DNA from: Variibacter sp.
GTDB lineage: Bacteria; Pseudomonadota; Alphaproteobacteria; Rhizobiales; Xanthobacteraceae
Assembly (NCBI GenBank): GCA_019689555.1
Contig: JADGHE010000015.1
Coordinates: forward strand, 1-64,000
DNA length: 64,000 nucleotides
Direction of reading: 5' to 3'
This document shows, piece after piece, positions 1 to 64,000 of this stretch (within the stretch, counting starts at the first letter, position 1; each line of letters begins with the position of its first letter). Both the position numbers and the translations under genes were made by a program. Under the pieces are notes generated by a model. The model did not search any database. It had not been told where the DNA came from and saw only the letters and a list, made by a program, of their open reading frames with translations.

Positions 1-43
1 CCCCCCCCCCCCCCGCGCGGGGGGGGGTCGGGGGGGGGGGTGA
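1..43. other. homopolymer C/G tract at window edge
   Basis: Fourteen C (1-14), then GCGC, nine G (19-27), TC and eleven G (30-40). Nothing else in the window looks like this. It could be a contig-end sequencing or assembly artefact rather than biology. Confidence 0.7.
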
Positions 44-80
44 GGGGCAGGAGCGACACGCTCAGACTTGCGGTGAGACC

Positions 81-129
81 CCCTCACCCGGCGCTTCGCG
101 CCGACCTCTCCCCGCAGGCGGGGAGAGGT
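81..129. repeat. double-hairpin intergenic repeat, possible terminator of the FAH gene
   Basis: Two adjacent perfect stem-loops. The first has arms CGGCGC (89-94) and GCGCCG (98-103) around TTC. The second has arms ACCTCTCCCCGC (104-115) and GCGGGGAGAGGT (118-129) around AG. The text resembles short palindromic repeats common between genes of Rhizobiales. It lies 69 bases past the stop of the minus-strand FAH gene. No U-tract follows, so a terminator role is only possible. A degenerate relative may lie at about 22060-22110. Confidence 0.55.
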
Positions 130-197
130 AAAGTTTTGCGGGGCGAGGGGCCGCGCTTGTCCGCGGGCCGTCGAAGTGGGCCGCCGTCGCTCCGCCG

Positions 198-1148
198 TCA
201 CCCCATCGCGCTCGGATGCAGCACGCGGTTGCGCAGGATCCCGATCTTCTCGATCTCCAGCTCCACCACGTCGCCGTGCTTGATCTGGCGCCCGATCTCG
301 TGGGACGAGCCGGTGCCGACTGTGCCGGAGCCGATCACTTCGCCCGCATGCAGCGTCTCGGACTGCGAGATGAAGGCAAGGATGGCCGGGAACTTGTGGT
401 GCATGGCGCTCGAATGGCCGCCGCCCCAGCGCTCGCCGTTGACGCGGACCTCCATCTTGAGATTGTGCGGATCGCCGATCTCGTCGGTCGTCACGATCCA
501 GGGGCCGAGCACGTTGCCGGTGTCGAAGTCCTTGCCCTTGGCGGGGCCGAGGCGGCCGGCCATCTCCCTGTACTGGGCGTCGCGGGCGCTGAAGTCGTTG
601 AAGATCGTGAAGCCGAAAATGTGCTCCATGGCCTTGGCCGGGTCGATGTCCTTGCCGGTCTTGCCGATGATGCAGGCCATCTCGCACTCGTAGTCCATGT
701 GGTTCGAGTAGCGGGGCCAGATCACGTCCGCATCCGGGCCGACGACGCTGAAGCGGTTGCACTTGTAATAGATCGGCTGCTCGTACCACACCTGGGGAAT
801 GGGCGGCGGCTCCGTGCCGCTGCGCCGGGCCTGTTGTTCGCGCGAGTTGCGCAGGTGCTCCTCGAAGACGAGGCAGTCGCGCATCTGCCGCGGCTCGGGC
901 AGCGGCGCAAGGAGGCGCGTGCCTTGCAGCGGCCGCGTGGCCTCTTCCGGCCACCTGGCGGCGAGCGCGCGCGCCTTGTCCAGGCCCGCAGGCCCGGCGT
1001 CGATGAGCGCCAGCATGTCCCGGAAGTCCGGGTCGTCGCCGCCCGTCGCGCGCGCGGCTTCGGCGAGGTCGAGAATGGCGTCGCGGGCCGTGTCCACGAC
1101 GCCGATCGCGGGCCGACCCTGAGCGTTCACAAAGGTCGCAAGTTTCAT
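198..1148 (-). CDS. fumarylacetoacetate hydrolase (FAH) family protein
   Basis: Predicted cytosolic metal-dependent hydrolase or decarboxylase of 316 residues acting on a 2-oxo or 1,3-diketo acid. The C-terminal two thirds carries the FAH fold. E154 and E156 in the DYECEMA stretch and D185 in FNDFSARD are the expected metal ligands, followed by the conserved KGKDFDTGNVLGPW and GSGTVGTGS segments. Residues 1-80 form the usual N-terminal domain of the longer FAH members. It is transcribed away from tctBA across a 339-base gap and sits in a catabolic neighbourhood with BKACE and cyclase enzymes, so a role in opening or cleaving a ring-derived acid is likely. The substrate cannot be read from sequence. 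Confidence 0.88.
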   Translation of the reverse strand: MKLATFVNAQGRPAIGVVDTARDAILDLAEAARATGGDDPDFRDMLALIDAGPAGLDKARALAARWPEEATRPLQGTRLLAPLPEPRQMRDCLVFEEHLRNSREQQARRSGTEPPPIPQVWYEQPIYYKCNRFSVVGPDADVIWPRYSNHMDYECEMACIIGKTGKDIDPAKAMEHIFGFTIFNDFSARDAQYREMAGRLGPAKGKDFDTGNVLGPWIVTTDEIGDPHNLKMEVRVNGERWGGGHSSAMHHKFPAILAFISQSETLHAGEVIGSGTVGTGSSHEIGRQIKHGDVVELEIEKIGILRNRVLHPSAMG

Positions 1149-1487
1149 GCGTTAGCCTCTCTACGACATTCGGGCGAGTCTTTCGGCGCGAGTCTTAGAG
1201 AGGAATCGCCGCGCCGTCGATCGTCGGCCGGCGCCGTTATCGTCTGCACCGCGCCCGCGATGCGGACGGCTCCCGGCCGCTCGCCCGGTCGGCTTGACGC
1301 CGCGGGTGCTCTCTGGAAGCATCGCTTTCAAACAAGCGTTCGAGATCGCCGTCAAAGGCGACGGGGAGGGGGAGCGAAGCGCCCGCCCAGGCGGACGGAG
1401 CCGGCGCATGGGCGGCAGGCTGCCCGATGCGTCGTGAGGCTCGGGCCTCCGGCGGACTGCGCGGCAGGGCAGGGCGACGAAGCAGAC
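1149..1487. other. divergent intergenic region FAH / tctB
   Basis: This 339-base non-coding gap must hold the promoters of both the minus-strand FAH gene and plus-strand tctBA. Apart from the operator-like element at 1329-1342 I see no convincing promoter hexamers, RNA gene or small gene. Open frames that cross it have no supporting start or family resemblance. Confidence 0.6.
1329..1342. promoter_or_regulatory. operator-like site, relative of the 5457-5470 palindrome
   Basis: The 14-mer CAAACAAGCGTTCG matches the palindrome CAAACGAACGTTTG of the cyclase promoter at 11 of 14 positions. It also overlaps a 5-base inverted repeat, CGCTT (1323-1327) and AAGCG (1334-1338). It may be a weaker site for the same repressor. 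This is inference from similarity alone. Confidence 0.3.
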
Positions 1488-1934
1488 ATGATGAGGATCC
1501 GCGCGCCCAAGGACTTCTATGCGGGCCTCCTGTTCATCGCCATCGGCGCGCTCGGCGCCGCGCTCGCCCTGCGCTACCCCTTCGGCAGCGCGACGCGCAT
1601 GGGGCCGGGCTTTCTGCCGACGATCCTCTCCGGCATCACGGCGCTCCTCGGCCTTTCCATCCTGCTGCGCTCCTTCGTCATCGACGGCGAGGCGGTCACC
1701 CGTGTCGTCTGGCGGCCGCTCGTCCTGATTACGGCGGCGATCGTCGTCTTCGGGCTCACGGTCACCCGTGCCGGCCTCGTCGTCGCCGTCATGGCGACGG
1801 CGATCGTCGGCGGCCTTGCGGCGCGCGACATGGGCAGGGTCGAGCTGGTCCTGCTCGCGCTCGGGCTCGCCGCCTTCTCGGCCGTGGTGTTCGTCCATGG
1901 GCTCGGCCAGCCCATCGGCCTGTGGCCGTTCTGA
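1488..1934 (+). CDS. tctB: tripartite tricarboxylate transporter small membrane subunit TctB
   Basis: Small integral membrane subunit of a TTT-family secondary transporter that imports a carboxylate together with TctA and a periplasmic TctC/Bug protein. The 148-residue product is a normal TctB length and shows four hydrophobic segments, beginning with the FYAGLLFIAIGALGAALA stretch. The frame is open far upstream, but the MMRIRAPKDFYAG start at 1488 (second ATG at 1491) matches where TctB proteins begin. The stop overlaps the tctA start, indicating translational coupling. No tctC lies next to it; a Bug-type gene starts 62 kb away at the right edge. Confidence 0.88.
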   Translation: MMRIRAPKDFYAGLLFIAIGALGAALALRYPFGSATRMGPGFLPTILSGITALLGLSILLRSFVIDGEAVTRVVWRPLVLITAAIVVFGLTVTRAGLVVAVMATAIVGGLAARDMGRVELVLLALGLAAFSAVVFVHGLGQPIGLWPF

Positions 1935-3433
1935 TGGACATTTTCGACCATCTCGCCCTCGGCTTCGGCGCGGCGCTCACGCTGTCCAATCTCGGCTTTT
2001 GTCTGATCGGGGCGCTGCTCGGCACGCTCATCGGCGTGCTGCCCGGCATCGGGCCGATCGCCACGATCGCGATGCTCCTCCCGCTCACTTTCGGCATGCC
2101 GCCGCTCGCGGCGCTGATCATGCTCGCCGGCATCTATTACGGCTCGCAGTTCGGCGGTTCGACCACCGCGATCCTCGTCAACCTGCCCGGCGAATCCGCA
2201 TCCGTCGTCACCTGCATCGACGGACACCGGATGGCGCGCCAGGGCCGTGCGGGGGCGGCGCTGTCGATCGCGGCCATCGGCTCGTTCGTCGCCGGCACGG
2301 CCGGCACCATCGTCATCGCGGTCTTCGGTCCGGTGCTCGCGGCCTTCTCGCAGAGGTTCAACTCCCCGGAATATTTCTCGCTGATGGTGCTCGGCCTCGT
2401 CTCGGCGGTCGTGCTCGCGCACGGCTCGCTGCTCAAGGCGGTGACGATGATCTTCGTCGGCCTCCTGCTCGGCATGGTCGGCACGGACATGACGAGCGGC
2501 ACCGGCCGCTACACCTTCGACATTCCCGAACTGTCCGACGGCCTCGGCTTCGTGCCGGTGGCGCTGGGGCTCTTCGGCCTTTCGGAGATCATCGTCAATC
2601 TGGAGCGGCCGGAGGCGCGCTCCCTGCTCGCCGGCAAGATCACGGGCCTGTGGATCCGCTGGCGGGAGTTGACGCAGAGCCTGCCCGCCGTGCTGCGCGG
2701 CACGGCGCTCGGCTGCGCCTTCGGCGTGTTGCCGGGCGGCGGGCCGACGCTGAGCGCCTTCGCCTCCTACTCGCTCGAGAAGAAGCTCGCCGACGATCCC
2801 GCGCGCTTCGGCCAGGGGGCGATCGAGGGCGTCGCGGGGCCGGAGTCGGCCAACAACGCCGCCGCGCAGACCTCGTTCATTCCGCTTCTCACGCTCGGCA
2901 TTCCCTCGAACGCCGTGATGGCGTTGATGATGGGCGCGATGATGATCCAGGGCATCGCCCCCGGCGCGCAGGTGATGAATCAGCGGCCGGAGCTGTTCTG
3001 GGGCCTCATCGCGTCCATGTGGGTCGGCAACGCGATGCTGCTCGTCATCAACCTGCCGCTCGTCGGGCTGTGGGCGACGCTGCTCAAGACGCCGTACCGC
3101 CTGCTGTTTCCGTGCATCCTCATTTTTTCCTGCATCGGGGTCTATTCGCTCAACACCAGCGCCTTCGAGGTGCTGCTCACCGCGTTCTTCGGCGTGGTCG
3201 GCTATGTCTTCGCCAAGCTCGACTGCGAGCCCGCGCCGCTGCTGCTCGGCTTCGTGCTCGGTCCGCTGATGGAGACGAGCCTGCGGCGCGCGCTCCTGAT
3301 CTCGCGCGGCGACCCGATGGTGTTTCTCGAGCGGCCGATCTCGGCGGTGCTGCTGGGGCTCGCGGCGCTGCTGCTTCTGATCGTCGTCGCGCCGGCGGTG
3401 CGCCGCGGCCGCGACACGGCCTTCCAGGAGTAG
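1934..3433 (+). CDS. tctA: tripartite tricarboxylate transporter large membrane subunit TctA
   Basis: Large permease subunit (499 residues, normal family length) with about a dozen transmembrane segments. The N-terminal conserved blocks GVLPGIGPIATIAMLLPLTF and GIYYGSQFGGSTTAILVNLPG are TctA signatures, and the internal repeat GVLPGGGPTLSAFASY is also present. It forms the translocation path for a carboxylate delivered by a Bug/TctC protein. The ATG overlaps the tctB stop by one base, so the two are one transcription unit. The substrate is unknown, but the surrounding catabolic enzymes suggest an organic acid that feeds them. Confidence 0.95.
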   Translation: MDIFDHLALGFGAALTLSNLGFCLIGALLGTLIGVLPGIGPIATIAMLLPLTFGMPPLAALIMLAGIYYGSQFGGSTTAILVNLPGESASVVTCIDGHRMARQGRAGAALSIAAIGSFVAGTAGTIVIAVFGPVLAAFSQRFNSPEYFSLMVLGLVSAVVLAHGSLLKAVTMIFVGLLLGMVGTDMTSGTGRYTFDIPELSDGLGFVPVALGLFGLSEIIVNLERPEARSLLAGKITGLWIRWRELTQSLPAVLRGTALGCAFGVLPGGGPTLSAFASYSLEKKLADDPARFGQGAIEGVAGPESANNAAAQTSFIPLLTLGIPSNAVMALMMGAMMIQGIAPGAQVMNQRPELFWGLIASMWVGNAMLLVINLPLVGLWATLLKTPYRLLFPCILIFSCIGVYSLNTSAFEVLLTAFFGVVGYVFAKLDCEPAPLLLGFVLGPLMETSLRRALLISRGDPMVFLERPISAVLLGLAALLLLIVVAPAVRRGRDTAFQE

Positions 3434-3622
3434 CGTCGATTGCCTTGCGCCGGTACCGCGTCCGCGGCCTGCTGGCGCATGTCCGGGCATGCGCGTCACC
3501 GCCTTTCGGCGGCCACCTCAGGCTGACGCTGTTCGAGGCTGGACACGAAACATGGGTCCGTCATCCTGAAACGCCCGCGCGAGAGCGCGGGCCTCGAAGG
3601 ATGGCGGGCGAAGAACGACGGG

Positions 3623-4486
3623 CTAAGGCGTATCCCATACCGGCGCATGCGGCGGGTTGGCGCGGCGGCGGTTCTTGGCGCGCAGCGCGCCGATGCGCTC
3701 GAACTCCTCGTCCGTCAGCGTGAAATCGAAGATGGCGAGGTTCTCGCGCAGGCGCTCGGGCCTGGTCGACTTCGGGATCGGCGCCACGCCCTCGTTCTGC
3801 GTGATCCAGCGCAGGATGATCTGCGCCGGCGTGCGGGAGCGCGCCGCCGCGATCTCGCCGATGACGGGGTCGTCGAGGATGTCCCCGCCGCGCATGAACG
3901 GGCAGTAGCCGATCAGCACCATGCCGTGCCGGCGGCAGGCGGCGTGCAGCTTGCGCTGGTCGAGATAGGGATGGAACTCGACCTCGTTGACCGCGAGCGG
4001 CTCGGGGCAGAGCCGCACCGCCTCCGCGAGCAGCGCGGTCGTGAAGTTGGCGACGCCGATGTGGCGTGTGAGGCCGCGCCGCTTCGCCGTCGCGAGCGCC
4101 TGCATCGTCTCGGCGAGCGGGATCTGCGGGTTGGGCCAGTGCACGAGCAGCAGGTCGACGTAGTCGACGCGCAGGTCTTTCAGACTGCCTTCGACCGAGC
4201 GCGCGAAGTCGGCCGCGCGCAGGTTCTCGTGCGAGACCTTGGTCGTGAGGAAGATTTCCTCGCGCGGCACGCCGGAGGCGCGGATGCCGTCGCCGACCTC
4301 GACTTCGGTCCCGTATTTGCGCGCCGTGTCGATGTGGCGGTGGCCGAGGCGCAGCGCGGTCGCGACGATCTCGCGCCCCGCATCCCCCTTGAGGTCGGTG
4401 GTGCCGAAGCCGACGGCGGGTATGGCGGCGCCGTGGGCGTAAAGCCGCGGCAAGGCGGGGCGGGCGAGCACGCCGGTGTCGTTCAT
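3623..4486 (-). CDS. aldo/keto reductase
   Basis: NAD(P)H-dependent carbonyl reductase of the AKR superfamily, 287 residues, cytosolic TIM barrel. The catalytic tetrad is visible: D53 and Y58 in HIDTARKYGTE, K83 in TTKV and H116 in LLVHWP. The C-terminal IPKSTRPERLRENL segment is the cofactor-binding signature. Its start lies 15 bases after the BKACE stop on the same strand, so the two are very likely one operon. Here it probably reduces a carbonyl intermediate or product of that enzyme; the actual substrate is open. Confidence 0.93.
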   Translation of the reverse strand: MNDTGVLARPALPRLYAHGAAIPAVGFGTTDLKGDAGREIVATALRLGHRHIDTARKYGTEVEVGDGIRASGVPREEIFLTTKVSHENLRAADFARSVEGSLKDLRVDYVDLLLVHWPNPQIPLAETMQALATAKRRGLTRHIGVANFTTALLAEAVRLCPEPLAVNEVEFHPYLDQRKLHAACRRHGMVLIGYCPFMRGGDILDDPVIGEIAAARSRTPAQIILRWITQNEGVAPIPKSTRPERLRENLAIFDFTLTDEEFERIGALRAKNRRRANPPHAPVWDTP

Positions 4487-4501
4487 GGCGACGCCTTTCC
4501 G

Positions 4502-5395
4502 TTACGCGGCCTTGGCGGCCGGGCCGCGCAGATTGAGGATCTTGCGGGCGACGGCCGGCGTCGCCACGCGCTCGCCGAGCGCGGCGACGATCGTCGCGGC
4601 GCGCTCCACCAGCGCGGCGTTGCTCGGCGCGAACACGCCCTGGTCGATGTAGAGGTTGTCCTCCAGGCCCACGCGCACATGGCCGCCGAGGATCACGGCC
4701 TGGGCGACCATCGGGAACTCCATGCGCGAGATGCCGAAGCCGGCCCATACGCAGGGCTGCGGCAGCATGTTGCGCATCAGGATCATCGCCTCCGGCGTCG
4801 CCGGCGCGCCATAGGCGATGCCGAGGCAGAGCTGGATCATGCACGGCGTCGCCAGTACGCCCTCGGCGATGAGCTGGTGCGCCAGCCGCACCTGGCCGGT
4901 GTCGAAGACCTCGAGCTCGGGCGTCACGCCGGCCTCGCGGATCAGCCGCGCCATTTCGCGCAGGTGCTGCGGCGTGTTCATGAAGGCGCTTTCGCCGAAG
5001 TTCATCGTCGCGAGATCGAGCGTGCAGATCTCCGGCCGCAGCTCGAGCACGTGGCGCACGCGCTCGAGCGGCGTCGCCATCCTGCGCTCGGCGTTGACGT
5101 TGGGGTCGGCGGCCGAGGGCATGAAGCGTGCGCCGGGGCCGGTCGTCAGGTTGATCACCACGTCGACGTCGCTGGCGCGGATGCGGTCGACGACTTCCCG
5201 GTAGTGGGCGAGCTCCATGCTCTGCCGGCCGGTCTTGGGGTCGCGGACATGAATGTGCACGATCGCGGCGCCGGCTTTCGCGGCCTCGATCGCGGAGGTC
5301 GCGATCTCCTCGGGCGTGACGGGAATCGCCGGGTGCTTGCCGACGGTGTCGGCGGAGCCCGTGACCGCGCAGGTGATGATGACGTCCCTAGCCAT
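4502..5395 (-). CDS. BKACE family beta-keto acid cleavage enzyme
   Basis: Member of the former DUF849 family, whose founding enzyme is 3-keto-5-aminohexanoate cleavage enzyme (Kce). These Zn-dependent TIM-barrel enzymes condense a beta-keto acid with acetyl-CoA to give acetoacetate and a new CoA ester. Length is 297 residues, normal for the family. The Zn ligands H47 and H49 lie in HIHVRDPKTG, and the C-terminal GGHVRVGLEDN block holds the conserved glutamate. It is first in a minus-strand operon with the aldo/keto reductase and diverges from the cyclase gene, whose promoter and operator occupy the gap. Confidence 0.92.
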   Translation of the reverse strand: MARDVIITCAVTGSADTVGKHPAIPVTPEEIATSAIEAAKAGAAIVHIHVRDPKTGRQSMELAHYREVVDRIRASDVDVVINLTTGPGARFMPSAADPNVNAERRMATPLERVRHVLELRPEICTLDLATMNFGESAFMNTPQHLREMARLIREAGVTPELEVFDTGQVRLAHQLIAEGVLATPCMIQLCLGIAYGAPATPEAMILMRNMLPQPCVWAGFGISRMEFPMVAQAVILGGHVRVGLEDNLYIDQGVFAPSNAALVERAATIVAALGERVATPAVARKILNLRGPAAKAA

Positions 5396-5421
5396 TGAGC
5401 AGACCTTTTCCTTGCGGAGCC

Positions 5422-5449
5422 TTGACCCGAGGGAAGTGGCCTGTATCGT
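5422..5449 (+). promoter_or_regulatory. sigma70-type promoter of the cyclase gene
   Basis: TTGACC (5422-5427) and TATCGT (5444-5449) are separated by 16 bases, giving 5/6 and 4/6 matches to the -35 and -10 consensus. Transcription would start near 5456, just where the palindrome at 5457-5470 begins. Confidence 0.55.
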
Positions 5450-5456
5450 ACTCCCT

Positions 5457-5470
5457 CAAACGAACGTTTG
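5457..5470. promoter_or_regulatory. palindromic operator over the transcription start
   Basis: CAAACG and CGTTTG form a perfect inverted repeat around AA. Placement across +1 of the promoter at 5422-5449 is typical for repression, and the ACGAACGTTT core resembles TetR-family operators. The matching regulator is not encoded in the window. Confidence 0.5.
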
Positions 5471-5571
5471 CCACAGCCGGACCGGTGCTCCCAAACGGTC
5501 GCTTCGCGCGCCTTGCGCCCTCCGGTCGTATGCGATCCGTCCCGCCGCGCCGCGCGCCCAAGGAGAACTGC

Positions 5572-6618
5572 ATGGCTTCCTATTCGGACCCGTTCGAGCC
5601 GCTCGAGCCCGTCGGTCCTGCGCCGTTTTCGCCCTATGCGGGTCCGCAGCCGCCGCTGCGCAACCGTAAGAAGCCGATCACGCTCGACGACATCGAGGAG
5701 ATGTCGCGCAAGGTGCGCAACTGGGGCAAATGGGGCCCGAACGACGAGATCGGCACGCTCAATTACGTGACGCCGGAGATGGTGGCCGCGGCCGCGGCGC
5801 TCGTGCAGAAGGGCAAGGGCTTTCCCCTCGCCATTCCGCTCGGCGCGGACGGGCCGCAGACCGGCGGCCGCGGCCGCATCAACCCGATTCATCTCATGCG
5901 CCACGACGGCGCTGACGGCTATTCGGGCCTGCGCGACCGCGAGGCCGGTCTGCGCAGCGCCGACGACTGGCTCATCATGCCGCTGCAGGCGGCCACCCAC
6001 TGGGATGCGCTGAGCCACATCTTCTATAAGGACCGCATGTACAACGGCTACGACATGCGCGAGGTCATGTCGTGGGGCGCCAGGAAATGCGGCATCGAGA
6101 AGACGGGCGGCAAGGCCTCGGGGCGCGGCGTGCTGCTCGACATCCCGCGCGTGAAAGGTCTCGATTATCTCGAGGACGGCACGCCGATCACGCCGGAGGA
6201 CCTCGACGGAGCCGCGGAAAAGCAGGGCGTGAAGGTCGGGCGCGGCGACTTCCTCATCGTGCGCACGGGGCAGATGGAACACTGCATGAAGCGCGGCTCG
6301 TGGGGCAACTATGCGGGCGGCGACGCGCCCGGCCTCTCGTTCGAGACCGCCGAGTGGCTGCACAAGAAGGAGGTCGCGGCGGTGGCGACCGACACCTGGG
6401 GCTGCGAGGTGCGGCCGAACGACTCGCCGGGCATCTTCCAGCCGTGGCACTGGGTGGTCATCCCCAGCATGGGCCTCACCATGGGCGAGATCTTCTATCT
6501 CAAAGAGCTGGCGGAAGACTGCGCCGAGGACAAACGCTACGAGTTCTTCTTCGTCGCGCCGGCGCTGCCGGTGAAGGGCGCCGTCGGCGCGCCGGTCGTG
6601 CCCATGGCGTTCAAGTGA
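5572..6618 (+). CDS. cyclase family protein (kynurenine formamidase-like metal hydrolase)
   Basis: Predicted metal-dependent hydrolase of the PF04199 cyclase family, which includes kynurenine formamidase and isatin hydrolase; these cleave an amide or lactone. The 348-residue protein carries ATHWDALSHIFYKDRMYNG, a variant of the family's metal-binding HxGTHxDxxxH motif, and a second conserved block with TWGCEVRPND. The start at 5572 follows AGGAGAA; the frame is open upstream but without supporting similarity. It diverges from the BKACE operon under what looks like repressor control. A ring- or amide-opening step in the local pathway fits best. The exact substrate is unknown. Confidence 0.88.
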   Translation: MASYSDPFEPLEPVGPAPFSPYAGPQPPLRNRKKPITLDDIEEMSRKVRNWGKWGPNDEIGTLNYVTPEMVAAAAALVQKGKGFPLAIPLGADGPQTGGRGRINPIHLMRHDGADGYSGLRDREAGLRSADDWLIMPLQAATHWDALSHIFYKDRMYNGYDMREVMSWGARKCGIEKTGGKASGRGVLLDIPRVKGLDYLEDGTPITPEDLDGAAEKQGVKVGRGDFLIVRTGQMEHCMKRGSWGNYAGGDAPGLSFETAEWLHKKEVAAVATDTWGCEVRPNDSPGIFQPWHWVVIPSMGLTMGEIFYLKELAEDCAEDKRYEFFFVAPALPVKGAVGAPVVPMAFK

Positions 6619-6951
6619 CGAACCCCCGCGCGGGCCGGTCGGCTGCGAGTCGCACGTCGGTTCGCCGCGCGTTCGGCCGCCGATTCAAGAATTGGCGGCG
6701 CGCCGATGCCGGAGCCGTTCGCCGCACGGCGGCATGAACGGCCAAGCCTGATGCGGATGGGAGGGAGCGGCCGTCGCCGCGCCGGGCATAACGGGCTTGA
6801 GCCGCGATCACTCGAGACGCAAGGCCCCTTCAGCCACATTCCACTTGAGATACGTTCCGCGTAAGAGGCATTCCAACGGCGTCGCGCTCCGCGTGAGACA
6901 CGATTCGAAGCCATGCTCGAGAAGCACGAGAGACCTGAACGGACATCATCC
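6619..6951. other. intergenic region upstream of the ThDP enzyme
   Basis: This 333-base gap follows the cyclase gene. Only a short self-complementary CCCGCGCGGG lies just after the cyclase stop. I find no convincing promoter, structured RNA or small gene. Confidence 0.5.
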
Positions 6952-8670
6952 ATGAGCACAGCAACTGCGCAGACCACGTCCTCCGCTCCGCAGCGCAACG
7001 ACCTGATCACGGGCGCGCGCTACATCGCGCAGACGCTCCACGCCTACGGGCTCGACCACGTCTTCTTCATGGATGCGGTGCTGCGGCGCACGCTCGCCGA
7101 ATGCGGCACGTTCGGCATTCGCCGCATCCTCGCGCATTCGGAAAAGGCCGCGGCCTACATGGCGGACGGCTATGCGCGCGCGAGCCGGCGCGTCGCCGTC
7201 GTGATGGCGCAGTCGGTGGGCGCCGCGAATCTTGCGTCCGGCCTGCAGGACGCGCGCCTGTTCGGCTCGCCCGTCATCGCCATCACCGGGCGACACGTCG
7301 CCGCGAACCAGTACCGCAACGCCTATCAGGAGCTGCCGCACGAGCCGATGTATGCGGCCTTCGTCAAGGCGTCCTACCGCGTGGACGTGCCGGAGCAGCT
7401 TCCGCGCCTCCTGCGCCAGTGCTTCCGCGAGGCGGCCTCGGGGCCGGTGCGGCCGGTCCACCTCGATGTCGCCGGCAACACCGGCAGCGTGACCGACTTC
7501 GCCGAGCTCGTCTTCGATCAGACGGTCGAGCGCGAATATGCGACCGTCCCGGCGCAGCGCCCGGCGGGCGATGCGGGGCAGATCGAGAAGGCCGCGAAGG
7601 CCATCGCCGCCGCCGAGCGCCCGGTGATTATCGCCGGCGCGGGCGCGATCATGTCCGGCGCCGAGAAGGCGCTGCGCACCTTCGCCGAGAAGGCGGGCAT
7701 TCCGCTCGTCGCCGCGCTCGACGCCAAGGCGGTGCTCACCGACGACCACCCGCTCTACGGCGGCATCGTCGGCACCTATTCGTGCCACTGCGCGAACAAG
7801 CTCGTAGCGGAGGCGGACCTCGCGATCTTCGTCGGCTCGGACACCGGCGACCAGGTGACCAACAATTTCACGCTGCCGCGGCCGGGCGCGACCGTGATCC
7901 AGATCGACATCGATCCGACCGAGCTCGGCCGCAATTTCGGCGGCGCGATCGGCATCCACGCGGACCCGCGCACGGCGATCGAGCAGCTCGCCGCCGTCGT
8001 TGACCAGAAAACGCGGCCGGAATGGCAGGCGCGGCTCGCGCAGCTCGTGGCCGAATGGCGCGCCTACATCGCGCCCCACTACAATTCCGATGCGACGCCC
8101 ATTCGGCCCGAGCGCATCTGTAAGGAGCTGGGAGAGTGGCTGCCGGCGAACGCCATCGTGGTCGCCGACACCGGCTATTCCTCGCAGTGGTCGGGCACGA
8201 TGATGCCGCTGCGGCACGAGGGGCAAAGCTACTATCGCGCCGCGGGCTCGCTCGGCTGGGCCTATCCGGCCTCGCTCGGCGCGAAGTGCGCCTGCCCGGA
8301 CCGGCCGGTCATCTGTTTCACCGGCGACGGCGGTTTTCTCTATCACCTTGCGGAGATGGAGACGGCGCGCCGCTGGAACATCGCCACGATCACGGTGATC
8401 AACAACAACATGCGCCTTGCGCAGGGCCTGCGCAACCTCACCATCGCGCACAAGGGCATTCCGGGCCGCATGGAGGATCTCTTCACCTTCGCGCCGATGA
8501 ACTACGCGGCGATCGCCGAGGCGTTCGGCTGCCTCGGCATCAGGGTCGAGCGACCGCATGACCTGCGGCCTGCCTTCGAGCGCGCGCTCGCCTCCAATCG
8601 CCCGGCGATCATCGACGTGGTGAGCGACGAGACCGCGCAGGCCGATCTGCCGTGGACTCCCGCGCGGTAG
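6952..8670 (+). CDS. thiamine diphosphate-dependent enzyme, acetolactate synthase-like
   Basis: Three-domain ThDP enzyme of about 572 residues (Pyr, central and PP domains) that would decarboxylate or ligate a 2-oxo acid. E64 in ILAHSEKAAAYMADGYARA is the cofactor-activating glutamate, and the PP domain has the GDGGF...NNN ThDP/Mg motif. The central domain keeps the Rossmann-like FVGSDTGDQVTNN region. It falls in the acetolactate synthase / benzoylformate decarboxylase / oxalyl-CoA decarboxylase group, and I cannot tell which. The start at 6952 (MSTATAQ) or 6913 is unresolved because neither has a clear ribosome binding site. It has no regulatory small subunit beside it, so a catabolic role is likelier than branched-chain synthesis. 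Confidence 0.88.
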   Translation: MSTATAQTTSSAPQRNDLITGARYIAQTLHAYGLDHVFFMDAVLRRTLAECGTFGIRRILAHSEKAAAYMADGYARASRRVAVVMAQSVGAANLASGLQDARLFGSPVIAITGRHVAANQYRNAYQELPHEPMYAAFVKASYRVDVPEQLPRLLRQCFREAASGPVRPVHLDVAGNTGSVTDFAELVFDQTVEREYATVPAQRPAGDAGQIEKAAKAIAAAERPVIIAGAGAIMSGAEKALRTFAEKAGIPLVAALDAKAVLTDDHPLYGGIVGTYSCHCANKLVAEADLAIFVGSDTGDQVTNNFTLPRPGATVIQIDIDPTELGRNFGGAIGIHADPRTAIEQLAAVVDQKTRPEWQARLAQLVAEWRAYIAPHYNSDATPIRPERICKELGEWLPANAIVVADTGYSSQWSGTMMPLRHEGQSYYRAAGSLGWAYPASLGAKCACPDRPVICFTGDGGFLYHLAEMETARRWNIATITVINNNMRLAQGLRNLTIAHKGIPGRMEDLFTFAPMNYAAIAEAFGCLGIRVERPHDLRPAFERALASNRPAIIDVVSDETAQADLPWTPAR

Positions 8671-8790
8671 GCGATCGCGGGGGCCTGCCGCCTCCGGCGC
8701 GCAGGGGCTGCGCGCAGGAGCGCGCGCCGCAGCCCGTCCGCTGAGGCACGGCGGCATGTCCGCGCGCAAGGGGCGCGCGCGTGGCCGCGA

Positions 8791-9372
8791 TCACCCGCCG
8801 GCCGTGCCGAGCGTGGCCATGCGCGCAAGCCACCGCGCGCGCCTTTTCGCGCTGCCTTCGACGAGGCCGATCACGTCCTCGCGAATCGGGCCGATGCCGC
8901 AGAACTTGAGGATGTTGCGCTCGAGGCTCTTCAGGCTGTGGGCGAAGAAATACCAGCGGTAGATGAAGGCCGGCATGCCCATCGTCACCACGATGCGCGC
9001 GGAGCGGCCCTTCAGCAGGCCCGGGGAGAGCGTGCGCTCCCCCGCGGCGATGGCGAAGCCGGGCCGGCCGATCTGCTCGAAGAACGCCTTGAGCAGCGCC
9101 GGCATGTCGCCGAGCCATAGGGGATAGACGATGACGAGATGCTCGGCGAAGGCGATCGCCTCCTGGCAGGCACGGATCGCGGGCGTGGGCTCGCCGTGCT
9201 CCCACGCCGCTTTGCTGCGCAGGAACGGAACGTCGATTTCGGCGAGCGTCAGCCGCTTCACTTGGTGGCCGGCGGCCTCCGCGGCCTCGGCATAGGCACG
9301 CGCCAGCGCATGGCAAAACCGCGCCGGGTCGGGGTCGGGGTGCCCGTCGATGATGGTGATGCGCTTCGGCAC
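8791..9372 (-). CDS. NAD(P)H:quinone oxidoreductase-type flavodoxin-fold protein
   Basis: Flavodoxin_2 family flavoprotein of 193 residues, predicted to reduce quinones or similar acceptors with NAD(P)H. The N-terminal ITIIDGHPDPDPARFCHAL segment is the FMN phosphate-binding loop, and VIVYPLWLGDMPALLKAFFEQ is the second conserved block. The start is a GTG at 9372 (VPKRITII); the open frame continues upstream but loses family resemblance. The gene lies 95 bases after the SDR on the same strand, so the two may be cotranscribed. The physiological substrate is unknown. Confidence 0.87.
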   Translation of the reverse strand: MPKRITIIDGHPDPDPARFCHALARAYAEAAEAAGHQVKRLTLAEIDVPFLRSKAAWEHGEPTPAIRACQEAIAFAEHLVIVYPLWLGDMPALLKAFFEQIGRPGFAIAAGERTLSPGLLKGRSARIVVTMGMPAFIYRWYFFAHSLKSLERNILKFCGIGPIREDVIGLVEGSAKRRARWLARMATLGTAGG

Positions 9373-9467
9373 GTCTCGGGCGCTCCGCGAACCGTTCTGG
9401 CAACGCAGAAATGCCCGCCCGGTTCGCGTCGCGCCGTGATTCAGATCAAGAGGCGGCCCGGCGCCCC

Positions 9468-10244
9468 TCAACCCGGTAGCACGTTGCTGATGCCGCCGTC
9501 GGCAAACACCGTGGTGCCCGTGATGTAGCGCCCGGCGTCGGAGGCGAGCAGCAGCAGGACACCGTCGAGATCTTCCTCCTCGCCGAACCGGCCGGTGGGG
9601 ATCTGGCGCGTCAGCGCCTTGCCCTTGTCGCTCTCCAGGTAGTCGCGGTTGATCTCCGTGACGATCCAGCCCGGCGCGATGGCGTTGACGCGCACGCCGC
9701 GGAACGCGAGCTCGAGCGAGAGCGCCCGCGTGAGCTGGATCACCGCCGCCTTCGACACGGCGTAGGCGACCGTGCCCTTCGCCACCGCGATTCCGAGAAT
9801 CGACGCGATGTTGATGATCGAGCCGCGCTGCCCCGCCGCGAGCATGCGCCGGGCGGCCTCCTGCGCCCAGAAGAAGACGGCGTCGAGATTGGTGTCGAGC
9901 ACGCGCCGCCATTCCGTCGCGGGCATTTCCACGGCGCGGTGGGCGTGCGCCACGCCCGCATTGTTGACGAGCACGGTGACGGCGCCGAACGCCTTCTCGG
10001 CGGCGTCGAAGGCGCGCTGCATGGCGGCGCGATCGTTCACGTCGCCCTCGATGGCGATGGCGCGGCCGCCCGCCGCGGTGATGCGCGCCTTCACGGCTTC
10101 GAGCCGCTCGGCGCGGCGCGCCACCAGCGCGACGGCGGCGCCGTTCGCCGCCAGCACCTCGGCGAAACGCGCGCCGAGCCCGCTCGATGCGCCGGTCACC
10201 AGCGCCACTTTGCCGCTGAGATCGAAAAGTTCGACAGCCTTCAT
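9468..10244 (-). CDS. SDR family oxidoreductase
   Basis: Classical short-chain dehydrogenase/reductase, 258 residues, NAD(P)-dependent. Visible motifs are TGASSGLG for cofactor binding (TGxxxGxG), NNAGVAH, the serine in NIASILG and the catalytic pair Y161 and K165 in YAVSKAAV. The ATG at 10244 follows AGGAAGGGGG at good distance. It diverges from the nitrile hydratase genes with only 30 bases between start codons. It is closest in style to 3-oxoacyl-ACP reductase or glucose dehydrogenase-type SDRs, but the substrate cannot be assigned. Confidence 0.92.
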
Positions 10245-10268
10245 GGCCGGCCCCCTTCCTGGTACACT
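10240..10268 (+). promoter_or_regulatory. possible promoter of a leaderless nitrile hydratase transcript
   Basis: TTCATG (10240-10245) and TACACT (10263-10268) are 17 bases apart. The -10-like hexamer ends 6 bases before the nthA ATG, and no Shine-Dalgarno sequence precedes that ATG. Together this would fit a leaderless mRNA. The -35 match is poor. Confidence 0.25.
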
Positions 10269-10274
10269 GCCTTC

Positions 10275-10910
10275 ATGCCACACGATCACGCCCACCACCA
10301 CGACCACGCGCACGGCTCGGAACTCTCCGAGATGCAGGTTCGCGTGCGTGCGCTCGAGACCATCCTCACGGAAAAAGGTTACATTGACCCGGCCGCGCTC
10401 GACCTCATCATCGAGGCTTACGAGACGAAGATCGGGCCGCACAACGGCGCCCGGGTCGTCGCCAAGGCGTGGAGCGACCCCGCCTTCAAGGCGCGGCTCT
10501 TGAAGGACGGCACGGAGGCGGTGAACGCCCTCGGCTATGTCAGCCGCGTCGGCGACCACCTCGTCGTGGTCGAGAACACGTCGCAGGTGCACAACATGGT
10601 GGTCTGCACCCTGTGCTCCTGCTATCCGTGGGAAATGCTGGGCCTGCCGCCGGTGTGGTACAAGTCCGCGCCCTACCGGTCGCGCGCCGTCAAGGATCCG
10701 CGCGGCGTGCTGCGGGACTTCGGCGTCACCTTGCCCCGGGAGACGGAAATCCGCGTCTGGGACTCGACGGCGGAAACGCGCTACCTCGTCCTGCCAATGC
10801 GCCCCGCGGGCACCGAGGGGTGGAGCGAGGAGCGACTCGCCGCGCTGGTCACGCGCGATTCCATGATCGGCACCGGGCTCCCCAAGCGGCCGGAGGACGT
10901 CGCGTCATGA
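10275..10910 (+). CDS. nthA: nitrile hydratase alpha subunit, cobalt type
   Basis: Catalytic subunit of nitrile hydratase, which hydrates nitriles to amides in the cytosol as an alpha/beta heteromer. The 211-residue protein has the metal-binding claw VCTLCSC with C111, C114 and C116; the threonine in CTLCSC marks the cobalt rather than the iron class. The C-terminal half keeps the conserved [19 protein letters not shown] block. The N-terminus [14 protein letters not shown] is histidine-rich, which is common in this family and may help metal delivery. Its stop overlaps the beta start (ATGA), so alpha, beta and accessory genes form one operon. Confidence 0.96.
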
Positions 10911-11563
10911 ACGGCGTTCACGACATGGGCGGCATGGACGGGTTCGGCAAGGTCGAGCCCGAGCCGAACGAGCCGACATTTCATGCCGCGTGGGAGGCGC
11001 GCGTGATGGCGATGATGCGCGCCATGGGCGCCGCGGGCGCGTGGAACATCGACATGTCGCGCGCCTCGCGCGAGAACCTGCCGCCGGACGTTTACCTTGC
11101 GAGCTCCTATTACCGGAGATGGGCGCTCGGCATGGAGCAGATGCTGCTCGAAAAGGGGCTCGTCGACAGCGACGAATTGGCGGCGGGGCGCGCGCTGCGG
11201 CCCGGCAAGCCGCTCAAGAGCAAGCTCACGCCCGAAATGATCGAGCGCGTGCTCACCCGCGGGTCCTTCGCGCGCCCTGCGCCTGCGCCGGCGCGCTTCA
11301 AGGTCGGCGCGCGCGTGCGCGCGAAGAATATGCATCCGCCGACCCACACGCGGCTGCCGCGCTATGTGCGGGGCCGCGTCGGCGTCGTCGAGCTGATCCA
11401 CGGCTGCCACGTGTTTCCCGACTCCGCGGCGCTCGGGGAGGGGGACAACCCGCAATGGCTCTACACGGTGCGTTTCGACGCATCCGAACTGTGGGGCGCC
11501 GACGCCGACCCGACCGTGAAGGTTTCGATCGATGCCTTCGAGCCCTACCTCGAGCCCGCCTGA
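10907..11563 (+). CDS. nthB: nitrile hydratase beta subunit
   Basis: Non-metal subunit of nitrile hydratase that forms the active-site channel with the alpha subunit; 218 residues, typical length. The N-terminus [13 protein letters not shown] is the family signature. The C-terminal SH3-like half contains [20 protein letters not shown]. The ATG overlaps the alpha stop by four bases, and its 3' end overlaps the accessory gene by 32 bases, so the three are translated as a coupled set. Confidence 0.96.
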
Positions 11564-11951
11564 GCTGCTGCGCATCGACCCCGCGGCGGCCGCCCGCGCG
11601 ATTGCCGAGGTTCCGGCCATTCCGTGCGATGCGGAGGGCCCCGTCTTTCGCGAGCCCTGGGAGGCGCAGGCCTTCGCCATGGCGCTCGCGCTGCACGAGC
11701 GCGGCCTCTTCACCTGGCGCGAGTGGGCGGAACGACTCGGCGCCGAGATCAGGCGCGCGCAGGCGGCGGGCGACCCGGATCGCGGCGACACCTACTACCG
11801 GCACTGGCTCGCGACGCTCGAAAGGCTGGTGGCCGAGAAGGGCGTGGCGGACGAAACTGCGCTGGCGCGCTATCGCCGCGCCTGGAAGAGCGCCGCCGCC
11901 CGCACGCCGCACGGCGCGCCGATCACGCTTGCGGCCGAGGATTTTGCCTGA
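11532..11951 (+). CDS. nitrile hydratase accessory protein
   Basis: 139-residue protein of the nitrile hydratase accessory family, related to the N-terminal half of the beta subunit. In cobalt-type systems such proteins (NhlE/P14K-like) are needed to load cobalt and mature the alpha subunit. The EPWEAQAFAMALALHERGLFTW stretch and the later DTYYRHWLATLERL segment match the family. It starts inside the beta gene. No amidase, cobalt transporter or nitrile-responsive regulator is adjacent, so amides formed here must be handled by genes elsewhere. Confidence 0.88.
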   Translation: MPSSPTSSPPELLRIDPAAAARAIAEVPAIPCDAEGPVFREPWEAQAFAMALALHERGLFTWREWAERLGAEIRRAQAAGDPDRGDTYYRHWLATLERLVAEKGVADETALARYRRAWKSAAARTPHGAPITLAAEDFA

Positions 11952-12020
11952 GGGCGGACGGCCCGCGCCCTGCGGCGGGGCGGGCGGGCCCGCATTTCCG
12001 GCACGGCGCCCGCCGGTCGC

Positions 12021-13697
12021 TCAGTAGAGCTGCGCCGTCATCGTGCCGAAGGTGACGACCGGAACGAAGCTTATGGCCTCGCCGCGGAACGTCTCCGTAA
12101 TGAGGCCGAAGGGCGCCGTCTCGCCGCGCGCGAAGCCGTTGGCGACGGTCGCCCGCGGCTTGTGCATCAACGCCGCGATCGTCTGATAGTTCGGCGCGCC
12201 CATCACCGTGACGCCCATCGAGGATTGCACGCTGGGGGCGGCGATGAGGCCGCGCAGCCACGGATTGTCGATCAGACGCGGCGCGCCGGCAGCCGGCCGG
12301 TCGGCGCGCGCGGGCGCGGCCTCGCGCTTGGCCTCGGCGCCGCGCTTCGGCGGCACGGAGGCCGTCGGTCCGGGAGAAGCGGCGCGCTCCGCGATCGACG
12401 GGTCGGCATAGGCCATCACCGTCTCGCCCACGGGCGCGTCACCGCTCTTCGCGCCCGGCCACGGCAGGCTCGCGGTGACGTCGGAGCGATCGGGGGCCAA
12501 GTCCGTTGCGGCCGTACGCGCCGAAGCCGTGCTCTTGCCCACCACGGTGGTGGCGTCTTTCACGACCGTTCCCTGAGATTCGGCACGCAAGGCGAAGCGC
12601 TGGCGCGGTGCGGACGTCTTCACGGGCGCCGTCGCGGCGGCGAGCAGATCGGCCGCGCGCCACAGCCCGCGCGCTTCGACGATCTGCGCCGGCGTCGCGG
12701 CGGCGTTGGGCGCGCCGCCCGTCTTGGCGGCGACAAGCGCCTCGCGAGCGCCGGGCCGCGCCCGGGGCATGGGTACGGCCGAGGCCGTCTTCACCGGCTT
12801 GGCTTTCGCATCGGCGGCCTTGTCGTTCACGCGCGCGACCGACGTCGTGCGTTCGCCTGCGGCCGACTGTTCGTCATCCTCCTCGCCGAAGCCGAACAGT
12901 CGGGCGAGCAGGCTGCGCCGGCCCGTGCCTTCGCCGTTCGCGGCGACCGGCACGCCGGCCTCACGCGCCGCCGCCAACGACACCTGCGACGGCTTCGCGC
13001 CGCGGCGCTCGATGTCGGCAAGCGCGAGCGCATAGCCGGGAAGCGGACGTCCGTCGGAGGGAATGTGAACGGTCCGGCCGTCGGGGAAAATCTTCACGAG
13101 TTGATCGTGGGTCATCCGCGGCCAGTGGCGGACGCTGCCCACATCGAGATGCACGAAAGGAGAGCCGGAGGTCGGATAGAACCCGACGCCGCCGCGCTGG
13201 AGCCGCAGGCCCGCAATGCGGATGTTCTCCAGCGGCACGCCGGGAATGTTGAAGTCCATCGCCTTGCCCAGCATGTGCTGACTGAACTTGGCGACGCCCC
13301 GGCTGCGCCGCCGCAGCATCGCGTTCGTGGCGGGCGAGCGATAGGCGGAGATGATGTGGATGGGCTGCTTTCCGCCGACCTCCTGATACACTTCCCACAC
13401 AATGTCGAACAACCGCGGATCCATCTTGGTCTCTTGGTCGTTGCGCCAGTCGCGCAGGAAGTGGTTGAGCTGGGCGAGGCCCTGCTCGTCGTAGCGCCCG
13501 TTGCGCTTGAACGTGACGGTGAGCTCTTCGTGCGTATGCGTGTGGTAGAGCGAGAGGGTTCGTGTCTCGCCGTCGGCAGCGGCGTTCTGCAGGCCCTCGG
13601 TGGTGATGGCGAGCAGCAGCGCAGCAAGCCCGAGGCAACGCGCAGGGCGCCAGGAGCTTATCGGCAGCGGCGAGTGGCGCGCGGTACTAAAAGGCAC
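12021..13697 (-). CDS. DUF882 (YcbK-like) murein peptidase-type protein
   Basis: Exported 558-residue protein. An N-terminal hydrophobic segment (about residues 20-40) is followed by a DUF882/peptidase M15 domain at about 45-195, with the Zn ligands H141 and D148 in SQHMLGKAMD and H183 in VHLDVGSVRHW. Such domains cleave or bind peptidoglycan peptides in the periplasm. Residues 200-558 are a long low-complexity Ala/Pro/Lys tail typical of Rhizobiales members and probably disordered. It lies next to, and on the same strand as, a large L,D-transpeptidase gene, but 407 bases separate them and a terminator intervenes, so it is transcribed on its own. A CtrA-like box lies about 95 bases upstream. 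Confidence 0.88.
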   Translation of the reverse strand: MPFSTARHSPLPISSWRPARCLGLAALLLAITTEGLQNAAADGETRTLSLYHTHTHEELTVTFKRNGRYDEQGLAQLNHFLRDWRNDQETKMDPRLFDIVWEVYQEVGGKQPIHIISAYRSPATNAMLRRRSRGVAKFSQHMLGKAMDFNIPGVPLENIRIAGLRLQRGGVGFYPTSGSPFVHLDVGSVRHWPRMTHDQLVKIFPDGRTVHIPSDGRPLPGYALALADIERRGAKPSQVSLAAAREAGVPVAANGEGTGRRSLLARLFGFGEEDDEQSAAGERTTSVARVNDKAADAKAKPVKTASAVPMPRARPGAREALVAAKTGGAPNAAATPAQIVEARGLWRAADLLAAATAPVKTSAPRQRFALRAESQGTVVKDATTVVGKSTASARTAATDLAPDRSDVTASLPWPGAKSGDAPVGETVMAYADPSIAERAASPGPTASVPPKRGAEAKREAAPARADRPAAGAPRLIDNPWLRGLIAAPSVQSSMGVTVMGAPNYQTIAALMHKPRATVANGFARGETAPFGLITETFRGEAISFVPVVTFGTMTAQLY

Positions 13698-13790
13698 GAG
13701 AAGGTTCCGTGAAGCCGTCGCGTAATTCCATTTCGCCGCCGGCGGGTGAGCCGCGGCGCCCCATGGCTAATGCAGTGTTATCGGGAAGGG

Positions 13791-13805
13791 TTAACGCGGG
13801 CTTAG
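13791..13805. promoter_or_regulatory. CtrA-like box upstream of the DUF882 gene
   Basis: TTAA (13791-13794), seven bases, then TTAG (13802-13805) matches the alphaproteobacterial CtrA site TTAA-N7-TTAA at 7 of 8 positions. TTAA is rare in this GC-rich DNA, and the downstream gene is a cell-wall enzyme, a plausible CtrA target. This is unproven. Confidence 0.32.
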
Positions 13806-14047
13806 CGCGGACCACTCCCCCTCCTGGTGGCTCTGGCTAAAGGGAGAGTGTGGCAAAAGCGTGCCGCAATCCGATGATGCGTTAAGCGTTTTCCGCCACG
13901 CGAGAAGCTTTGCGTGCGATGGTAAACGGTGACGCGGCGGAGCGTTGCGGCGCGCGCACCGACCGTTTGCCGCGAGCGGCGTACAGCGAACGTGTACGGC
14001 CACCGTATTCGGAGCGCGGCCGCGCGCGGCACGCTCTCCGCACATGC

Positions 14048-14078
14048 AAAAACGGGCCGGACATGTCGTCCGGCCCGT
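14048..14078 (-). terminator. rho-independent terminator of the L,D-transpeptidase gene
   Basis: Arms ACGGGCCGGAC (14052-14062) and GTCCGGCCCGT (14068-14078) are perfectly complementary around a 5-base loop. Read on the minus strand the stem is followed by five T. It begins 27 bases after the transpeptidase stop. Confidence 0.88.
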
Positions 14079-14104
14079 CGTGGTCGCGTCGCCGCGCGCG
14101 CTGC

Positions 14105-16216
14105 CTACTGGAACCAGGGGAACAGGAAGAATCCCCGCGGCTGGCGCGGCACCTCCTGGACGATCTGCCGCGCGCGCCGCATCGCGGTCGGCGAAACGCG
14201 CTGGCTGCGCTCCGAGACCGACAGATATTCGCCGCGCAGCGCCGACTGGACGCGCTGGTCGTAGCCGTAGAGATCCTCGCGCACCACCAGCTTGCCCGCG
14301 TCGTCGACATAGGCGTTCAGGTAGACGAGATAGACGGGGATGGGCTTGCTGAACTTCAGCCAGCGTTCCCCCGTACCGAACATGCTGCGCAACCGCTCGG
14401 CCGTGTACTTGTTCTCCGGCATGGCGATCGAGGTCAGCACTTCGCCGAACTGCGTCGGGTTCTGCACGCGCATGCAGCCGTGGCTGTAGGCCCGGCGTTC
14501 GTGATTGAACAGGTTCTTGTCGGGCGTGTCGTGCAGATAGACCTGGAAGCGGTTGGGGAAGTTGAACTTGAGGCGCCCGAGTGCATTGCGTTCGCCGGGC
14601 GGCTGCCGGATCGAGATGGTGCCGTCGCGGTTGCGCTCCATCACCAGGCCCATGCGGGCGAGCACGGTGGGGTCTTCCCGCAGCGCCGGAAGATACTCGT
14701 TGTAGATGATCGACTGCGGGACGTGCCACGTCGGATTGACGAGGATGTTCTCGATCGCCGCCGCGAAGCTCGGCGTCGGCGTGCTCGGCTTGCCGACCAC
14801 GATGCGGGTGTGGAACACCGTCTTGTGGTCCCGCACCACCTTCAGCGTGAAGTCCGGCACGTTGACCATCACATAGGCATTGCCAAGGTCGCGCGGCAGC
14901 CAGCGCCAGCGCTCCATATTCGAGATGATGGTCTCGATCTCGCGGCTGTGGTTGCGGCCGTTCAGCGCCTCGATCGTGCGTTGGCCGATGACGCCGTCCG
15001 GAGTCAGCCCTTTCCGCTTCTGGAACTCCTTCACCGCCTCGGCAAGGGCGTCGTCATATTCCAGGCTGGTCTCGCCGCCGGCGACCCCGAGGCGCTTGCG
15101 CAAAAGCGGCACGCGCTTGTCGCTGCCGCCCGGCCGCAGGATCGGCCCCGCGGGAATCTGCACCGTGTGATCGGCGCCCGCTCCGCGCAGCTCGGCGAGC
15201 TTGCGCTTGAGCGCCAGGAAACCGTCGTGCGTCGGGTTGAAGCCGTCGAGCGTTTTGGCGACGTCCTGCGCCGCGGCCACCTCCTTCAGCACGTCGGCCG
15301 GCTCGGGCACGGGCGGCGCGAAGTCGATGTTCGTGCTGATGCGCGAGGGGACGACGCGGCCCGACTGCGCATGACGCGCATAAGTGAGAACCGAACTCGT
15401 GAGCTTCAGCTCCGCCTGCGCGCGCGCTTCGGGGTCGTCCGCGAGCGCCATCGGATCGGGGGTGGGATAGTCGGCGGGGTCGAGGCCGTCGGCAGCCGCC
15501 GCCTTCAGCCGCTGAACGGCCGCGCGCATGCGTTCGTTCGGCGCGCCATGATCGAACCAGAGCGGAGCGAAGTTGCGGGCCTCGTAAAACTCCTCGACCG
15601 CGGCGCGATCGCGCTTGCGATCCACGAAGCGATCCAGCCGCTCGGCGATGAGCGCCTTGAGCCGCTCGGCGATCGCGAGATCGGCCGGATGCAGCGCAGG
15701 CGCGCCGAGGTCCTTCGTCGGGGGAGCGACCACGGCCGGCTCCGGCGCGGGAACGGCGCGCTGGATCTCCGCCGCCGAGGGGGCCGTTGCGGGCATCGCG
15801 GCCTGCACGGGCGGCTCGGTCGGGGCTTTCGACGAAACATCCGATAAGCCGCGCGGCGAAGCCGCGGCAGCGCCCGGCGCCCCCTCTTTCGGCGGTGCGG
15901 CTTGCGCGGCCGGTGCACCCGCGGCGGCGGAAGCAGGGGGCGCGGCTGCGGCGCTGCCAGCCGCCGGCTCGCGTTTCGGGACGTCGCCCACGTCGGCGGG
16001 CGTGAGCGGGGGAAGGTCGATGAATTCGGGCAGCGGCACGCGCGCTTCGACCTCGGCGGCATCGGGCGCCGACGAGTCGACCGCCGCCGAAGGTTCGGCT
16101 GCCGCGCCCTGTGCGGCGCCCGACTGGGCCGCCGCCGGCTGGGCGCCGGAAGCCAAGGTCACCGAGAGTGCAAGTACGGCGCCGGCCGTCATCAAGCTGA
16201 GCTTAGGGGCGTGCAT
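14105..16216 (-). CDS. large L,D-transpeptidase (YcbB/LdtD-like)
   Basis: Exported peptidoglycan cross-linking enzyme of 703 residues. A signal peptide (about residues 1-30, ending ASGAQPAAA) precedes an Ala/Pro-rich linker to about residue 170 and the scaffold region. Next come a PG_binding_1 domain (KEFQKRKGLTPDGVIGQRTIEALN) and the YkuD catalytic domain, with H579 and nucleophile C581 in SHGCMRV. It would form 3-3 cross-links between meso-diaminopimelate residues. Length and order match the LdtD class plus an unusually long linker. The ATG follows AGAGGA, and a TATAAG -10-like hexamer lies at 16248-16253. A clear terminator ends the unit. Confidence 0.93.
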   Translation of the reverse strand: MHAPKLSLMTAGAVLALSVTLASGAQPAAAQSGAAQGAAAEPSAAVDSSAPDAAEVEARVPLPEFIDLPPLTPADVGDVPKREPAAGSAAAAPPASAAAGAPAAQAAPPKEGAPGAAAASPRGLSDVSSKAPTEPPVQAAMPATAPSAAEIQRAVPAPEPAVVAPPTKDLGAPALHPADLAIAERLKALIAERLDRFVDRKRDRAAVEEFYEARNFAPLWFDHGAPNERMRAAVQRLKAAAADGLDPADYPTPDPMALADDPEARAQAELKLTSSVLTYARHAQSGRVVPSRISTNIDFAPPVPEPADVLKEVAAAQDVAKTLDGFNPTHDGFLALKRKLAELRGAGADHTVQIPAGPILRPGGSDKRVPLLRKRLGVAGGETSLEYDDALAEAVKEFQKRKGLTPDGVIGQRTIEALNGRNHSREIETIISNMERWRWLPRDLGNAYVMVNVPDFTLKVVRDHKTVFHTRIVVGKPSTPTPSFAAAIENILVNPTWHVPQSIIYNEYLPALREDPTVLARMGLVMERNRDGTISIRQPPGERNALGRLKFNFPNRFQVYLHDTPDKNLFNHERRAYSHGCMRVQNPTQFGEVLTSIAMPENKYTAERLRSMFGTGERWLKFSKPIPVYLVYLNAYVDDAGKLVVREDLYGYDQRVQSALRGEYLSVSERSQRVSPTAMRRARQIVQEVPRQPRGFFLFPWFQ

Positions 16217-16362
16217 AACCGGTCCTCTGTCCCCGTCAGGAGCGATCCTTATATGGGCGCAGCCGGGACTCCGCGCCTCTCACCCGGGGAGCCGAAGTGA
16301 CTCCATATGAACAAATGAATCAACTTTCCGACCGAACCCTCGGATCGATTTCACGAAAACTG

Positions 16363-17904
16363 TCACTCGCTGGCAACGCCGCTGCGGTCTTTCGTCGCTT
16401 CCGCGCCGCCGAGACCGAGGCTTTCCAACTTGCGGTAGAGCGTTGAGCGTCCGATCCCGAGGCGGCGCGCGACTTCCGACATCTGCCCGCGATAGTGGCC
16501 GATGGCGAACCGGATGACGTCGGCTTCGATCGCGTCGAGCGGCCGCACGTCGCCGGCTTCGTCCAACAAAGCGAGGCTGGCGGCGCCCGAAAGCATCTGC
16601 GGCGCCGGTGAAGGCGCGGCCGGCGGCGGCTCGACCAGATCGATCGCAAGCGGCGCCTCGTCCTGAGCGACGAGGGCGGGAGCCTCCTCGGTCGGCGCCG
16701 CGTCCGCGGCGGCAGGCCGCGCGACGAGCGAGGCGATCTGCGGAAACTCGTTGACGCCGAGCTCGTCGCTTTCGGCGAGCACCACGGCGCGGAAGACGGC
16801 GTTTTCAAGCTGGCGCACATTGCCCGGCCAGGAGAAGGCCTTGAGCAGCGCCACCGCCTCGGCCGAGACGGAGCGGATGCGCTTGCCTTCCTCGGCGGCG
16901 AAGCGCGCGAGGAAGTGCCGGACGAGGTCGGGAATGTCTTCGGGCCGGTTGCGCAGCGGCGGCACGGTGATCGGAAAGACGTGCAGCCGGTAGAACAGGT
17001 CCTCGCGGAAGCGGCCCTGCTTCACGTCCTCGATGAGGTTGCGGTTGGTCGCGGAGATCAGCCGCACGTCGACCTTCACGGGCTTGCGCGCGCCCACCGG
17101 CTCGACCTCGCCTTCCTGGATCGCCCGCAGGAGCTTGACCTGAGCCGGAAGCGGCAGCTCGCCCACCTCGTCGAGGAAGAGCGTGCCGCCCGAGGCCTCG
17201 ACGAACTTGCCCGTATGGCGCTCTGTTGCGCCGGTGAAGGCGCCTTTTTCGTGGCCGAACAGGATCGATTCCACGAGATTGTCCGGGATCGCGCCGCAGT
17301 TGACGGCGACGAAGGGGCGTGCCCGGCGTTCGCCCGAGCCGTGGATCGCCCGCGCAATGAGCTCCTTGCCGACGCCCGACTCGCCCTCGATCAGAACGGG
17401 AATGGTGGAGGCGGCCGCCTTCTCGGCCGTGCGCAGCACGCTCTGCATGCGCGGGCTGCGCGTGACGATGTCGCGAAACGTCAGCGTGCCGTTGCGGCTG
17501 CGCTTGAGCAGCTTCAGCTCGCTTTCCAGCGCGCGCGTCGCGAGCGCATTGCGCAGCGAAACCTGCAACCGTTCTGCGCCGACCGGCTTGACGACGAAGT
17601 CCACCGCGCCGGCGCGCATCGCCGAGACCACGTTGTCGATGCCGCCGTGGGCGGTCTGCACGATGACCGGCAGCGAGACGCCGGCCTCGCGCAGCCGGCT
17701 CAGCACGCCCAGGCCGTCGAGGTCCGGCATCACGAGGTCGAGGATGACGCAGTCGATCCGCCCGCCCTCGGAGCCGAGCAGGAGGGAGACAGCCGCCTCG
17801 CCGCCCTCGGCCGTGCAGGGCTCGTAGCCGAAGCGCGCCACCATGCCTTCCATGAGGCGGCGGTGAACGGGATCGTCGTCGACGATCAGAACGCGCTCGG
17901 CCAT
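16363..17904 (-). CDS. sigma54-dependent response regulator, NtrC family
   Basis: Transcription activator of 513 residues. A receiver domain (1-120, phosphoacceptor D56 in ILDLVMPD) is followed by a AAA+ domain (about 150-380) with Walker A GESGVGKE, the sigma54-contact loop GAFTGA and the arginine-finger region. A long Ala/Pro linker leads to a C-terminal Fis-type helix-turn-helix (MSEVARRLGIGRSTLYRKLESLGL). It would bind enhancers and open sigma54 promoters when phosphorylated. No histidine kinase is adjacent, so it is an orphan here. It is 62 bases downstream of terC on the same strand and has a GAGGAG ribosome site. A sigma54-like -24/-12 element occurs at 23654-23669. Confidence 0.95.
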   Translation of the reverse strand: MAERVLIVDDDPVHRRLMEGMVARFGYEPCTAEGGEAAVSLLLGSEGGRIDCVILDLVMPDLDGLGVLSRLREAGVSLPVIVQTAHGGIDNVVSAMRAGAVDFVVKPVGAERLQVSLRNALATRALESELKLLKRSRNGTLTFRDIVTRSPRMQSVLRTAEKAAASTIPVLIEGESGVGKELIARAIHGSGERRARPFVAVNCGAIPDNLVESILFGHEKGAFTGATERHTGKFVEASGGTLFLDEVGELPLPAQVKLLRAIQEGEVEPVGARKPVKVDVRLISATNRNLIEDVKQGRFREDLFYRLHVFPITVPPLRNRPEDIPDLVRHFLARFAAEEGKRIRSVSAEAVALLKAFSWPGNVRQLENAVFRAVVLAESDELGVNEFPQIASLVARPAAADAAPTEEAPALVAQDEAPLAIDLVEPPPAAPSPAPQMLSGAASLALLDEAGDVRPLDAIEADVIRFAIGHYRGQMSEVARRLGIGRSTLYRKLESLGLGGAEATKDRSGVASE

Positions 17905-17966
17905 CGTGGCTCCTCGTCGGGCTCTGTCCCGAATTGGGCCACTTTCGCCGCAGGCGGGTTAAGGAT

Positions 17967-18656
17967 CTATAACTCCGACAGCCAGGCGGTGTGCTCGAGG
18001 GCGAAAGCGCGCGCGATCGGCCACACCTCCATCGCGCCGCGATAGATCATTTCGAGAGCGACGTAGAGAATGATCGCAAGGCCGACATAGGCGATCCAGC
18101 GGTGGCGTTGCAGCAGCCGGGCGATGACGCTCGCCGCCGCCCCCATCAGCCCGATCGAAAGGGCGAGGCCGAACACCAGCACGACCGGATGCTCGCGCGC
18201 GGCGCCGGCGACCGCGAGAACGTTGTCGAGCGACATGGAGACGTCGGCGACGACGATCTGCCAGGCGGCCTGACCGAAGGTCTTGCGTCGCGCCGTGAGC
18301 GCGATCGACCCGTCACGGTTTATGTCGACGCCCTCGAGCACTTCCTCCGCTTCGATGTCGCTGTCCTTGGTGTGATGCAGCTCGCGCCACATCTTCCAGC
18401 AGACCCACAGGAGCAGGATGCCGCCGGCGAGCAGGAGGCCTATGATCTGCAGGAGCTGCGTCGTGATGGCGGCGAAGCCGATGCGCAGGGCGGTTGCCGC
18501 GACAATTCCCACCAGGATGGCCTTGTTGCGCTGCTCGGCCGGCAGGCCGGCGGCGGCAAGGGCGATCACGATGGCGTTGTCGCCGGCAAGCACCAGGTCG
18601 ATCATGACGACCTGCAGGAAGGCGGCGAGCGCCTGAACGGTCAGCAGTTCGGTCAT
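17967..18656 (-). CDS. TerC family integral membrane protein
   Basis: Inner-membrane protein of 229 residues with about seven hydrophobic segments. The TerC signatures LVLAGDNAIVIALAAAGLP near the start and VADVSMSLDNVLAVAGAA past the middle supply the conserved acidic residues. Relatives have been linked to tellurite resistance and to manganese or calcium export (YjbE/MntY-like), so metal efflux across the inner membrane is the best guess. It lies between the small membrane protein gene and the NtrC-type regulator, all on one strand with short gaps, so they may be cotranscribed. Confidence 0.92.
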   Translation of the reverse strand: MTELLTVQALAAFLQVVMIDLVLAGDNAIVIALAAAGLPAEQRNKAILVGIVAATALRIGFAAITTQLLQIIGLLLAGGILLLWVCWKMWRELHHTKDSDIEAEEVLEGVDINRDGSIALTARRKTFGQAAWQIVVADVSMSLDNVLAVAGAAREHPVVLVFGLALSIGLMGAAASVIARLLQRHRWIAYVGLAIILYVALEMIYRGAMEVWPIARAFALEHTAWLSEL

Positions 18657-18674
18657 TTGCGCGGGATGCCCTGT

Positions 18675-19013
18675 TTATTTCCGCTGGGCTTCAAGCAGGG
18701 GAAGAACGTACTCGGGTTCGCTCAGCAGGGCGGCGCAGATCCCCACGAAAGTGAGCAGGCCGGTCACGTCCCAGTAGGTCAGATGATCGGGACGGGACGG
18801 CCCTTTGGTCCGCCAGGCGATCACGGCGGTCACGCAGGCCGCGAGGATGAGCATGACGCTCAAGGCGGGGAGGACGAGCGGCGGCGCGAGCGTTGCGGCC
18901 ACGGCCATGGCCCCGCCTGCGGCGAGCGCGCTGATGGCGGCGAGCACAAGTTCAGGGCCGCGCCGGCGGCGGCGGCGCGCCGGCGCATGCGCCAAGGGAG
19001 CTGCGAGGGCCAT
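18675..19013 (-). CDS. small hypothetical membrane protein
   Basis: I do not recognise a family. The 112-residue protein has an Arg-rich stretch (residues 12-18) followed by two hydrophobic segments (about 22-45 and 48-66) and a third, weaker one (about 82-100). The ATG at 19013 is preceded by GGGAGG at seven bases, better support than the upstream in-frame starts. Its stop is 18 bases before terC on the same strand, so it is probably the first gene of a terC transcription unit. It diverges from the Xre regulator. Confidence 0.65.
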   Translation of the reverse strand: MALAAPLAHAPARRRRRRGPELVLAAISALAAGGAMAVAATLAPPLVLPALSVMLILAACVTAVIAWRTKGPSRPDHLTYWDVTGLLTFVGICAALLSEPEYVLPLLEAQRK

Positions 19014-19186
19014 GATCCTACCTCCCGTTGCTCGGTTCATGCGGCCGAAGGGGGCTGGCCGGTCCGAGTCTCTGAGACGGCCCATACTCGGGGCGCAGCC
19101 GCTGCTGGGCGCCGAACCTGGGCGTTGATCGAAGCACTGCGGATTGCGCCCGCGGTGAATTCAGATACCCTGAACGCGTGCTCCGC

Positions 19187-19221
19187 AGTTTCAGAATCCT
19201 GAGTTTAGTAAGTCTGAAACT
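19187..19221. promoter_or_regulatory. inverted repeat, likely operator of the Xre module
   Basis: AGTTTCAGA (19187-19195) and TCTGAAACT (19213-19221) are perfect reverse complements with 17 bases between them. A third similar AGTTTAGT lies inside at 19202-19209. The element sits 26 bases before the regulator start, as expected for an autoregulatory operator. Confidence 0.5.
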
Positions 19222-19246
19222 AGGAGAAGATCAAGAGGGTTCCGCC

Positions 19247-19552
19247 GTGGGGGCGCATATGCAATTCGCCAGGGCTGCTCAGGAGGCCAAAGAGCTGCGC
19301 AAGCAGGCGGGGGCGTGGCTGAAGGAGATGCGCAAGCGCGCCGGCCTCTCGCAGGTCGAGCTCGCTGCGCGCCTGGGGCTCAAGTACTACACCTTTGTTT
19401 CCCAAGTCGAAAACGGCTTCGGCCGGGTCCCGAGCGAGAGCATGGAAGTGTGGGCGAGGGCGCTCGGCGTGCCTCCGGCGGAGTTCGCGCGGCAACTGCT
19501 TTCCTACTACGACCCTCATCTTCATCGGCTGCTGTTCGAGGTGAAGCCATGA
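19247..19552 (+). CDS. Xre family helix-turn-helix regulator
   Basis: Small DNA-binding protein of about 101 residues. The HTH_3 domain covers roughly residues 20-80, with the recognition region LSQVELAARLGLKYYTFVSQVENG. A GTG at 19247 is the chosen start because AGAGGG sits seven bases before it; an ATG at 19259 is the alternative. The C-terminal YYDPHLHRLLF tail follows the HTH directly. It is preceded by a perfect 9-base inverted repeat and overlaps the next gene by four bases, so the two form a translationally coupled pair that probably regulates itself. Its targets are unknown. Confidence 0.88.
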   Translation: MGAHMQFARAAQEAKELRKQAGAWLKEMRKRAGLSQVELAARLGLKYYTFVSQVENGFGRVPSESMEVWARALGVPPAEFARQLLSYYDPHLHRLLFEVKP

Positions 19553-20007
19553 CAGTGGTCCTATTCCCGCCCCGCGCGCAGAGCGCGCATCGCGGCTGGC
19601 GGCCGGACGAGTTGCAGCAGCTCATCGCGCTGTTCGCCGCTCAGGCGCGCCGCAGCGGAACGACGATTTTCTGGGAAATCGGGACGACCGAGTCCGGCGA
19701 CCCCCAGTTCTACCTGCTGGGACCGGCTCCGGATTACGAGTGCCTGCTGTGCTGCTCGCGGCTGGACGCCCTCTACGTGCTCGAAGATGGCGCCGGCGGC
19801 GTGCTGACCGAGGACCGCTCGCTGCGGCAGATTCTGCGCGAGGCCGCTCGCGCGGTGTTCGCGCCGCGCCGCGGCGCGGTCGCGGCCCGCCTGCTCGTCC
19901 TGCTTGCGACCCTGCGCATCACGATCGAGCAGAAGCTCGAGCCGTTTCTGGCAGAGTCCTCGGAGTGGATTGGCCGGTTTGCGCCGCAGCTTGCTGCGCT
20001 CGCCTGA
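19549..20007 (+). CDS. hypothetical protein, partner of the Xre regulator
   Basis: I do not recognise a family. The 152-residue protein is soluble and shows an alpha/beta pattern: WRPDELQQLIALFAAQARRSG, then a strand-rich part with FWEIGTTESGDPQFYLLG, a CLLCC cysteine group and a helical C-terminal third rich in Arg and Leu. The start overlaps the Xre stop (ATGA), so it is made with the regulator. A ligand-sensing partner, a toxin-like partner or a target of the regulator are all possible. Nothing in the sequence decides between them. Confidence 0.6.
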   Translation: MTVVLFPPRAQSAHRGWRPDELQQLIALFAAQARRSGTTIFWEIGTTESGDPQFYLLGPAPDYECLLCCSRLDALYVLEDGAGGVLTEDRSLRQILREAARAVFAPRRGAVAARLLVLLATLRITIEQKLEPFLAESSEWIGRFAPQLAALA

Positions 20008-20173
20008 AGGCCGTCCGTCGAGCCACCGGACCCGCCGCGCGTTGCAGGACGCGGGCGCCCGCCTCCTCCTGTCGCGTGTGGCCGGTTGTCTTGCCGCCGG
20101 CGCATCCTATCTTCGGTGCGCCTGGATCGCCCTGGAGAACCCTCCCTCCCTTCCGCAGTAATTCGGACGCAGG

Positions 20174-22012
20174 ATGCCGCAACAGACTTTCGCCGCCGGG
20201 CAGGCGGCCCAAGCGAGGACCGCGGACGCCGCCCTCGGCGCGCTTCCCGAATGGGACCTTTCGGATCTCTATCCGGCGATCGAGAGCGCCGAGGTGAGGC
20301 GCGATCTCGAGCGCGCGCACTCCGAATGCGTGGCCTTCGAATCGGACTACCGGGGCAAGCTCGCGGCGCTGGCCGATCGGCCGGACGGCGGCGCTGCGCT
20401 CGCGGAGGCCGTGCGCCGCTACGAGGCGATCGAGGACCTGCTCGGCCGGCTGATGTCGTTCGCCTCTCTCGCCTATGCGAGCGACACGAGCGACCCGAAG
20501 CGCGCCAAGTTCTACGGCGACGTGCAGGAGCGCGTCACCGCCGTCTCCCTGCACCTCCTGTTCTTCACCCTCGAGCTGAACCGAATCGAGGATGCGGCGC
20601 TCGAACGCGCGATGCAGGCCCCCGCGCTCGGCCGCTACCGCCCCTGGATCGAGGACGTGCGCAAGGAGAAGCCTTACCAGCTCGACGAGAAGCTGGAAGA
20701 GCTGTTTCACGAGAAATCGGTCACCGGCTACTCGGCCTGGAATCGCCTGTTTGACGAGACGATCGCGTCGCTGCGGTTCGAGGTCGCAGGCGAAGAGCTT
20801 TCGATCGAGCCGGTGCTCAACCTGCTGCAGGACCCGGACGGCGCCAAGCGCGAGGCCGCGGCGCGCGCGCTGGCGAAGACCTTGAAGGCCAACCTCCGGC
20901 TGTTCGCGCTCGTCACCAACACACTGGCGAAGGACAAGGAGATTTCCGACCGCTGGCGCGGCTTCAAGGACGTCGCCGACGCCCGCCACCTGTCCAACCG
21001 CGTCGAGCGCGAGGTCGTCGACGCGCTGGTGAGCGCCGTGCGCGCGGCCTATCCCCGCCTGTCGCACCGCTACTACCGGCTCAAGGCGCGCTGGTTCGGC
21101 AAGGACAGGCTGCCGCACTGGGACCGCAACGCGCCGTTGCCCGACGTGCCGATGCAGACCTTCTCCTGGGACGAGGCGCGGCGGACCGTGATCGCGGCCT
21201 ACGAAGCCTTCTCGCCCAAGATGGCCGCGATCGCCGACCGGTTCTTCGAGAACCGCTGGATCGACGCGCCGGTGCGGCCCGGCAAGCAGCCGGGCGCCTT
21301 TTCGCATCCGACGGTGCCTTCGGCGCACCCTTACGTGCTGCTCAACTATCAGGGGAAACCGCGCGACGTGATGACGCTCGCGCACGAGCTGGGTCACGGC
21401 GTACACCAGGTGCTGGCGGCGCCCAACGGGCCGCTGATGGCGCCGACGCCCCTCACCTTGGCCGAGACGGCGAGCGTGTTCGGGGAGATGCTCACCTTCA
21501 AGGCGCTGCTCGCGCGCACGACCGATCGCGCGCAACGCAAGGCGATGCTCGCCGCCAAGGTCGAGGACATGATCAACACCGTCGTGCGGCAGATCGCCTT
21601 CTATTCGTTCGAACGCAAGGTGCACATCGAGCGCAGGAACGGCGAGCTCACGCCCGACCAGATCGGCGACTTGTGGATGAGCGTGCAGGGCGAGAGCCTC
21701 GGCCCGGCGATCGAACTGCGCGAAGGCTACGAGACGTTCTGGAGCTACATCCCGCACTTCGTGCATTCGCCCTTCTACGTCTACGCCTACGCCTTCGGCG
21801 ACTGCCTGGTGAACTCGCTCTACGCCGTCTACGAGCGCGCGTCCGAGGGCTTCGCGGAGCGGTATCTGGCGATGCTCGCGGCGGGCGGCACCAAGCATCA
21901 TGCGGAGCTGCTTAAGCCCTTCGGTCTCGATGCGCGCGATCCCGCCTTCTGGGAGAAAGGCCTGAAGGTGATCGAACGGATGATCGACGAACTGGAAGCG
22001 ATGGAGGCTTAA
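20174..22012 (+). CDS. pepF: M3 family oligoendopeptidase F
   Basis: Zinc metallopeptidase of 612 residues that degrades short peptides in the cytosol. The catalytic LAHELGHG contains the HExxH motif (H404, E405, H408), and the downstream LAETASVFGEML supplies the third ligand. Length and layout match PepF/M3B. A leading Ala/Gln-rich stretch of about 30 residues precedes the folded part. It stands alone between the Xre pair and the UbiB-type kinase gene. Confidence 0.95.
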   Translation: MPQQTFAAGQAAQARTADAALGALPEWDLSDLYPAIESAEVRRDLERAHSECVAFESDYRGKLAALADRPDGGAALAEAVRRYEAIEDLLGRLMSFASLAYASDTSDPKRAKFYGDVQERVTAVSLHLLFFTLELNRIEDAALERAMQAPALGRYRPWIEDVRKEKPYQLDEKLEELFHEKSVTGYSAWNRLFDETIASLRFEVAGEELSIEPVLNLLQDPDGAKREAAARALAKTLKANLRLFALVTNTLAKDKEISDRWRGFKDVADARHLSNRVEREVVDALVSAVRAAYPRLSHRYYRLKARWFGKDRLPHWDRNAPLPDVPMQTFSWDEARRTVIAAYEAFSPKMAAIADRFFENRWIDAPVRPGKQPGAFSHPTVPSAHPYVLLNYQGKPRDVMTLAHELGHGVHQVLAAPNGPLMAPTPLTLAETASVFGEMLTFKALLARTTDRAQRKAMLAAKVEDMINTVVRQIAFYSFERKVHIERRNGELTPDQIGDLWMSVQGESLGPAIELREGYETFWSYIPHFVHSPFYVYAYAFGDCLVNSLYAVYERASEGFAERYLAMLAAGGTKHHAELLKPFGLDARDPAFWEKGLKVIERMIDELEAMEA

Positions 22013-22188
22013 GGACTCACCTCCGCCTCTCTGCCGCGGCCTCTGCCGCGGGCTGCGGGCCCCCCCTCCGGATCGGGAGCGGCCCTTGCTCCGGGAGAAG
22101 GCGTGAGGGCGGAACGGCTTGAATCGCACCGGCGGCGCTGGCCCTGAGCGGTGCGAATGCCTAAATGGCAAGGGTGGGACGATCCGCC

Positions 22189-23565
22189 ATGTCCGACACC
22201 GAGCGTAATCGCTTTTCCGCCCGCGCCGCGCGCTATGCGCGCGTCGGCGCCAATGTGGGCGGCGTGGCGGTGCGCCTCGCCGGGGCGCGACTTCTCGGGC
22301 TCGAGCTCGACCGCGGCCAAAACGCCGCGGAGCTGGCGGCGGCGCTTGGCGGCCTCAAAGGGCCGATCATGAAGGTCGCCCAGCTCATGGCGACGATTCC
22401 GGACCTGCTGCCGCCGGAATACACGACCGAACTCGCCAAGCTGCAGAGCCAGGCCCCGCCCATGGGGTGGGCCTTCGTCAATCGGCGCATGATGGCGGAG
22501 CTCGGCAAGGACTGGCAGTCGCGGTTCGAGAGTTTCGAGCGCAAGCCGGCGGCCGCCGCTTCGCTCGGCCAGGTGCATCGCGCGACCTCCCTCGACGGCG
22601 CGCGGCTCGCCTGCAAGCTCCAGTATCCGGACATGCAGTCCGCCGTCGAAGCGGATCTGCGGCAACTCGAATGGCTGTTCGCGCTCCACCGGCGCATGGA
22701 TCCGGCGATCGACACGACGGAGATCGCGAAGGAGATCGGCGCGCGGGTGCGCGAAGAGCTCGATTATCGGCGCGAGGCCAAGCACGTCGCGCTCTACCGG
22801 CTGATGCTCGCCGACCAGCCGCTCGTGCGCGTGCCGAAGGTCTGGCCCGATCTGTCGACCGGGCGCCTGCTCACGCTCGACTGGCTCGAAGGCCGGCCGC
22901 TGCTCGCCTACAAGGGCGCGGACCTGGAAAGCCGCAACCGGCTCGGCACGGCGATGTTCACCGCCTGGTGGTTCCCGTTCAGCCGCTACGGGGTCATTCA
23001 CGGCGACCCGCATCTCGGCAACTACACGGTGTTCGAGGCGGGGGAGGAGGGGCTGCCGCCCCGGCCCGCGGGCATCAACCTGCTCGATTACGGCTGCATC
23101 CGCATCTTTCCGGCCCGCTTCGTCGGCGGGGTCGTCGATCTCTATCACGGCCTGCTGCATGGCGACGAGGAGCTCGTCGTGCGGGCTTATGAGACGTGGG
23201 GCTTCCGCGGACTCTCGCGCGATTTGATCGACGTTCTCAACATCTGGGCGCGCTTCATCTACGGCCCGCTGCTCGAGGATCGCGTCCGCACCATCGCCGA
23301 CGGCGTGCAGCCCTCGGAGTACGGCCGGCGCGAGGCCTACCGGGTGCACCGGGCGCTCAGGGAAAAGGGGCCAGTGCGCGTTCCGCGCGAGTTCGTGTTC
23401 ATGGACCGCGCGGCGATCGGCCTCGGCGGCGTCTTCCTGCACCTTGGGGCCGAGCTCAATTTCTATCGGCTGTTCAACGAGGCGATCGAGGACTTCTCGC
23501 TCGAGCGGGTGGCGCAGCGCCAGGCCGAGGCGCTGGCGGCCGTGGGTTTGCCGCCGCCGGAGTGA
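22189..23565 (+). CDS. ABC1/AarF/UbiB family atypical kinase
   Basis: Protein-kinase-like ATPase family of about 458 residues, associated with ubiquinone biosynthesis and lipid homeostasis. Family marks are LKGPIMKVAQLMATIPDLLPPEY (the KxGQ-type motif, here KVAQ), the PAAAASLGQVHRA Ala-rich loop and the catalytic FGVIHGDPHLGNY-like segment reading YGVIHGDPHLGNY. The ATG at 22189 (MSDTERN) is preceded by AAGGGTGGGA; an upstream ATG at 22165 is possible. It lacks an obvious C-terminal membrane anchor. No other ubiquinone genes are nearby, so ubiB itself is not claimed. Confidence 0.88.
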   Translation: MSDTERNRFSARAARYARVGANVGGVAVRLAGARLLGLELDRGQNAAELAAALGGLKGPIMKVAQLMATIPDLLPPEYTTELAKLQSQAPPMGWAFVNRRMMAELGKDWQSRFESFERKPAAAASLGQVHRATSLDGARLACKLQYPDMQSAVEADLRQLEWLFALHRRMDPAIDTTEIAKEIGARVREELDYRREAKHVALYRLMLADQPLVRVPKVWPDLSTGRLLTLDWLEGRPLLAYKGADLESRNRLGTAMFTAWWFPFSRYGVIHGDPHLGNYTVFEAGEEGLPPRPAGINLLDYGCIRIFPARFVGGVVDLYHGLLHGDEELVVRAYETWGFRGLSRDLIDVLNIWARFIYGPLLEDRVRTIADGVQPSEYGRREAYRVHRALREKGPVRVPREFVFMDRAAIGLGGVFLHLGAELNFYRLFNEAIEDFSLERVAQRQAEALAAVGLPPPE

Positions 23566-23647
23566 ACCCGGTCGCCGCGCCCGAACCCCGAAGGCGTGGA
23601 AGCGGCCCCCAAGTCCGCGCGGCCTGTTGGGAGCTTGCGAGGCGCCA

Positions 23648-23674
23648 TTGCTCTGGCGCGACATTTGCGATAAT
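23648..23674 (+). promoter_or_regulatory. promoter of the cytochrome oxidase subunit IV / pnt unit
   Basis: TGCGATAAT (23666-23674) is an extended -10, with TTGCTC at 23648-23653 and a short 15-base spacer. Overlapping it, TGGCGCG-N4-TTGC (23654-23668) has the exact GG-N10-GC spacing of a sigma54 -24/-12 element. Either would start transcription near 23680, before AGGAGG at 23698. Confidence 0.45.
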
Positions 23675-23708
23675 CCCGCCGCAGATTTTCGCGAGCCAGG
23701 AGGTTCTG

Positions 23709-23861
23709 ATGGCGGGGCATGGCGAGGTCGAATATGCGACCGCCACCGGCAATGACTATTCCGAGCACGAGAAGACGTATCGTCTCTTCGTGCAGCTGGT
23801 GAAGTGGGGCATCTACGCCGTTGTCATTATCCTCCTTCTGATGGCCTATTTTCTGATCTGA
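23709..23861 (+). CDS. aa3-type cytochrome c oxidase subunit IV
   Basis: Tiny membrane subunit (50 residues) of the aa3-type terminal oxidase. The N-terminal half ends in DYSEHEKTYRLFVQLVKWG, and the C-terminal half is one transmembrane helix finishing AYFLI, the family pattern in alphaproteobacteria. It is too short for many gene finders. An AGGAGG sits six bases before the ATG. It is followed 70 bases later by pntAA on the same strand, an arrangement that links respiratory oxidase and transhydrogenase expression. Confidence 0.9.
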   Translation: MAGHGEVEYATATGNDYSEHEKTYRLFVQLVKWGIYAVVIILLLMAYFLI

Positions 23862-23931
23862 TCCGCTCTCCTGGGCGGCGTCGCGCCATGCGGGGGGACC
23901 GGGGGCACGGGAGCGGCAGCAGAAGCACACC

Positions 23932-25074
23932 ATGAAAATTGCGATACCGGCGGAGACGCAGGCCGGCGAACCACGTGTTGCGGCCACTCCCGAAACCGTC
24001 AAGAAGCTGATCGCACTCGGCGCGACGGTGGCGGTCGAGCGCGGCGCGGGCGTGCGATCCGGCATTCCCGATGCGGACTATGAGGCCGTGGGCGCGACCC
24101 TTGCGGCCGGTGCGGCCGAAGCGGTGGCCGACGCCGCCGTCGTGCTGAAGGTGCGCCGGCCGACGCCGTCGGAGCTTGCGGCCTATCCGCGGGGCGCCGT
24201 CGTCGTCGCCATGATGGACCCCTTCGGGCAGGAGGAGGCCCTGCGTGCGCTGGCGGAGGCGGGCGTGATCGGCTTCGGGATGGAGCTGATGCCGCGCATC
24301 ACGCGGGCGCAGACGATGGATGTGCTCTCGAGCCAGGCCAATCTTGCCGGCTACCGCGCGGTGATCGACGCCGCCGCCGAATACGGCCGCGCCCTGCCGA
24401 TGATGATGACGGCGGCGGGCACCGTGCCGGCGGCGCGGGTCTTCGTCATGGGCGCGGGCGTCGCCGGCTTGCAGGCGATCGCGACCGCGCGCCGGCTTGG
24501 CGCCGTCGTGACCGCGACCGACGTGCGGCCTGCCGCCAAGGAGCAGGTGGAAAGCCTCGGCGCGAAATTCATCGCGGTCGAGGACGAGGAGTTCAGGCAG
24601 GCGGAGACGGCCGGCGGCTACGCCAAGGAGATGTCGAAGGAGTACCAGGCCAAGCAGGCCGCGCTCATCGCCGAGCACATCAAGAAGCAGGACATCGTCA
24701 TCACCACCGCCCTGATCCCCGGACGCCCGGCGCCGCGCTTGGTCTCGACCGAGATGATCGCCTCCATGCGGCCGGGCTCGGTGATCGTCGATCTCGCCGT
24801 CGAGCGCGGCGGCAACGTCGAAGGCGTCCGGCCGGACGCCGTGACGGAGCTGAACGGCGTCAAGATCGTCGGCTACGCCAACGCGCCGGGGCGGATCGCC
24901 GCGACGGCGTCGAGCCTCTACGCGCGCAATCTTTACGCGTTCGTCGAGACCTTGATCGACAAGAGCGCCAAGGCTTTGGCCATCAACTGGGACGACGAGA
25001 TCGTGAAGGCGACCGCGCTCACGCGCGACGGCGCCATCGTCCATCCGAGCTTCCAGCCGAAGCCGGCGGCTTGA
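23932..25074 (+). CDS. pntAA: NAD(P) transhydrogenase alpha subunit part 1 (NAD-binding)
   Basis: Soluble NAD(H)-binding domain I of the proton-pumping transhydrogenase, 380 residues. The start [21 protein letters not shown] is the AlaDH/PNT N-terminal signature, and the [21 protein letters not shown] Rossmann motif follows in the middle. In Escherichia coli this domain is fused to the membrane part in a 510-residue PntA; here it is a separate chain as in Rhodospirillum and other alphaproteobacteria. The complex couples hydride transfer between NADH and NADP+ to proton flow. The next gene starts 14 bases later. Confidence 0.96.
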
Positions 25075-25088
25075 AGGAGACGACGCCG

Positions 25089-25547
25089 ATGACCCCGCAG
25101 GAAGCAGCCGCATGCACCCAGGCCGTGACGCCGCAGAAGGCGGCCGAATGCGCCCAGGCCGCGGCCGAGGTCGCGCGGCAGGCCGCTGCCGCGGCCCATG
25201 ACTATGCCGAGATGGCGGCGGCCGCCGCGCACGCGGCGACCGGCGGCGCCATCGACCCGTTCGTGTTCCGGCTCTCGATCTTCGTGCTGGCGGTTTTCGT
25301 CGGCTACTATGTGGTGTGGTCGGTGACGCCGGCGCTGCACACCCCGCTCATGTCGGTCACCAACGCCATTTCCTCGGTCATCGTCGTCGGCGCGCTGCTC
25401 GCCGTGGGGGTCGATCTCGCCGGCGAGCACGGGGCCGGCTGGGCGCGCGCCCTGGGGTTCGTCGCGCTCGTTCTCGCCAGCGTGAACATCTTCGGCGGAT
25501 TCCTGGTCACCCAGCGCATGCTGGGCATGTATCGGAAGAGAAAATGA
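25089..25547 (+). CDS. pntAB: NAD(P) transhydrogenase alpha subunit part 2 (membrane)
   Basis: Membrane domain II part of the alpha chain, 152 residues. An Ala-rich helical N-terminus (1-50) is followed by [22 protein letters not shown] and three further hydrophobic segments. The ATG at 25089 is chosen because AAGGAGA (25074-25080) precedes it; the open frame begins at an upstream TTG that overlaps pntAA. It forms the proton channel with PntB. A 165-base gap with no gene separates it from pntB. Confidence 0.93.
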
Positions 25548-25712
25548 GGCTCGGCGCATGAGGGGCGCGCGCGAATTCTCAACCCTTCGGTCCGATGCGC
25601 CGGCGATCGGCGGCGCAGCCGGCGCCGGCCGTCCCCGCCATGCGGAACAAGGGCGTGGTCGTCGCGCCGGCCTGTTCTGCCGTGAGGCGGGCCGCATGCG
25701 GGGAGTCGGCCG

Positions 25713-27107
25713 ATGAGCCCCAATTTCGCGGCGCTGCTCTATCTCGTTGCCGCCATTCTCTTCATCCTGTCGCTGCGCGGCCTTTCGAGTCCGGAGACGA
25801 GCCGGCAGGGCAACCTGTTCGGCATGATCGGCATGGCGATCGCCATCGTCACCACGCTGGCGCTGCGTCCGCCCGCGGGCTTTGCCGCCTGGCTCCTGGT
25901 GCTGGCGGGGATCGCGATCGGCGGTGGCGTCGGCGCGGTGATCGCGCGCCGCGTGCCGATGACGGCGATGCCGCAGCTCGTCGCGGCCTTCCACTCGCTG
26001 GTCGGCCTTGCCGCCGTGTTGGTGGCGGCCGCCGCCCTCTACGCGCCGCAGGCGTTCGACATCGGCACGCCGGGGACGATCCACCGGGCCAGTCTCGTCG
26101 AAATGTCGCTCGGCGTGGCCATCGGAGCCATCACCTTCACCGGTTCGGTGATCGCCTTCCTCAAGCTCGACGGCCGCATGAGCGGAGCGCCCATCCTGCT
26201 GCCGATGCGGCACATGGTGAACCTCGCGCTCGCCGGGCTGCTCGTCCTGCTCGTCGTCGTGTTCGTGCTCACCGAGAGCGCGCTCGCGTTCTGGCTCATC
26301 ACCGCGACCTCGCTCGCGCTCGGCGTGCTCATCATCATCCCGATCGGCGGCGCCGACATGCCGGTCGTGATCTCGATGCTCAATTCCTATTCGGGTTGGG
26401 CGGCTGCCGGCATCGGCTTCACGCTCGGCAACAGCGCGCTCATCGTCACGGGCGCGCTCGTCGGCTCCTCGGGCGCGATCCTCTCCTACATCATGTGCAA
26501 GGGGATGAACCGATCCTTCGTTTCGGTGATCCTCGGCGGCTTCGGGGGCGAGGTTGCGGGTCCGGCGGCCGGCAAGGAAGCGCGCCCGGTGAAGCAGGGC
26601 TCGGCCGAAGACGCGGCCTTCATCCTCAAGAACGCCTCGAAGGTCATCATTGTGCCGGGCTACGGCATGGCGGTCGCCCAGGCGCAGCACGCGCTGCGCG
26701 AGATGGCTGACAAGCTCAAGGAGCATGGCGTCGAGGTGAAGTACGCCATCCATCCCGTCGCCGGCCGCATGCCGGGGCACATGAACGTGCTGCTCGCGGA
26801 AGCGAACGTGCCCTACGACGAGGTGTTCGAGCTCGAAGACATCAACTCCGAGTTCGCAACGGCCGATGTCGCCTATGTCATCGGCGCGAACGACGTCACC
26901 AACCCCGCCGCCAAGACCGACAAGCGCTCGCCGATCTACGGCATGCCGGTTCTCGACGTCGAGAAGGCGAAGACCGTGCTGTTCGTCAAGCGGGGCATGG
27001 GCTCAGGCTATGCGGGCGTCGAGAACGAGCTGTTCTTCCGCGAGAACACGATGATGCTGTTCGGCGACGCCAAGAAGATGACGGAAGAGATCGTCAAGGC
27101 GTTGTGA
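25713..27107 (+). CDS. pntB: NAD(P) transhydrogenase beta subunit
   Basis: 464-residue inner-membrane subunit. About nine transmembrane helices occupy residues 1-270, and a soluble NADP(H)-binding domain III follows, with GYGMAVAQAQHALREMADKLKEHG and the late GANDVTNPAAKTDKRSPIYGMP loop. It completes the transhydrogenase with PntAA and PntAB and supplies NADPH at the expense of the proton gradient. Length is normal. The unit ends here; the next gene begins 91 bases later. Confidence 0.97.
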   Translation: MSPNFAALLYLVAAILFILSLRGLSSPETSRQGNLFGMIGMAIAIVTTLALRPPAGFAAWLLVLAGIAIGGGVGAVIARRVPMTAMPQLVAAFHSLVGLAAVLVAAAALYAPQAFDIGTPGTIHRASLVEMSLGVAIGAITFTGSVIAFLKLDGRMSGAPILLPMRHMVNLALAGLLVLLVVVFVLTESALAFWLITATSLALGVLIIIPIGGADMPVVISMLNSYSGWAAAGIGFTLGNSALIVTGALVGSSGAILSYIMCKGMNRSFVSVILGGFGGEVAGPAAGKEARPVKQGSAEDAAFILKNASKVIIVPGYGMAVAQAQHALREMADKLKEHGVEVKYAIHPVAGRMPGHMNVLLAEANVPYDEVFELEDINSEFATADVAYVIGANDVTNPAAKTDKRSPIYGMPVLDVEKAKTVLFVKRGMGSGYAGVENELFFRENTMMLFGDAKKMTEEIVKAL

Positions 27108-27198
27108 CCGCCGCCGCGCGCGGCGCGCCGGCCGTTCCGGTTCGGACGGGACCGCCGTTGCCCCGAGTGTTGCACCGGCATGCAAGGGGGCGGCCGCC

Positions 27199-27999
27199 AT
27201 GACCATCCTGAAGTGGGTCGCGCTGCTCGTCGCCGGCTACGGCGCTCTGGTCGTGGCCATGTACCTCGCCCAGCGCCGGCTCATGTACGTCCCCGACCCG
27301 GTCCGCCACGCGCCGGCCGCCTGGGGGCTGCCTGAAGCCGAGGAGGTCGAACTGCACGCAAGCGACGGCGAGCGGCTCATTGCATGGCACGTTGCGCCCC
27401 GCGGGAACCGGCCGTTAATCCTTTACTTCCAGGGCAATGCCGGCGGCCTCAATCTGCGCGCGGACCGGTTCCGCCGGCTGGTCGCCGACGGCTTCGGGCT
27501 GCTGGCTCTCGGCTATCGCGGCTACGGCGGCTCCACGGGCCGGCCGAGCGAGGCGGGCCTGCTGCGCGACGCGGAGGCGGCCTACCGGTTCGCGGCTTCC
27601 CGCTATCCGGCCGCGCGCATCGCGCTGTGGGGCGAGTCGCTCGGTACCGGGGTGGCCGTGGCGCTCGCGGCCGAACGGCCGGTCGCGCGCGTGATCCTCG
27701 AATCCCCGTTCACCGCGGCGGTGGACATCGCCGCCTCGATCTACTGGTTCGTGCCGGTCCGACTTCTGATGCGCGACCAGTTCCGCTCGGACGAGCGGAT
27801 CGCCCGCGTGAGCGCCCCGGTCATGGTCCTCCATGGCGCCCGCGACGCCGTCGTGCCCATCCGCTTCGGCGAGCGGCTCTACAGCCTGATCACGGCCCCG
27901 AAGCGCTTCGTCCGCCTCGCCGAGGCCGGTCACAACGACCACGACGCGCATGGCGGGCTGGAGGCGGCCAAGGCCTTCCTCGCCGGGGAGCCGCCGTGA
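27199..27999 (+). CDS. alpha/beta hydrolase
   Basis: 266-residue hydrolase with a single N-terminal transmembrane or signal-anchor segment (about 1-24), so probably attached to the inner membrane. The nucleophile elbow GESLG holds S147. The acid lies in VLHGARDAVVP and the catalytic histidine in EAGHNDH near the C-terminus. It resembles the YfhR/ABHD12-13-like group of serine hydrolases. The substrate is unknown. It is convergent with malQ, and a GC-rich hairpin lies between the two stops. Confidence 0.88.
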   Translation: MTILKWVALLVAGYGALVVAMYLAQRRLMYVPDPVRHAPAAWGLPEAEEVELHASDGERLIAWHVAPRGNRPLILYFQGNAGGLNLRADRFRRLVADGFGLLALGYRGYGGSTGRPSEAGLLRDAEAAYRFAASRYPAARIALWGESLGTGVAVALAAERPVARVILESPFTAAVDIAASIYWFVPVRLLMRDQFRSDERIARVSAPVMVLHGARDAVVPIRFGERLYSLITAPKRFVRLAEAGHNDHDAHGGLEAAKAFLAGEPP

Positions 28000-28038
28000 T
28001 TCCGACCGGCTTGAGCGAAGCGGCCGGCGCGGCGCAAC

Positions 28039-28081
28039 GCGAAGCGGTGCGCTGCGGCGCCTGACGCCGCACCGCCTTCGC
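28039..28081. terminator. hairpin between convergent genes
   Basis: GCGAAGCGGTGC (28039-28050) pairs with GCACCGCCTTCGC (28069-28081) with one bulged base, and part of the 18-base loop (GGCG with CGCC) can pair further. It lies between the hydrolase and malQ stops and could act in both directions, but no U-tract follows on either strand. Confidence 0.35.
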
Positions 28082-28122
28082 CGCGCGCGAGCGCAAAATG
28101 GTTCAGCCCGCGACGACGGGGG

Positions 28123-30075
28123 CTAGACGCTTCGTCCCTCTTCGCGCAGCGCCGCGGCGACCGCGCGCATCCGCCCATCGTCCGCCAGTTCTTCCAGCGC
28201 GGCCGGCAGCCTGCGCCTCCAGTTAGGGTGTTCGTGCAGCGTCCCCGGCACGTTCGGCTGGTCGAGAACGCCGAGAATGTCGTCGAGCGCGACGACGAGC
28301 AGCCGGCTCGGGGTGCGGGCCAGGAACCGCACGATGTCGACGAATTGGGGCATGCCGTCGCGGCCGAGGCCGCTGCGCTGAAGCGCGTCGCGCAGTCGGT
28401 TCAGGGCGCGCTCCCGATCCGCCTCGGACTCGCCCGGGTCGAGGCCGATCGCTCTCTTGACCCGCAGATCGTGGCCGCTGACCCAGCCGGCGAAGGAGGG
28501 CAAATCGTGCGTGCTGAACGTCACCACGGCATTGCGCCGATATTCGTGCGGATGCTTGAAGCGCGCCCCGTCGCGCTCGAACAGCATCACGAGGTAGGAC
28601 CATATGCCCCAGTCGGCGAGGATGTCGCGCAGCTCCTCCGGCACGGTCCCGAGGTCCTCGCCGATGACGAGGCAGCGGCGGCGCGCGCTTTCGATGGCCG
28701 CGGTCGCGAGCAGCCCCTGCAAGGGGTAGCGCACATAGGCCCCGTCCTGCGGACCCAGACCGAACGGAATGAGAAAGAGGCGGTTGAGCCCCAGCACGTG
28801 GTCGAGACGGATCGCCCCCGCATGCCGCATGGCGGCTCGAAGGAGCGTGGCGAACGGCGCGAAGGCCTCGGCTTCGAGGGCGCGCGGATTGAAGGCCGCA
28901 AGGCCCCAGGCCTGGCCGGCCGTGTTCAGAAGGTCGGGCGGAGCCCCGACCTCCACCCGGGGGACGATGCTCTCCTGCGCGCTCCAGGCGTCCGCTCCGC
29001 CGGGCTCGACGCCGACGGCAAGATCGACATAGAGCCCGATCGGCAGCCCGCGCGCCTGCGCCGCCTGCCGGCAGGCTGCGAGCTGTTCGTCCGCCAGCCA
29101 TTGAACATATTCGTAATAGGCGAGCGCGTCGCCGGCCTCCGCGCGGAGGCGGGCGAGCGCCGCGGGCGTCGGCTGCCGCCATTCCGCCGGCCAGTTCCAC
29201 CATACGTCATGGAAGCGGCGGCGCAGCACCTCGAAGGCGGCAAAGCGCGTCAGCGCCTCGCCGCGCTCGGCGCAGAAGGCGGCAAACGCCGCGTGCCGGC
29301 GGGCATCGCCGCCGCGGCGGAAGCGATCGAAGGCGAGCCGAAGGGCGGCGCCCTTCGCCGCGGCGACCGCTTGATAGTCGACCTCGTCGGTGCCGCGGAG
29401 CCGTTCGACCGCCGCCGCGAGCCCGCTCTCCTTGAGCCCGGGAAACTCGGGCACGGCCTCCGGGTCGATATAGAGCGGATTGAGAAAGAGCCGGCTGTTC
29501 GGCGCGTAGGGACTGGCGTGATCGGGGCGATCGTCGAAGAGCGCGTGCAGCGGATTGAGGCCGATGCCCGACGCTCCGACATCGGCCGCAAGGCGCACGA
29601 GCGCGGCGAGATCGGTGAAATCCCCGTGGCCCCAGTTGCGGCGCGAACGCACCGCGTAGAGCTGCACGGCGAGCGCCCACACCCGCGTGCCAGCGCCATC
29701 GTCCAGCTGATACGCAGTCTCCGGCGCGACGAGCAGGCGGGCCGTCGCGAGGCCCTCGGCTTCGAGCCGGTAGAGGCCCGGAGGCGTCGCGTCCGGCACG
29801 CAGAGCCCGCCGCCGCTGATCGCGCCGCGCGCGATCTCGTCTTCGCCTGACAGGACCCGCCAGCGCGCGCCGTCCGCGGCGCCGACGGCAAGCCGGGTCG
29901 AGCGGCCGTGGCGCCAGAGATAGGTCGAAGCGGGGCTTGTCGGCACGCCGCCCGCGGCCAGCGCCTCGACGAGCCGGCGCAAGGTCTCCGGGGGCACCGC
30001 GCGGCGCATGCCGCGCGCATCGGCATAGTCGCGCTCGATGCCGAGGCCGGCGGCCCTCTGGGCGAGCTCATCCAT
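28123..30075 (-). CDS. malQ: 4-alpha-glucanotransferase
   Basis: Amylomaltase/disproportionating enzyme (GH77) of about 650 residues. It transfers maltodextrin chains between glucans, releasing glucose. An N-terminal extension of about 130 residues precedes the barrel, as in the longer bacterial MalQ type. Barrel blocks seen are HGDFTDLAALV, DHASPYAPNSRLFLNPLYID, GLPIGLYVDLAVGVEPGGADAW, IRLDHVLGLNRLF and IGEDLGTVPEE. The start is 30075 or 30084; neither has a strong ribosome site. It follows otsA on the minus strand with a 126-base gap, giving a two-gene minus-strand arm of the glycogen/trehalose island. Confidence 0.93.
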   Translation of the reverse strand: MDELAQRAAGLGIERDYADARGMRRAVPPETLRRLVEALAAGGVPTSPASTYLWRHGRSTRLAVGAADGARWRVLSGEDEIARGAISGGGLCVPDATPPGLYRLEAEGLATARLLVAPETAYQLDDGAGTRVWALAVQLYAVRSRRNWGHGDFTDLAALVRLAADVGASGIGLNPLHALFDDRPDHASPYAPNSRLFLNPLYIDPEAVPEFPGLKESGLAAAVERLRGTDEVDYQAVAAAKGAALRLAFDRFRRGGDARRHAAFAAFCAERGEALTRFAAFEVLRRRFHDVWWNWPAEWRQPTPAALARLRAEAGDALAYYEYVQWLADEQLAACRQAAQARGLPIGLYVDLAVGVEPGGADAWSAQESIVPRVEVGAPPDLLNTAGQAWGLAAFNPRALEAEAFAPFATLLRAAMRHAGAIRLDHVLGLNRLFLIPFGLGPQDGAYVRYPLQGLLATAAIESARRRCLVIGEDLGTVPEELRDILADWGIWSYLVMLFERDGARFKHPHEYRRNAVVTFSTHDLPSFAGWVSGHDLRVKRAIGLDPGESEADRERALNRLRDALQRSGLGRDGMPQFVDIVRFLARTPSRLLVVALDDILGVLDQPNVPGTLHEHPNWRRRLPAALEELADDGRMRAVAAALREEGRSV

Positions 30076-30201
30076 GCCCCTCATTCCGACCGTGCCGCGG
30101 TTCGTTCTGGGTCCGCCGGCCCCGCCGGCCGAATACGGCCGGGAACGGTCCGCCAACAGGGGGAGCGGGCACGGATGGGGAAGGCCGGCCGGCAGGCGGG
30201 G

Positions 30202-31659
30202 CTACTGTTTGGTGGCAAGGCCCATTCCGCGCGGAATGGCAGCCACCGAGGCCGAGGGCACGACCATCGGCCGGCGCGGGCTGCGCCGCGTGCTCCTGAG
30301 CGCGGTCACGAAGTCCGAGAACCAGCCGTCGAGGGCCGACTCTTCGAGCCGCCGGATCATGGCGTTCCAGCGCTCGCGGCGCTCGGCGATCGGCATCGTG
30401 ATCGCCTGCAGGATGGCATTGGCGAGGCCGTCGATGTCGTGCGGATTGACCAGGATGGCCGCGTCGAGCTGCTTGGCCGCGCCTGCGAACTCCGAGAGCA
30501 CGAGCACCCCCGGATCCAGCGGGTTCTGCGCGGCGACATATTCCTTGGCCACGAGGTTCATGCCGTCCTGCAAGGGGGTGACGAGGCCCACATTGGCCAC
30601 CCGGTAGAAGCCGGCGAGAACCGATTGCGGAAACGATCTGTTGAGGTAGCGGATGGGGGTCCAGTCCACGTCCGCGTGCCGCCCGTTGATCTCTCCGACC
30701 AGCGCCGCGAGATCCGTCTGGAGCTGCTGATAGACCGGGATGGCATCCCGCGTCGGCACCGCAATCTGCAGCAGGCTTATGGTCTTGCGCATGTCCGGAC
30801 GCCGCTCGAACAGGCGGTCCATGGCCCGGAAGCGATGCGGCAGGCCCTTCGAGTAGTCCAGCCGGTCGACGCCGATGGCGAGCTTCCGCCCCTGCAGGCT
30901 CGCGCGCAGGCGCGCGATCTCGGGCCGGGCCGCGGCCTTGGTCGCCTCCTCGGCGAAGGCCGCGACGTCGATCCCGATGGGGAAGGTCGCGAGCCGCGTC
31001 ATGCCGCCGTGGTGGACGATGACGCCCGCCTCGTCGCGGGTCAGGCCGAATTCGCGCGCGAGGTAATCGCTGAAGTTCGCCGCATCGTGGTCCGTCTGGA
31101 AGCCGATCAGGTCGTAGGCGAGCATGGCCGCGGCGAGCTCCCGGTGCTGCGGCACGCTCGCGAACACGGCCCAGCTCGGAAAAGGCGTGTGGAGGAACAG
31201 GCCGATGGGCCGCGTGAGGCCGCATTGCCGCAGTTCCTCCCCGAGCGTCAGATAATGGTAGTCGTGAATCCAGAATACGGCGTCGGGCCGCACGAACCGC
31301 AGCAGCGCGCGCGCCATGAAGGCGTTGATCGCGCGGTAGGAGGCGAAATCCTCGGGATTGCAACGGATGAGATCGGTCCGGGAGTGAAGGGCCGGCCACA
31401 GCACCGAGTTGGCAAAGCCCTCGTAGAACCCGCGGTAGTGCTCCGCGGGCATGTCCAGGGTGGCGATGGCTCCGGTCCCGTGCGCCTCGATTTCGGCCAG
31501 GGAGTCCTTGCCGGGCGAATCGGCCAGTCGGCCGCTGGCCCCCACCCAGATTGCCCCTGAATTCTTCACGGCCGGCAGGAGAGCCGCAGCCAGTCCTCCT
31601 GTCACCGGCTCATCAACTCGCGGTCGAGCGACCCGGTTCGAAACAACGATGACGGTCAC
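30202..31659 (-). CDS. otsA: alpha,alpha-trehalose-phosphate synthase
   Basis: GT20 glycosyltransferase of 485 residues that makes trehalose 6-phosphate from UDP-glucose and glucose 6-phosphate. The N-terminal VTGGLAAALLPAVKNSGAIWVG loop, the PDAVFWIHDYHYLTLGEELR block, GVDRLDYSKGLPHRF and the C-terminal LVAKEYVAAQ with the NPHDIDG tail are OtsA hallmarks. It starts with GTG at 31659 after GGAGGG. Upstream is an exact GGAAC-N16-CGTT EcfG-type promoter, so it is likely induced by general stress. No trehalose-phosphate phosphatase (otsB) gene is visible in the window. Confidence 0.96.
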   Translation of the reverse strand: MTVIVVSNRVARPRVDEPVTGGLAAALLPAVKNSGAIWVGASGRLADSPGKDSLAEIEAHGTGAIATLDMPAEHYRGFYEGFANSVLWPALHSRTDLIRCNPEDFASYRAINAFMARALLRFVRPDAVFWIHDYHYLTLGEELRQCGLTRPIGLFLHTPFPSWAVFASVPQHRELAAAMLAYDLIGFQTDHDAANFSDYLAREFGLTRDEAGVIVHHGGMTRLATFPIGIDVAAFAEEATKAAARPEIARLRASLQGRKLAIGVDRLDYSKGLPHRFRAMDRLFERRPDMRKTISLLQIAVPTRDAIPVYQQLQTDLAALVGEINGRHADVDWTPIRYLNRSFPQSVLAGFYRVANVGLVTPLQDGMNLVAKEYVAAQNPLDPGVLVLSEFAGAAKQLDAAILVNPHDIDGLANAILQAITMPIAERRERWNAMIRRLEESALDGWFSDFVTALRSTRRSPRRPMVVPSASVAAIPRGMGLATKQ

Positions 31660-31684
31660 GTTTGCCCTCCAATGCGGGGGACAT

Positions 31685-31709
31685 AACGCGGAACGCCGTG
31701 TTGTGTTCC
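31685..31709 (-). promoter_or_regulatory. EcfG-type general stress promoter of otsA
   Basis: On the minus strand GGAAC (31709-31705), a 16-base spacer and CGTT (31688-31685) match the alphaproteobacterial EcfG consensus GGAAC-N16/17-CGTT exactly. Transcription would start near 31679, leaving a 20-base leader that holds GGAGGG before the otsA GTG. A GTGTTG/CAACAC inverted repeat (31698-31715) overlaps the -35 element. Confidence 0.65.
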
Positions 31710-31722
31710 CAACACCGATGCC

Positions 31723-31751
31723 TTGCGGACGGCCCTTGAGAAAACAAAATA
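31723..31751 (+). promoter_or_regulatory. possible sigma70 promoter toward glgE
   Basis: TTGCGG (31723-31728) and AAAATA (31746-31751) are 17 bases apart in the only AT-rich part of the otsA/glgE gap. Matches are weak. It would leave a leader of about 160 bases before the glgE ATG. Confidence 0.25.
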
Positions 31752-31918
31752 TTGGGCGACTGTGAGTGTCCGCGGCAGGACAGGTTCCCCGAGAGTCGGT
31801 TGCGCGGTCCCGCGGTGCGATCTCGCCCGGCGGGGGACCCGCCTTTTGGCGGAAAGCTTTGGATGGCGCTTCGACGCGAGGCCGCGTCCATCGTCGCGCC
31901 CTGGATGACGCGAAAGAG

Positions 31919-33895
31919 ATGCACGAGCCCGTACGCTACGCCCCACTGCAGCTCGATCCAGCTCCGCCGACCGATGCGCCTCGCTTTTTCATCGAGGACG
32001 TCTATCCCTCGGTCGATGGCGGGCGGTTTCCCGTCAAACGCATCGTCGGGGAGACGGTCGAGGTCTGGGTCGACATCTTGCGCGAGGGCCACGACGTCCT
32101 CGCCGCGCGCCTGCTGTGGGGGCGGGAGGGGGAGCCGTGGCGCTCCGAACCCATGCGCCTGTTCGACAACGACCGCTGGTGCGGCTCGTTCACGCCGACC
32201 GAGATCGGCCGCTACTGCTATGCCATCGAGGCCTGGACGGACACGTTCGGCACCTGGCGGCGGGATTTTCTCGTCAAGCGGTCGGCCGGACAGCCGGTCG
32301 CGGTCGAGGCGCAGGAAGGGCGCGCTTTGCTCGCCGCCGTTCGCTCGGGCCCCCCGGCCGCCCTCAAGGTCATCGCGGCGGCGGCGGCCGCGTTCGACGC
32401 AACCTGCGACGCCGAAGCGCTCCTGAGCGAAGAGCTGCTGGCGGCGATGGCCGAGGCCCAGCCGCGGCCCGATCTGACGCGCAGCCTCGCCTTTCCGCTC
32501 ATGATCGAGCGCGAGCGGGCGCGCGTCGGCGCCTGGTACGAAATGTTTCCCCGCAGTCAGAGCCCCGTCCCCGGTCGCCACGGCACCTTCGACGACTGCA
32601 TCGCCCGGCTGCCGCAGATCGCGGCGCTCGGCTACGACGTGCTCTACTTCCCCCCGATCCATCCGATCGGGCGCACCAACCGCAAGGGGCGCAACAATGC
32701 CCTCAAGGCGGCGCCCGGCGATCCCGGCAGCCCCTACGCGATCGGCGCGGAGGAGGGCGGCCACGACGCCGTGCATCCGGAGCTCGGCACGCTCGAGGAT
32801 TTCCGTCGCCTGATCGCGGCCTGCGCCGAGCACGGTCTCGAGATCGCGCTCGACTTCGCGATCCAGTGCTCGCCCGACCATCCGTGGCTCAAGCAGCATC
32901 CGGAATGGTTCAAGCGTCGCCCCGACGGGTCCCTCCGATACGCGGAAAATCCGCCGAAGAAGTACGAGGATATCCACAATCCCGACTTCTACTGCGCCGA
33001 CCGGGCCGCGCTGTGGACGGCCTTCCGCGACGTCGTTCAGTTCTGGGTGGACCAGGGGGTGCGCATCTTCCGCGTCGACAACCCGCACACCAAGCCCTTC
33101 CCGTTTTGGGAGTGGCTGATCCGCGACATCCACAGCCGGCATCCCGACGTGATTTTCCTGTCCGAGGCCTTCACGCGCCCGAAGATCATGAAGGCGCTCG
33201 CCAAGCTCGGCTTTTCGCAGTCCTACACCTATTTCACCTGGCGCACGACGAAGGAAGAGCTCAGCGCCTACATGGCCGAGCTCACGCGCTATCCCGAGCG
33301 GGACTATTTCCGCCCCAATTTCTTCGTCAACACGCCGGACATCCTGCCGTTTCACCTCCAGGGCGGCGAGCCGTGGATGTTCAAGTCGCGCGTCGCGCTC
33401 GCCGCGACGTTGTCCTCGAATTACGGCGTCTACAGCGGGTTCGAGCTGCTCGAACACGAGCCGCTCGGGCCCGGACGCGAGGAATACCTCAATTCGGAAA
33501 AGTACGAGATCAAGTGGCGGGACTGGAACAAGCCCGGCAACCTCAACGGCTACATCGCGCGGCTCAACGCGCTGCGCCGCGAGAACGCCGCCTTGCGGCA
33601 GACCAGCGACTTCCGCTTCGCGCAGGTGGACGACGATCACGTCATCGGCTTCGTCAAGGAGTCCGTCGCGCGCGATAACGCCGTTGCGGTCGCGATCGCG
33701 CTCACGGGCGGCGGGCCGCGCACGTTCTGGTTCCATTTCGGCGACCTGGAGATCGGCCCGCCCTCGGCGCGCCGGCGCGTGGCGGCGGTGGAGAATCTGC
33801 AGACCGGAGAGCGGCTGCCGATCGAATGGGGCGGGGTGCGGCTCACGATCGACCCGAACCACGATCCGGCCCTGCTGTTCCGGTGCCTCGCCTGA
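31919..33895 (+). CDS. glgE: alpha-1,4-glucan:maltose-1-phosphate maltosyltransferase
   Basis: GH13_3 enzyme of 658 residues that extends alpha-1,4-glucans with maltosyl units from alpha-maltose 1-phosphate. An N-terminal beta domain (about 1-190) precedes the barrel. The nucleophile is D387 in RVDNPHTK, the acid/base E416 in LSEAFTRPK, and the family block LYFPPIHPIGRTNRKGRNN is present. The ATG at 31919 is chosen because the protein resembles GlgE from there; the frame is open upstream. It is first in a tightly spaced plus-strand operon, 18 bases before treS, and uses the product of the fused maltokinase. Confidence 0.96.
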   Translation: MHEPVRYAPLQLDPAPPTDAPRFFIEDVYPSVDGGRFPVKRIVGETVEVWVDILREGHDVLAARLLWGREGEPWRSEPMRLFDNDRWCGSFTPTEIGRYCYAIEAWTDTFGTWRRDFLVKRSAGQPVAVEAQEGRALLAAVRSGPPAALKVIAAAAAAFDATCDAEALLSEELLAAMAEAQPRPDLTRSLAFPLMIERERARVGAWYEMFPRSQSPVPGRHGTFDDCIARLPQIAALGYDVLYFPPIHPIGRTNRKGRNNALKAAPGDPGSPYAIGAEEGGHDAVHPELGTLEDFRRLIAACAEHGLEIALDFAIQCSPDHPWLKQHPEWFKRRPDGSLRYAENPPKKYEDIHNPDFYCADRAALWTAFRDVVQFWVDQGVRIFRVDNPHTKPFPFWEWLIRDIHSRHPDVIFLSEAFTRPKIMKALAKLGFSQSYTYFTWRTTKEELSAYMAELTRYPERDYFRPNFFVNTPDILPFHLQGGEPWMFKSRVALAATLSSNYGVYSGFELLEHEPLGPGREEYLNSEKYEIKWRDWNKPGNLNGYIARLNALRRENAALRQTSDFRFAQVDDDHVIGFVKESVARDNAVAVAIALTGGGPRTFWFHFGDLEIGPPSARRRVAAVENLQTGERLPIEWGGVRLTIDPNHDPALLFRCLA

Positions 33896-33913
33896 TCCGG
33901 AAGAGGTGTGTGC

Positions 33914-36900
33914 GTGAACATCATAATGCCCCAGTTCGACGTGCAGGCGCAGACCGCGGCCGAGGATTGGTACAAGGACGCGATCATCTACCAGCTGCAC
34001 GTCAAATCCTTTTTCGATTCGAACGACGACGGCATCGGCGACTTCGTCGGGCTGACGGAGCGGCTCGACTACCTGCAGGATCTCGGCGTCACGGCGCTGT
34101 GGCTGATGCCTTTTTATCCGAGCCCGGGCCGCGACGACGGCTACGACATCGCCGATTACCGGCGGATCAATCCCGATTTCGGGACGATGAAGGACTTCCG
34201 CCGCTTCATGGCGGAGGCCAAGCGGCGCAATCTGCGCGTCATCACCGAGCTCGTCATCAATCACACGTCCGACCAGCACCCCTGGTTCAAGCGCGCGCGC
34301 CGCAGCCGCCCCGGCAGCGACGCCCGCAACTGGTATGTCTGGAGCGATACCGACCAGAAATTTCTCGGCACCCGCATCATCTTCACTGACGCCGAGAAAT
34401 CGAACTGGACGTGGGACCCCGAGGCCGGCGCCTACTACTGGCACCGCTTCTTCTCGCACCAGCCGGACCTCAACTACGACAATCCGCGCGTGCTGTGGGC
34501 GGTGATCCAGGTGATGCGCCGCTGGCTCGATATGGGCGTCGACGGGTTCCGGCTCGACGCCATTCCCTATTTGTGCGAGCGTGAGGGGACGAACAACGAG
34601 AACCTCCCCGAAACGCACGCGGTCATCAAGAAGATTCGCGCGGAACTCGATTCATACGCCTCCGGCAAGCTCCTGCTCGCGGAAGCCAACCAGTGGCCCG
34701 AGGACGTAAGCGACTATTTCGGCGACGGCGACGAATGCCACATGGCCTATCACTTCCCGCTGATGCCGCGCATCTACATGGCGATCGCGCAGGAGGATCG
34801 CTTCCCCATCGCCGACATCCTGCGGCAGACGCCTGACATTCCGCCGAACTGCCAGTGGGCGCTGTTCCTGCGCAACCACGACGAGCTCACGCTCGAAATG
34901 GTGACCGACAGGGAGCGCGACTATCTGTGGTCCACCTACGCGGCCGATCCGCGCGCGCGGCTCAATCTCGGCATCCGCCGCCGTCTCGCGCCGCTGATGG
35001 ACAACGACCGGCGCAAGATCGAGCTCATGAACTCGCTGCTGATGTCGCTGCCGGGAACGCCGATCATCTACTACGGCGACGAGATCGGGATGGGCGACAA
35101 CATCTATCTCGGCGACCGCAACGGCGTGCGCACGCCCATGCAGTGGACGCCCGACCGCAACGCCGGCTTCTCGCGCTGCGACCCGGCGAAGCTCTACGCG
35201 CCGGTGATCATGGACCCGGTGTACGGCTACCAGGCGGTCAACGTCGAGGCGCAGTCGCGCAGCGTGTCCTCGCTTTTGAGCTGGATGAAGCGCATCATCG
35301 CGGTGCGCAAGTCCACGCAGGTGTTCGGGCGGGGAACGCTGACCTTCGTCCGCCCGAAGAACCGCGCCGTGCTCGCCTATCTGCGCCAGTATCAGAACGA
35401 GACCATCCTGTGCGTCGCCAATCTGTCTCGCTCCGCGCAGGCGGCCGAGCTCGATCTGTCGCAATGGCGCGGCCGCGTGCCGGTGGAGATGCTGGGGCGC
35501 ACGCGCTTCCCGCGCATCACGGAAGCGCCGTTCGTCGTCACCCTGGCGCCGTACGGCTTCTTCTGGTTCCAGCTCGTCGAGGAGGTGGGCGCGGAAGTCG
35601 AGGCGCCCTCGATTCTGCCCGAGCTCCCCACATTGGTGGTGCGGGATGTGCCGGATGCGGTTGTGGAAGGCCGCACGCGCCTCGTGTTCGAACGGGAAGT
35701 GCTGCCGGCCTTTCTGCCGAGCCGCCGGTGGTTCGGCGAGAAGCACAGCCGCACCCTCGAGGCGAAGATCGAGACGATCATCCCTCTCGAAGATCGCAAC
35801 CAAGGCATCGCCTGGACGCTCGTCAACGTCGCGACCGATCAGAGCAACAGCCGCTATGCGCTGCCGGTGGTCGTGCAATGGGGCAAGGCGGACCCGGCCC
35901 CGGGCCACGCGGGCGTGCTCGCGGCGGTGCGCCGCGGCGCGCGGGAAGGCTGGCTGGTGGATGCCGCCGCCGAGCGCGATTTCATGGCCTCCCTCATGGC
36001 CAAGCTGCGCAGCGGCGCGACGATCGAGGCGGGAGGAGGGCGCCTGCGCTTCCAGCCGAGCAAGAGCTTTGCCGAAGCGCCGCCCGTGGAGGTCGCGGAC
36101 GTGCGGGCCGTCAGCGCCGAGCAGTCGAATACGACCGCCATCATCAACCGCGACTATGTGGTGAAGGTGTTTCGCCGGCTGCAGACCGGCATCAACCCGG
36201 ACGTCGAGGTGAGCCGGTTCCTGAGCGACGTGGCGGGCTACCAGAACACGCCGTCCTTCGTCGGCGCGGTGGAATTCGAGCGGGGGGGCGAAACGGCGGC
36301 GCTCGCCATTGTTCATCGCTTCGTCGAGAACCAGGGCGACGGCTGGGCGCTGACGTCCTCCTATCTCGACCGCTTCCTCGACGATTACAGGCTTCTCGCG
36401 GCGGATGCCGCGGCGGATCCCGCCCAGCACGCGGCATTCCTCTTGCGCATGCGGCAGATCGGGCGCCGGGTTGCGGAGCTGCACAACGCGCTCGCGTCCG
36501 GAGCGCCCGGTTCCGCCTTCGCGCCGGAGCCCATCACCGCGGCCGATCTGCAGGCCTGGACCGAAGAACTGGTGCAGGATGCGGTTCGGACCTTCGACGC
36601 CCTGCAGCGGTCCCAGGCGCAGATTCCCGAGTCGATCCGTCCCCTCGTATCGGAACTCGTCGGCCGCAGGGACGCCGTCCTCGCGCGCATCCGCGGCCTG
36701 CTGCCCCCGGAACTGGACGGGCAGAAGATTCGTTACCACGGCGATCTGCATCTCGGGCAACTGCTGATTGTCAAGGACGACGTGTTCATCATCGACTTCG
36801 AAGGCGAGCCCCAGCGCGGCATCGAGGAGCGCCGCCGCAAGGCGCCTGCGGCGCGGGACGTCGCCGGGCTCGTGCGTTCCATCGACTATGCGGGCACCGC

Positions 36901-37191
36901 GGGCTTGGATCGCATGGTCCTCGCCACGCCCGAAGAGCGGGTGCGGCTTGCCCACGCCATCGAGGAGTGGCGCGCGCAATGCGTTGAGGCGCTGCTCCTC
37001 GCCCACCTCGAATTCGCCGAGACGGGATTGTGGCCGAGCGATCCGGAGGCCCGCCGGCGGCTCACGGACTTCTTCGTCCTGCAGAAGGCGGTCTACGAGA
37101 TCGGCTATGAGCTCGCCAACCGTCCGACCTGGCTGAACGTGCCGATGCGCGGTCTGTGGCGGCTGCTGTTCCCAGACGAAGGGGTGTACTG

Positions 37192-37192
<1 letters not shown>
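33914..37192 (+). CDS. treS: trehalose synthase / maltokinase fusion
   Basis: Bifunctional protein of about 1092 residues. Residues 1-555 are a GH13 trehalose synthase that interconverts trehalose and maltose ([51 protein letters not shown]-like segment). Residues about 570-1092 are a maltokinase (Mak/Pep2) that phosphorylates maltose to maltose 1-phosphate; its kinase loop HGDLHLGQ has D944 and a following [14 protein letters not shown] at 33914 follows GGAAGAGG at seven bases; ATG at 33926 is possible. The fusion directly channels trehalose into the GlgE substrate. Its stop overlaps the glgB start. Confidence 0.95.
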
Positions 37193-39345
<2,153 letters not shown>

Positions 39346-39347
39346 CC

Positions 39348-41423
39348 ATGCGCCTGCTGGAAGGATCCCCCCACAAACTGGGGGCCACGTGGGACGGGCG
39401 GGGCACCAACTTCGCGCTGTTTTCGGCGCATGCGGAAAAGGTCGAGCTCTGCCTCTTCGACCGGCAGGGGCGGCGGGAGCTCGAGCGCATCGCGCTGCCC
39501 GAGCGCACCGAAGACGTCTGGCACGGCTACCTGCCGGATGTTTTGCCCGGCCAAGTCTATGGATACCGCGTCCACGGCCCCTATGAGCCCGAGAGCGGCC
39601 ACCGCTTCAACCCCAACAAGCTGCTGATCGACCCCTACGCCCAGCGGCTCGTGGGCCGCGTCGTGTGGAGCGACGCCCATTTCGGCTACCGGGCCGGCAG
39701 CCCGCGCGCCGATCTCTCCTTCGACCGTCGCGACAACGCGCGCGGCATGCCGAAGGCCATGGTCGTCGACGAAGCCTTCACCTGGGGCGACGACAAGCGC
39801 CCGCACACGCGCTGGGAGGACACGATCATCTACGAGGCCCATGTGAAGGGCCTGACGATGCAGCGCACGGACGTGCCGCCCGGCTGGCGCGGCCTTTTCA
39901 GCGGACTCACGGCGCCCGGCCTCATCGATCACCTCCGGCGGCTCGGCGTCACCAGCATCGAGCTGCTTCCCGTCCAGGCCTTCGTGGACGATCGCCGACT
40001 GGTCGAGCGCGGGCTGCGCAACTACTGGGGCTACAACACGATCGGCTTCTTCGCCCCGGAGCCGCGCTACAGCACCGACGGCGGGATCGGCGCCTTCAAG
40101 TCCATGGTCTCGCGCCTGCACGCAGCGGGCATCGAGGTCATCCTCGATGTGGTCTACAACCACACGGCGGAGGGCAACCATCTGGGGCCGACCCTGTCGT
40201 TCCGCGGCATCGACAACGCGAGCTACTATTGGCTCCTGCCCGACAAGCCGCGCTTCTACGACGACTTCACGGGCTGCGGCAATGCGCTCAATGTCACGCA
40301 TCCGCGCGTGCTGCAGATGGTGATGGACTCGCTGCGCTACTGGGTCGAGGCCTGCCATGTGGACGGCTTCCGCTTCGATCTGGCGACCACGCTCGGCCGC
40401 GGCGCGCATGGTTTCGACCGGCGTGCCGCGTTCTTTGCGGCGATCGGCCAGGACCCGGTGTTGCGCCGCGTGAAGCTGATCGCGGAGCCGTGGGATCTCG
40501 GGCTCGGCGGCTACCAGGTCGGAAATTTTCCGACCGAATGGTCGGAGTGGAACGACGCTTACCGCAGGACGCTGCGCCGGTTCTGGCGCGGCGAGCCGCA
40601 CATGCTGGGCGATCTTGCCCGCCGCCTCACGGGCTCGGCGGACATTTTTCAGCGTCATGGCCGCGCGCCGCGCGCCAGCATCAATTACGTGACCGTGCAC
40701 GACGGCTTCACGCTCGCCGATGTCGTGAGCTACGAGGACAAGCACAACGAAGCGAACGGCGAGAACAACAGCGACGGTTCCGACCACAACGACAGCTTGA
40801 ACTGCGGGGTCGAAGGGCCCTCGGACGATCCCAAGATCGTGGAGCTGCGGCGCCGGCTGCGCCGCGCGCAGATCGCCTGCCTGATGCTGGCGCAGGGCGT
40901 TCCTCTGCTGCTCGCCGGCGACGAGGTCGGCAACAGCCAGAGCGGCAACAACAACGCCTACTGTCAGGACAACGAGATCGGCTGGGTGGACTGGTCGCGG
41001 CTCGGCGAGGACGGCGAGGACATGACGGACCTGATCCGGCGTCTCGCCGCCCTGCGCCGGCGCTATCCGCAATTGCGGCCGCGCCACTGGCTGCATGCGC
41101 CGCGCACCGGCGCGCCGCGCGAGGTCATGTGGTTCACGGCGGAAGCGACGGAAATGACCGAGCAGGACTGGATGTTTCCTGAGGGGCGCTTCCTCGCCTA
41201 TGTGCTCGGAACGGTCGAGCCGTCTCCAGGCCCGCTGTTCATCGTCGTCAACGGAGCCGCCGAAGCGGTGAAGTTCACCTTTCCGGCGTGGTTGGATTGC
41301 ACGCGCTGGACGTTCGAGGTCGCGACGGTGCCGTTGGACGACCCGGCCACGGTCATGGCGGAGCCGGGCGGCTCCGCCGTTGCGCCGCCGCGGTCCGTGG
41401 CCGTCTTTTCAGGGGCGGCCTGA
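39348..41423 (+). CDS. glgX: glycogen debranching enzyme
   Basis: GH13_11 isoamylase-type enzyme of 691 residues that hydrolyses alpha-1,6 branches of glycogen, giving linear maltodextrins. A CBM48 (GATWDGRGTNFALFSAHAEKVELCLFD) leads into the barrel. Catalytic regions are CHVDGFRFDLATTLGR and KLIAEPWDLGLGGYQVGNFP, with VTVHDGFTLADVVSYEDKHNEANGE as a family block. The ATG lies two bases after the glgB stop. Its products are substrates for TreY and MalQ. Confidence 0.96.
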   Translation: MRLLEGSPHKLGATWDGRGTNFALFSAHAEKVELCLFDRQGRRELERIALPERTEDVWHGYLPDVLPGQVYGYRVHGPYEPESGHRFNPNKLLIDPYAQRLVGRVVWSDAHFGYRAGSPRADLSFDRRDNARGMPKAMVVDEAFTWGDDKRPHTRWEDTIIYEAHVKGLTMQRTDVPPGWRGLFSGLTAPGLIDHLRRLGVTSIELLPVQAFVDDRRLVERGLRNYWGYNTIGFFAPEPRYSTDGGIGAFKSMVSRLHAAGIEVILDVVYNHTAEGNHLGPTLSFRGIDNASYYWLLPDKPRFYDDFTGCGNALNVTHPRVLQMVMDSLRYWVEACHVDGFRFDLATTLGRGAHGFDRRAAFFAAIGQDPVLRRVKLIAEPWDLGLGGYQVGNFPTEWSEWNDAYRRTLRRFWRGEPHMLGDLARRLTGSADIFQRHGRAPRASINYVTVHDGFTLADVVSYEDKHNEANGENNSDGSDHNDSLNCGVEGPSDDPKIVELRRRLRRAQIACLMLAQGVPLLLAGDEVGNSQSGNNNAYCQDNEIGWVDWSRLGEDGEDMTDLIRRLAALRRRYPQLRPRHWLHAPRTGAPREVMWFTAEATEMTEQDWMFPEGRFLAYVLGTVEPSPGPLFIVVNGAAEAVKFTFPAWLDCTRWTFEVATVPLDDPATVMAEPGGSAVAPPRSVAVFSGAA

Positions 41424-41425
41424 CC

Positions 41426-43201
41426 ATGCGCGCGCGCTTCGGCCCGCGCCTGGAGCCCGAAGGCGGAGCAACGCTGCGATTGTGGGCGCCGGCCGCCCGA
41501 CAGGTTGCGCTCGTGGGAGACGCCACGCTGCCCATGGAGCCGCGCGGCGGCGGCTGGTTCGAGGCGGCCGTGGCGGAAGCGGGGGCCGGCTTCCGATACA
41601 AGTTCCGCATCGACGACGCGATCGACGTGCCGGATCCGGCCTCGCACTTCCAGCCGCAGGACGTGCACGGGCCGAGCGCGATCGTCGACCACGCCTATGA
41701 ATGGCAATGCGCGGACTGGAAGGGGCGGCCCTGGCACGAGGCCGTCATTCTCGAACTTCACGTCGGCGCGTTCACGCCGGCCGGCACCTTCCGCGCGATC
41801 ATCGACCGCCTCGACGACATCGCCACAACCGGCGTCACCGCGATCGAGCTAATGCCGGTCGCGGATTTCGCCGGCCGGCGCAACTGGGGCTACGACGGCG
41901 TGCTGCTCTATGCGCCCGACAGCGCCTACGGGCGGCCGGACGACCTCAAGGCGCTGGTCGATGCGGCGCACCGGCGCGGCCTCATGGTGTTTCTCGACGT
42001 CGTCTACAATCACTTCGGGCCCGAGGGGAATTATCTCGGACGCTATGCGCCGGCCTTCTTCACGTCGAACCACCGCACGCCTTGGGGCGACGCGATCGAC
42101 TACCGCGTGCCCGAGGTGCGCGCCTTTGCGATCGACATCGCCCTGCACTGGCTCGATCACTACCGCTTCGACGGCCTGCGGCTCGACGCCGTGCACGCGA
42201 TCGTGGAGCCGGGGGAGCCGCACATTCTCGCGGAATTGAGCCGTGCCGTCGGCGCGTGGGCGCAAACGACCGGGCGGCTCGTTCACCTCGTTCTGGAGGA
42301 CGACGACAACCGCGCCTCGCTCCTCGATCCGGCGACCGTCGTGCCCTCGGGGAAGTACCGCGCGCAGTGGAACGACGATCATCACCATGCGTGGCACGTG
42401 CTGCTGACCGGGGAGGCGCGCGGCTACTACGTCGACTATGCCGAGGAGCCGCGCCGGCATCTCACACGCGTTCTTTCATCCGGGTTTGCGTACCAGGGGG
42501 AGCCTTCGCGTCACCGCAACAGCGCGCCGCGGGGCGAACCCAGCGCGGCGCTGCCGCCGACGGCCTTCGTCCATTTCCTGCAGAACCACGATCAGGTCGG
42601 CAACCGGCCGTTCGGCGACCGGCTGACCGCCCTGGCGAAGCCGGAGGCCGTCGCCGCGGCCTTGGCCGTCATGCTGCTCGCGCCTTCGCCGCCCCTGCTG
42701 TTCATGGGCGAGGAATGGGGGGCGACGCAGCCGTTTCCGTTCTTCTGCGACTTTCCGGGCGATCTCGGGGAGGCGGTGCGGCGCGGCCGGCGCGCCGAGT
42801 TCGCCGCGCATTTCGCCGATTTCGGTGCGGCGGACACCGTTCCCGATCCGCTGTCGGAAGAGACGTTCCGCGCGGCCGTGCTCGACTGGAGCGCGCGCGA
42901 GCGCGAGCCCCATGCGTCGCGGCTCGCGCTGGTGCGCGCGCTTCTCGCCGTTCGGCGCCGCTTCATCGTGCCGCGGCTCGCCGCGCTCGAGGCCGCACAG
43001 GCGGAGGCGCGCTTCATCGGCCCCGTGCTCGCGGCCCGGTGGGCCGCGGGCGAGGCCACGCTGCTTGCGCTCGTCGCCAATCTCGGGGATGGGGAGGCGG
43101 ACCTTCCGCCTTGGGCGCGCGCAAGCCGGCCGATCTGGGGCGGCGCGCCGCCGCCGCGCCTGCCGCCCTGGTCCGTCTCCTGGACGGCGGAGCCGCGCTG
43201 A
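41426..43201 (+). CDS. treZ: malto-oligosyltrehalose trehalohydrolase
   Basis: GH13_10 enzyme of 591 residues that releases free trehalose from maltooligosyl trehalose. It has an N-terminal E-set/CBM48-like domain (LRLWAPAARQVALVGD), a barrel with LHVGAFTPAGTFRAII, FDGLRLDAVHAI (nucleophile) and LVLEDDDNR (acid), and FLQNHDQVGNRPFGDRL, a TreZ signature. The ATG is two bases after the glgX stop, and the stop overlaps the treY ATG. Confidence 0.96.
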   Translation: MRARFGPRLEPEGGATLRLWAPAARQVALVGDATLPMEPRGGGWFEAAVAEAGAGFRYKFRIDDAIDVPDPASHFQPQDVHGPSAIVDHAYEWQCADWKGRPWHEAVILELHVGAFTPAGTFRAIIDRLDDIATTGVTAIELMPVADFAGRRNWGYDGVLLYAPDSAYGRPDDLKALVDAAHRRGLMVFLDVVYNHFGPEGNYLGRYAPAFFTSNHRTPWGDAIDYRVPEVRAFAIDIALHWLDHYRFDGLRLDAVHAIVEPGEPHILAELSRAVGAWAQTTGRLVHLVLEDDDNRASLLDPATVVPSGKYRAQWNDDHHHAWHVLLTGEARGYYVDYAEEPRRHLTRVLSSGFAYQGEPSRHRNSAPRGEPSAALPPTAFVHFLQNHDQVGNRPFGDRLTALAKPEAVAAALAVMLLAPSPPLLFMGEEWGATQPFPFFCDFPGDLGEAVRRGRRAEFAAHFADFGAADTVPDPLSEETFRAAVLDWSAREREPHASRLALVRALLAVRRRFIVPRLAALEAAQAEARFIGPVLAARWAAGEATLLALVANLGDGEADLPPWARASRPIWGGAPPPRLPPWSVSWTAEPR

Positions 43202-46080
43202 TGGCCCGCGACATCCCGCTTGCGACCTATCGCCTGCAGCTCACGAAGGATTTCGGTTTCGACGCTGCCGTGGAGCTCGTGCCCCATCTGCGCGCGCTCG
43301 GCATCAGCCACCTCTATGCCTCGCCGTTCCTCAAGGCGCGCGCCGGCAGCGTCCACGGCTACGACATCGTCGATCACAATCAGCTCAATCCCGAATTCGG
43401 CGGCGAGGAAGCCTTTGCGCGCCTTTCGCAGGCGCTCGACGCCGCCGGGATGGGGCTGATCCTCGATTTCGTGCCCAATCATATGGGTGTCGGCCGCGAC
43501 GACAATGCTTGGTGGCTCGACGTTCTCGAATGGGGGCGCAAATCGCCGTTCGCGGCCTCCTTCGACATCGCCTGGGAGACGCTCCCCTACAAGCCGGAAG
43601 GCGGCATATTGCTGCCGATCCTGGGGCGGCCTTACGGCGATTCCCTCGAGGCCGGAGAGATCACGCTGCGCTACAACGCCGAGGAGGGCAGCTTCTCCGC
43701 CTGGTATTTCGGGCATCGGCTGCCGATCCGCCCGAGCCGCTACGGCGAGATCATTCGCACCGTCGTCGCCGCGGCGGGCGCCGCGGAGGCTCCGGCGGGC
43801 CGGCGTCTGCTGGAGATCGCGAAACTTCATCCCCACCCGGGCGCGCCCTCGCGCGAGGAGGCGCCGGCCTTTAAGGCGGCGCTCGCCGCCGTCGAGGACG
43901 GCGCCAAGATCATCGGGCGCGGCCTGCGCGCCTATCGGCCCTCGCCGGACGAGCCTGCGGCGGTGCTCGCTCTGCATCGGCTGCTCGAGCGGCAGCATTA
44001 TCGCGTCGCGCACTGGCAGGTCGCCGGCAGCGAGATCAACTACCGGCGCTTCTTCGACGTGAACGATCTCGCCGGACTTGCGGTCGACAATCTGCACACC
44101 TTCACGGCCATTCACCGCCTGGTGGTGCGGCTGATCGCCGAAAACCGCCTGCACGGGCTGCGGCTCGATCACATCGACGGGCTGCAGAACCCCATTCGCT
44201 ACTGCCGCCGCCTGCAGCGGCTCGTGCGCGCCGCGCGCGGGCCGCGCGCCGCAGAGCCCTTCTACGTCATCGCCGAGAAAATCCTCGCCGAAGGTGAGAG
44301 CATGCCGCGCCTTCCCGGCGTCGCCGGCACCACCGGCTACGAATGGCTGAACACGATCTCGCGCGTGCTTCTGGATCCGCGCGGCATGCCGGTTCTGGAC
44401 GCGACCGCGCAGGCGTTCACCGGCGACGACCAGCCGTTCGCGGCGGTGCTCGCGCAGGCGAAGCGGCGCGTGCTGCACACGATCCTGGCGAGCGAGTTCA
44501 CGGTGCTCGCGCGTCTGCTCGCGCGCATCGCCGCGGGGCACTGGCGCACGCGCGATTTTACGCCCGACCGGCTCGGCGACGCGCTCGAACTGTTCGTCAT
44601 CCATTTCCCGGTCTACCGCACCTACGTCACGGTCGACGGTGCGACGCCCGTCGACCGGGCGACGATCGCCCGCGCCATCGAGGCGGCGCGCGCGCAGTGG
44701 TTCGGTCCCGATGCCGCCATCTTCGACCTGCTGCAGGATGCACTCACGCGCGATCTCGTCGGGCCGGGCCGGCGCGGCTACAGCCCCGCGCGCGTGCGCC
44801 AGTTCTCGCTCAAGGTCCAGCAGTTCACCGGTCCGATGATGGCGAAGTCGCTCGAGGACACGGCGTTCTATCGCTACTTCCATCTGCTCGCGCTCAACGA
44901 GGTGGGCGGCGATCCGACCGTTCCGGCGCTCACGGCCGCGCGGTTTCACCGGCGCATGGCCGGGCACGCGCGCACCGCGCCGCACGGGCTCACCGCGACC
45001 GCGACGCACGACACGAAACGCGGGGAGGATGCGCGGGCGCGCCTGCTCGCCTTGCCGGAGCTTGCGCACGAATGGGCCGCCCATGTGCAGGATTGGGCGC
45101 GCATGAATGCCGTCCTGGCGCGGAGCGAAGGCGCGCGCCGCGCGCCCTCCCGCGCGCACGAATACCTGGTGTATCAATCGCTCGCGGGCGCATGGCCGCT
45201 CGCCGGTCCGGACGGCTCCTTCGCCGACCGCATGGAAGCCTGTGCGATCAAGGCGGCGCGCGAAGGCAAGGTGGAGACGAGCTGGACCAATCCCGACGAG
45301 CGCTACGAGGCGGGGCTTGCGGCCTTCGTGCGCGGAATTCTCGATCCGACGGGCTCTCGCGCCTTCATCGATTCCTTTTCGGCGTTCGCCTGCCGTCTCG
45401 CGCTCATCGGCGCGCTCAACAGCCTGTCGCAACTCGCGCTCAAGGCGATGATGCCGGGGGTGCCGGACTTCTATCAGGGCACGGAGTTCTGGGACCTGTC
45501 GCTGGTCGATCCCGACAACCGGCGCCCTGTCGACTTCGCGGCGCGCGAGGCGGCGTTGCGCGCGGTGGAGGAGCGCTGCGACTGGCAGGAGCTTGCCCGC
45601 GGCTGGCCGGACGGCCGCATCAAGATGGCGCTCACGCGGCGGCTGCTGGCGCTGCGCGCGCAGTTCGCGCCCGTGTTCACCGACGGCGGCTATCGGCCGC
45701 TTCCCGTCGCCGGGGTCGACGCCGATCACGTCATTGCGTTCGCGCGGCACGCCGGCCGCGACGCCGTGGTGGTGGCGGTCGGCCGCCATTTCGCGCAGGT
45801 CACGGAAGGCGGGCGGCGCTGGTCGGCAGGCGCGGCGTGGGACGCCGCGATCGATGTCTCGCCCTGGACGATGTTGCGCGACGGCCTCGATGGCGCCCGC
45901 GACATCGCAGGCCGCATGCTCGAGGCGGCCGATCTGTTCGGCGTGCTGCCGGTCGCAATCCTGGCGGCGAGCGGGCAGGGCGATGCCGGCCGGCGTCGCC
46001 GGCCCGGTTCACCCCTTGGCGAGCGCAGGGAGGTGGGCGAGTTCGTCATCCCGCGCGGGCGGTCTGCCGTTGCCGCCTGA
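43201..46080 (+). CDS. treY: maltooligosyl trehalose synthase
   Basis: GH13_26 enzyme of 959 residues that isomerises the reducing-end alpha-1,4 bond of maltodextrins to the alpha,alpha-1,1 bond of trehalose. The N-terminus ATYRLQLTKDFGFDAAVELVPHL and GYDIVDHNQLNPEFGGEEAF are TreY hallmarks; FVPNHMGVG, GLRLDHIDGLQNP and VIAEKILAEGE form the active site. Length is at the long end but normal for proteobacteria. It is the last gene of the six-gene operon and overlaps treZ. Convergent genes follow after 48 bases. Confidence 0.97.
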   Translation: MARDIPLATYRLQLTKDFGFDAAVELVPHLRALGISHLYASPFLKARAGSVHGYDIVDHNQLNPEFGGEEAFARLSQALDAAGMGLILDFVPNHMGVGRDDNAWWLDVLEWGRKSPFAASFDIAWETLPYKPEGGILLPILGRPYGDSLEAGEITLRYNAEEGSFSAWYFGHRLPIRPSRYGEIIRTVVAAAGAAEAPAGRRLLEIAKLHPHPGAPSREEAPAFKAALAAVEDGAKIIGRGLRAYRPSPDEPAAVLALHRLLERQHYRVAHWQVAGSEINYRRFFDVNDLAGLAVDNLHTFTAIHRLVVRLIAENRLHGLRLDHIDGLQNPIRYCRRLQRLVRAARGPRAAEPFYVIAEKILAEGESMPRLPGVAGTTGYEWLNTISRVLLDPRGMPVLDATAQAFTGDDQPFAAVLAQAKRRVLHTILASEFTVLARLLARIAAGHWRTRDFTPDRLGDALELFVIHFPVYRTYVTVDGATPVDRATIARAIEAARAQWFGPDAAIFDLLQDALTRDLVGPGRRGYSPARVRQFSLKVQQFTGPMMAKSLEDTAFYRYFHLLALNEVGGDPTVPALTAARFHRRMAGHARTAPHGLTATATHDTKRGEDARARLLALPELAHEWAAHVQDWARMNAVLARSEGARRAPSRAHEYLVYQSLAGAWPLAGPDGSFADRMEACAIKAAREGKVETSWTNPDERYEAGLAAFVRGILDPTGSRAFIDSFSAFACRLALIGALNSLSQLALKAMMPGVPDFYQGTEFWDLSLVDPDNRRPVDFAAREAALRAVEERCDWQELARGWPDGRIKMALTRRLLALRAQFAPVFTDGGYRPLPVAGVDADHVIAFARHAGRDAVVVAVGRHFAQVTEGGRRWSAGAAWDAAIDVSPWTMLRDGLDGARDIAGRMLEAADLFGVLPVAILAASGQGDAGRRRRPGSPLGERREVGEFVIPRGRSAVAA

Positions 46081-46128
46081 GAAATGCCGCTGAACCGCCG
46101 CCCACCCGCGGCTCGCCCCGATAGACGC

Positions 46129-46716
46129 TCAGCCCGCAGCCGGCCGGCCGTGCGCGCGCAGGAAGTCCTCGGCGCGGGCGCGCAGCGCGGCCGGTAGGGT
46201 GCCGGCGCGCGTCAGAATCACGAAGCGGGGATCGGTGGTGCGCCAGCGCAGGCGCAAGAGCGGCGCATAGACCTCGGACGTATAGAACGCAACCGCGGCC
46301 TCCGCGCTGGCAAACTCCAGCACCACGCCGCGGTCGGGCGCGAAGTCGCCGGCAAGGTGCGTGATCGTGCCGCCGCGCGCGAGCACGCGCGCGCCGAAGC
46401 GTCGTAGCAGATCGGGGATCGCATCCGCATAGGGACGAAAGCCATCGGGATCGAGCATCCTGTGGGCGGCGACGACGAAGGCGCCGCCGGCGTCGGGTGC
46501 GGCCAGTCCTTCCACCGCGAAGGCGCCGGACGTCGCGGAAGCCTTGGCCCGGAAAGCGGCGAGGCCCTTGTCGTCGGCGAGATAGGCGAGGGCGGTCGGG
46601 CCGAGCGGCCAGGGTCCTTCCAGCACCAGCATGTCGCCGCCGGCGAGCGCCTGCGCGCCGCTCGTGCGCGCCACGTCGGCGGGCAGCTCGGCCGCGCCCC
46701 AGATCACGTAATGCAT
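46129..46716 (-). CDS. DUF1330 domain protein with two related halves
   Basis: 195-residue protein. Residues about 95-180 match the DUF1330 ferredoxin-like fold (DPDGFRPYADAIPDLLRRFGARVLARGG, then RGVVLEFASAEAAVAFYTSEVY). The first half looks like a diverged, related alpha/beta unit (VLEGPWPLGPTALAYLADDKG). DUF1330 proteins belong to the dimeric alpha/beta-barrel group and have no firm function. It is downstream of the ROK-type kinase on the minus strand, with only five bases between them, so the two are likely cotranscribed. It converges on treY. Confidence 0.7.
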   Translation of the reverse strand: MHYVIWGAAELPADVARTSGAQALAGGDMLVLEGPWPLGPTALAYLADDKGLAAFRAKASATSGAFAVEGLAAPDAGGAFVVAAHRMLDPDGFRPYADAIPDLLRRFGARVLARGGTITHLAGDFAPDRGVVLEFASAEAAVAFYTSEVYAPLLRLRWRTTDPRFVILTRAGTLPAALRARAEDFLRAHGRPAAG

Positions 46717-46721
46717 CCGGC

Positions 46722-47792
46722 TCAATCCTTGTCGGGAGGGTTGCGATTGGTGAAGCGCGCATTGCCGAGGCCGGTGCCGATGGTCAAGACCCCCCAGTGC
46801 GTCACGTCGCGCATGAACGGGACCTCGCTCAATCCTTGAGTCACCGCGTCGTTGTGCATCACGATCACGGTCTCGTGCTTGCCGATGAGGGGGATTTGCT
46901 CGGCCAGCATCTTTGGCAGATTGAAGCCGGACGCCTCCCAGTTGCCGGGCAGGTTCTGCGCGCCGCGCGCGATGGATCCGTCGCTGCTGATCCTTCCCGG
47001 GCATCCGATGCCGATGAAGGGGGCGAGCCGGAAGTCCTCCTTCTCGGCGAGGCCGACGAGCTTGCCGAGCATGGCGACGAGCCGCTCAACCGCTTCGGTG
47101 CGGCTCGGCTTCTCGTCGGCGTGGCGCCACAGCTCCCGCTTCCACACGGAGGCCTTGGAGAAGTCCGGCGCCCTCTTGAGATCGAGCTTGACGAGGCCGG
47201 CGCGGATGTTGGTGCCGCCGATGTCCACGGCGAGAATTCCGTCGTAGCGGCCGAAGATCCAGGACGGCGCGAGGTGGGCCGCGCCGACGAGCCCGGCATC
47301 GTCCGGATGCTTGCGTATCGGGAGAAGCTCGACCTTGATGCCCTCGCCCTTGAGGATCACCCCGGCGCGGGCGATGCTGAGTTCGCCATATTGGCTGTCG
47401 CGCATGCCGCCGCCGACCACGATGCGCTCGGTGTCGCGCCAGGGCTTGGCCCGCAGCAGGTGGCGGACGACGTAGGCGAACTGCTGCGCGAACGCCTCGA
47501 TCGCACCGTGCATCAGCCCGGCCGCCTCGGGGCTGCCGCCCGAAAGTGCGGCGTCGAGCTTCTTCTTGTTGATTTCGGCGCTCGGCGTGTCCCCGAACGG
47601 GTCGCATTTGAGCTTGCCCAAGGGGGCGCGCAGCCGGTCCAGGATCGCCAAAAACGACTTCTTGCAGGCGCGGTCGCCCAAGAAGCCGCCGTTGTCTTTG
47701 ATCTCGATGTTGTAGCTGTCCACCTCCACGGCGGGCAGGCGGGCGACGCCGTGGCCGGCAAGCGGAGGAGGCGCTTTGACGTCGTCGGTCAT
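46722..47792 (-). CDS. ROK-type sugar kinase with circularly permuted domain order
   Basis: 356-residue protein with all main ROK kinase motifs but in swapped order. Residues 85-175 look like the C-terminal ROK part: GDS-like helix, IVVGGGM (124-130, adenosine site) and GLVGAAHL (167-174). Residues 186-348 look like the N-terminal part: VDIGGTNIRAG (189-199), GIGCPG (261-266), the catalytic D315 in MHNDA and TIGTGLG (337-343). The usual CxCGxxGC zinc motif is absent. It probably phosphorylates glucose or a related sugar with ATP, fitting glucose release by MalQ and trehalose turnover next door. It is transcribed with the DUF1330 gene and converges on the glg/tre operon. Confidence 0.8.
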   Translation of the reverse strand: MTDDVKAPPPLAGHGVARLPAVEVDSYNIEIKDNGGFLGDRACKKSFLAILDRLRAPLGKLKCDPFGDTPSAEINKKKLDAALSGGSPEAAGLMHGAIEAFAQQFAYVVRHLLRAKPWRDTERIVVGGGMRDSQYGELSIARAGVILKGEGIKVELLPIRKHPDDAGLVGAAHLAPSWIFGRYDGILAVDIGGTNIRAGLVKLDLKRAPDFSKASVWKRELWRHADEKPSRTEAVERLVAMLGKLVGLAEKEDFRLAPFIGIGCPGRISSDGSIARGAQNLPGNWEASGFNLPKMLAEQIPLIGKHETVIVMHNDAVTQGLSEVPFMRDVTHWGVLTIGTGLGNARFTNRNPPDKD

Positions 47793-48159
47793 GAGGTTCC
47801 ACTTGGCCTGGCAACGGAAACGACGGACGCTGACGGGCTCGCGGCCATGGCGATGCGCATGACGGTGGATTGACGACCCTCGTGCGTGAAGGTGCAAGCG
47901 TCCACAAGCTCGCCGCGGGCGATGCAAGACGGTATTCGGCAAAACGCTCGGCCCCGCGCCGGGTTCCGCCGCCCCCGCGCGTCCGTCCGCGCGCACGACG
48001 AGCGAAGAGGAAATAGGGCGTGATCGGTTCAGATTCCGGACTGACAAGCGGCTCGACTTGTGCCTAAGCTTGCTCGCTCCCGGACGGAGAAGCCGTTCCC
48101 CTGATGAAACGGCCGCGCCTTGCGAAGGCCACCCGGGTCAAGTAGCGGGAGGAACGCCG
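47793..48159. other. divergent intergenic region ROK kinase / ABC importer
   Basis: A 367-base gap between two divergent units, so it must hold promoters for both. The best plus-strand candidate is CTGACA (48041-48046), 17 bases, CTAAGC (48064-48069), which is weak. I see no palindromic operator or small gene. Confidence 0.5.
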
Positions 48160-49497
48160 ATGACAACTATGAAGCTGACGCGCCGTGACGTCCTTGTCAC
48201 GACGGCCGCTGCGGGTGCGGCGCTCGCCATGCCGCATGTTCGCGGCGCGCATGCCGCCGGAAAGCTGTCCATGGGCTTCTGGGACCATTGGGTCCCGGGG
48301 GGAAACAAGGCGTCGCAGGAACTGGTCCACCAGTGGGCCGAGAAGAACAAGGTCGAAGTTACGATCGACTACATCACCTCGCAGGGCAACAAGAACCTGC
48401 TGACCATCGCCGCGGAAGCGCAGGCCCGCTCCGGCCATGACATCCTCGCCTTCCCAACGTGGGAGCCGCAGGCGCACGCCAAGGATCTCGAGCCCGTCGA
48501 CGACGTGATGGCCGACCTCATCAAGGAGAACGGCGCGGTCAACCAGACGGTCGAGTATCTCGCCCGGGCCGACAATCGCTGGATCGCGGTTCCGACCTGC
48601 GTCGGCAGCCAGATCAAGGGGCCGTGCTCGCGCATCGACCTCATGAAGGAGCTGGCCGGCATCGACGTGCAGGCCATGTATCCGCCCGGCGGCCCGCCGA
48701 AGGCCGACGCCTGGACTCTCGATGCGATGCTGAAGGCGGCCGAAGCCTGCTACAAGGGCGACCACCCGATGGGCATCGGCCTTGGCCAGACGGAAGACAA
48801 TGTCGACACCGCCGGCGCCATCTTCCAGTCGTTCGGCGCCGATCTCGTCGACGCCAAGGGCGAAATCCGGGTGAAATCGGACGCCGTCCGCCAGGCGCTG
48901 GAGTACTACAAGAAACTTGCGCAATGGCTGCCGCCGGACGCGCCGGCCTGGGACAACGCCTCCAACAACAAGTATCTCATCTCCGGCAAGGCCTCGATGA
49001 TCATGAACCCGCCGAGCGCCTGGGCGGTGGCGAAGCGCGACGCGCCGAAGGTCGCCGAGCAGTGCTGGACGCACGGCATGCCCGCCGGGCCGAAGGGACG
49101 GTACTCGCCGTTCCTGCCCTACTTCCTCGGCATCTGGAACTTCAGCAAGAACAAGTCGGCGGCCAAGGACCTCCTTCGCTTCCTCGGCCAGCCCTCCTCC
49201 GTGGAGAAGATGGTGGAGGCGAGCCAGGGCTACGACCTCCCGGCCTTCGAGAAGCTGACGACGCTGAAGATCTGGGCCGAGGAAGGGCCGCCCAAGGGCA
49301 CGCTCTATCATTACCCGAACCCGCACAACCACCAGATCCTGTCGATCGCGGCGGCGCCCGCGCCGCCCAAGATCGCCCATCAGATCTATACGCAGGCCAT
49401 CCAAACCAAGATGGTCGTGCGCTTCATGCGGGGCGAGAAGCTGGAGCAGACGCTGGCCTGGGCCGAGTCCGAGCTCGAAGGGTTCATGCGGACCTGA
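48160..49497 (+). CDS. ABC transporter extracellular sugar-type substrate-binding protein
   Basis: Periplasmic binding protein of 445 residues, SBP_bac_1 family (cluster B, carbohydrate importers). The N-terminus has a twin-arginine signal (TRRDVLVTTAAAGAALAMPHVRGAHA), so Tat export is likely. GGGAGGAA precedes the ATG at 48160. The mature protein has the alternating alpha/beta pattern of this family and a central FPTWEPQAHAKDLEPVDD region. It delivers ligand to the two permeases and ATPase downstream. Its position beside the trehalose island makes a sugar or polyol ligand likely, but the ligand cannot be read. Confidence 0.92.
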   Translation: MTTMKLTRRDVLVTTAAAGAALAMPHVRGAHAAGKLSMGFWDHWVPGGNKASQELVHQWAEKNKVEVTIDYITSQGNKNLLTIAAEAQARSGHDILAFPTWEPQAHAKDLEPVDDVMADLIKENGAVNQTVEYLARADNRWIAVPTCVGSQIKGPCSRIDLMKELAGIDVQAMYPPGGPPKADAWTLDAMLKAAEACYKGDHPMGIGLGQTEDNVDTAGAIFQSFGADLVDAKGEIRVKSDAVRQALEYYKKLAQWLPPDAPAWDNASNNKYLISGKASMIMNPPSAWAVAKRDAPKVAEQCWTHGMPAGPKGRYSPFLPYFLGIWNFSKNKSAAKDLLRFLGQPSSVEKMVEASQGYDLPAFEKLTTLKIWAEEGPPKGTLYHYPNPHNHQILSIAAAPAPPKIAHQIYTQAIQTKMVVRFMRGEKLEQTLAWAESELEGFMRT

Positions 49498-49730
49498 CCG
49501 GCCGCGGCGCGCCGCAATCATTCGCCGGGGGGCGCCGCCGAAAAGCGAACTGCGGCAGCGCGCGTCGCGACGCGGTGCGGCGCCCGCTGCCGCCAAGACG
49601 AACGAGCAGAACGAAGAGGATGACGCAACAGCAACGTGCGATCGCTCCCGCCTGAGCCGTCTCCGGACGCCGTCGGCGCCGCGGGCGTCGGCGCGCGGGG
49701 CGACCCGAGCGATCGCGAGAGAGGTGTCGC

Positions 49731-50663
49731 ATGGTCGACGCGGCATTGGAAAGACCGGCGGCAGCGGGCGCGGTGCGCAAGCCCTCGGCCCTTCGCCGCA
49801 GGCTGCAGCGGAAATCGACGATCGCCTTCCTGATGACGCTTCCGCTCATTCTCCTCATCGCCGCCCTGGTCATCTATCCGGCGCTGTACTCGCTGCATCT
49901 GGCGACGCTGAACAAGTCGATGGAGCGCTTCGTCGGCCTGAGCAACTTCGCGTTCCTGTTCAAGCGCCAGACCTTCTGGATGGTGGTGAAGCAGTCCTGC
50001 ATCTTCGCCATCACCGCGGTGATCTTCAAAGCCCTGATCGGCTTCGTGGTCGCCCACTTCGTCCACAACATCCCGACCAAGGGTCAGCGCAAGTGGCGCG
50101 GCATGCTGCTCGTGCCGTGGGTGATCCCGCCGGCGATGAGCACGCTCGCCTGGCTGTGGCTGTTCGACCCGTCCTACAGCGCCTTCAACTGGCTCCTGGC
50201 GAAATTCGGCGTCGAGGCGATCCCGTGGACGGCGGAGGCGGGGTGGGCGCGCTTCTCGGTGATCCTCGTCAATGTCTGGATCGGCTCGCCCTTCTTCATG
50301 ATCATGTATCTCGCGGCGCTGAAGTCGGTTCCGGAGCAGCTCTACGAGGCCGCGGCCATCGACGGCGCCAACTGGTGGCAGCGCATCTGGTACGTAACGC
50401 TGCCGATGATGCGCAACATCATCGCCATCACGGCGCTGTTCTCGCTGATCGTGACCTTCGCCAACTTCGACATCGTCCGCATTCTCACCGCGGGCGGCCC
50501 CATCGACCAGACGCACGTGTTCGCGACCTGGGCGTTCTGGATCGGCATCCAGGGCGGAGACATCCCGCTCGGCGCCGCCGTGTCGTTGTTCATGGTGCCG
50601 ATCCTGTCGATCGCTGCCATTTTCATTCTGCGCGACATCAATCGCCGGGGGAATGAAGCATGA
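49731..50663 (+). CDS. sugar-type ABC transporter permease 1
   Basis: Inner-membrane permease (310 residues) of the MalF/UgpA class with six transmembrane segments and a cytosolic N-terminus rich in basic residues. The EAA loop EQLYEAAAIDGANWWQRIWYVTLP contacts the ATPase. AGAGAGGTG precedes the ATG at 49731. A 233-base gap separates it from the binding-protein gene, and its stop overlaps the second permease by four bases. Confidence 0.94.
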   Translation: MVDAALERPAAAGAVRKPSALRRRLQRKSTIAFLMTLPLILLIAALVIYPALYSLHLATLNKSMERFVGLSNFAFLFKRQTFWMVVKQSCIFAITAVIFKALIGFVVAHFVHNIPTKGQRKWRGMLLVPWVIPPAMSTLAWLWLFDPSYSAFNWLLAKFGVEAIPWTAEAGWARFSVILVNVWIGSPFFMIMYLAALKSVPEQLYEAAAIDGANWWQRIWYVTLPMMRNIIAITALFSLIVTFANFDIVRILTAGGPIDQTHVFATWAFWIGIQGGDIPLGAAVSLFMVPILSIAAIFILRDINRRGNEA

Positions 50664-51571
50664 CCGCCGCCTCCGCCGCCCACACCGTCCCGGCCACGCC
50701 CCGCAAATACGGGAGCATGAGTCGCGACCGGCGCTGGGCGCTGTGTCTCTCCTATTTCTTCCTGGTGGTGTTCGCGATCTTCTTTCTGACGCCGCCGGTC
50801 TACATGTTCATCACCTCGATCAAGACGAGCCAGGAGATTTCGGCCGCCGTCAATCCGTGGTGGGTCTACAATCCCTCGCTCGCCAATTACGTCGAGCTGT
50901 TGAGCTCACCCGTCTTCCTCACCTTCTTCCGCAACTCGGCGATCGTCTCGGTGAGCGTCGTCGTCATCACGATGCTGATCAGTGTGCCGGCGGCCTTCGC
51001 CCTCTCGCGCATGAAGTTCTGGGGTTCGGCCACGCTCGCGACCGGCGTCTTTCTCACCTACCTCATTCCGGAGACGCTGCTGTTCATCCCGCTGTTCAAG
51101 ATGTTTGCGACGTTCCGGGACTGGACGGGCATCGAGCTCATCAATCGCTGGTGGGCGCTGCTCCTGCTTTATCCGACGCTCACGGTGCCGTTCTGCACCT
51201 GGATCATGATCGGCTACTTCGCGTCGATCCCCAAGGAGCTGGACGAGGCGGCGCTGATGGACGGCGCGAACTACCGGCAGATCCTCACCCGCATCTTCAT
51301 TCCGGTGGCGCTGCCCGGGCTCATCGCCGCGACCATCTTCGCCTTTACGGTGAGCTGGGCGCAGTTCCTCTACCCGCTCGCCTTCACCACGTCGGCCGAC
51401 CAGCTCGTTCTGCCGGTCGGGATCGTGACGACGCTCATCAAGGGAGACGTGTTCAACTGGGGGCAGATCATGACCGGCGCGCTGCTCGGCGCGGCGCCGC
51501 CGCTCATCATCTACGCCTTCCTCATGGACTACTACATCGCCGGGCTGACCGCCGGCGCAACGAAGGGGTGA
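50660..51571 (+). CDS. sugar-type ABC transporter permease 2
   Basis: MalG/UgpE-class inner-membrane permease of 303 residues with six transmembrane segments. The EAA loop is KELDEAALMDGANYRQILTRIFIPVALPG. It starts within the stop of permease 1 (ATGA), so the two half-channels are translationally coupled at equal stoichiometry. The ATPase gene starts nine bases after its stop. Confidence 0.94.
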   Translation: MTAASAAHTVPATPRKYGSMSRDRRWALCLSYFFLVVFAIFFLTPPVYMFITSIKTSQEISAAVNPWWVYNPSLANYVELLSSPVFLTFFRNSAIVSVSVVVITMLISVPAAFALSRMKFWGSATLATGVFLTYLIPETLLFIPLFKMFATFRDWTGIELINRWWALLLLYPTLTVPFCTWIMIGYFASIPKELDEAALMDGANYRQILTRIFIPVALPGLIAATIFAFTVSWAQFLYPLAFTTSADQLVLPVGIVTTLIKGDVFNWGQIMTGALLGAAPPLIIYAFLMDYYIAGLTAGATKG

Positions 51572-51580
51572 GGGGAGGAC

Positions 51581-52681
51581 ATGGCCCAGGTGTCATTGCA
51601 CAAGGTGGTCAAGAGGTTCGAGGACACCGAGGCGGTGCGCGGCATCGACCTCGAAATCGCCGACAAGGAGTTCGTCGTGTTGGTCGGGCCCTCCGGCTGC
51701 GGCAAATCCACGACGCTGCGGATGATCGCGGGCCTCGAGGACGTGACGGACGGCGAGATCGTGGTCGACGGCGTGCTGATGAACGACGTGCCGCCGAAGG
51801 ACCGCGACATGGCCATGGTGTTCCAGAACTATGCGCTTTATCCGCACATGACGGTCTACGAGAACATGTCCTTCGGGCTGCGCCTCAAGCGCTATCCGAA
51901 GGACGAGATCGCCCGGCGCGTGCAGGAGGCCGCGCGCATTCTCGACATCACCGAGCTGCTCGACCGCAAGCCGCGCCAGCTCTCGGGCGGCCAGCGCCAG
52001 CGCGTGGCCATGGGCCGCGCCATTGTGCGCAACCCGAAGGTGTTTCTGTTCGACGAGCCGCTGTCGAACCTCGACGCCAAGCTGCGCGTGCAGATGCGCA
52101 CCGAGATCAAGCGCGTGCACCAGAAGGTGCGCACCACGACGGTCTATGTCACGCACGATCAGGTGGAGGCGATGACGCTCGCCGACCGCGTGGTGGTCAT
52201 GAACCGCGGCCAGATCGAGCAGATCGGCACGCCGAACGAGCTCTACCACGCGCCGGCGACCCGCTTCGTGGCGGGATTCATCGGCTCGCCGTCGATGAAC
52301 TTCCTGCCGTGCCGGCTCGAAGCGGTGGGCGAGGGGCTGCAGGTGCGCCTCTCCGACCAGATCGCGTTTCCGGTGCCGCCCGAGCGCGTGGCGCGCTACC
52401 GGCCGCATGTCGGCCGGGGCGGAATCCTGTTCGGGCTGAGGCCGGAGCACATCACCGAGGCGCGGCCGAACGGCGGCCGCCACGTGGCCGAATTCGACGC
52501 CTTTCTGGAAGTCACTGAGCCGATGGGCAACGAGACGATGGTGTTCTTCTCCGTCGCCGGGAAGGAGGTGTGCGCACGGGTGAGCCCCAATGCGGGCGCG
52601 CGCGAGGGCTCGCCTCTGCGCATGGGGGCGCATCTCGACCACATGCACCTCATCGACGAGGCGAGCGGGCGGGTGTTGTAG
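51581..52681 (+). CDS. sugar-type ABC transporter ATP-binding protein (MalK/UgpC class)
   Basis: 366-residue ATPase powering the importer. Walker [10 protein letters not shown], the Q-loop [13 protein letters not shown], the signature [14 protein letters not shown], Walker [16 protein letters not shown] and the H-loop YVTHDQ are all intact. Residues about 240-366 form the C-terminal OB/TOBE regulatory domain typical of MalK-like proteins. GGGGAGG precedes the ATG. One such ATPase can serve several sugar importers, so its partner set may extend beyond this operon. Confidence 0.96.
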
Positions 52682-52838
52682 CCTGTGTCCCGGCGCGTCT
52701 TAAAAGGCCGCGGGCCATCGGGGGCTGGCCGTGGGCGGCGCGTTCGGCCATCATCGCCCCCGAGGAGCGGAGGCCCGGAAGCCGCTGCGATGCGCAGCGC
52801 GTCCGGGACGTGACAAAGCGGGCGCAGGGGCCAGAGAG

Positions 52839-53921
52839 ATGAACATCGAAGCAGGCGTGCTGCAGGATTTCGTGCGTGACATTTTCGCCGGCGCGGGCTG
52901 CTCGGCGGCGGAAAGCGCCCGCATCGCGAGGTACCTCGTCGCGGCGAATCTTTCCGGCCACGACAGCCACGGGGTCGTGCGGGTGCCGCGCTACGTGCAG
53001 GCGAAGCTCGACGGCAAGGTGAAGGCCGACCAGCAGGTCGCGGTGCTGACGGACACGCCCGTCATCGCCGTCGTCGACGGCAAGTTCGGCTTCGGGCAGA
53101 CGGTGGCGCCGCAGGCGGTCGCGATCGGCATCGCCAAATGCAAGGCGATGGGCCTGTCCATGGTGGCGCTGCGCAACGCCGGGCACATCGGCCGCGTCGG
53201 CGATTATGCCGAGCTGGCCGCGGCCGAGGGGCTCGTATCGATCCACTTCGTCAACGTGCCGGGCAGCGTGCTGGTGGCCCCCTTCGGCGGGGTCGACCGG
53301 CGCATCTCGACCGCCCCGTTCTGCATCGGCGTGCCCCGCCCGGAGGGCGACGCGATCGTGCTCGACTTTGCGACGTCCGTGGTGGCGGAGGGCAAGGTTC
53401 TGGTCGCGAGCCAGGGCGGCAAGCCGCTGCCGGACAACGCGATGATCGGCCCGGACGGCGAGATCAGCGGCGATCCGCACCTGCTCTACGGCGACTACGA
53501 GCCGGACGGGCCGCGCGACTACCGCCAGGGCAAGGGGGCGATCCGCGCCTTCGGCGACCACAAGGGATCCGGCCTCGCGCTCATGTGCGAGCTGCTCGGC
53601 GGCTCGCTCACGGGCAGCGGCGCGACCGAGCTGCGCGAGATCGTCACCAACGGCATGCTGTCCTTCTATGTCGACCCGAAGCGGGTCGACCCGGACGACT
53701 TCTTCTCCCGCGACGTCTCCCGCTATATCGCCTATTTGAAGAGCGCGCGGCCCGCTCAGCCGGGGGGAGAGGTGCTGATCCCGGGCGAGCCGGAGGCGCG
53801 CACGCGCCTGGAGCGTCTGCGCGACGGCATCCACCTGCCCGAGGACACCTGGGCGGCGATCGTCGCAACCGCGCGCAAGGTCGGGGTCGAGCCGCCCCAC
53901 AATCTGGTCGGGTCGCGCTGA
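52839..53921 (+). CDS. malate/lactate/ureidoglycolate dehydrogenase family protein
   Basis: Ldh2-type NAD(P)-dependent 2-hydroxyacid (or imine/ketoacid) oxidoreductase, 360 residues, not related to classical Rossmann dehydrogenases. Family blocks are NLSGHDSHGVVRVPRY near the N-terminus, IGRVGDYAELAA and the GDHKGSGLALMCELLGG loop. The ATG at 52839 follows AGAGAG and is where family resemblance starts; the frame is open upstream. It sits 157 bases after the ABC ATPase on the same strand and may oxidise an acid or sugar acid brought in by that importer. Substrate unassigned. Confidence 0.9.
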   Translation: MNIEAGVLQDFVRDIFAGAGCSAAESARIARYLVAANLSGHDSHGVVRVPRYVQAKLDGKVKADQQVAVLTDTPVIAVVDGKFGFGQTVAPQAVAIGIAKCKAMGLSMVALRNAGHIGRVGDYAELAAAEGLVSIHFVNVPGSVLVAPFGGVDRRISTAPFCIGVPRPEGDAIVLDFATSVVAEGKVLVASQGGKPLPDNAMIGPDGEISGDPHLLYGDYEPDGPRDYRQGKGAIRAFGDHKGSGLALMCELLGGSLTGSGATELREIVTNGMLSFYVDPKRVDPDDFFSRDVSRYIAYLKSARPAQPGGEVLIPGEPEARTRLERLRDGIHLPEDTWAAIVATARKVGVEPPHNLVGSR

Positions 53922-54096
53922 GGCAGCCCTCAAGCGCGCGAAAGACGCAAAAGACGCGAAGGGCTCGCCTGGTCACGGGAGCGCGCCGCCGACGAGCGGA
54001 GACGCCGGCGCCGTGGCGAGCCGGGCTGCGGCGGCCGCGGAGATGGCGGGGCGCTCCGGGCGCGCCGCCCGCGGCGCATAGCGGCATTCCGAGTCC

Positions 54097-54169
54097 GGTC
54101 CGAAATAGACCTTCCGTCGAGCCCGTGAAACGTTTATGCCGCCTGGCCTGAGACCGGCAGTTTCGGACC
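54097..54169 (+). promoter_or_regulatory. inverted-repeat leader element upstream of cystathionine beta-synthase
   Basis: GGTCCGAAA (54097-54105) and TTTCGGACC (54161-54169) are perfect reverse complements enclosing 55 bases. Inside are the self-complementary AAACGTTT (54127-54134) and a GCCG/CGGC pair. The closing arm ends 23 bases before the ATG. It may be a structured 5' leader or a pair of protein-binding half sites. It does not match SAM-II or other riboswitches I know. Confidence 0.35.
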
Positions 54170-54192
54170 AGCCATTCCACTGACGAGACCCC

Positions 54193-55560
54193 ATGTCCTC
54201 CGTTCTTGACCTTATCGGCGAGACCCCGCTCGTCGAGGTGACCCGCCTCGACACCGGCCCCTGCCGCCTCTTCCTCAAGCTCGAAAGCGCCAATCCGAGC
54301 GGCTCGATCAAGGACCGGCCGGCGCGCGCCATGATCGAGGCCGCGGAGGCCGAGGGTCGGCTGAAGGAGGGCGGCACGATCGTCGAGGCGACCGCGGGCA
54401 ATACCGGGCTCGGGCTCGCGCTGGTCGGCGCCCGCAAGGGCTATCGCATCGTGCTGGTGGTGCCCGACAAGATGGCGCGCGAGAAGATCCTCCACGCCAA
54501 GGCGATGGGCGCCGAGATCGTGATGACCCGCTCCGACGTCGGCAAAGGCCATCCCGATTACTATCAGGACCTCGCCCAGGCGATCGCGCAGCGCACGCCC
54601 GGAGCGATCTACATCAACCAGTTCGAAAACCCCGCCAACCCGCTCGCGCACGAACGCACGACGGGCCCCGAAATCCTGCGGCAGATGGAGGGGGACGTCG
54701 ATGCGATCGTGGTCGGCGTCGGCTCCGGCGGAACGCTCACGGGCGTCGGCCGGTTCATGCGGGCCGCCTCGCCGAAGACCGAAATGGTGCTCGCCGACCC
54801 GGTCGGCTCCGTGCTCGCGCCCTATATCGAGACCGGCCGCCTGATCGAGGCGGGGAGCTGGGCGGTCGAGGGCATCGGTGAGGACTTCATCCCGCCCAAC
54901 GCCGATCTGTCGCTGGTGCGCCGCGCCTATTCGGTGAGCGATCCGGAGAGTTTCGCCGCCGCGCGCGAGCTCCTGCGCCGGGAAGGCATCTTCGCCGGGT
55001 CGTCGTCCGGCACGCTGCTCGCGGCGGCGCTGCGCTATTGCCGGGAGCAGACGGAGCCGAAGCGCGTCGTCACCCTCGTCTGCGATTCCGGCGCGAAATA
55101 TCTCTCGAAGGTGTTCAACGACGCCTTCCTGGCGCAGGAGGGGTGGACGGGCCGCGAGCGCGCCGGCACGGTGCGCGACGTCGTCATCAACCGTTACCCC
55201 GAGGGCGCGACGGTGACGGTCGCGCCGACCGACACCCTGCGCACCGCTTTCGCGCGCATGCGCGCCGCCGACGTCTCGCAGCTTCCCGTGGTCGAGAACG
55301 AGCGCATCGTCGGGCTGATCGACGAGAGCGACATGCTCGATGCGCTGCTCACCGATCCGCAGGGCGGGGCGCGCATGTTTTCGCGGCCGGTCCGCGAAGT
55401 CATGGTCTCACGGCTCGAAACGATCTCCGCCAATGCGCCGATCGCCGACCTCGTGCCGCTGTTCCGCAAGGACTATGTGGCGATCGTGATGGACGGCGAG
55501 CGCTTCCTCGGGCTCGCGACGCGCATGGACCTCATCAACTATTTCCGCATCATGCAATGA
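54193..55560 (+). CDS. cystathionine beta-synthase
   Basis: PLP enzyme of 455 residues that condenses serine and homocysteine to cystathionine. The fold-II catalytic domain (1-320) has the cofactor lysine K40 in NPSGSIKDRPA, the TSGNTG-like ATAGNTGLGLA loop and the phosphate-binding GVGSGGT. Residues about 335-455 are a tandem CBS-domain pair (Bateman module: VTVAPTDTLRTAFARM and VSRLETISANAPIADL), as in regulated CBS. No haem domain is present. It is followed 178 bases later by a Cys/Met metabolism PLP enzyme, giving a reverse transsulfuration pair. A cysteine synthase function cannot be fully excluded. Confidence 0.92.
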   Translation: MSSVLDLIGETPLVEVTRLDTGPCRLFLKLESANPSGSIKDRPARAMIEAAEAEGRLKEGGTIVEATAGNTGLGLALVGARKGYRIVLVVPDKMAREKILHAKAMGAEIVMTRSDVGKGHPDYYQDLAQAIAQRTPGAIYINQFENPANPLAHERTTGPEILRQMEGDVDAIVVGVGSGGTLTGVGRFMRAASPKTEMVLADPVGSVLAPYIETGRLIEAGSWAVEGIGEDFIPPNADLSLVRRAYSVSDPESFAAARELLRREGIFAGSSSGTLLAAALRYCREQTEPKRVVTLVCDSGAKYLSKVFNDAFLAQEGWTGRERAGTVRDVVINRYPEGATVTVAPTDTLRTAFARMRAADVSQLPVVENERIVGLIDESDMLDALLTDPQGGARMFSRPVREVMVSRLETISANAPIADLVPLFRKDYVAIVMDGERFLGLATRMDLINYFRIMQ

Positions 55561-55738
55561 GCAACTGCCGTCTCCCGGCGGGAGAGAGGGCCGCTGCGCG
55601 CGGGCGGCGGCCTGGCGAACGGAGTGCGCCCATGAGCACGAGGACGAAGCGACCGGCCGGTCTTCACCCGCTCGGGGAGGCGATGATCCACGCCGCCGTC
55701 TCTCGACCGGGGGAAGAGGCCTGACGACGAGTGCAGCG

Positions 55739-56899
55739 ATGACCCGATCCAACAATCTCGGCTTTTCCACCCGCTGCGTGCACGCCGGACAAGAGCCTGA
55801 TCCGACGACCGGCGCCGTGATGATGCCCATCTACGCCACCTCGACCTTCGTGCAGGAGAGCCCGGGCGTGCACAAGGGCTACGAATATGCGCGCACGCAG
55901 AACCCGACGCGCATGGCGTTCGAGCGCTGCATCGCCGACCTCGAGGGCGGCGCGGCGGCCTTCGCCTTCGCCTCCGGATTGGCCGCGACGGCGACCGTTC
56001 TCGACTGCCTCGATCACGGCTCCCACGTCATTGCGGCCGACGACCTCTACGGCGGCACGCGGCGGCTGTTTTCGCGCGTGCGCGAGCGCTCGGCGGGAAT
56101 CGAGACCACCTATGTCGATCTCACCGATCCGGATGCGCTGGTCGCGGCCATCCGCCCCACCACGCGCCTGATCTGGATCGAGACGCCCAGCAACCCGCTG
56201 CTCAAGCTCATCGACCTCGAGCGGGTCGCAGCAATCGGGCGCCGGCACGGCATCTGGACCGCGGCCGACAACACCTTCGCGACGCCGTGGATTCAGCGCC
56301 CGCTCGAGGCCGGCTTCGATCTCGTGGTCCACTCGACGACGAAATACCTCAACGGCCATTCGGACATGGTCGGCGGCGTGGTGATTGTCGGCGAGAACAC
56401 GGAACTGCGCGACCGGCTCGCCTTCCTTCAGAATGCCGTCGGGGCCGTGTCGGGCCCGTTCGACAGTTTTCTTGCGCTGCGCGGTCTCAAGACCTTGGCG
56501 CTGCGCATGGAGCGGCAATGTGCCTCGGCCTTGCGCATTGCCGAATGGCTGGACCGGCACCCGAAGGTGCGGCGCGTGTACTATCCCGGTCTGCCGAGCC
56601 ACCCGCAGCATGCGTTGGCTCGCCGACAGATGCGCGCCTTCGGCGGAATGATCTCGGCCGATCTCGCAGGAACGCTCGATGATGCACGGCGATTTCTCGA
56701 GCGTTGTCGCCTGTTTTCGTTGGCGGAAAGCCTCGGCGGGGTCGAAAGCCTCATCGAGCATCCGGCGATCATGACGCATGCCTCGGTTCCGCCCGAGGTG
56801 CGGCGCGAGCTCGGCATCAGCGACACGCTGGTGCGGCTTTCCGTCGGCATCGAGGACGTGGACGACCTCATTGCGGAACTCGCCGCCGCGCTGGCGTGA
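55739..56899 (+). CDS. cystathionine gamma-lyase/synthase family PLP enzyme
   Basis: Fold-I Cys/Met metabolism enzyme of 386 residues. The Schiff-base lysine is K202 in HSTTKYLNGHSDMVGG. The N-terminal CVHAGQEPDPTTGAVMMPIYATSTF and YARTQNPTR blocks are typical. Behind cystathionine beta-synthase it is most likely a gamma-lyase that splits cystathionine to cysteine, 2-oxobutanoate and ammonia. Gamma-synthase is the alternative, because the two cannot be separated by eye. Confidence 0.92.
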   Translation: MTRSNNLGFSTRCVHAGQEPDPTTGAVMMPIYATSTFVQESPGVHKGYEYARTQNPTRMAFERCIADLEGGAAAFAFASGLAATATVLDCLDHGSHVIAADDLYGGTRRLFSRVRERSAGIETTYVDLTDPDALVAAIRPTTRLIWIETPSNPLLKLIDLERVAAIGRRHGIWTAADNTFATPWIQRPLEAGFDLVVHSTTKYLNGHSDMVGGVVIVGENTELRDRLAFLQNAVGAVSGPFDSFLALRGLKTLALRMERQCASALRIAEWLDRHPKVRRVYYPGLPSHPQHALARRQMRAFGGMISADLAGTLDDARRFLERCRLFSLAESLGGVESLIEHPAIMTHASVPPEVRRELGISDTLVRLSVGIEDVDDLIAELAAALA

Positions 56900-56943
56900 G
56901 CGGTTTTTGCGCGCCGCACCATTCATGCGGCGGCAGCGATGAC

Positions 56944-56969
56944 GGAACTGCCACGGGAGGAACCCTGTT
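56944..56969 (+). promoter_or_regulatory. EcfG-like stress promoter of the DUF1236 gene
   Basis: GGAAC (56944-56948), 17 bases, TGTT (56966-56969) matches GGAAC-N16/17-CGTT with one mismatch. The predicted start near 56976 leaves a short leader containing GAGGAGA before the ATG at 57002. Confidence 0.42.
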
Positions 56970-57001
56970 TCCCTGCAAGTGTCTTCAGAGGAGACAGTTC
57001 C

Positions 57002-58147
57002 ATGAGGCGTTCCACCAAGAGAATGAACGGCAGCCTGCTTGCGAGCGTGGCGGCGGCCGCGTTGCTGGCCGCGACAGCGGTGGCCGGCGCGCAAACCGCC
57101 GGTCAGCCGGACAGGCCGCGCGCGGCGCAGGACAAGGTGCAGACACAGCAGGATAGCGGCGATCGTGCCGGACGGGCGGAGCCCAAACGCGATGAAGGTC
57201 GCGCCCAGCCCTCGCCGCGCTCCCGCCGCGATGTCGATCAGAAGGAGGGGCAGGGCGCAAAAAGCGGCGCGAGTGACGAAGGCGGCCGCCAGGGCACGAC
57301 CAAGGGGCGCGCGCAGCGCAACGAACGCGGCGAGCGCGACGGCGCGGGCGATCGTGGTCAGGCGGGTGAACGCGGTCAGTCGGGCGATCGCGGTCAGGCG
57401 GAGCAGGGCCGTCGTGACCAGGATAAAAACAAGGGCGAGAGTGGCCGAACCGGCGAAACGCCCTCGGGAGCGCAAAGCGAGCCTCGCTCGACCCAGGGTC
57501 AGCCGAGAATGGAGCCCGCGCGGCCGAAAGCCGGCGAAACCGAGCCCTCGCAGGGCCGGATGCAGCGCGAGAGCGAGCCCCGCGGGGAGCGCGCGGACCG
57601 CGACCGCGGTTCCCTGAACGAAAGTCAGAAGACCCAGATCCGCGAAAACATCATGCAGCGCAATCCGCGGACCCAGACGGACGTCAACTTCTCGGTGTCG
57701 GTGGGACGGGCGGTGCCGCGCAACGTCGAGCTGCAGACCCTGCCGCCCGATATCGCGCGGATCGTGCCGCGCTACCGCGGCTACAAATATCTGATCGTGC
57801 GCGACGAGATCGTCATCGTCCATCCGCGAACCAACAACGTCGTGACGGTCATCCGCAAGGACGGAGCCGCCACCACCGGTTCGCGGCCGAGCGGCGAGCG
57901 GTTGACCTTCACGCAGACGCAGCGGGAGATGATCCGCCGGCATGCCACGCGCCGGACCTCGGAGGCGGAGCGCATCGATCTTACGGTGGGCGGGGCGGTC
58001 CCGAGCTCCGTCGAGATCTACGAGTTCCCGGACATGGTCTACACCGAGATTCCGGCGCTTCGCCGCTACCGGTATCTGGTGGTGGACGACGAGGTGGTCC
58101 TCGTCGACCCCGACGAGCACCGCATCGTGCACATCCTCAGGGAGTGA
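57002..58147 (+). CDS. DUF1236 domain protein, exported, two domain copies
   Basis: 381-residue exported protein of unknown function. A signal peptide (about 1-32, ending AVAGAQT) is followed by a highly charged Gln/Arg/Glu/Gly-rich disordered region to about 210 with tandem GDRGQ/GERGQ units, then two DUF1236 domains. The first contains VSVGRAVPRNVELQTLPPD and YKYLIVRDEIVIV; the second contains TVGGAVPSSVEIYEFPD and YRYLVVDDEVVLVD. DUF1236 proteins are frequent in Rhizobiales. The ATG at 57002 follows GAGGAGA. An EcfG-like promoter upstream suggests stress induction. It stands alone. Confidence 0.82.
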   Translation: MRRSTKRMNGSLLASVAAAALLAATAVAGAQTAGQPDRPRAAQDKVQTQQDSGDRAGRAEPKRDEGRAQPSPRSRRDVDQKEGQGAKSGASDEGGRQGTTKGRAQRNERGERDGAGDRGQAGERGQSGDRGQAEQGRRDQDKNKGESGRTGETPSGAQSEPRSTQGQPRMEPARPKAGETEPSQGRMQRESEPRGERADRDRGSLNESQKTQIRENIMQRNPRTQTDVNFSVSVGRAVPRNVELQTLPPDIARIVPRYRGYKYLIVRDEIVIVHPRTNNVVTVIRKDGAATTGSRPSGERLTFTQTQREMIRRHATRRTSEAERIDLTVGGAVPSSVEIYEFPDMVYTEIPALRRYRYLVVDDEVVLVDPDEHRIVHILRE

Positions 58148-58351
58148 GCGGCGCAGCCGACGGAAGGCATTGCTCGCCGCTGCGGCGGGCGGCGTCCGGC
58201 CGCCCGCCGTCTTCGTGCGGGCTCGCGCCCGCGCCGGTTCGCTCTCGCGTGCGGGTGGACAGGTGCGGCGCGCCCGAGCCGCTTGCGCACCCGGTTTTTC
58301 GTCCCGCCCTGATTGATATCTTGAGCCTTGCTGCGGGGCGGGAGGGTGAGC

Positions 58352-59221
58352 CTAGAAGGTCTGATAGACGCGTCCCGAGCGGCCGCCGACCCGCGCGAAC
58401 CCGGTTCTCGCCGGCTCGTAGTTCTGGCTGATGGTGAGCGCCCGCGCATAGGAGCCTGCCGCCTTCTCCTTGTCGCCGAGGCGCTCATAGGCGAGGCCGC
58501 GCGCGGTCCAGGCCTGCAGGCTCTGCGGCTCGATCTGCACGGCCTCGTCCAGATCCTTGGCCGCGGCGCCGAAATCGTTGATCGCGATGTAGCTGAGCCC
58601 GCGCGCGGTGATCGCCTCGGCCTGACGGGGGGCGAGGTTGCGCGCGGTGGTGAAGTCCTCGATCGCGAATTCGTGCTGTTTCTGCGCCTGGTAGAGCAGC
58701 CCGCGATTGTAATAGGCCTCGGCCATGTCCGGGCGCAGCGCGATCGCCTTGTTGAAGTCCGCGAGGGCGGGCATCGCCTGCCCCTCCTGCCGGTAGACGA
58801 TGCCGCGGCCGAGATAGGCCGCCGCATAATTGGGGTCGATCTCGATCGCCCGGTTGTAGTCGGCGAGGGCGAGATCGAATCTCTTCATCTGCCGGTAGAC
58901 GAGGCCGCGATTGGCGTAGGCCTGGGCATAGTTCGGGTCGAGGCTGATCGCCTTGCTGAAATCGGCAAGCGCCTCCTGGTGGCGGCCGGCCCGCCCGAGC
59001 ACGGTCCCGCGCACATTGTAGGCCTGCGGGTCGTTCGGGTTGCGCTGGATGACGTCGGTGAGCGAGGCGATGTTGGCGGGCGAGGCCGCCATCGCCTTTT
59101 CCTCGTCCTGCACGGCCGGGGTGCTGCCGGACGTCAGGCATCCGCTCAGCAGAGCGGCGGCGGCCACCGGCGCGAGGACGCGCAGGAACCGACGGTCGCT
59201 GGGGCCACGGGCGAGGATCAT
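58352..59221 (-). CDS. TPR-repeat lipoprotein (NlpI-like)
   Basis: 289-residue predicted lipoprotein with lipobox LSGC (C28) and about six consecutive tetratricopeptide repeats from residue 60 to 270, each with the A-Y-x-N-R-G-x-x-Y and A-I-x-x-D-P-N pattern. It is expected to be anchored to a membrane facing the periplasm and to act as a protein-interaction scaffold, as NlpI does for murein hydrolases. The start at 59221 places the lipobox correctly; a longer start at 59260 is possible. Partner proteins are not indicated by context. Confidence 0.85.
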   Translation of the reverse strand: MILARGPSDRRFLRVLAPVAAAALLSGCLTSGSTPAVQDEEKAMAASPANIASLTDVIQRNPNDPQAYNVRGTVLGRAGRHQEALADFSKAISLDPNYAQAYANRGLVYRQMKRFDLALADYNRAIEIDPNYAAAYLGRGIVYRQEGQAMPALADFNKAIALRPDMAEAYYNRGLLYQAQKQHEFAIEDFTTARNLAPRQAEAITARGLSYIAINDFGAAAKDLDEAVQIEPQSLQAWTARGLAYERLGDKEKAAGSYARALTISQNYEPARTGFARVGGRSGRVYQTF

Positions 59222-59389
59222 TGGCTGTCCTGGCGAGGTCGCAGAAGGAGGAGCGCGCATTTCGCCGCCGAGGTGTTCAAGGCGAATGCGGCGATGTTGC
59301 GACCGCCTCGTCCGCGGCCAGCCGGTGCTGGCGCGGAGGAAAACCGAAGCTCGAAGGGAGAGGGCGATAGGGCCCCTGGAGGCGGCCCC

Positions 59390-59620
59390 TCAGCGGGCCG
59401 ACTTTCCTTTGGCGGGAATGAGGCCCTCGCGCTGCGCGCGCTTGCGGGCGAGTTTGCGTGCGCGACGGATGGCTTCAGCCCTCTCGCGGGCTCTCCTCTC
59501 CGACGGCTTCTCGTAGTGGCCCCGCAACTTCATCTCGCGGAAGATGCCTTCACGCTGCATCTTCTTCTTGAGCGCCTTCAGGGCCTGGTCGACATTGTTG
59601 TCGCGAACGAGAACCTGCAC
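59390..59620 (-). CDS. rpsU: 30S ribosomal protein S21
   Basis: Small-subunit ribosomal protein of 76 residues involved in translation initiation. [20 protein letters not shown] at the start, [16 protein letters not shown] in the middle and a strongly basic tail are diagnostic. It starts with GTG after GGAGGGG. It is monocistronic here, between the TPR lipoprotein and purK genes. The spacing to neighbours (168 and 138 bases) leaves room for its own promoter, though I see no clear hexamers. Confidence 0.97.
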
Positions 59621-59758
59621 GCGGTATCCCCTCCGTTATCGCTTGAGTTGGCATGAAGCTGGCAAACGTCAATCGCGCGCCGCATATGCGCCGCTGCCAG
59701 CCGTTTCCCATTACCAGAACAGATTGCGAAAGTCCACCGTTTCGCCACCGTTTGGCGG

Positions 59759-60856
59759 CTACGGCTCCAACACCAGGCGCGTGACGTGGCCCATTTTGCG
59801 GCCTTCGCGCACCGTCGTCTTGCCATAGAGATGGACAGAGGTGCGGGGCATTGCAAGCCAGCGGGCGTAGTCGTCGATCTCGGCCCCCAGCAGATTCGTC
59901 ATCTCGACGCGTCCGAAGCGCAGCGGCTCAGCCAGCGGCCAGCCGGCGATCGCCCGGATGTGCTGCTCGAACTGCGACACCGAGGCCCCGTCGAGGGTCC
60001 AGTGGCCGGAATTGTGCACGCGGGGAGCGATCTCGTTGACGAGGATTTTCGGCTGCCCGCCTGGCGCGAACACGAACATCTCGACCGCCAGCACGCCCAC
60101 ATAGTCGAAGGCTTCGGCGATCCTGCGGGCGATGGCCAGGGCCTCCGCCGCGATCTCGGCGCTCACGGCGGCGGGCGCCCGGGAGACCTTGAGGATGTGG
60201 TCGCGATGCTCGTTCTCGGTGACGTCGAAGCAGACGACCCTCCCGTCCCGCCCGCGCGCGGCGACGACGGAAATCTCCTTCTCGAAGGGCACGAAGGCCT
60301 CGAGGATGGCCGGCTGGCCGCCGATCTCGCGCCAGGCGACCTCGGGATCGACGGCATCGCGGATGAGGATCTGCCCCTTGCCGTCGTAGCCGAAGCGGCG
60401 GGTCTTGAGGACCGCCGGCCGCCCGATGGCCTCGAGGGCCGGAGCGAGGTCCGCGGCCGAATCGACGGCGACGAATCGGGGGGTGTCGATGCCGAGCGAG
60501 GCGACGAACGTCTTTTCGAACAACCGGTCCTGAGTCGTGGCGAGAACCTTCGGGTCCGGCAGCACCGGCTTGCGCGCGGAGAGGAAGAGCGCGGTCTCCG
60601 CCGGAACATTCTCGAACTCGTAGGTCACCACGTCCACGTCCGCGGCGAAGCGGTCGAGCGCCTCCGTGTCGGAATAGTCGTGGTTGCTGACGCGGTGCAC
60701 CACGTCGAAGGCGGGTGAATCCGGATTCGGAGCAAAGACGTGGCACCGCAGCCCGAGCTTCGCCGCCGCGAGCGCCAGCATGCGGCCGAGCTGGCCGCCG
60801 CCCAGGATGCCGATGGTGGCGTCCGGGCCGAGGACGGTGGGCTTCGGGGACGTCAC
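59759..60856 (-). CDS. purK: 5-(carboxyamino)imidazole ribonucleotide synthase
   Basis: ATP-grasp enzyme of 365 residues that carboxylates AIR to N5-CAIR with ATP and bicarbonate in purine synthesis. The N-terminal [17 protein letters not shown] nucleotide-binding loop, [19 protein letters not shown] and [13 protein letters not shown] near the active site are PurK signatures. It overlaps the purE stop by four bases, so the two are translated together. The product goes directly to PurE. Confidence 0.97.
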
Positions 60857-61359
60857 GCGCCGTCCCCGTCGACGGGCCGCTCGGCGACCCCGTCCGTTTG
60901 CCGCTGCCGATAGGCCTCGAGCCGGCCCGCGACCTCCGGGTCGCCCAGCGACAGCACGCTCGCGGCGAGCAGGGCGGCATTGATCGCGCCCGCCTTGCCG
61001 ATCGCCAGCGTGCCGACCGGCACGCCCGCCGGCATCTGCACGATCGAATACAGCGAATCGACGCCGGACAGCGCCTTCGACTCGACCGGAACGCCGAACA
61101 CCGGCAGGGGCGTGAGCGCAGCCGTCATGCCGGGCAGATGCGCCGCCCCGCCGGCGCCTGCGATGATGACCTTGAACCCGGCCGCCTTGGCGTTGCGCGC
61201 GAAGGCATAGAGCCGGTCAGGCGTGCGATGCGCGGAGATGATGCGGGCCTCATACCCCACACCGAGTTCGTCGAGGGTTGCGGCTGCGTGCCTGAGCGTC
61301 GCCCAGTCGGACTGGCTGCCCATGATGATCGCAACCGGCTTTTCCGTCATTTCGTCCAT
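60853..61359 (-). CDS. purE: N5-carboxyaminoimidazole ribonucleotide mutase
   Basis: Class I PurE, 168 residues, moving the carboxyl group of N5-CAIR to give CAIR in purine synthesis. Motifs seen are [21 protein letters not shown] with the catalytic histidine, [14 protein letters not shown] and the [16 protein letters not shown] region. Either ATG at 61359 or ATG at 61350 can be the start. A very good sigma70 promoter lies 33 bases upstream, so purEK form one constitutive unit. Confidence 0.97.
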
Positions 61360-61667
61360 CGAAAGCCGGCAGCACCGAAAAAGAGGCGCGGATTATAGGA
61401 ACCCGCGGGGCACTGGCAAGCGCGTCGCGGCCCTGTCGACAGCCTGAGCCGCCCCGTGGCCCCGCGCGGAAGTCTGGCGCCCGGTTTTGCCTGGGAGAGG
61501 CGGGGCGATGAATCCGGCGGCGCGGCTCGAGGAACCGCAGGGGTGGAAAAGCCCGGGTCGCCTGCCGGCGGACGAGGCGAGGGCGGCCGGCATTGAGCGC
61601 TTCGCCTTTTCCCATCGGGCGCAAATCACCTTATCGTGGCGCAAGCGATTCCTGCCCGGTGGTTCCC
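61360..61667. other. divergent intergenic region purE / GGDEF protein
   Basis: A 308-base gap. It holds the purEK promoter (61392-61419). Toward the GGDEF gene I see no clear plus-strand promoter. The frame is open from 61593, so part of the gap could be coding if translation starts earlier. Confidence 0.5.
61392..61419 (-). promoter_or_regulatory. sigma70 promoter of purEK
   Basis: On the minus strand TTGCCA (61419-61414), 16 bases, TATAAT (61397-61392). The -10 is a perfect consensus and the -35 matches 5/6. Transcription would start near 61385, about 25 bases before the purE ATG. Confidence 0.68.
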
Positions 61668-62378
61668 ATGCCCAAGCCGCAGAAGCAATCGTCGCTCTTG
61701 CGAGGCACGGCCGCAGGCCCGCGCGGGGCCGGGCGGCGCCCGGCTGCGAATGAAGGCGGTGCCCGCGTCGAATGGATGGAACCGCCCCTCCCGGCGGAGG
61801 GGGCGGCGCTTCTGCGCCGGCTTGCCGCCGAAATCGAGGCGCTCAAGGCGGAGCTGGCCGCGGAACGCGCGCGGGCGCGGGAGCTCGAGCTGCGGGCGGA
61901 TATCGACGGCCTGCTCGACATCCTCAACCGGCGGGGGTTCGAGCGCGAGCTGAAGCGTTCGATCGCCTTCGTGAAGCGCTATCGTACGCCGGCGGCGCTC
62001 GTCTACCTCGATCTCGACCGTTTCAAGCCGATCAACGACACCTATGGGCACGCCGCCGGCGACGCGGTTCTGCGTGCGGCGGCGGCCGCGCTCGCGCAGA
62101 GCGTGCGTGCGTCCGACGTGGTGGGCCGGCTGGGCGGCGACGAGCTCGCGGTGCTGCTGTGGAACGTCACCCCCGCGACGGCCGCCGCGAAGGCCGTGGC
62201 GCTGGAGCGGGTGGTGTCCGCAACGACGGTGGAATGGCGCGGAATCCGCCTCTCCGTCGGGGCTTCGGCCGGCGTCGCCATGCTCGAGCCCGAGGACGAT
62301 CCGGTCCGCGCCATTGCGCGGGCGGATCGCGCCATGTATGCCCGCAAGCGCGCCCGCCGGGCCGAATTCACGCGCTGA
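61668..62378 (+). CDS. GGDEF domain protein with GGDEL active-site variant
   Basis: 236-residue soluble protein. A basic N-terminus and a short coiled-coil (about 45-75) precede one GGDEF domain (about 78-232). The DGLLDILNRRGFE entry and DLDRFKPINDTYGHAAGD are canonical. The active-site loop reads GGDEL (156-160) with leucine for the usual phenylalanine, and the inhibitory I-site RxxD (R147-D150) sits at the standard five-residue spacing. Diguanylate cyclase activity making c-di-GMP is possible but may be reduced. There is no sensory domain in the chain. ATG at 61668 is preferred to the earlier 61593. Its 3' end overlaps the convergent DUF465 gene by 11 bases. Confidence 0.85.
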   Translation: MPKPQKQSSLLRGTAAGPRGAGRRPAANEGGARVEWMEPPLPAEGAALLRRLAAEIEALKAELAAERARARELELRADIDGLLDILNRRGFERELKRSIAFVKRYRTPAALVYLDLDRFKPINDTYGHAAGDAVLRAAAAALAQSVRASDVVGRLGGDELAVLLWNVTPATAAAKAVALERVVSATTVEWRGIRLSVGASAGVAMLEPEDDPVRAIARADRAMYARKRARRAEFTR

Positions 62379-62574
62379 TGTCGGGCGTGAGCTGGTCCTC
62401 GATGAAGCTGATGCGGTCGCGCAGCTGCAATTTGCGCTTCTTCAGCCGCTGCACCTGAAGCAGATCGGCCCCCGGCATTTTGTGCAGAGCCTCGATGGCG
62501 ACGTCGAGATCGCGGTGTTCCTGCCTGAGGCGCGCAAGGGTAGCCTCGAGCTCGCGCCGTTCTTCGCTGGTCAT
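62368..62574 (-). CDS. DUF465/YdcH family small protein A
   Basis: 68-residue helical protein of the YdcH (DUF465) family, function unknown. The heptad-like EERRELEATLARLRQEHRDLD helix, a short turn with PGAD, and VQRLKKRKLQLRDRISFIEDQL form a predicted antiparallel helical hairpin. Convergent overlap with the GGDEF gene end is 11 bases. It is divergent from a second family member 219 bases away, and the two share the LKKRKLQLRD / LKRRKLQVKD core. Confidence 0.85.
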   Translation of the reverse strand: MTSEERRELEATLARLRQEHRDLDVAIEALHKMPGADLLQVQRLKKRKLQLRDRISFIEDQLTPDISA

Positions 62575-62793
62575 GGCTGCTGGTGCGCGGCTTCGCGGCG
62601 CATGCCAAAACCCCCCAGATTCCGGCGCGCCCAGTATCCTCCCGGGTTTCCGCGGGTTCAAGCCTCGACCCTGCGGCGGGCTTTCTCGGGGCCGGTTGTG
62701 TTGCGCCGCACAATCACTCACGCGTCGACTTGCGCCGGCGCTGGTGTAAACTTCCCCCGTCAGAGTTCAATCTGGCGAAGGGAGACATTGCCG

Positions 62794-62976
62794 ATGTCCA
62801 TTCAGGCGCATCTTGCGGAACTCGAGCGGCGGCACCGGGCGCTGGAAGATGAGATCGCTGAGGCGATGGCGCACCCCTCCACGGACGATGTCACGATCAC
62901 ACAGCTGAAGCGACGCAAGCTGCAAGTGAAGGACGAGATCGAGCGCTTGAAGCAGGAGGCGCAGGCGGTCCACTAG
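62794..62976 (+). CDS. DUF465/YdcH family small protein B
   Basis: 60-residue YdcH family protein: HLAELERRHRALEDEIAEAM helix, STDD turn and ITQLKRRKLQVKDEIERLK helix. GGGAGA lies eight bases before the ATG, with a CAT at 62799 that is out of frame. Function is unknown; it is divergent from its paralogue at 62368-62574. Confidence 0.87.
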   Translation: MSIQAHLAELERRHRALEDEIAEAMAHPSTDDVTITQLKRRKLQVKDEIERLKQEAQAVH

Positions 62977-63429
62977 GGTCCGCGCGCCCCTCCTGTCTCG
63001 TAATTTTTCATGGCTGCGCCGGCCGCGACCCTCGGGCTGGCGTGAGAGAGGCTGTTGTTCAACCCGACGATCGTTCGCGCGTGCCCGCGTGGCCCCCGCG
63101 CAAGCGGGTGACTCCAAGCGGGTGACTCGTGGCCCCCGCGCAAGCGTGTGACTCGCAGGGCGGCCAAGGCGGCCACTTCAGCACTCAAAGCCTCGAGGAC
63201 CCGCTCGAACGGGTGGCGACACACTGCGGGCGGCAACGCGCTCAGGCGCGTGGGCTCAGGCATGTGCGCGCACGCGCATGCGAACCGCCCGCCCTGGCAA
63301 GGCGGTATTATCGGACGGCGCTTCGTGTTCTACTCCGAGAAAGCGGGGGTGTCGCTCGCGCGCCGCCGGCCCTGCCGCGACGGCGCGGCCAGCGGGCACG
63401 ACCGGCGAGAAGCCAGGGGAGGGGTCGCC
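62977..63429. other. intergenic region before the Bug/TctC gene
   Basis: A 453-base gap. It contains the short tandem repeat at 63088-63154 and a -10-like TATTAT at 63306-63311 without a good -35. I see no credible gene; the open frames across it are shadows. Confidence 0.5.
63088..63154. repeat. imperfect tandem repeat
   Basis: A 27-base unit beginning CGTGGCCCCCGCGCAAGCG and ending GTGACTC occurs at 63088-63114 and again at 63128-63154 with one substitution. A 14-base partial copy, CAAGCGGGTGACTC (63115-63128), sits between them. This looks like slippage or duplication of intergenic DNA. Confidence 0.7.
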
Positions 63430-64000
63430 ATGAGGTTCTGGGTTCTCGGGCTCGCGCTGCTCGCTTTATCTGCGCAACTCGTCGGCCGCGTCGCCGCGCA
63501 GGACTATCCCTCGAGGCCCATCACGCTCGTCGTGCCGTTTCCGCCCGGCGGCGGAGTCGACGCGATGGCGCGCATCGTCGCCGAAAAGCTTTCGGCGTCG
63601 CTGGGTCAGCAGGTGATCGTCGACAACCGCGTCGGCGGCAGCGGCGTGGTGGGCACGCGCGTCGTCGCGCGCGCAGCGCCGGACGGCTACACCCTGCTGC
63701 TCGGCCATTCGGGAACGATGGCGATCAATCCGACGCTCTACAAGAACGCCGGCTACGACCCGCGCAAGGACTTCGCCGCCATCGGCCTCATGGCGACCAT
63801 GCCGGTTGCGCTGCTTTCGCATCCGGCCTTTCCGGGGAAAACGGTCGCCGACGTGATCGCTTTCGCCAAGCACAATCCCGGCAAGCTCAGCTTCGGCACC
63901 TCCGCGGTCGAGACCGGGTCCTACATGTCGGCGGAGCTGTTCAAGGCGGCGGCCGGCATCGACATGACGATCGTTCCGTATCGGGGAACGGCCCCGCTGA
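63430..64000 (+). CDS. Bug family (TctC-type) tripartite tricarboxylate transporter binding protein, 5' part
   Basis: The first 190 residues of a periplasmic solute-binding protein, cut by the window end. A signal peptide (about 1-23, ending VAAQ) is followed by DYPSRPITLVVPFPPGGGVDAMAR, the Bug N-terminal signature, then GTRVVARAAPDGYTLLLGHSG and KLSFGTSAVETGSYMSAELFK. It binds a carboxylate for a TctAB-type permease; such proteins are often scattered away from their permeases. Whether it serves the tctBA pair at 1.5-3.4 kb cannot be judged. Confidence 0.92.
   Translation, partial: MRFWVLGLALLALSAQLVGRVAAQDYPSRPITLVVPFPPGGGVDAMARIVAEKLSASLGQQVIVDNRVGGSGVVGTRVVARAAPDGYTLLLGHSGTMAINPTLYKNAGYDPRKDFAAIGLMATMPVALLSHPAFPGKTVADVIAFAKHNPGKLSFGTSAVETGSYMSAELFKAAAGIDMTIVPYRGTAPL

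Follow-up and report, generated by a model that had tools for sequence, protein, structure and literature searches.

Sugar kinases of the ROK family (PF00480; NanK, NagK, glucokinase and the Mlc-type repressors) typically carry the motifs DxGGTxxR, NDA, GTGxG and GGG, and conventional members have a sugar-binding ExGH motif and, typically but not universally, a CxCGxxGC zinc motif. Many ROK proteins are repressors. Glk-type glucokinase (PF02685) is a separate family within the same two-lobed kinase superfamily. It is, to our knowledge, uncommon for a natural circular permutation to endure as an entire enzyme family. The gene described here very probably encodes such a protein, a two-lobed sugar kinase of the ROK fold that is a natural circular permutant. 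Both lobes and the phosphate-1, phosphate-2, NDA and GGG motifs of the ROK sugar kinases are also present in the permuted kinase, and each half superposes on ROK structures, but the halves are swapped, the zinc motif is absent and ExGH is not clearly placed. The polyphosphate-glucokinase-like short ROKs (NF045942; structure 1woq) have NDAxxQG and the lack of a zinc motif in common with it, whereas their order is conventional and their C-lobe is shorter. No description of a permuted ROK was found in the open-access literature (preprints and most subscription papers fall outside that scope), and none is given in the accessible parts of PMC1079889, PMC2213659, PMC9611204 and PMC1976428, in line with the earlier note, which knew of no description of the arrangement.

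The window, which is the whole stretch of 64,000 nucleotides analysed, carries the permuted kinase gene on its minus strand at 46722-47792, with the ATG at 47792 and the stop codon at 46722-46724, and encodes 356 aa. The assignment was based on the reading frame, Pfam, the family alignment and hhalign; the plus strand across the same interval is an unrelated open frame. An error of frame or start was rejected, since the gene is a single open frame and many relatives share its start, their tblastn matches beginning at residue 1 or 2. The equivalent of the ROK C-terminal lobe is encoded first (residues 34-177, 47262-47693, corresponding to ROK profile positions 180-302) and contains the adenosine-type GGG motif IVVGGGM (residues 124-130, 47403-47423) and GAAHL (residues 170-174, 47271-47285), which hhalign pairs with the usual C-terminal end of ROK proteins. 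Next comes a linker that bridges the former C and N termini (residues 175-185, 47238-47270; hhalign). The equivalent of the ROK N-terminal lobe comes second (residues 183-351, 46740-47246, ROK profile 5-151, from the Pfam half match, structure alignment and hhalign), with the phosphate-1 motif VDIGGTNIRAG (residues 189-199, 47196-47228), GIGCPG (residues 261-266, 46995-47012), NDA with the presumed catalytic aspartate D315 (residues 314-316, 46845-46853; HNDA at 313-316) and the phosphate-2 motif GTGLG (residues 339-343, 46764-46778). The earlier note had placed the GGG and GAA elements ahead of DIGGTN, GIGCPG, NDA and GTGLG and had the chain ending shortly after the last; every motif lies where it had put it, and 13 residues remain after GTGLG.

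Swapping of the halves was examined with Pfam, HMMER and hhalign. The whole protein matched Pfam ROK at 38.7 bits against a gathering cut-off of 22.9, in two stretches. Residues 186-356 alone matched ROK 2-141 (27.3 bits, E 3.2e-6), which exceeds the cut-off, and residues 1-185 alone matched ROK 211-292 (15.5 bits, E 0.013), which as a single sequence is under it. By comparison, the Pfam ROK match of 24 of 62 rows was a single stretch that began no later than position 4 and reached at least 288. The match stopped at ROK 141-151 in 11 family rows, a feature that is not diagnostic alone, as the match also ends at 144-145 in four short ROKs of conventional order. For hhalign, 29 family members were then built into a profile and compared with a profile of 30 conventional ROKs (a set that includes L193, Glk-like by eye). 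In native order the alignment fell into two out-of-order pieces, residues 183-351 on ROK 5-151 (score 71.0) and residues 34-177 on ROK 180-302 (52.1, probability 90.8, E 1.2e-6). The family profile was rotated 15 positions at a time, with 183-186 tried one by one; the scan peaked at 184/185, where one colinear alignment was obtained (104.3, E 2e-14), with rotated positions 1-349 on ROK 7-302. Colinearity over the whole profile was thus reached only after rotation near 184/185, and the single N-lobe-then-C-lobe match of a conventional ROK was not found for the window protein. As controls, 17 conventional ROKs scored best unrotated against 13 others (363, with six other rotations giving 197-332), and ten column-shuffled family profiles scored 12.6-20.5. 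The gain depended on the target: the 17 other conventional ROKs gave a rise from 76.4 to 100.5 on rotation, 13 kinase-type ROKs (L147-159) as the only target gave 51.9 both native and rotated, with the first half as the best native piece, and a polyphosphate-glucokinase-like profile gave 84.0 with and without rotation. Rotation brought no gain in a HMMER scan with Pfam ROK (rotated 31.0, native 31.1 bits) or with NCBIfam NF045942 (polyphosphate glucokinase), against which the window protein scored 27.9 and its rotated copy 28.0, with a cut-off of 250; HMMER is indifferent to rotation because its local multi-hit scores take little account of order. A strict motif check found the conventional order in just 16 of the 30 conventional ROKs, and we take the pattern used to have been too strict; the conventional order of ordinary ROKs is instead judged from the 24 single-stretch Pfam matches and from the rotation control.

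A model of the whole protein had a pLDDT of 88.8 and a pTM of 0.87, and mean pLDDT across the linker was 88 (block 171-180) and 94 (block 181-190). In VIA-align, model residues 182-350 aligned with ROK N-lobes (best 2yhy, Z 14.4, rmsd 2.0, 147 aligned residues, 22% identity). Among the 50 rows shown, those taken to be ROK began at model residues 178-185, with the exception of 7rhe (144, rmsd 9.2), so that in the superposition called for in the earlier note the whole model did not follow the sequence order of a conventional ROK. Several hexokinase rows and MreB aligned over model residues 13-353 in native order at an rmsd of 3.1-4.7; this looser fit we attribute to the resemblance between the two lobes, which would be expected if both have one basic fold. 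Residues 13-185 modelled alone gave a weaker model (pLDDT 75.7, pTM 0.74), which aligned with ROK C-lobes (best 3r8e, Z 8.5, rmsd 3.6, 140 aligned). Its first 17 rows, with Z from 8.5 to 6.4, were ROK proteins, five by title and 12 taken to be so, followed by pantothenate kinases, hexokinases and more ROKs. On the same chains the two halves abut, the first ending and the second starting at 144/146 in 5nck, 135/137 in 2gup, 216/218 in 4ija, 145/146 in 6q26 and 236/237 in 7rhe; a second alignment starting 1-2 residues past the first in these five places the break just after the GTGxG strand. In the N-half rows 3r8e, 3vgk, 6q27, 4db3 and 7p7w the alignment already starts at chain positions 63-107, ahead of the proposed break, and such rows do not fix its position. 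Foldseek with the N-half model gave no match at E 0.001, the top row being AnmK, and no close solved structure was found for any family member. Because Z near 8 is middling by the alignment tool's own note, structure supports rather than proves the permutation.

Each half matches the opposite ROK lobe, and from profile and structure together, as read from the sequences and predicted models, we consider the circular permutation established; the reading came through the profile and structure tests meant to refute it. The separate test of residues 1-185 showed that they are not an unrelated domain, their profile match being the ROK C-lobe. These data also bear on whether truncation or misassembly might have left a conventional ROK that lacks its C-lobe and carries an unrelated domain at its N terminus. 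The weak single-sequence Pfam match of the first half (E 0.013) would suit such a gene, but that half matches the ROK C-lobe by both profile and structure and the same full-length order recurs in relatives from many assemblies, which makes the proposal scarcely credible, barring an artefact in the matches of the first half. A truncated conventional ROK with an unrelated domain was rejected on these grounds.

Relatives of the window protein were collected by blastp (E up to 1e-100), and 103 full-length rows of 105 were kept after the fragments L104 and the second piece in L001 had been dropped. The motif order GGG, DIGGT, HND, GTGLG was the same in 103 of 103; the set was found by similarity to a permuted protein and could hardly show another order, and it includes the window protein itself, at least one duplicate (L024 = L083) and L092, which is without the first 49 residues. 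Among 40 flanking loci, the motifs were in permuted order within one open frame in 36, L228 and L231 differ in the DIGGT pattern, and the frame is interrupted in L225 and L227. Twenty-nine members, chosen by hand from the 103, were aligned, and all 29 matched Pfam ROK at E up to 1 (best 6.4e-14). The core residues of DxGGTxxR, NDA, GTGxG and GGG were invariant in all of them. The invariant positions include G127-G129 in the nucleotide motif, P176 and W178 in the linker, D190, G192, G193, N195 and R197 in phosphate-1, G261, P265 and G266 in GIGCPG, N314 and D315 in NDA, and G339-N344 including GTGLG. Estimates of dN/dS were 0.08-0.22 in eight of nine pairs, the ninth pair being identical sequences, and on these codon comparisons the permuted family is shown to be under purifying selection. 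The shared order, these dN/dS values and the spread described below together argue that the arrangement is old and under selection, and we infer a single origin for the family.

In the species-genome collection, at least 595 stretches matched a pattern and at least 542 of them encode a relative (tblastn, E 1e-3), the best 80 of which were examined. Of 61 genomes, comprising that of the window and those of its relatives, 23 had a match, the one in G035 covering only residues 50-352. A long match to the permuted profile was found in 16 of 385 genomes of the class sample, with a weak N-lobe match alone in 1, and in 22 of 398 genomes of the phylum sample, 5 of them outside the class, with a weak N-lobe match alone in 30; the two samples overlap and include the window's genome. 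No strong match in conventional order, that is, no unpermuted close homologue, was found in either sample. Eight long matches in the genome samples contain an internal stop; six of these are intact frames ending just after GTGLGN and two (L225 and L227) are family copies with an interrupted reading frame. Among plasmid records, 206 of 72,556 had a match, mostly from Rhizobium (111) and Sinorhizobium (79), and 204 covered at least 80% of the query. Of the plasmid copies listed, those with an annotation bear the name 'ROK family protein', 'glucokinase' or 'hypothetical protein', and one short match is annotated as a response regulator; the three former labels hide the arrangement, including in Sinorhizobium meliloti, which is genetically tractable. 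More than one match was present in each of the genomes G616 and G632, and L001 carries at 2789-3121, some 5 kb away from a full copy, 111 aa left over from a second family member (corresponding to query residues 72-177).

The new chain ends fall between the GTGxG strand and the ExGH/zinc region, and the old ends are joined by the conserved linker. In the proposed course of the chain, a short segment of about residues 175-185 would connect the old N and C termini, and the new termini would have arisen past the phosphate-2 strand (GTGLGNARFTN) and ahead of the ExGH/zinc region of typical ROKs. In the region that replaces ExGH/zinc, H14, N28 and G39-D40-R41 were invariant in the 29 aligned members, and profile alignments placed differing stretches at ExGH with low confidence. 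A CxCGxxGC-like motif was found in none of the 103 relatives, as the earlier note had said of the window protein; as a mark of the permuted arrangement its absence did not hold up, and zinc loss as a special feature of the family was rejected, because the motif is likewise missing from all 14 short polyphosphate-glucokinase-like ROKs of conventional order. In a kinase fold that has been studied intensively, the permutation puts the chain ends beside the phosphate-binding site, and it offers a natural test of how much lobe order matters for folding and domain closure.

Since the fold consists of two lobes that close round ATP and sugar, the swapped chain could still assemble the same active site. 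In the predicted enzyme, DIGGTN and GTGLG would hold the phosphates, GGG would hold the nucleotide and D315 would be the base acting on the sugar hydroxyl. The intact, invariant motifs suggest that the permuted protein is probably an active hexose kinase, and its substrate is probably a hexose, most likely glucose, the reaction on glucose being expected of Glk as well. The window gene is the only Pfam ROK match of its genome. A Glk is encoded in the same genome at G000:C98 (matching positions 1-312 of 314 in one stretch), so the permuted enzyme would be an additional kinase, and the proposal that it is the genome's only glucokinase was rejected.

The origin of the two lobes was considered separately. 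Of the two profiles tried, the N-lobe is nearer the polyphosphate-glucokinase-like profile (84.0) than conventional ROK (71.0), and the C-lobe is nearer conventional ROK (52.1) than the polyphosphate-glucokinase-like profile (19.2). The lobe trees conflict in the same way: the C-lobe tree puts the family among conventional ROKs (90/88), and in the N-lobe tree the conventional ROKs group together without it (89/87). Both results would suit a fusion of separately evolved pieces, an ordinary ROK C-lobe placed before a polyphosphate-glucokinase-like N-lobe, in which the protein would work alike and its history would be one of fission and fusion. A chimeric origin is possible on these comparisons, but the supports are modest, the branches are long, the trees are unrooted, 7 of the 30 conventional rows were dropped for a missing motif and the N-lobe bootstrap is unsettled; moreover, the profiles compared differ in diversity and C-lobe length, and both lobes may simply be old and divergent. 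We consider fusion rather unlikely next to permutation of a single ROK chain. Zinc-less ROKs of about 230 aa that resemble polyphosphate glucokinase (L237-L248, L191 and L192) were also noted, and the two that were scanned fall far below the NCBIfam cut-off.

In the window, a compact glycogen/trehalose cluster lies on the plus strand at 33908-46080 (a TreS-maltokinase fusion, GlgB and GlgX-like, TreZ-like and TreY-like proteins, names that follow from Pfam domains), and a divergent ABC importer, for which a sugar substrate is presumed, lies on the plus strand at 48160-52681 (binding protein, two permeases and MalK-type ATPase). An ORF of about 195 aa (46129-46716, minus strand) is directly downstream of the kinase, a few bases away, and from this spacing is possibly co-transcribed with it; Pfam gave nothing for it at E 1e-5, and tblastn at E 1e-20 found no match to it in 127 loci holding other family members. 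The closest relative examined (L197, 68% identity) keeps TreS-Mak, GlgB, GlgX and the importer. Across the 127 gene-bearing loci, the GlgB, GlgX, TreZ and SBP probes matched only L197 (the TreZ match may be the GlgX-like gene), the TreS-Mak probe matched L042, L052 and L197, the TreY probe matched none, and both OtsB probes matched the same 5 loci, three of which are near-identical Rhizobium-type islands. In Rhizobium and Shinella plasmids the trehalose-phosphatase gene otsB lies next to the kinase gene and diverges from it, and otsB also adjoins the gene in G055, and in one S. meliloti record the neighbour is a NAGGN osmoprotectant peptidase. Three different settings point to trehalose/osmolyte metabolism, though they form a minority of loci. 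Most Bradyrhizobium loci gave no functional hint from their neighbours, which by eye we take to be ribosomal proteins L21 and L27 and Obg.

From this setting, a role near trehalose/glycogen or osmotic-stress metabolism is suggested for the kinase. At several loci the gene is transcribed divergently from transport or trehalose genes, which, together with the unclear ExGH sugar motif and the many repressors among ROK proteins, would fit a family that has lost kinase activity and acts as a sugar sensor or regulator of the neighbouring trehalose/osmolyte genes. This is very unlikely in our judgement, as all 29 aligned members keep the catalytic and phosphate motifs unchanged, the two lobes use up the whole chain, and a search of the 29 members for DNA-binding families gave one chance-level match alone (bHLH_INO2, E 0.15, in 1 of 29). 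The permuted protein as an active kinase is preferred. A more speculative form of that reading, to which we give little weight, is an old permutant whose C-lobe possibly came from a conventional ROK and its N-lobe from a polyphosphate-glucokinase-like one; opening of the chain beside the phosphate-2 strand would have altered the sugar pocket and led to a new substrate tied to trehalose/osmolyte metabolism. Finally, DUF892/ferritin-like genes occur near 8 of the 127 copies (L001, L002, L052, L079, L140, L211, L233 and L234).
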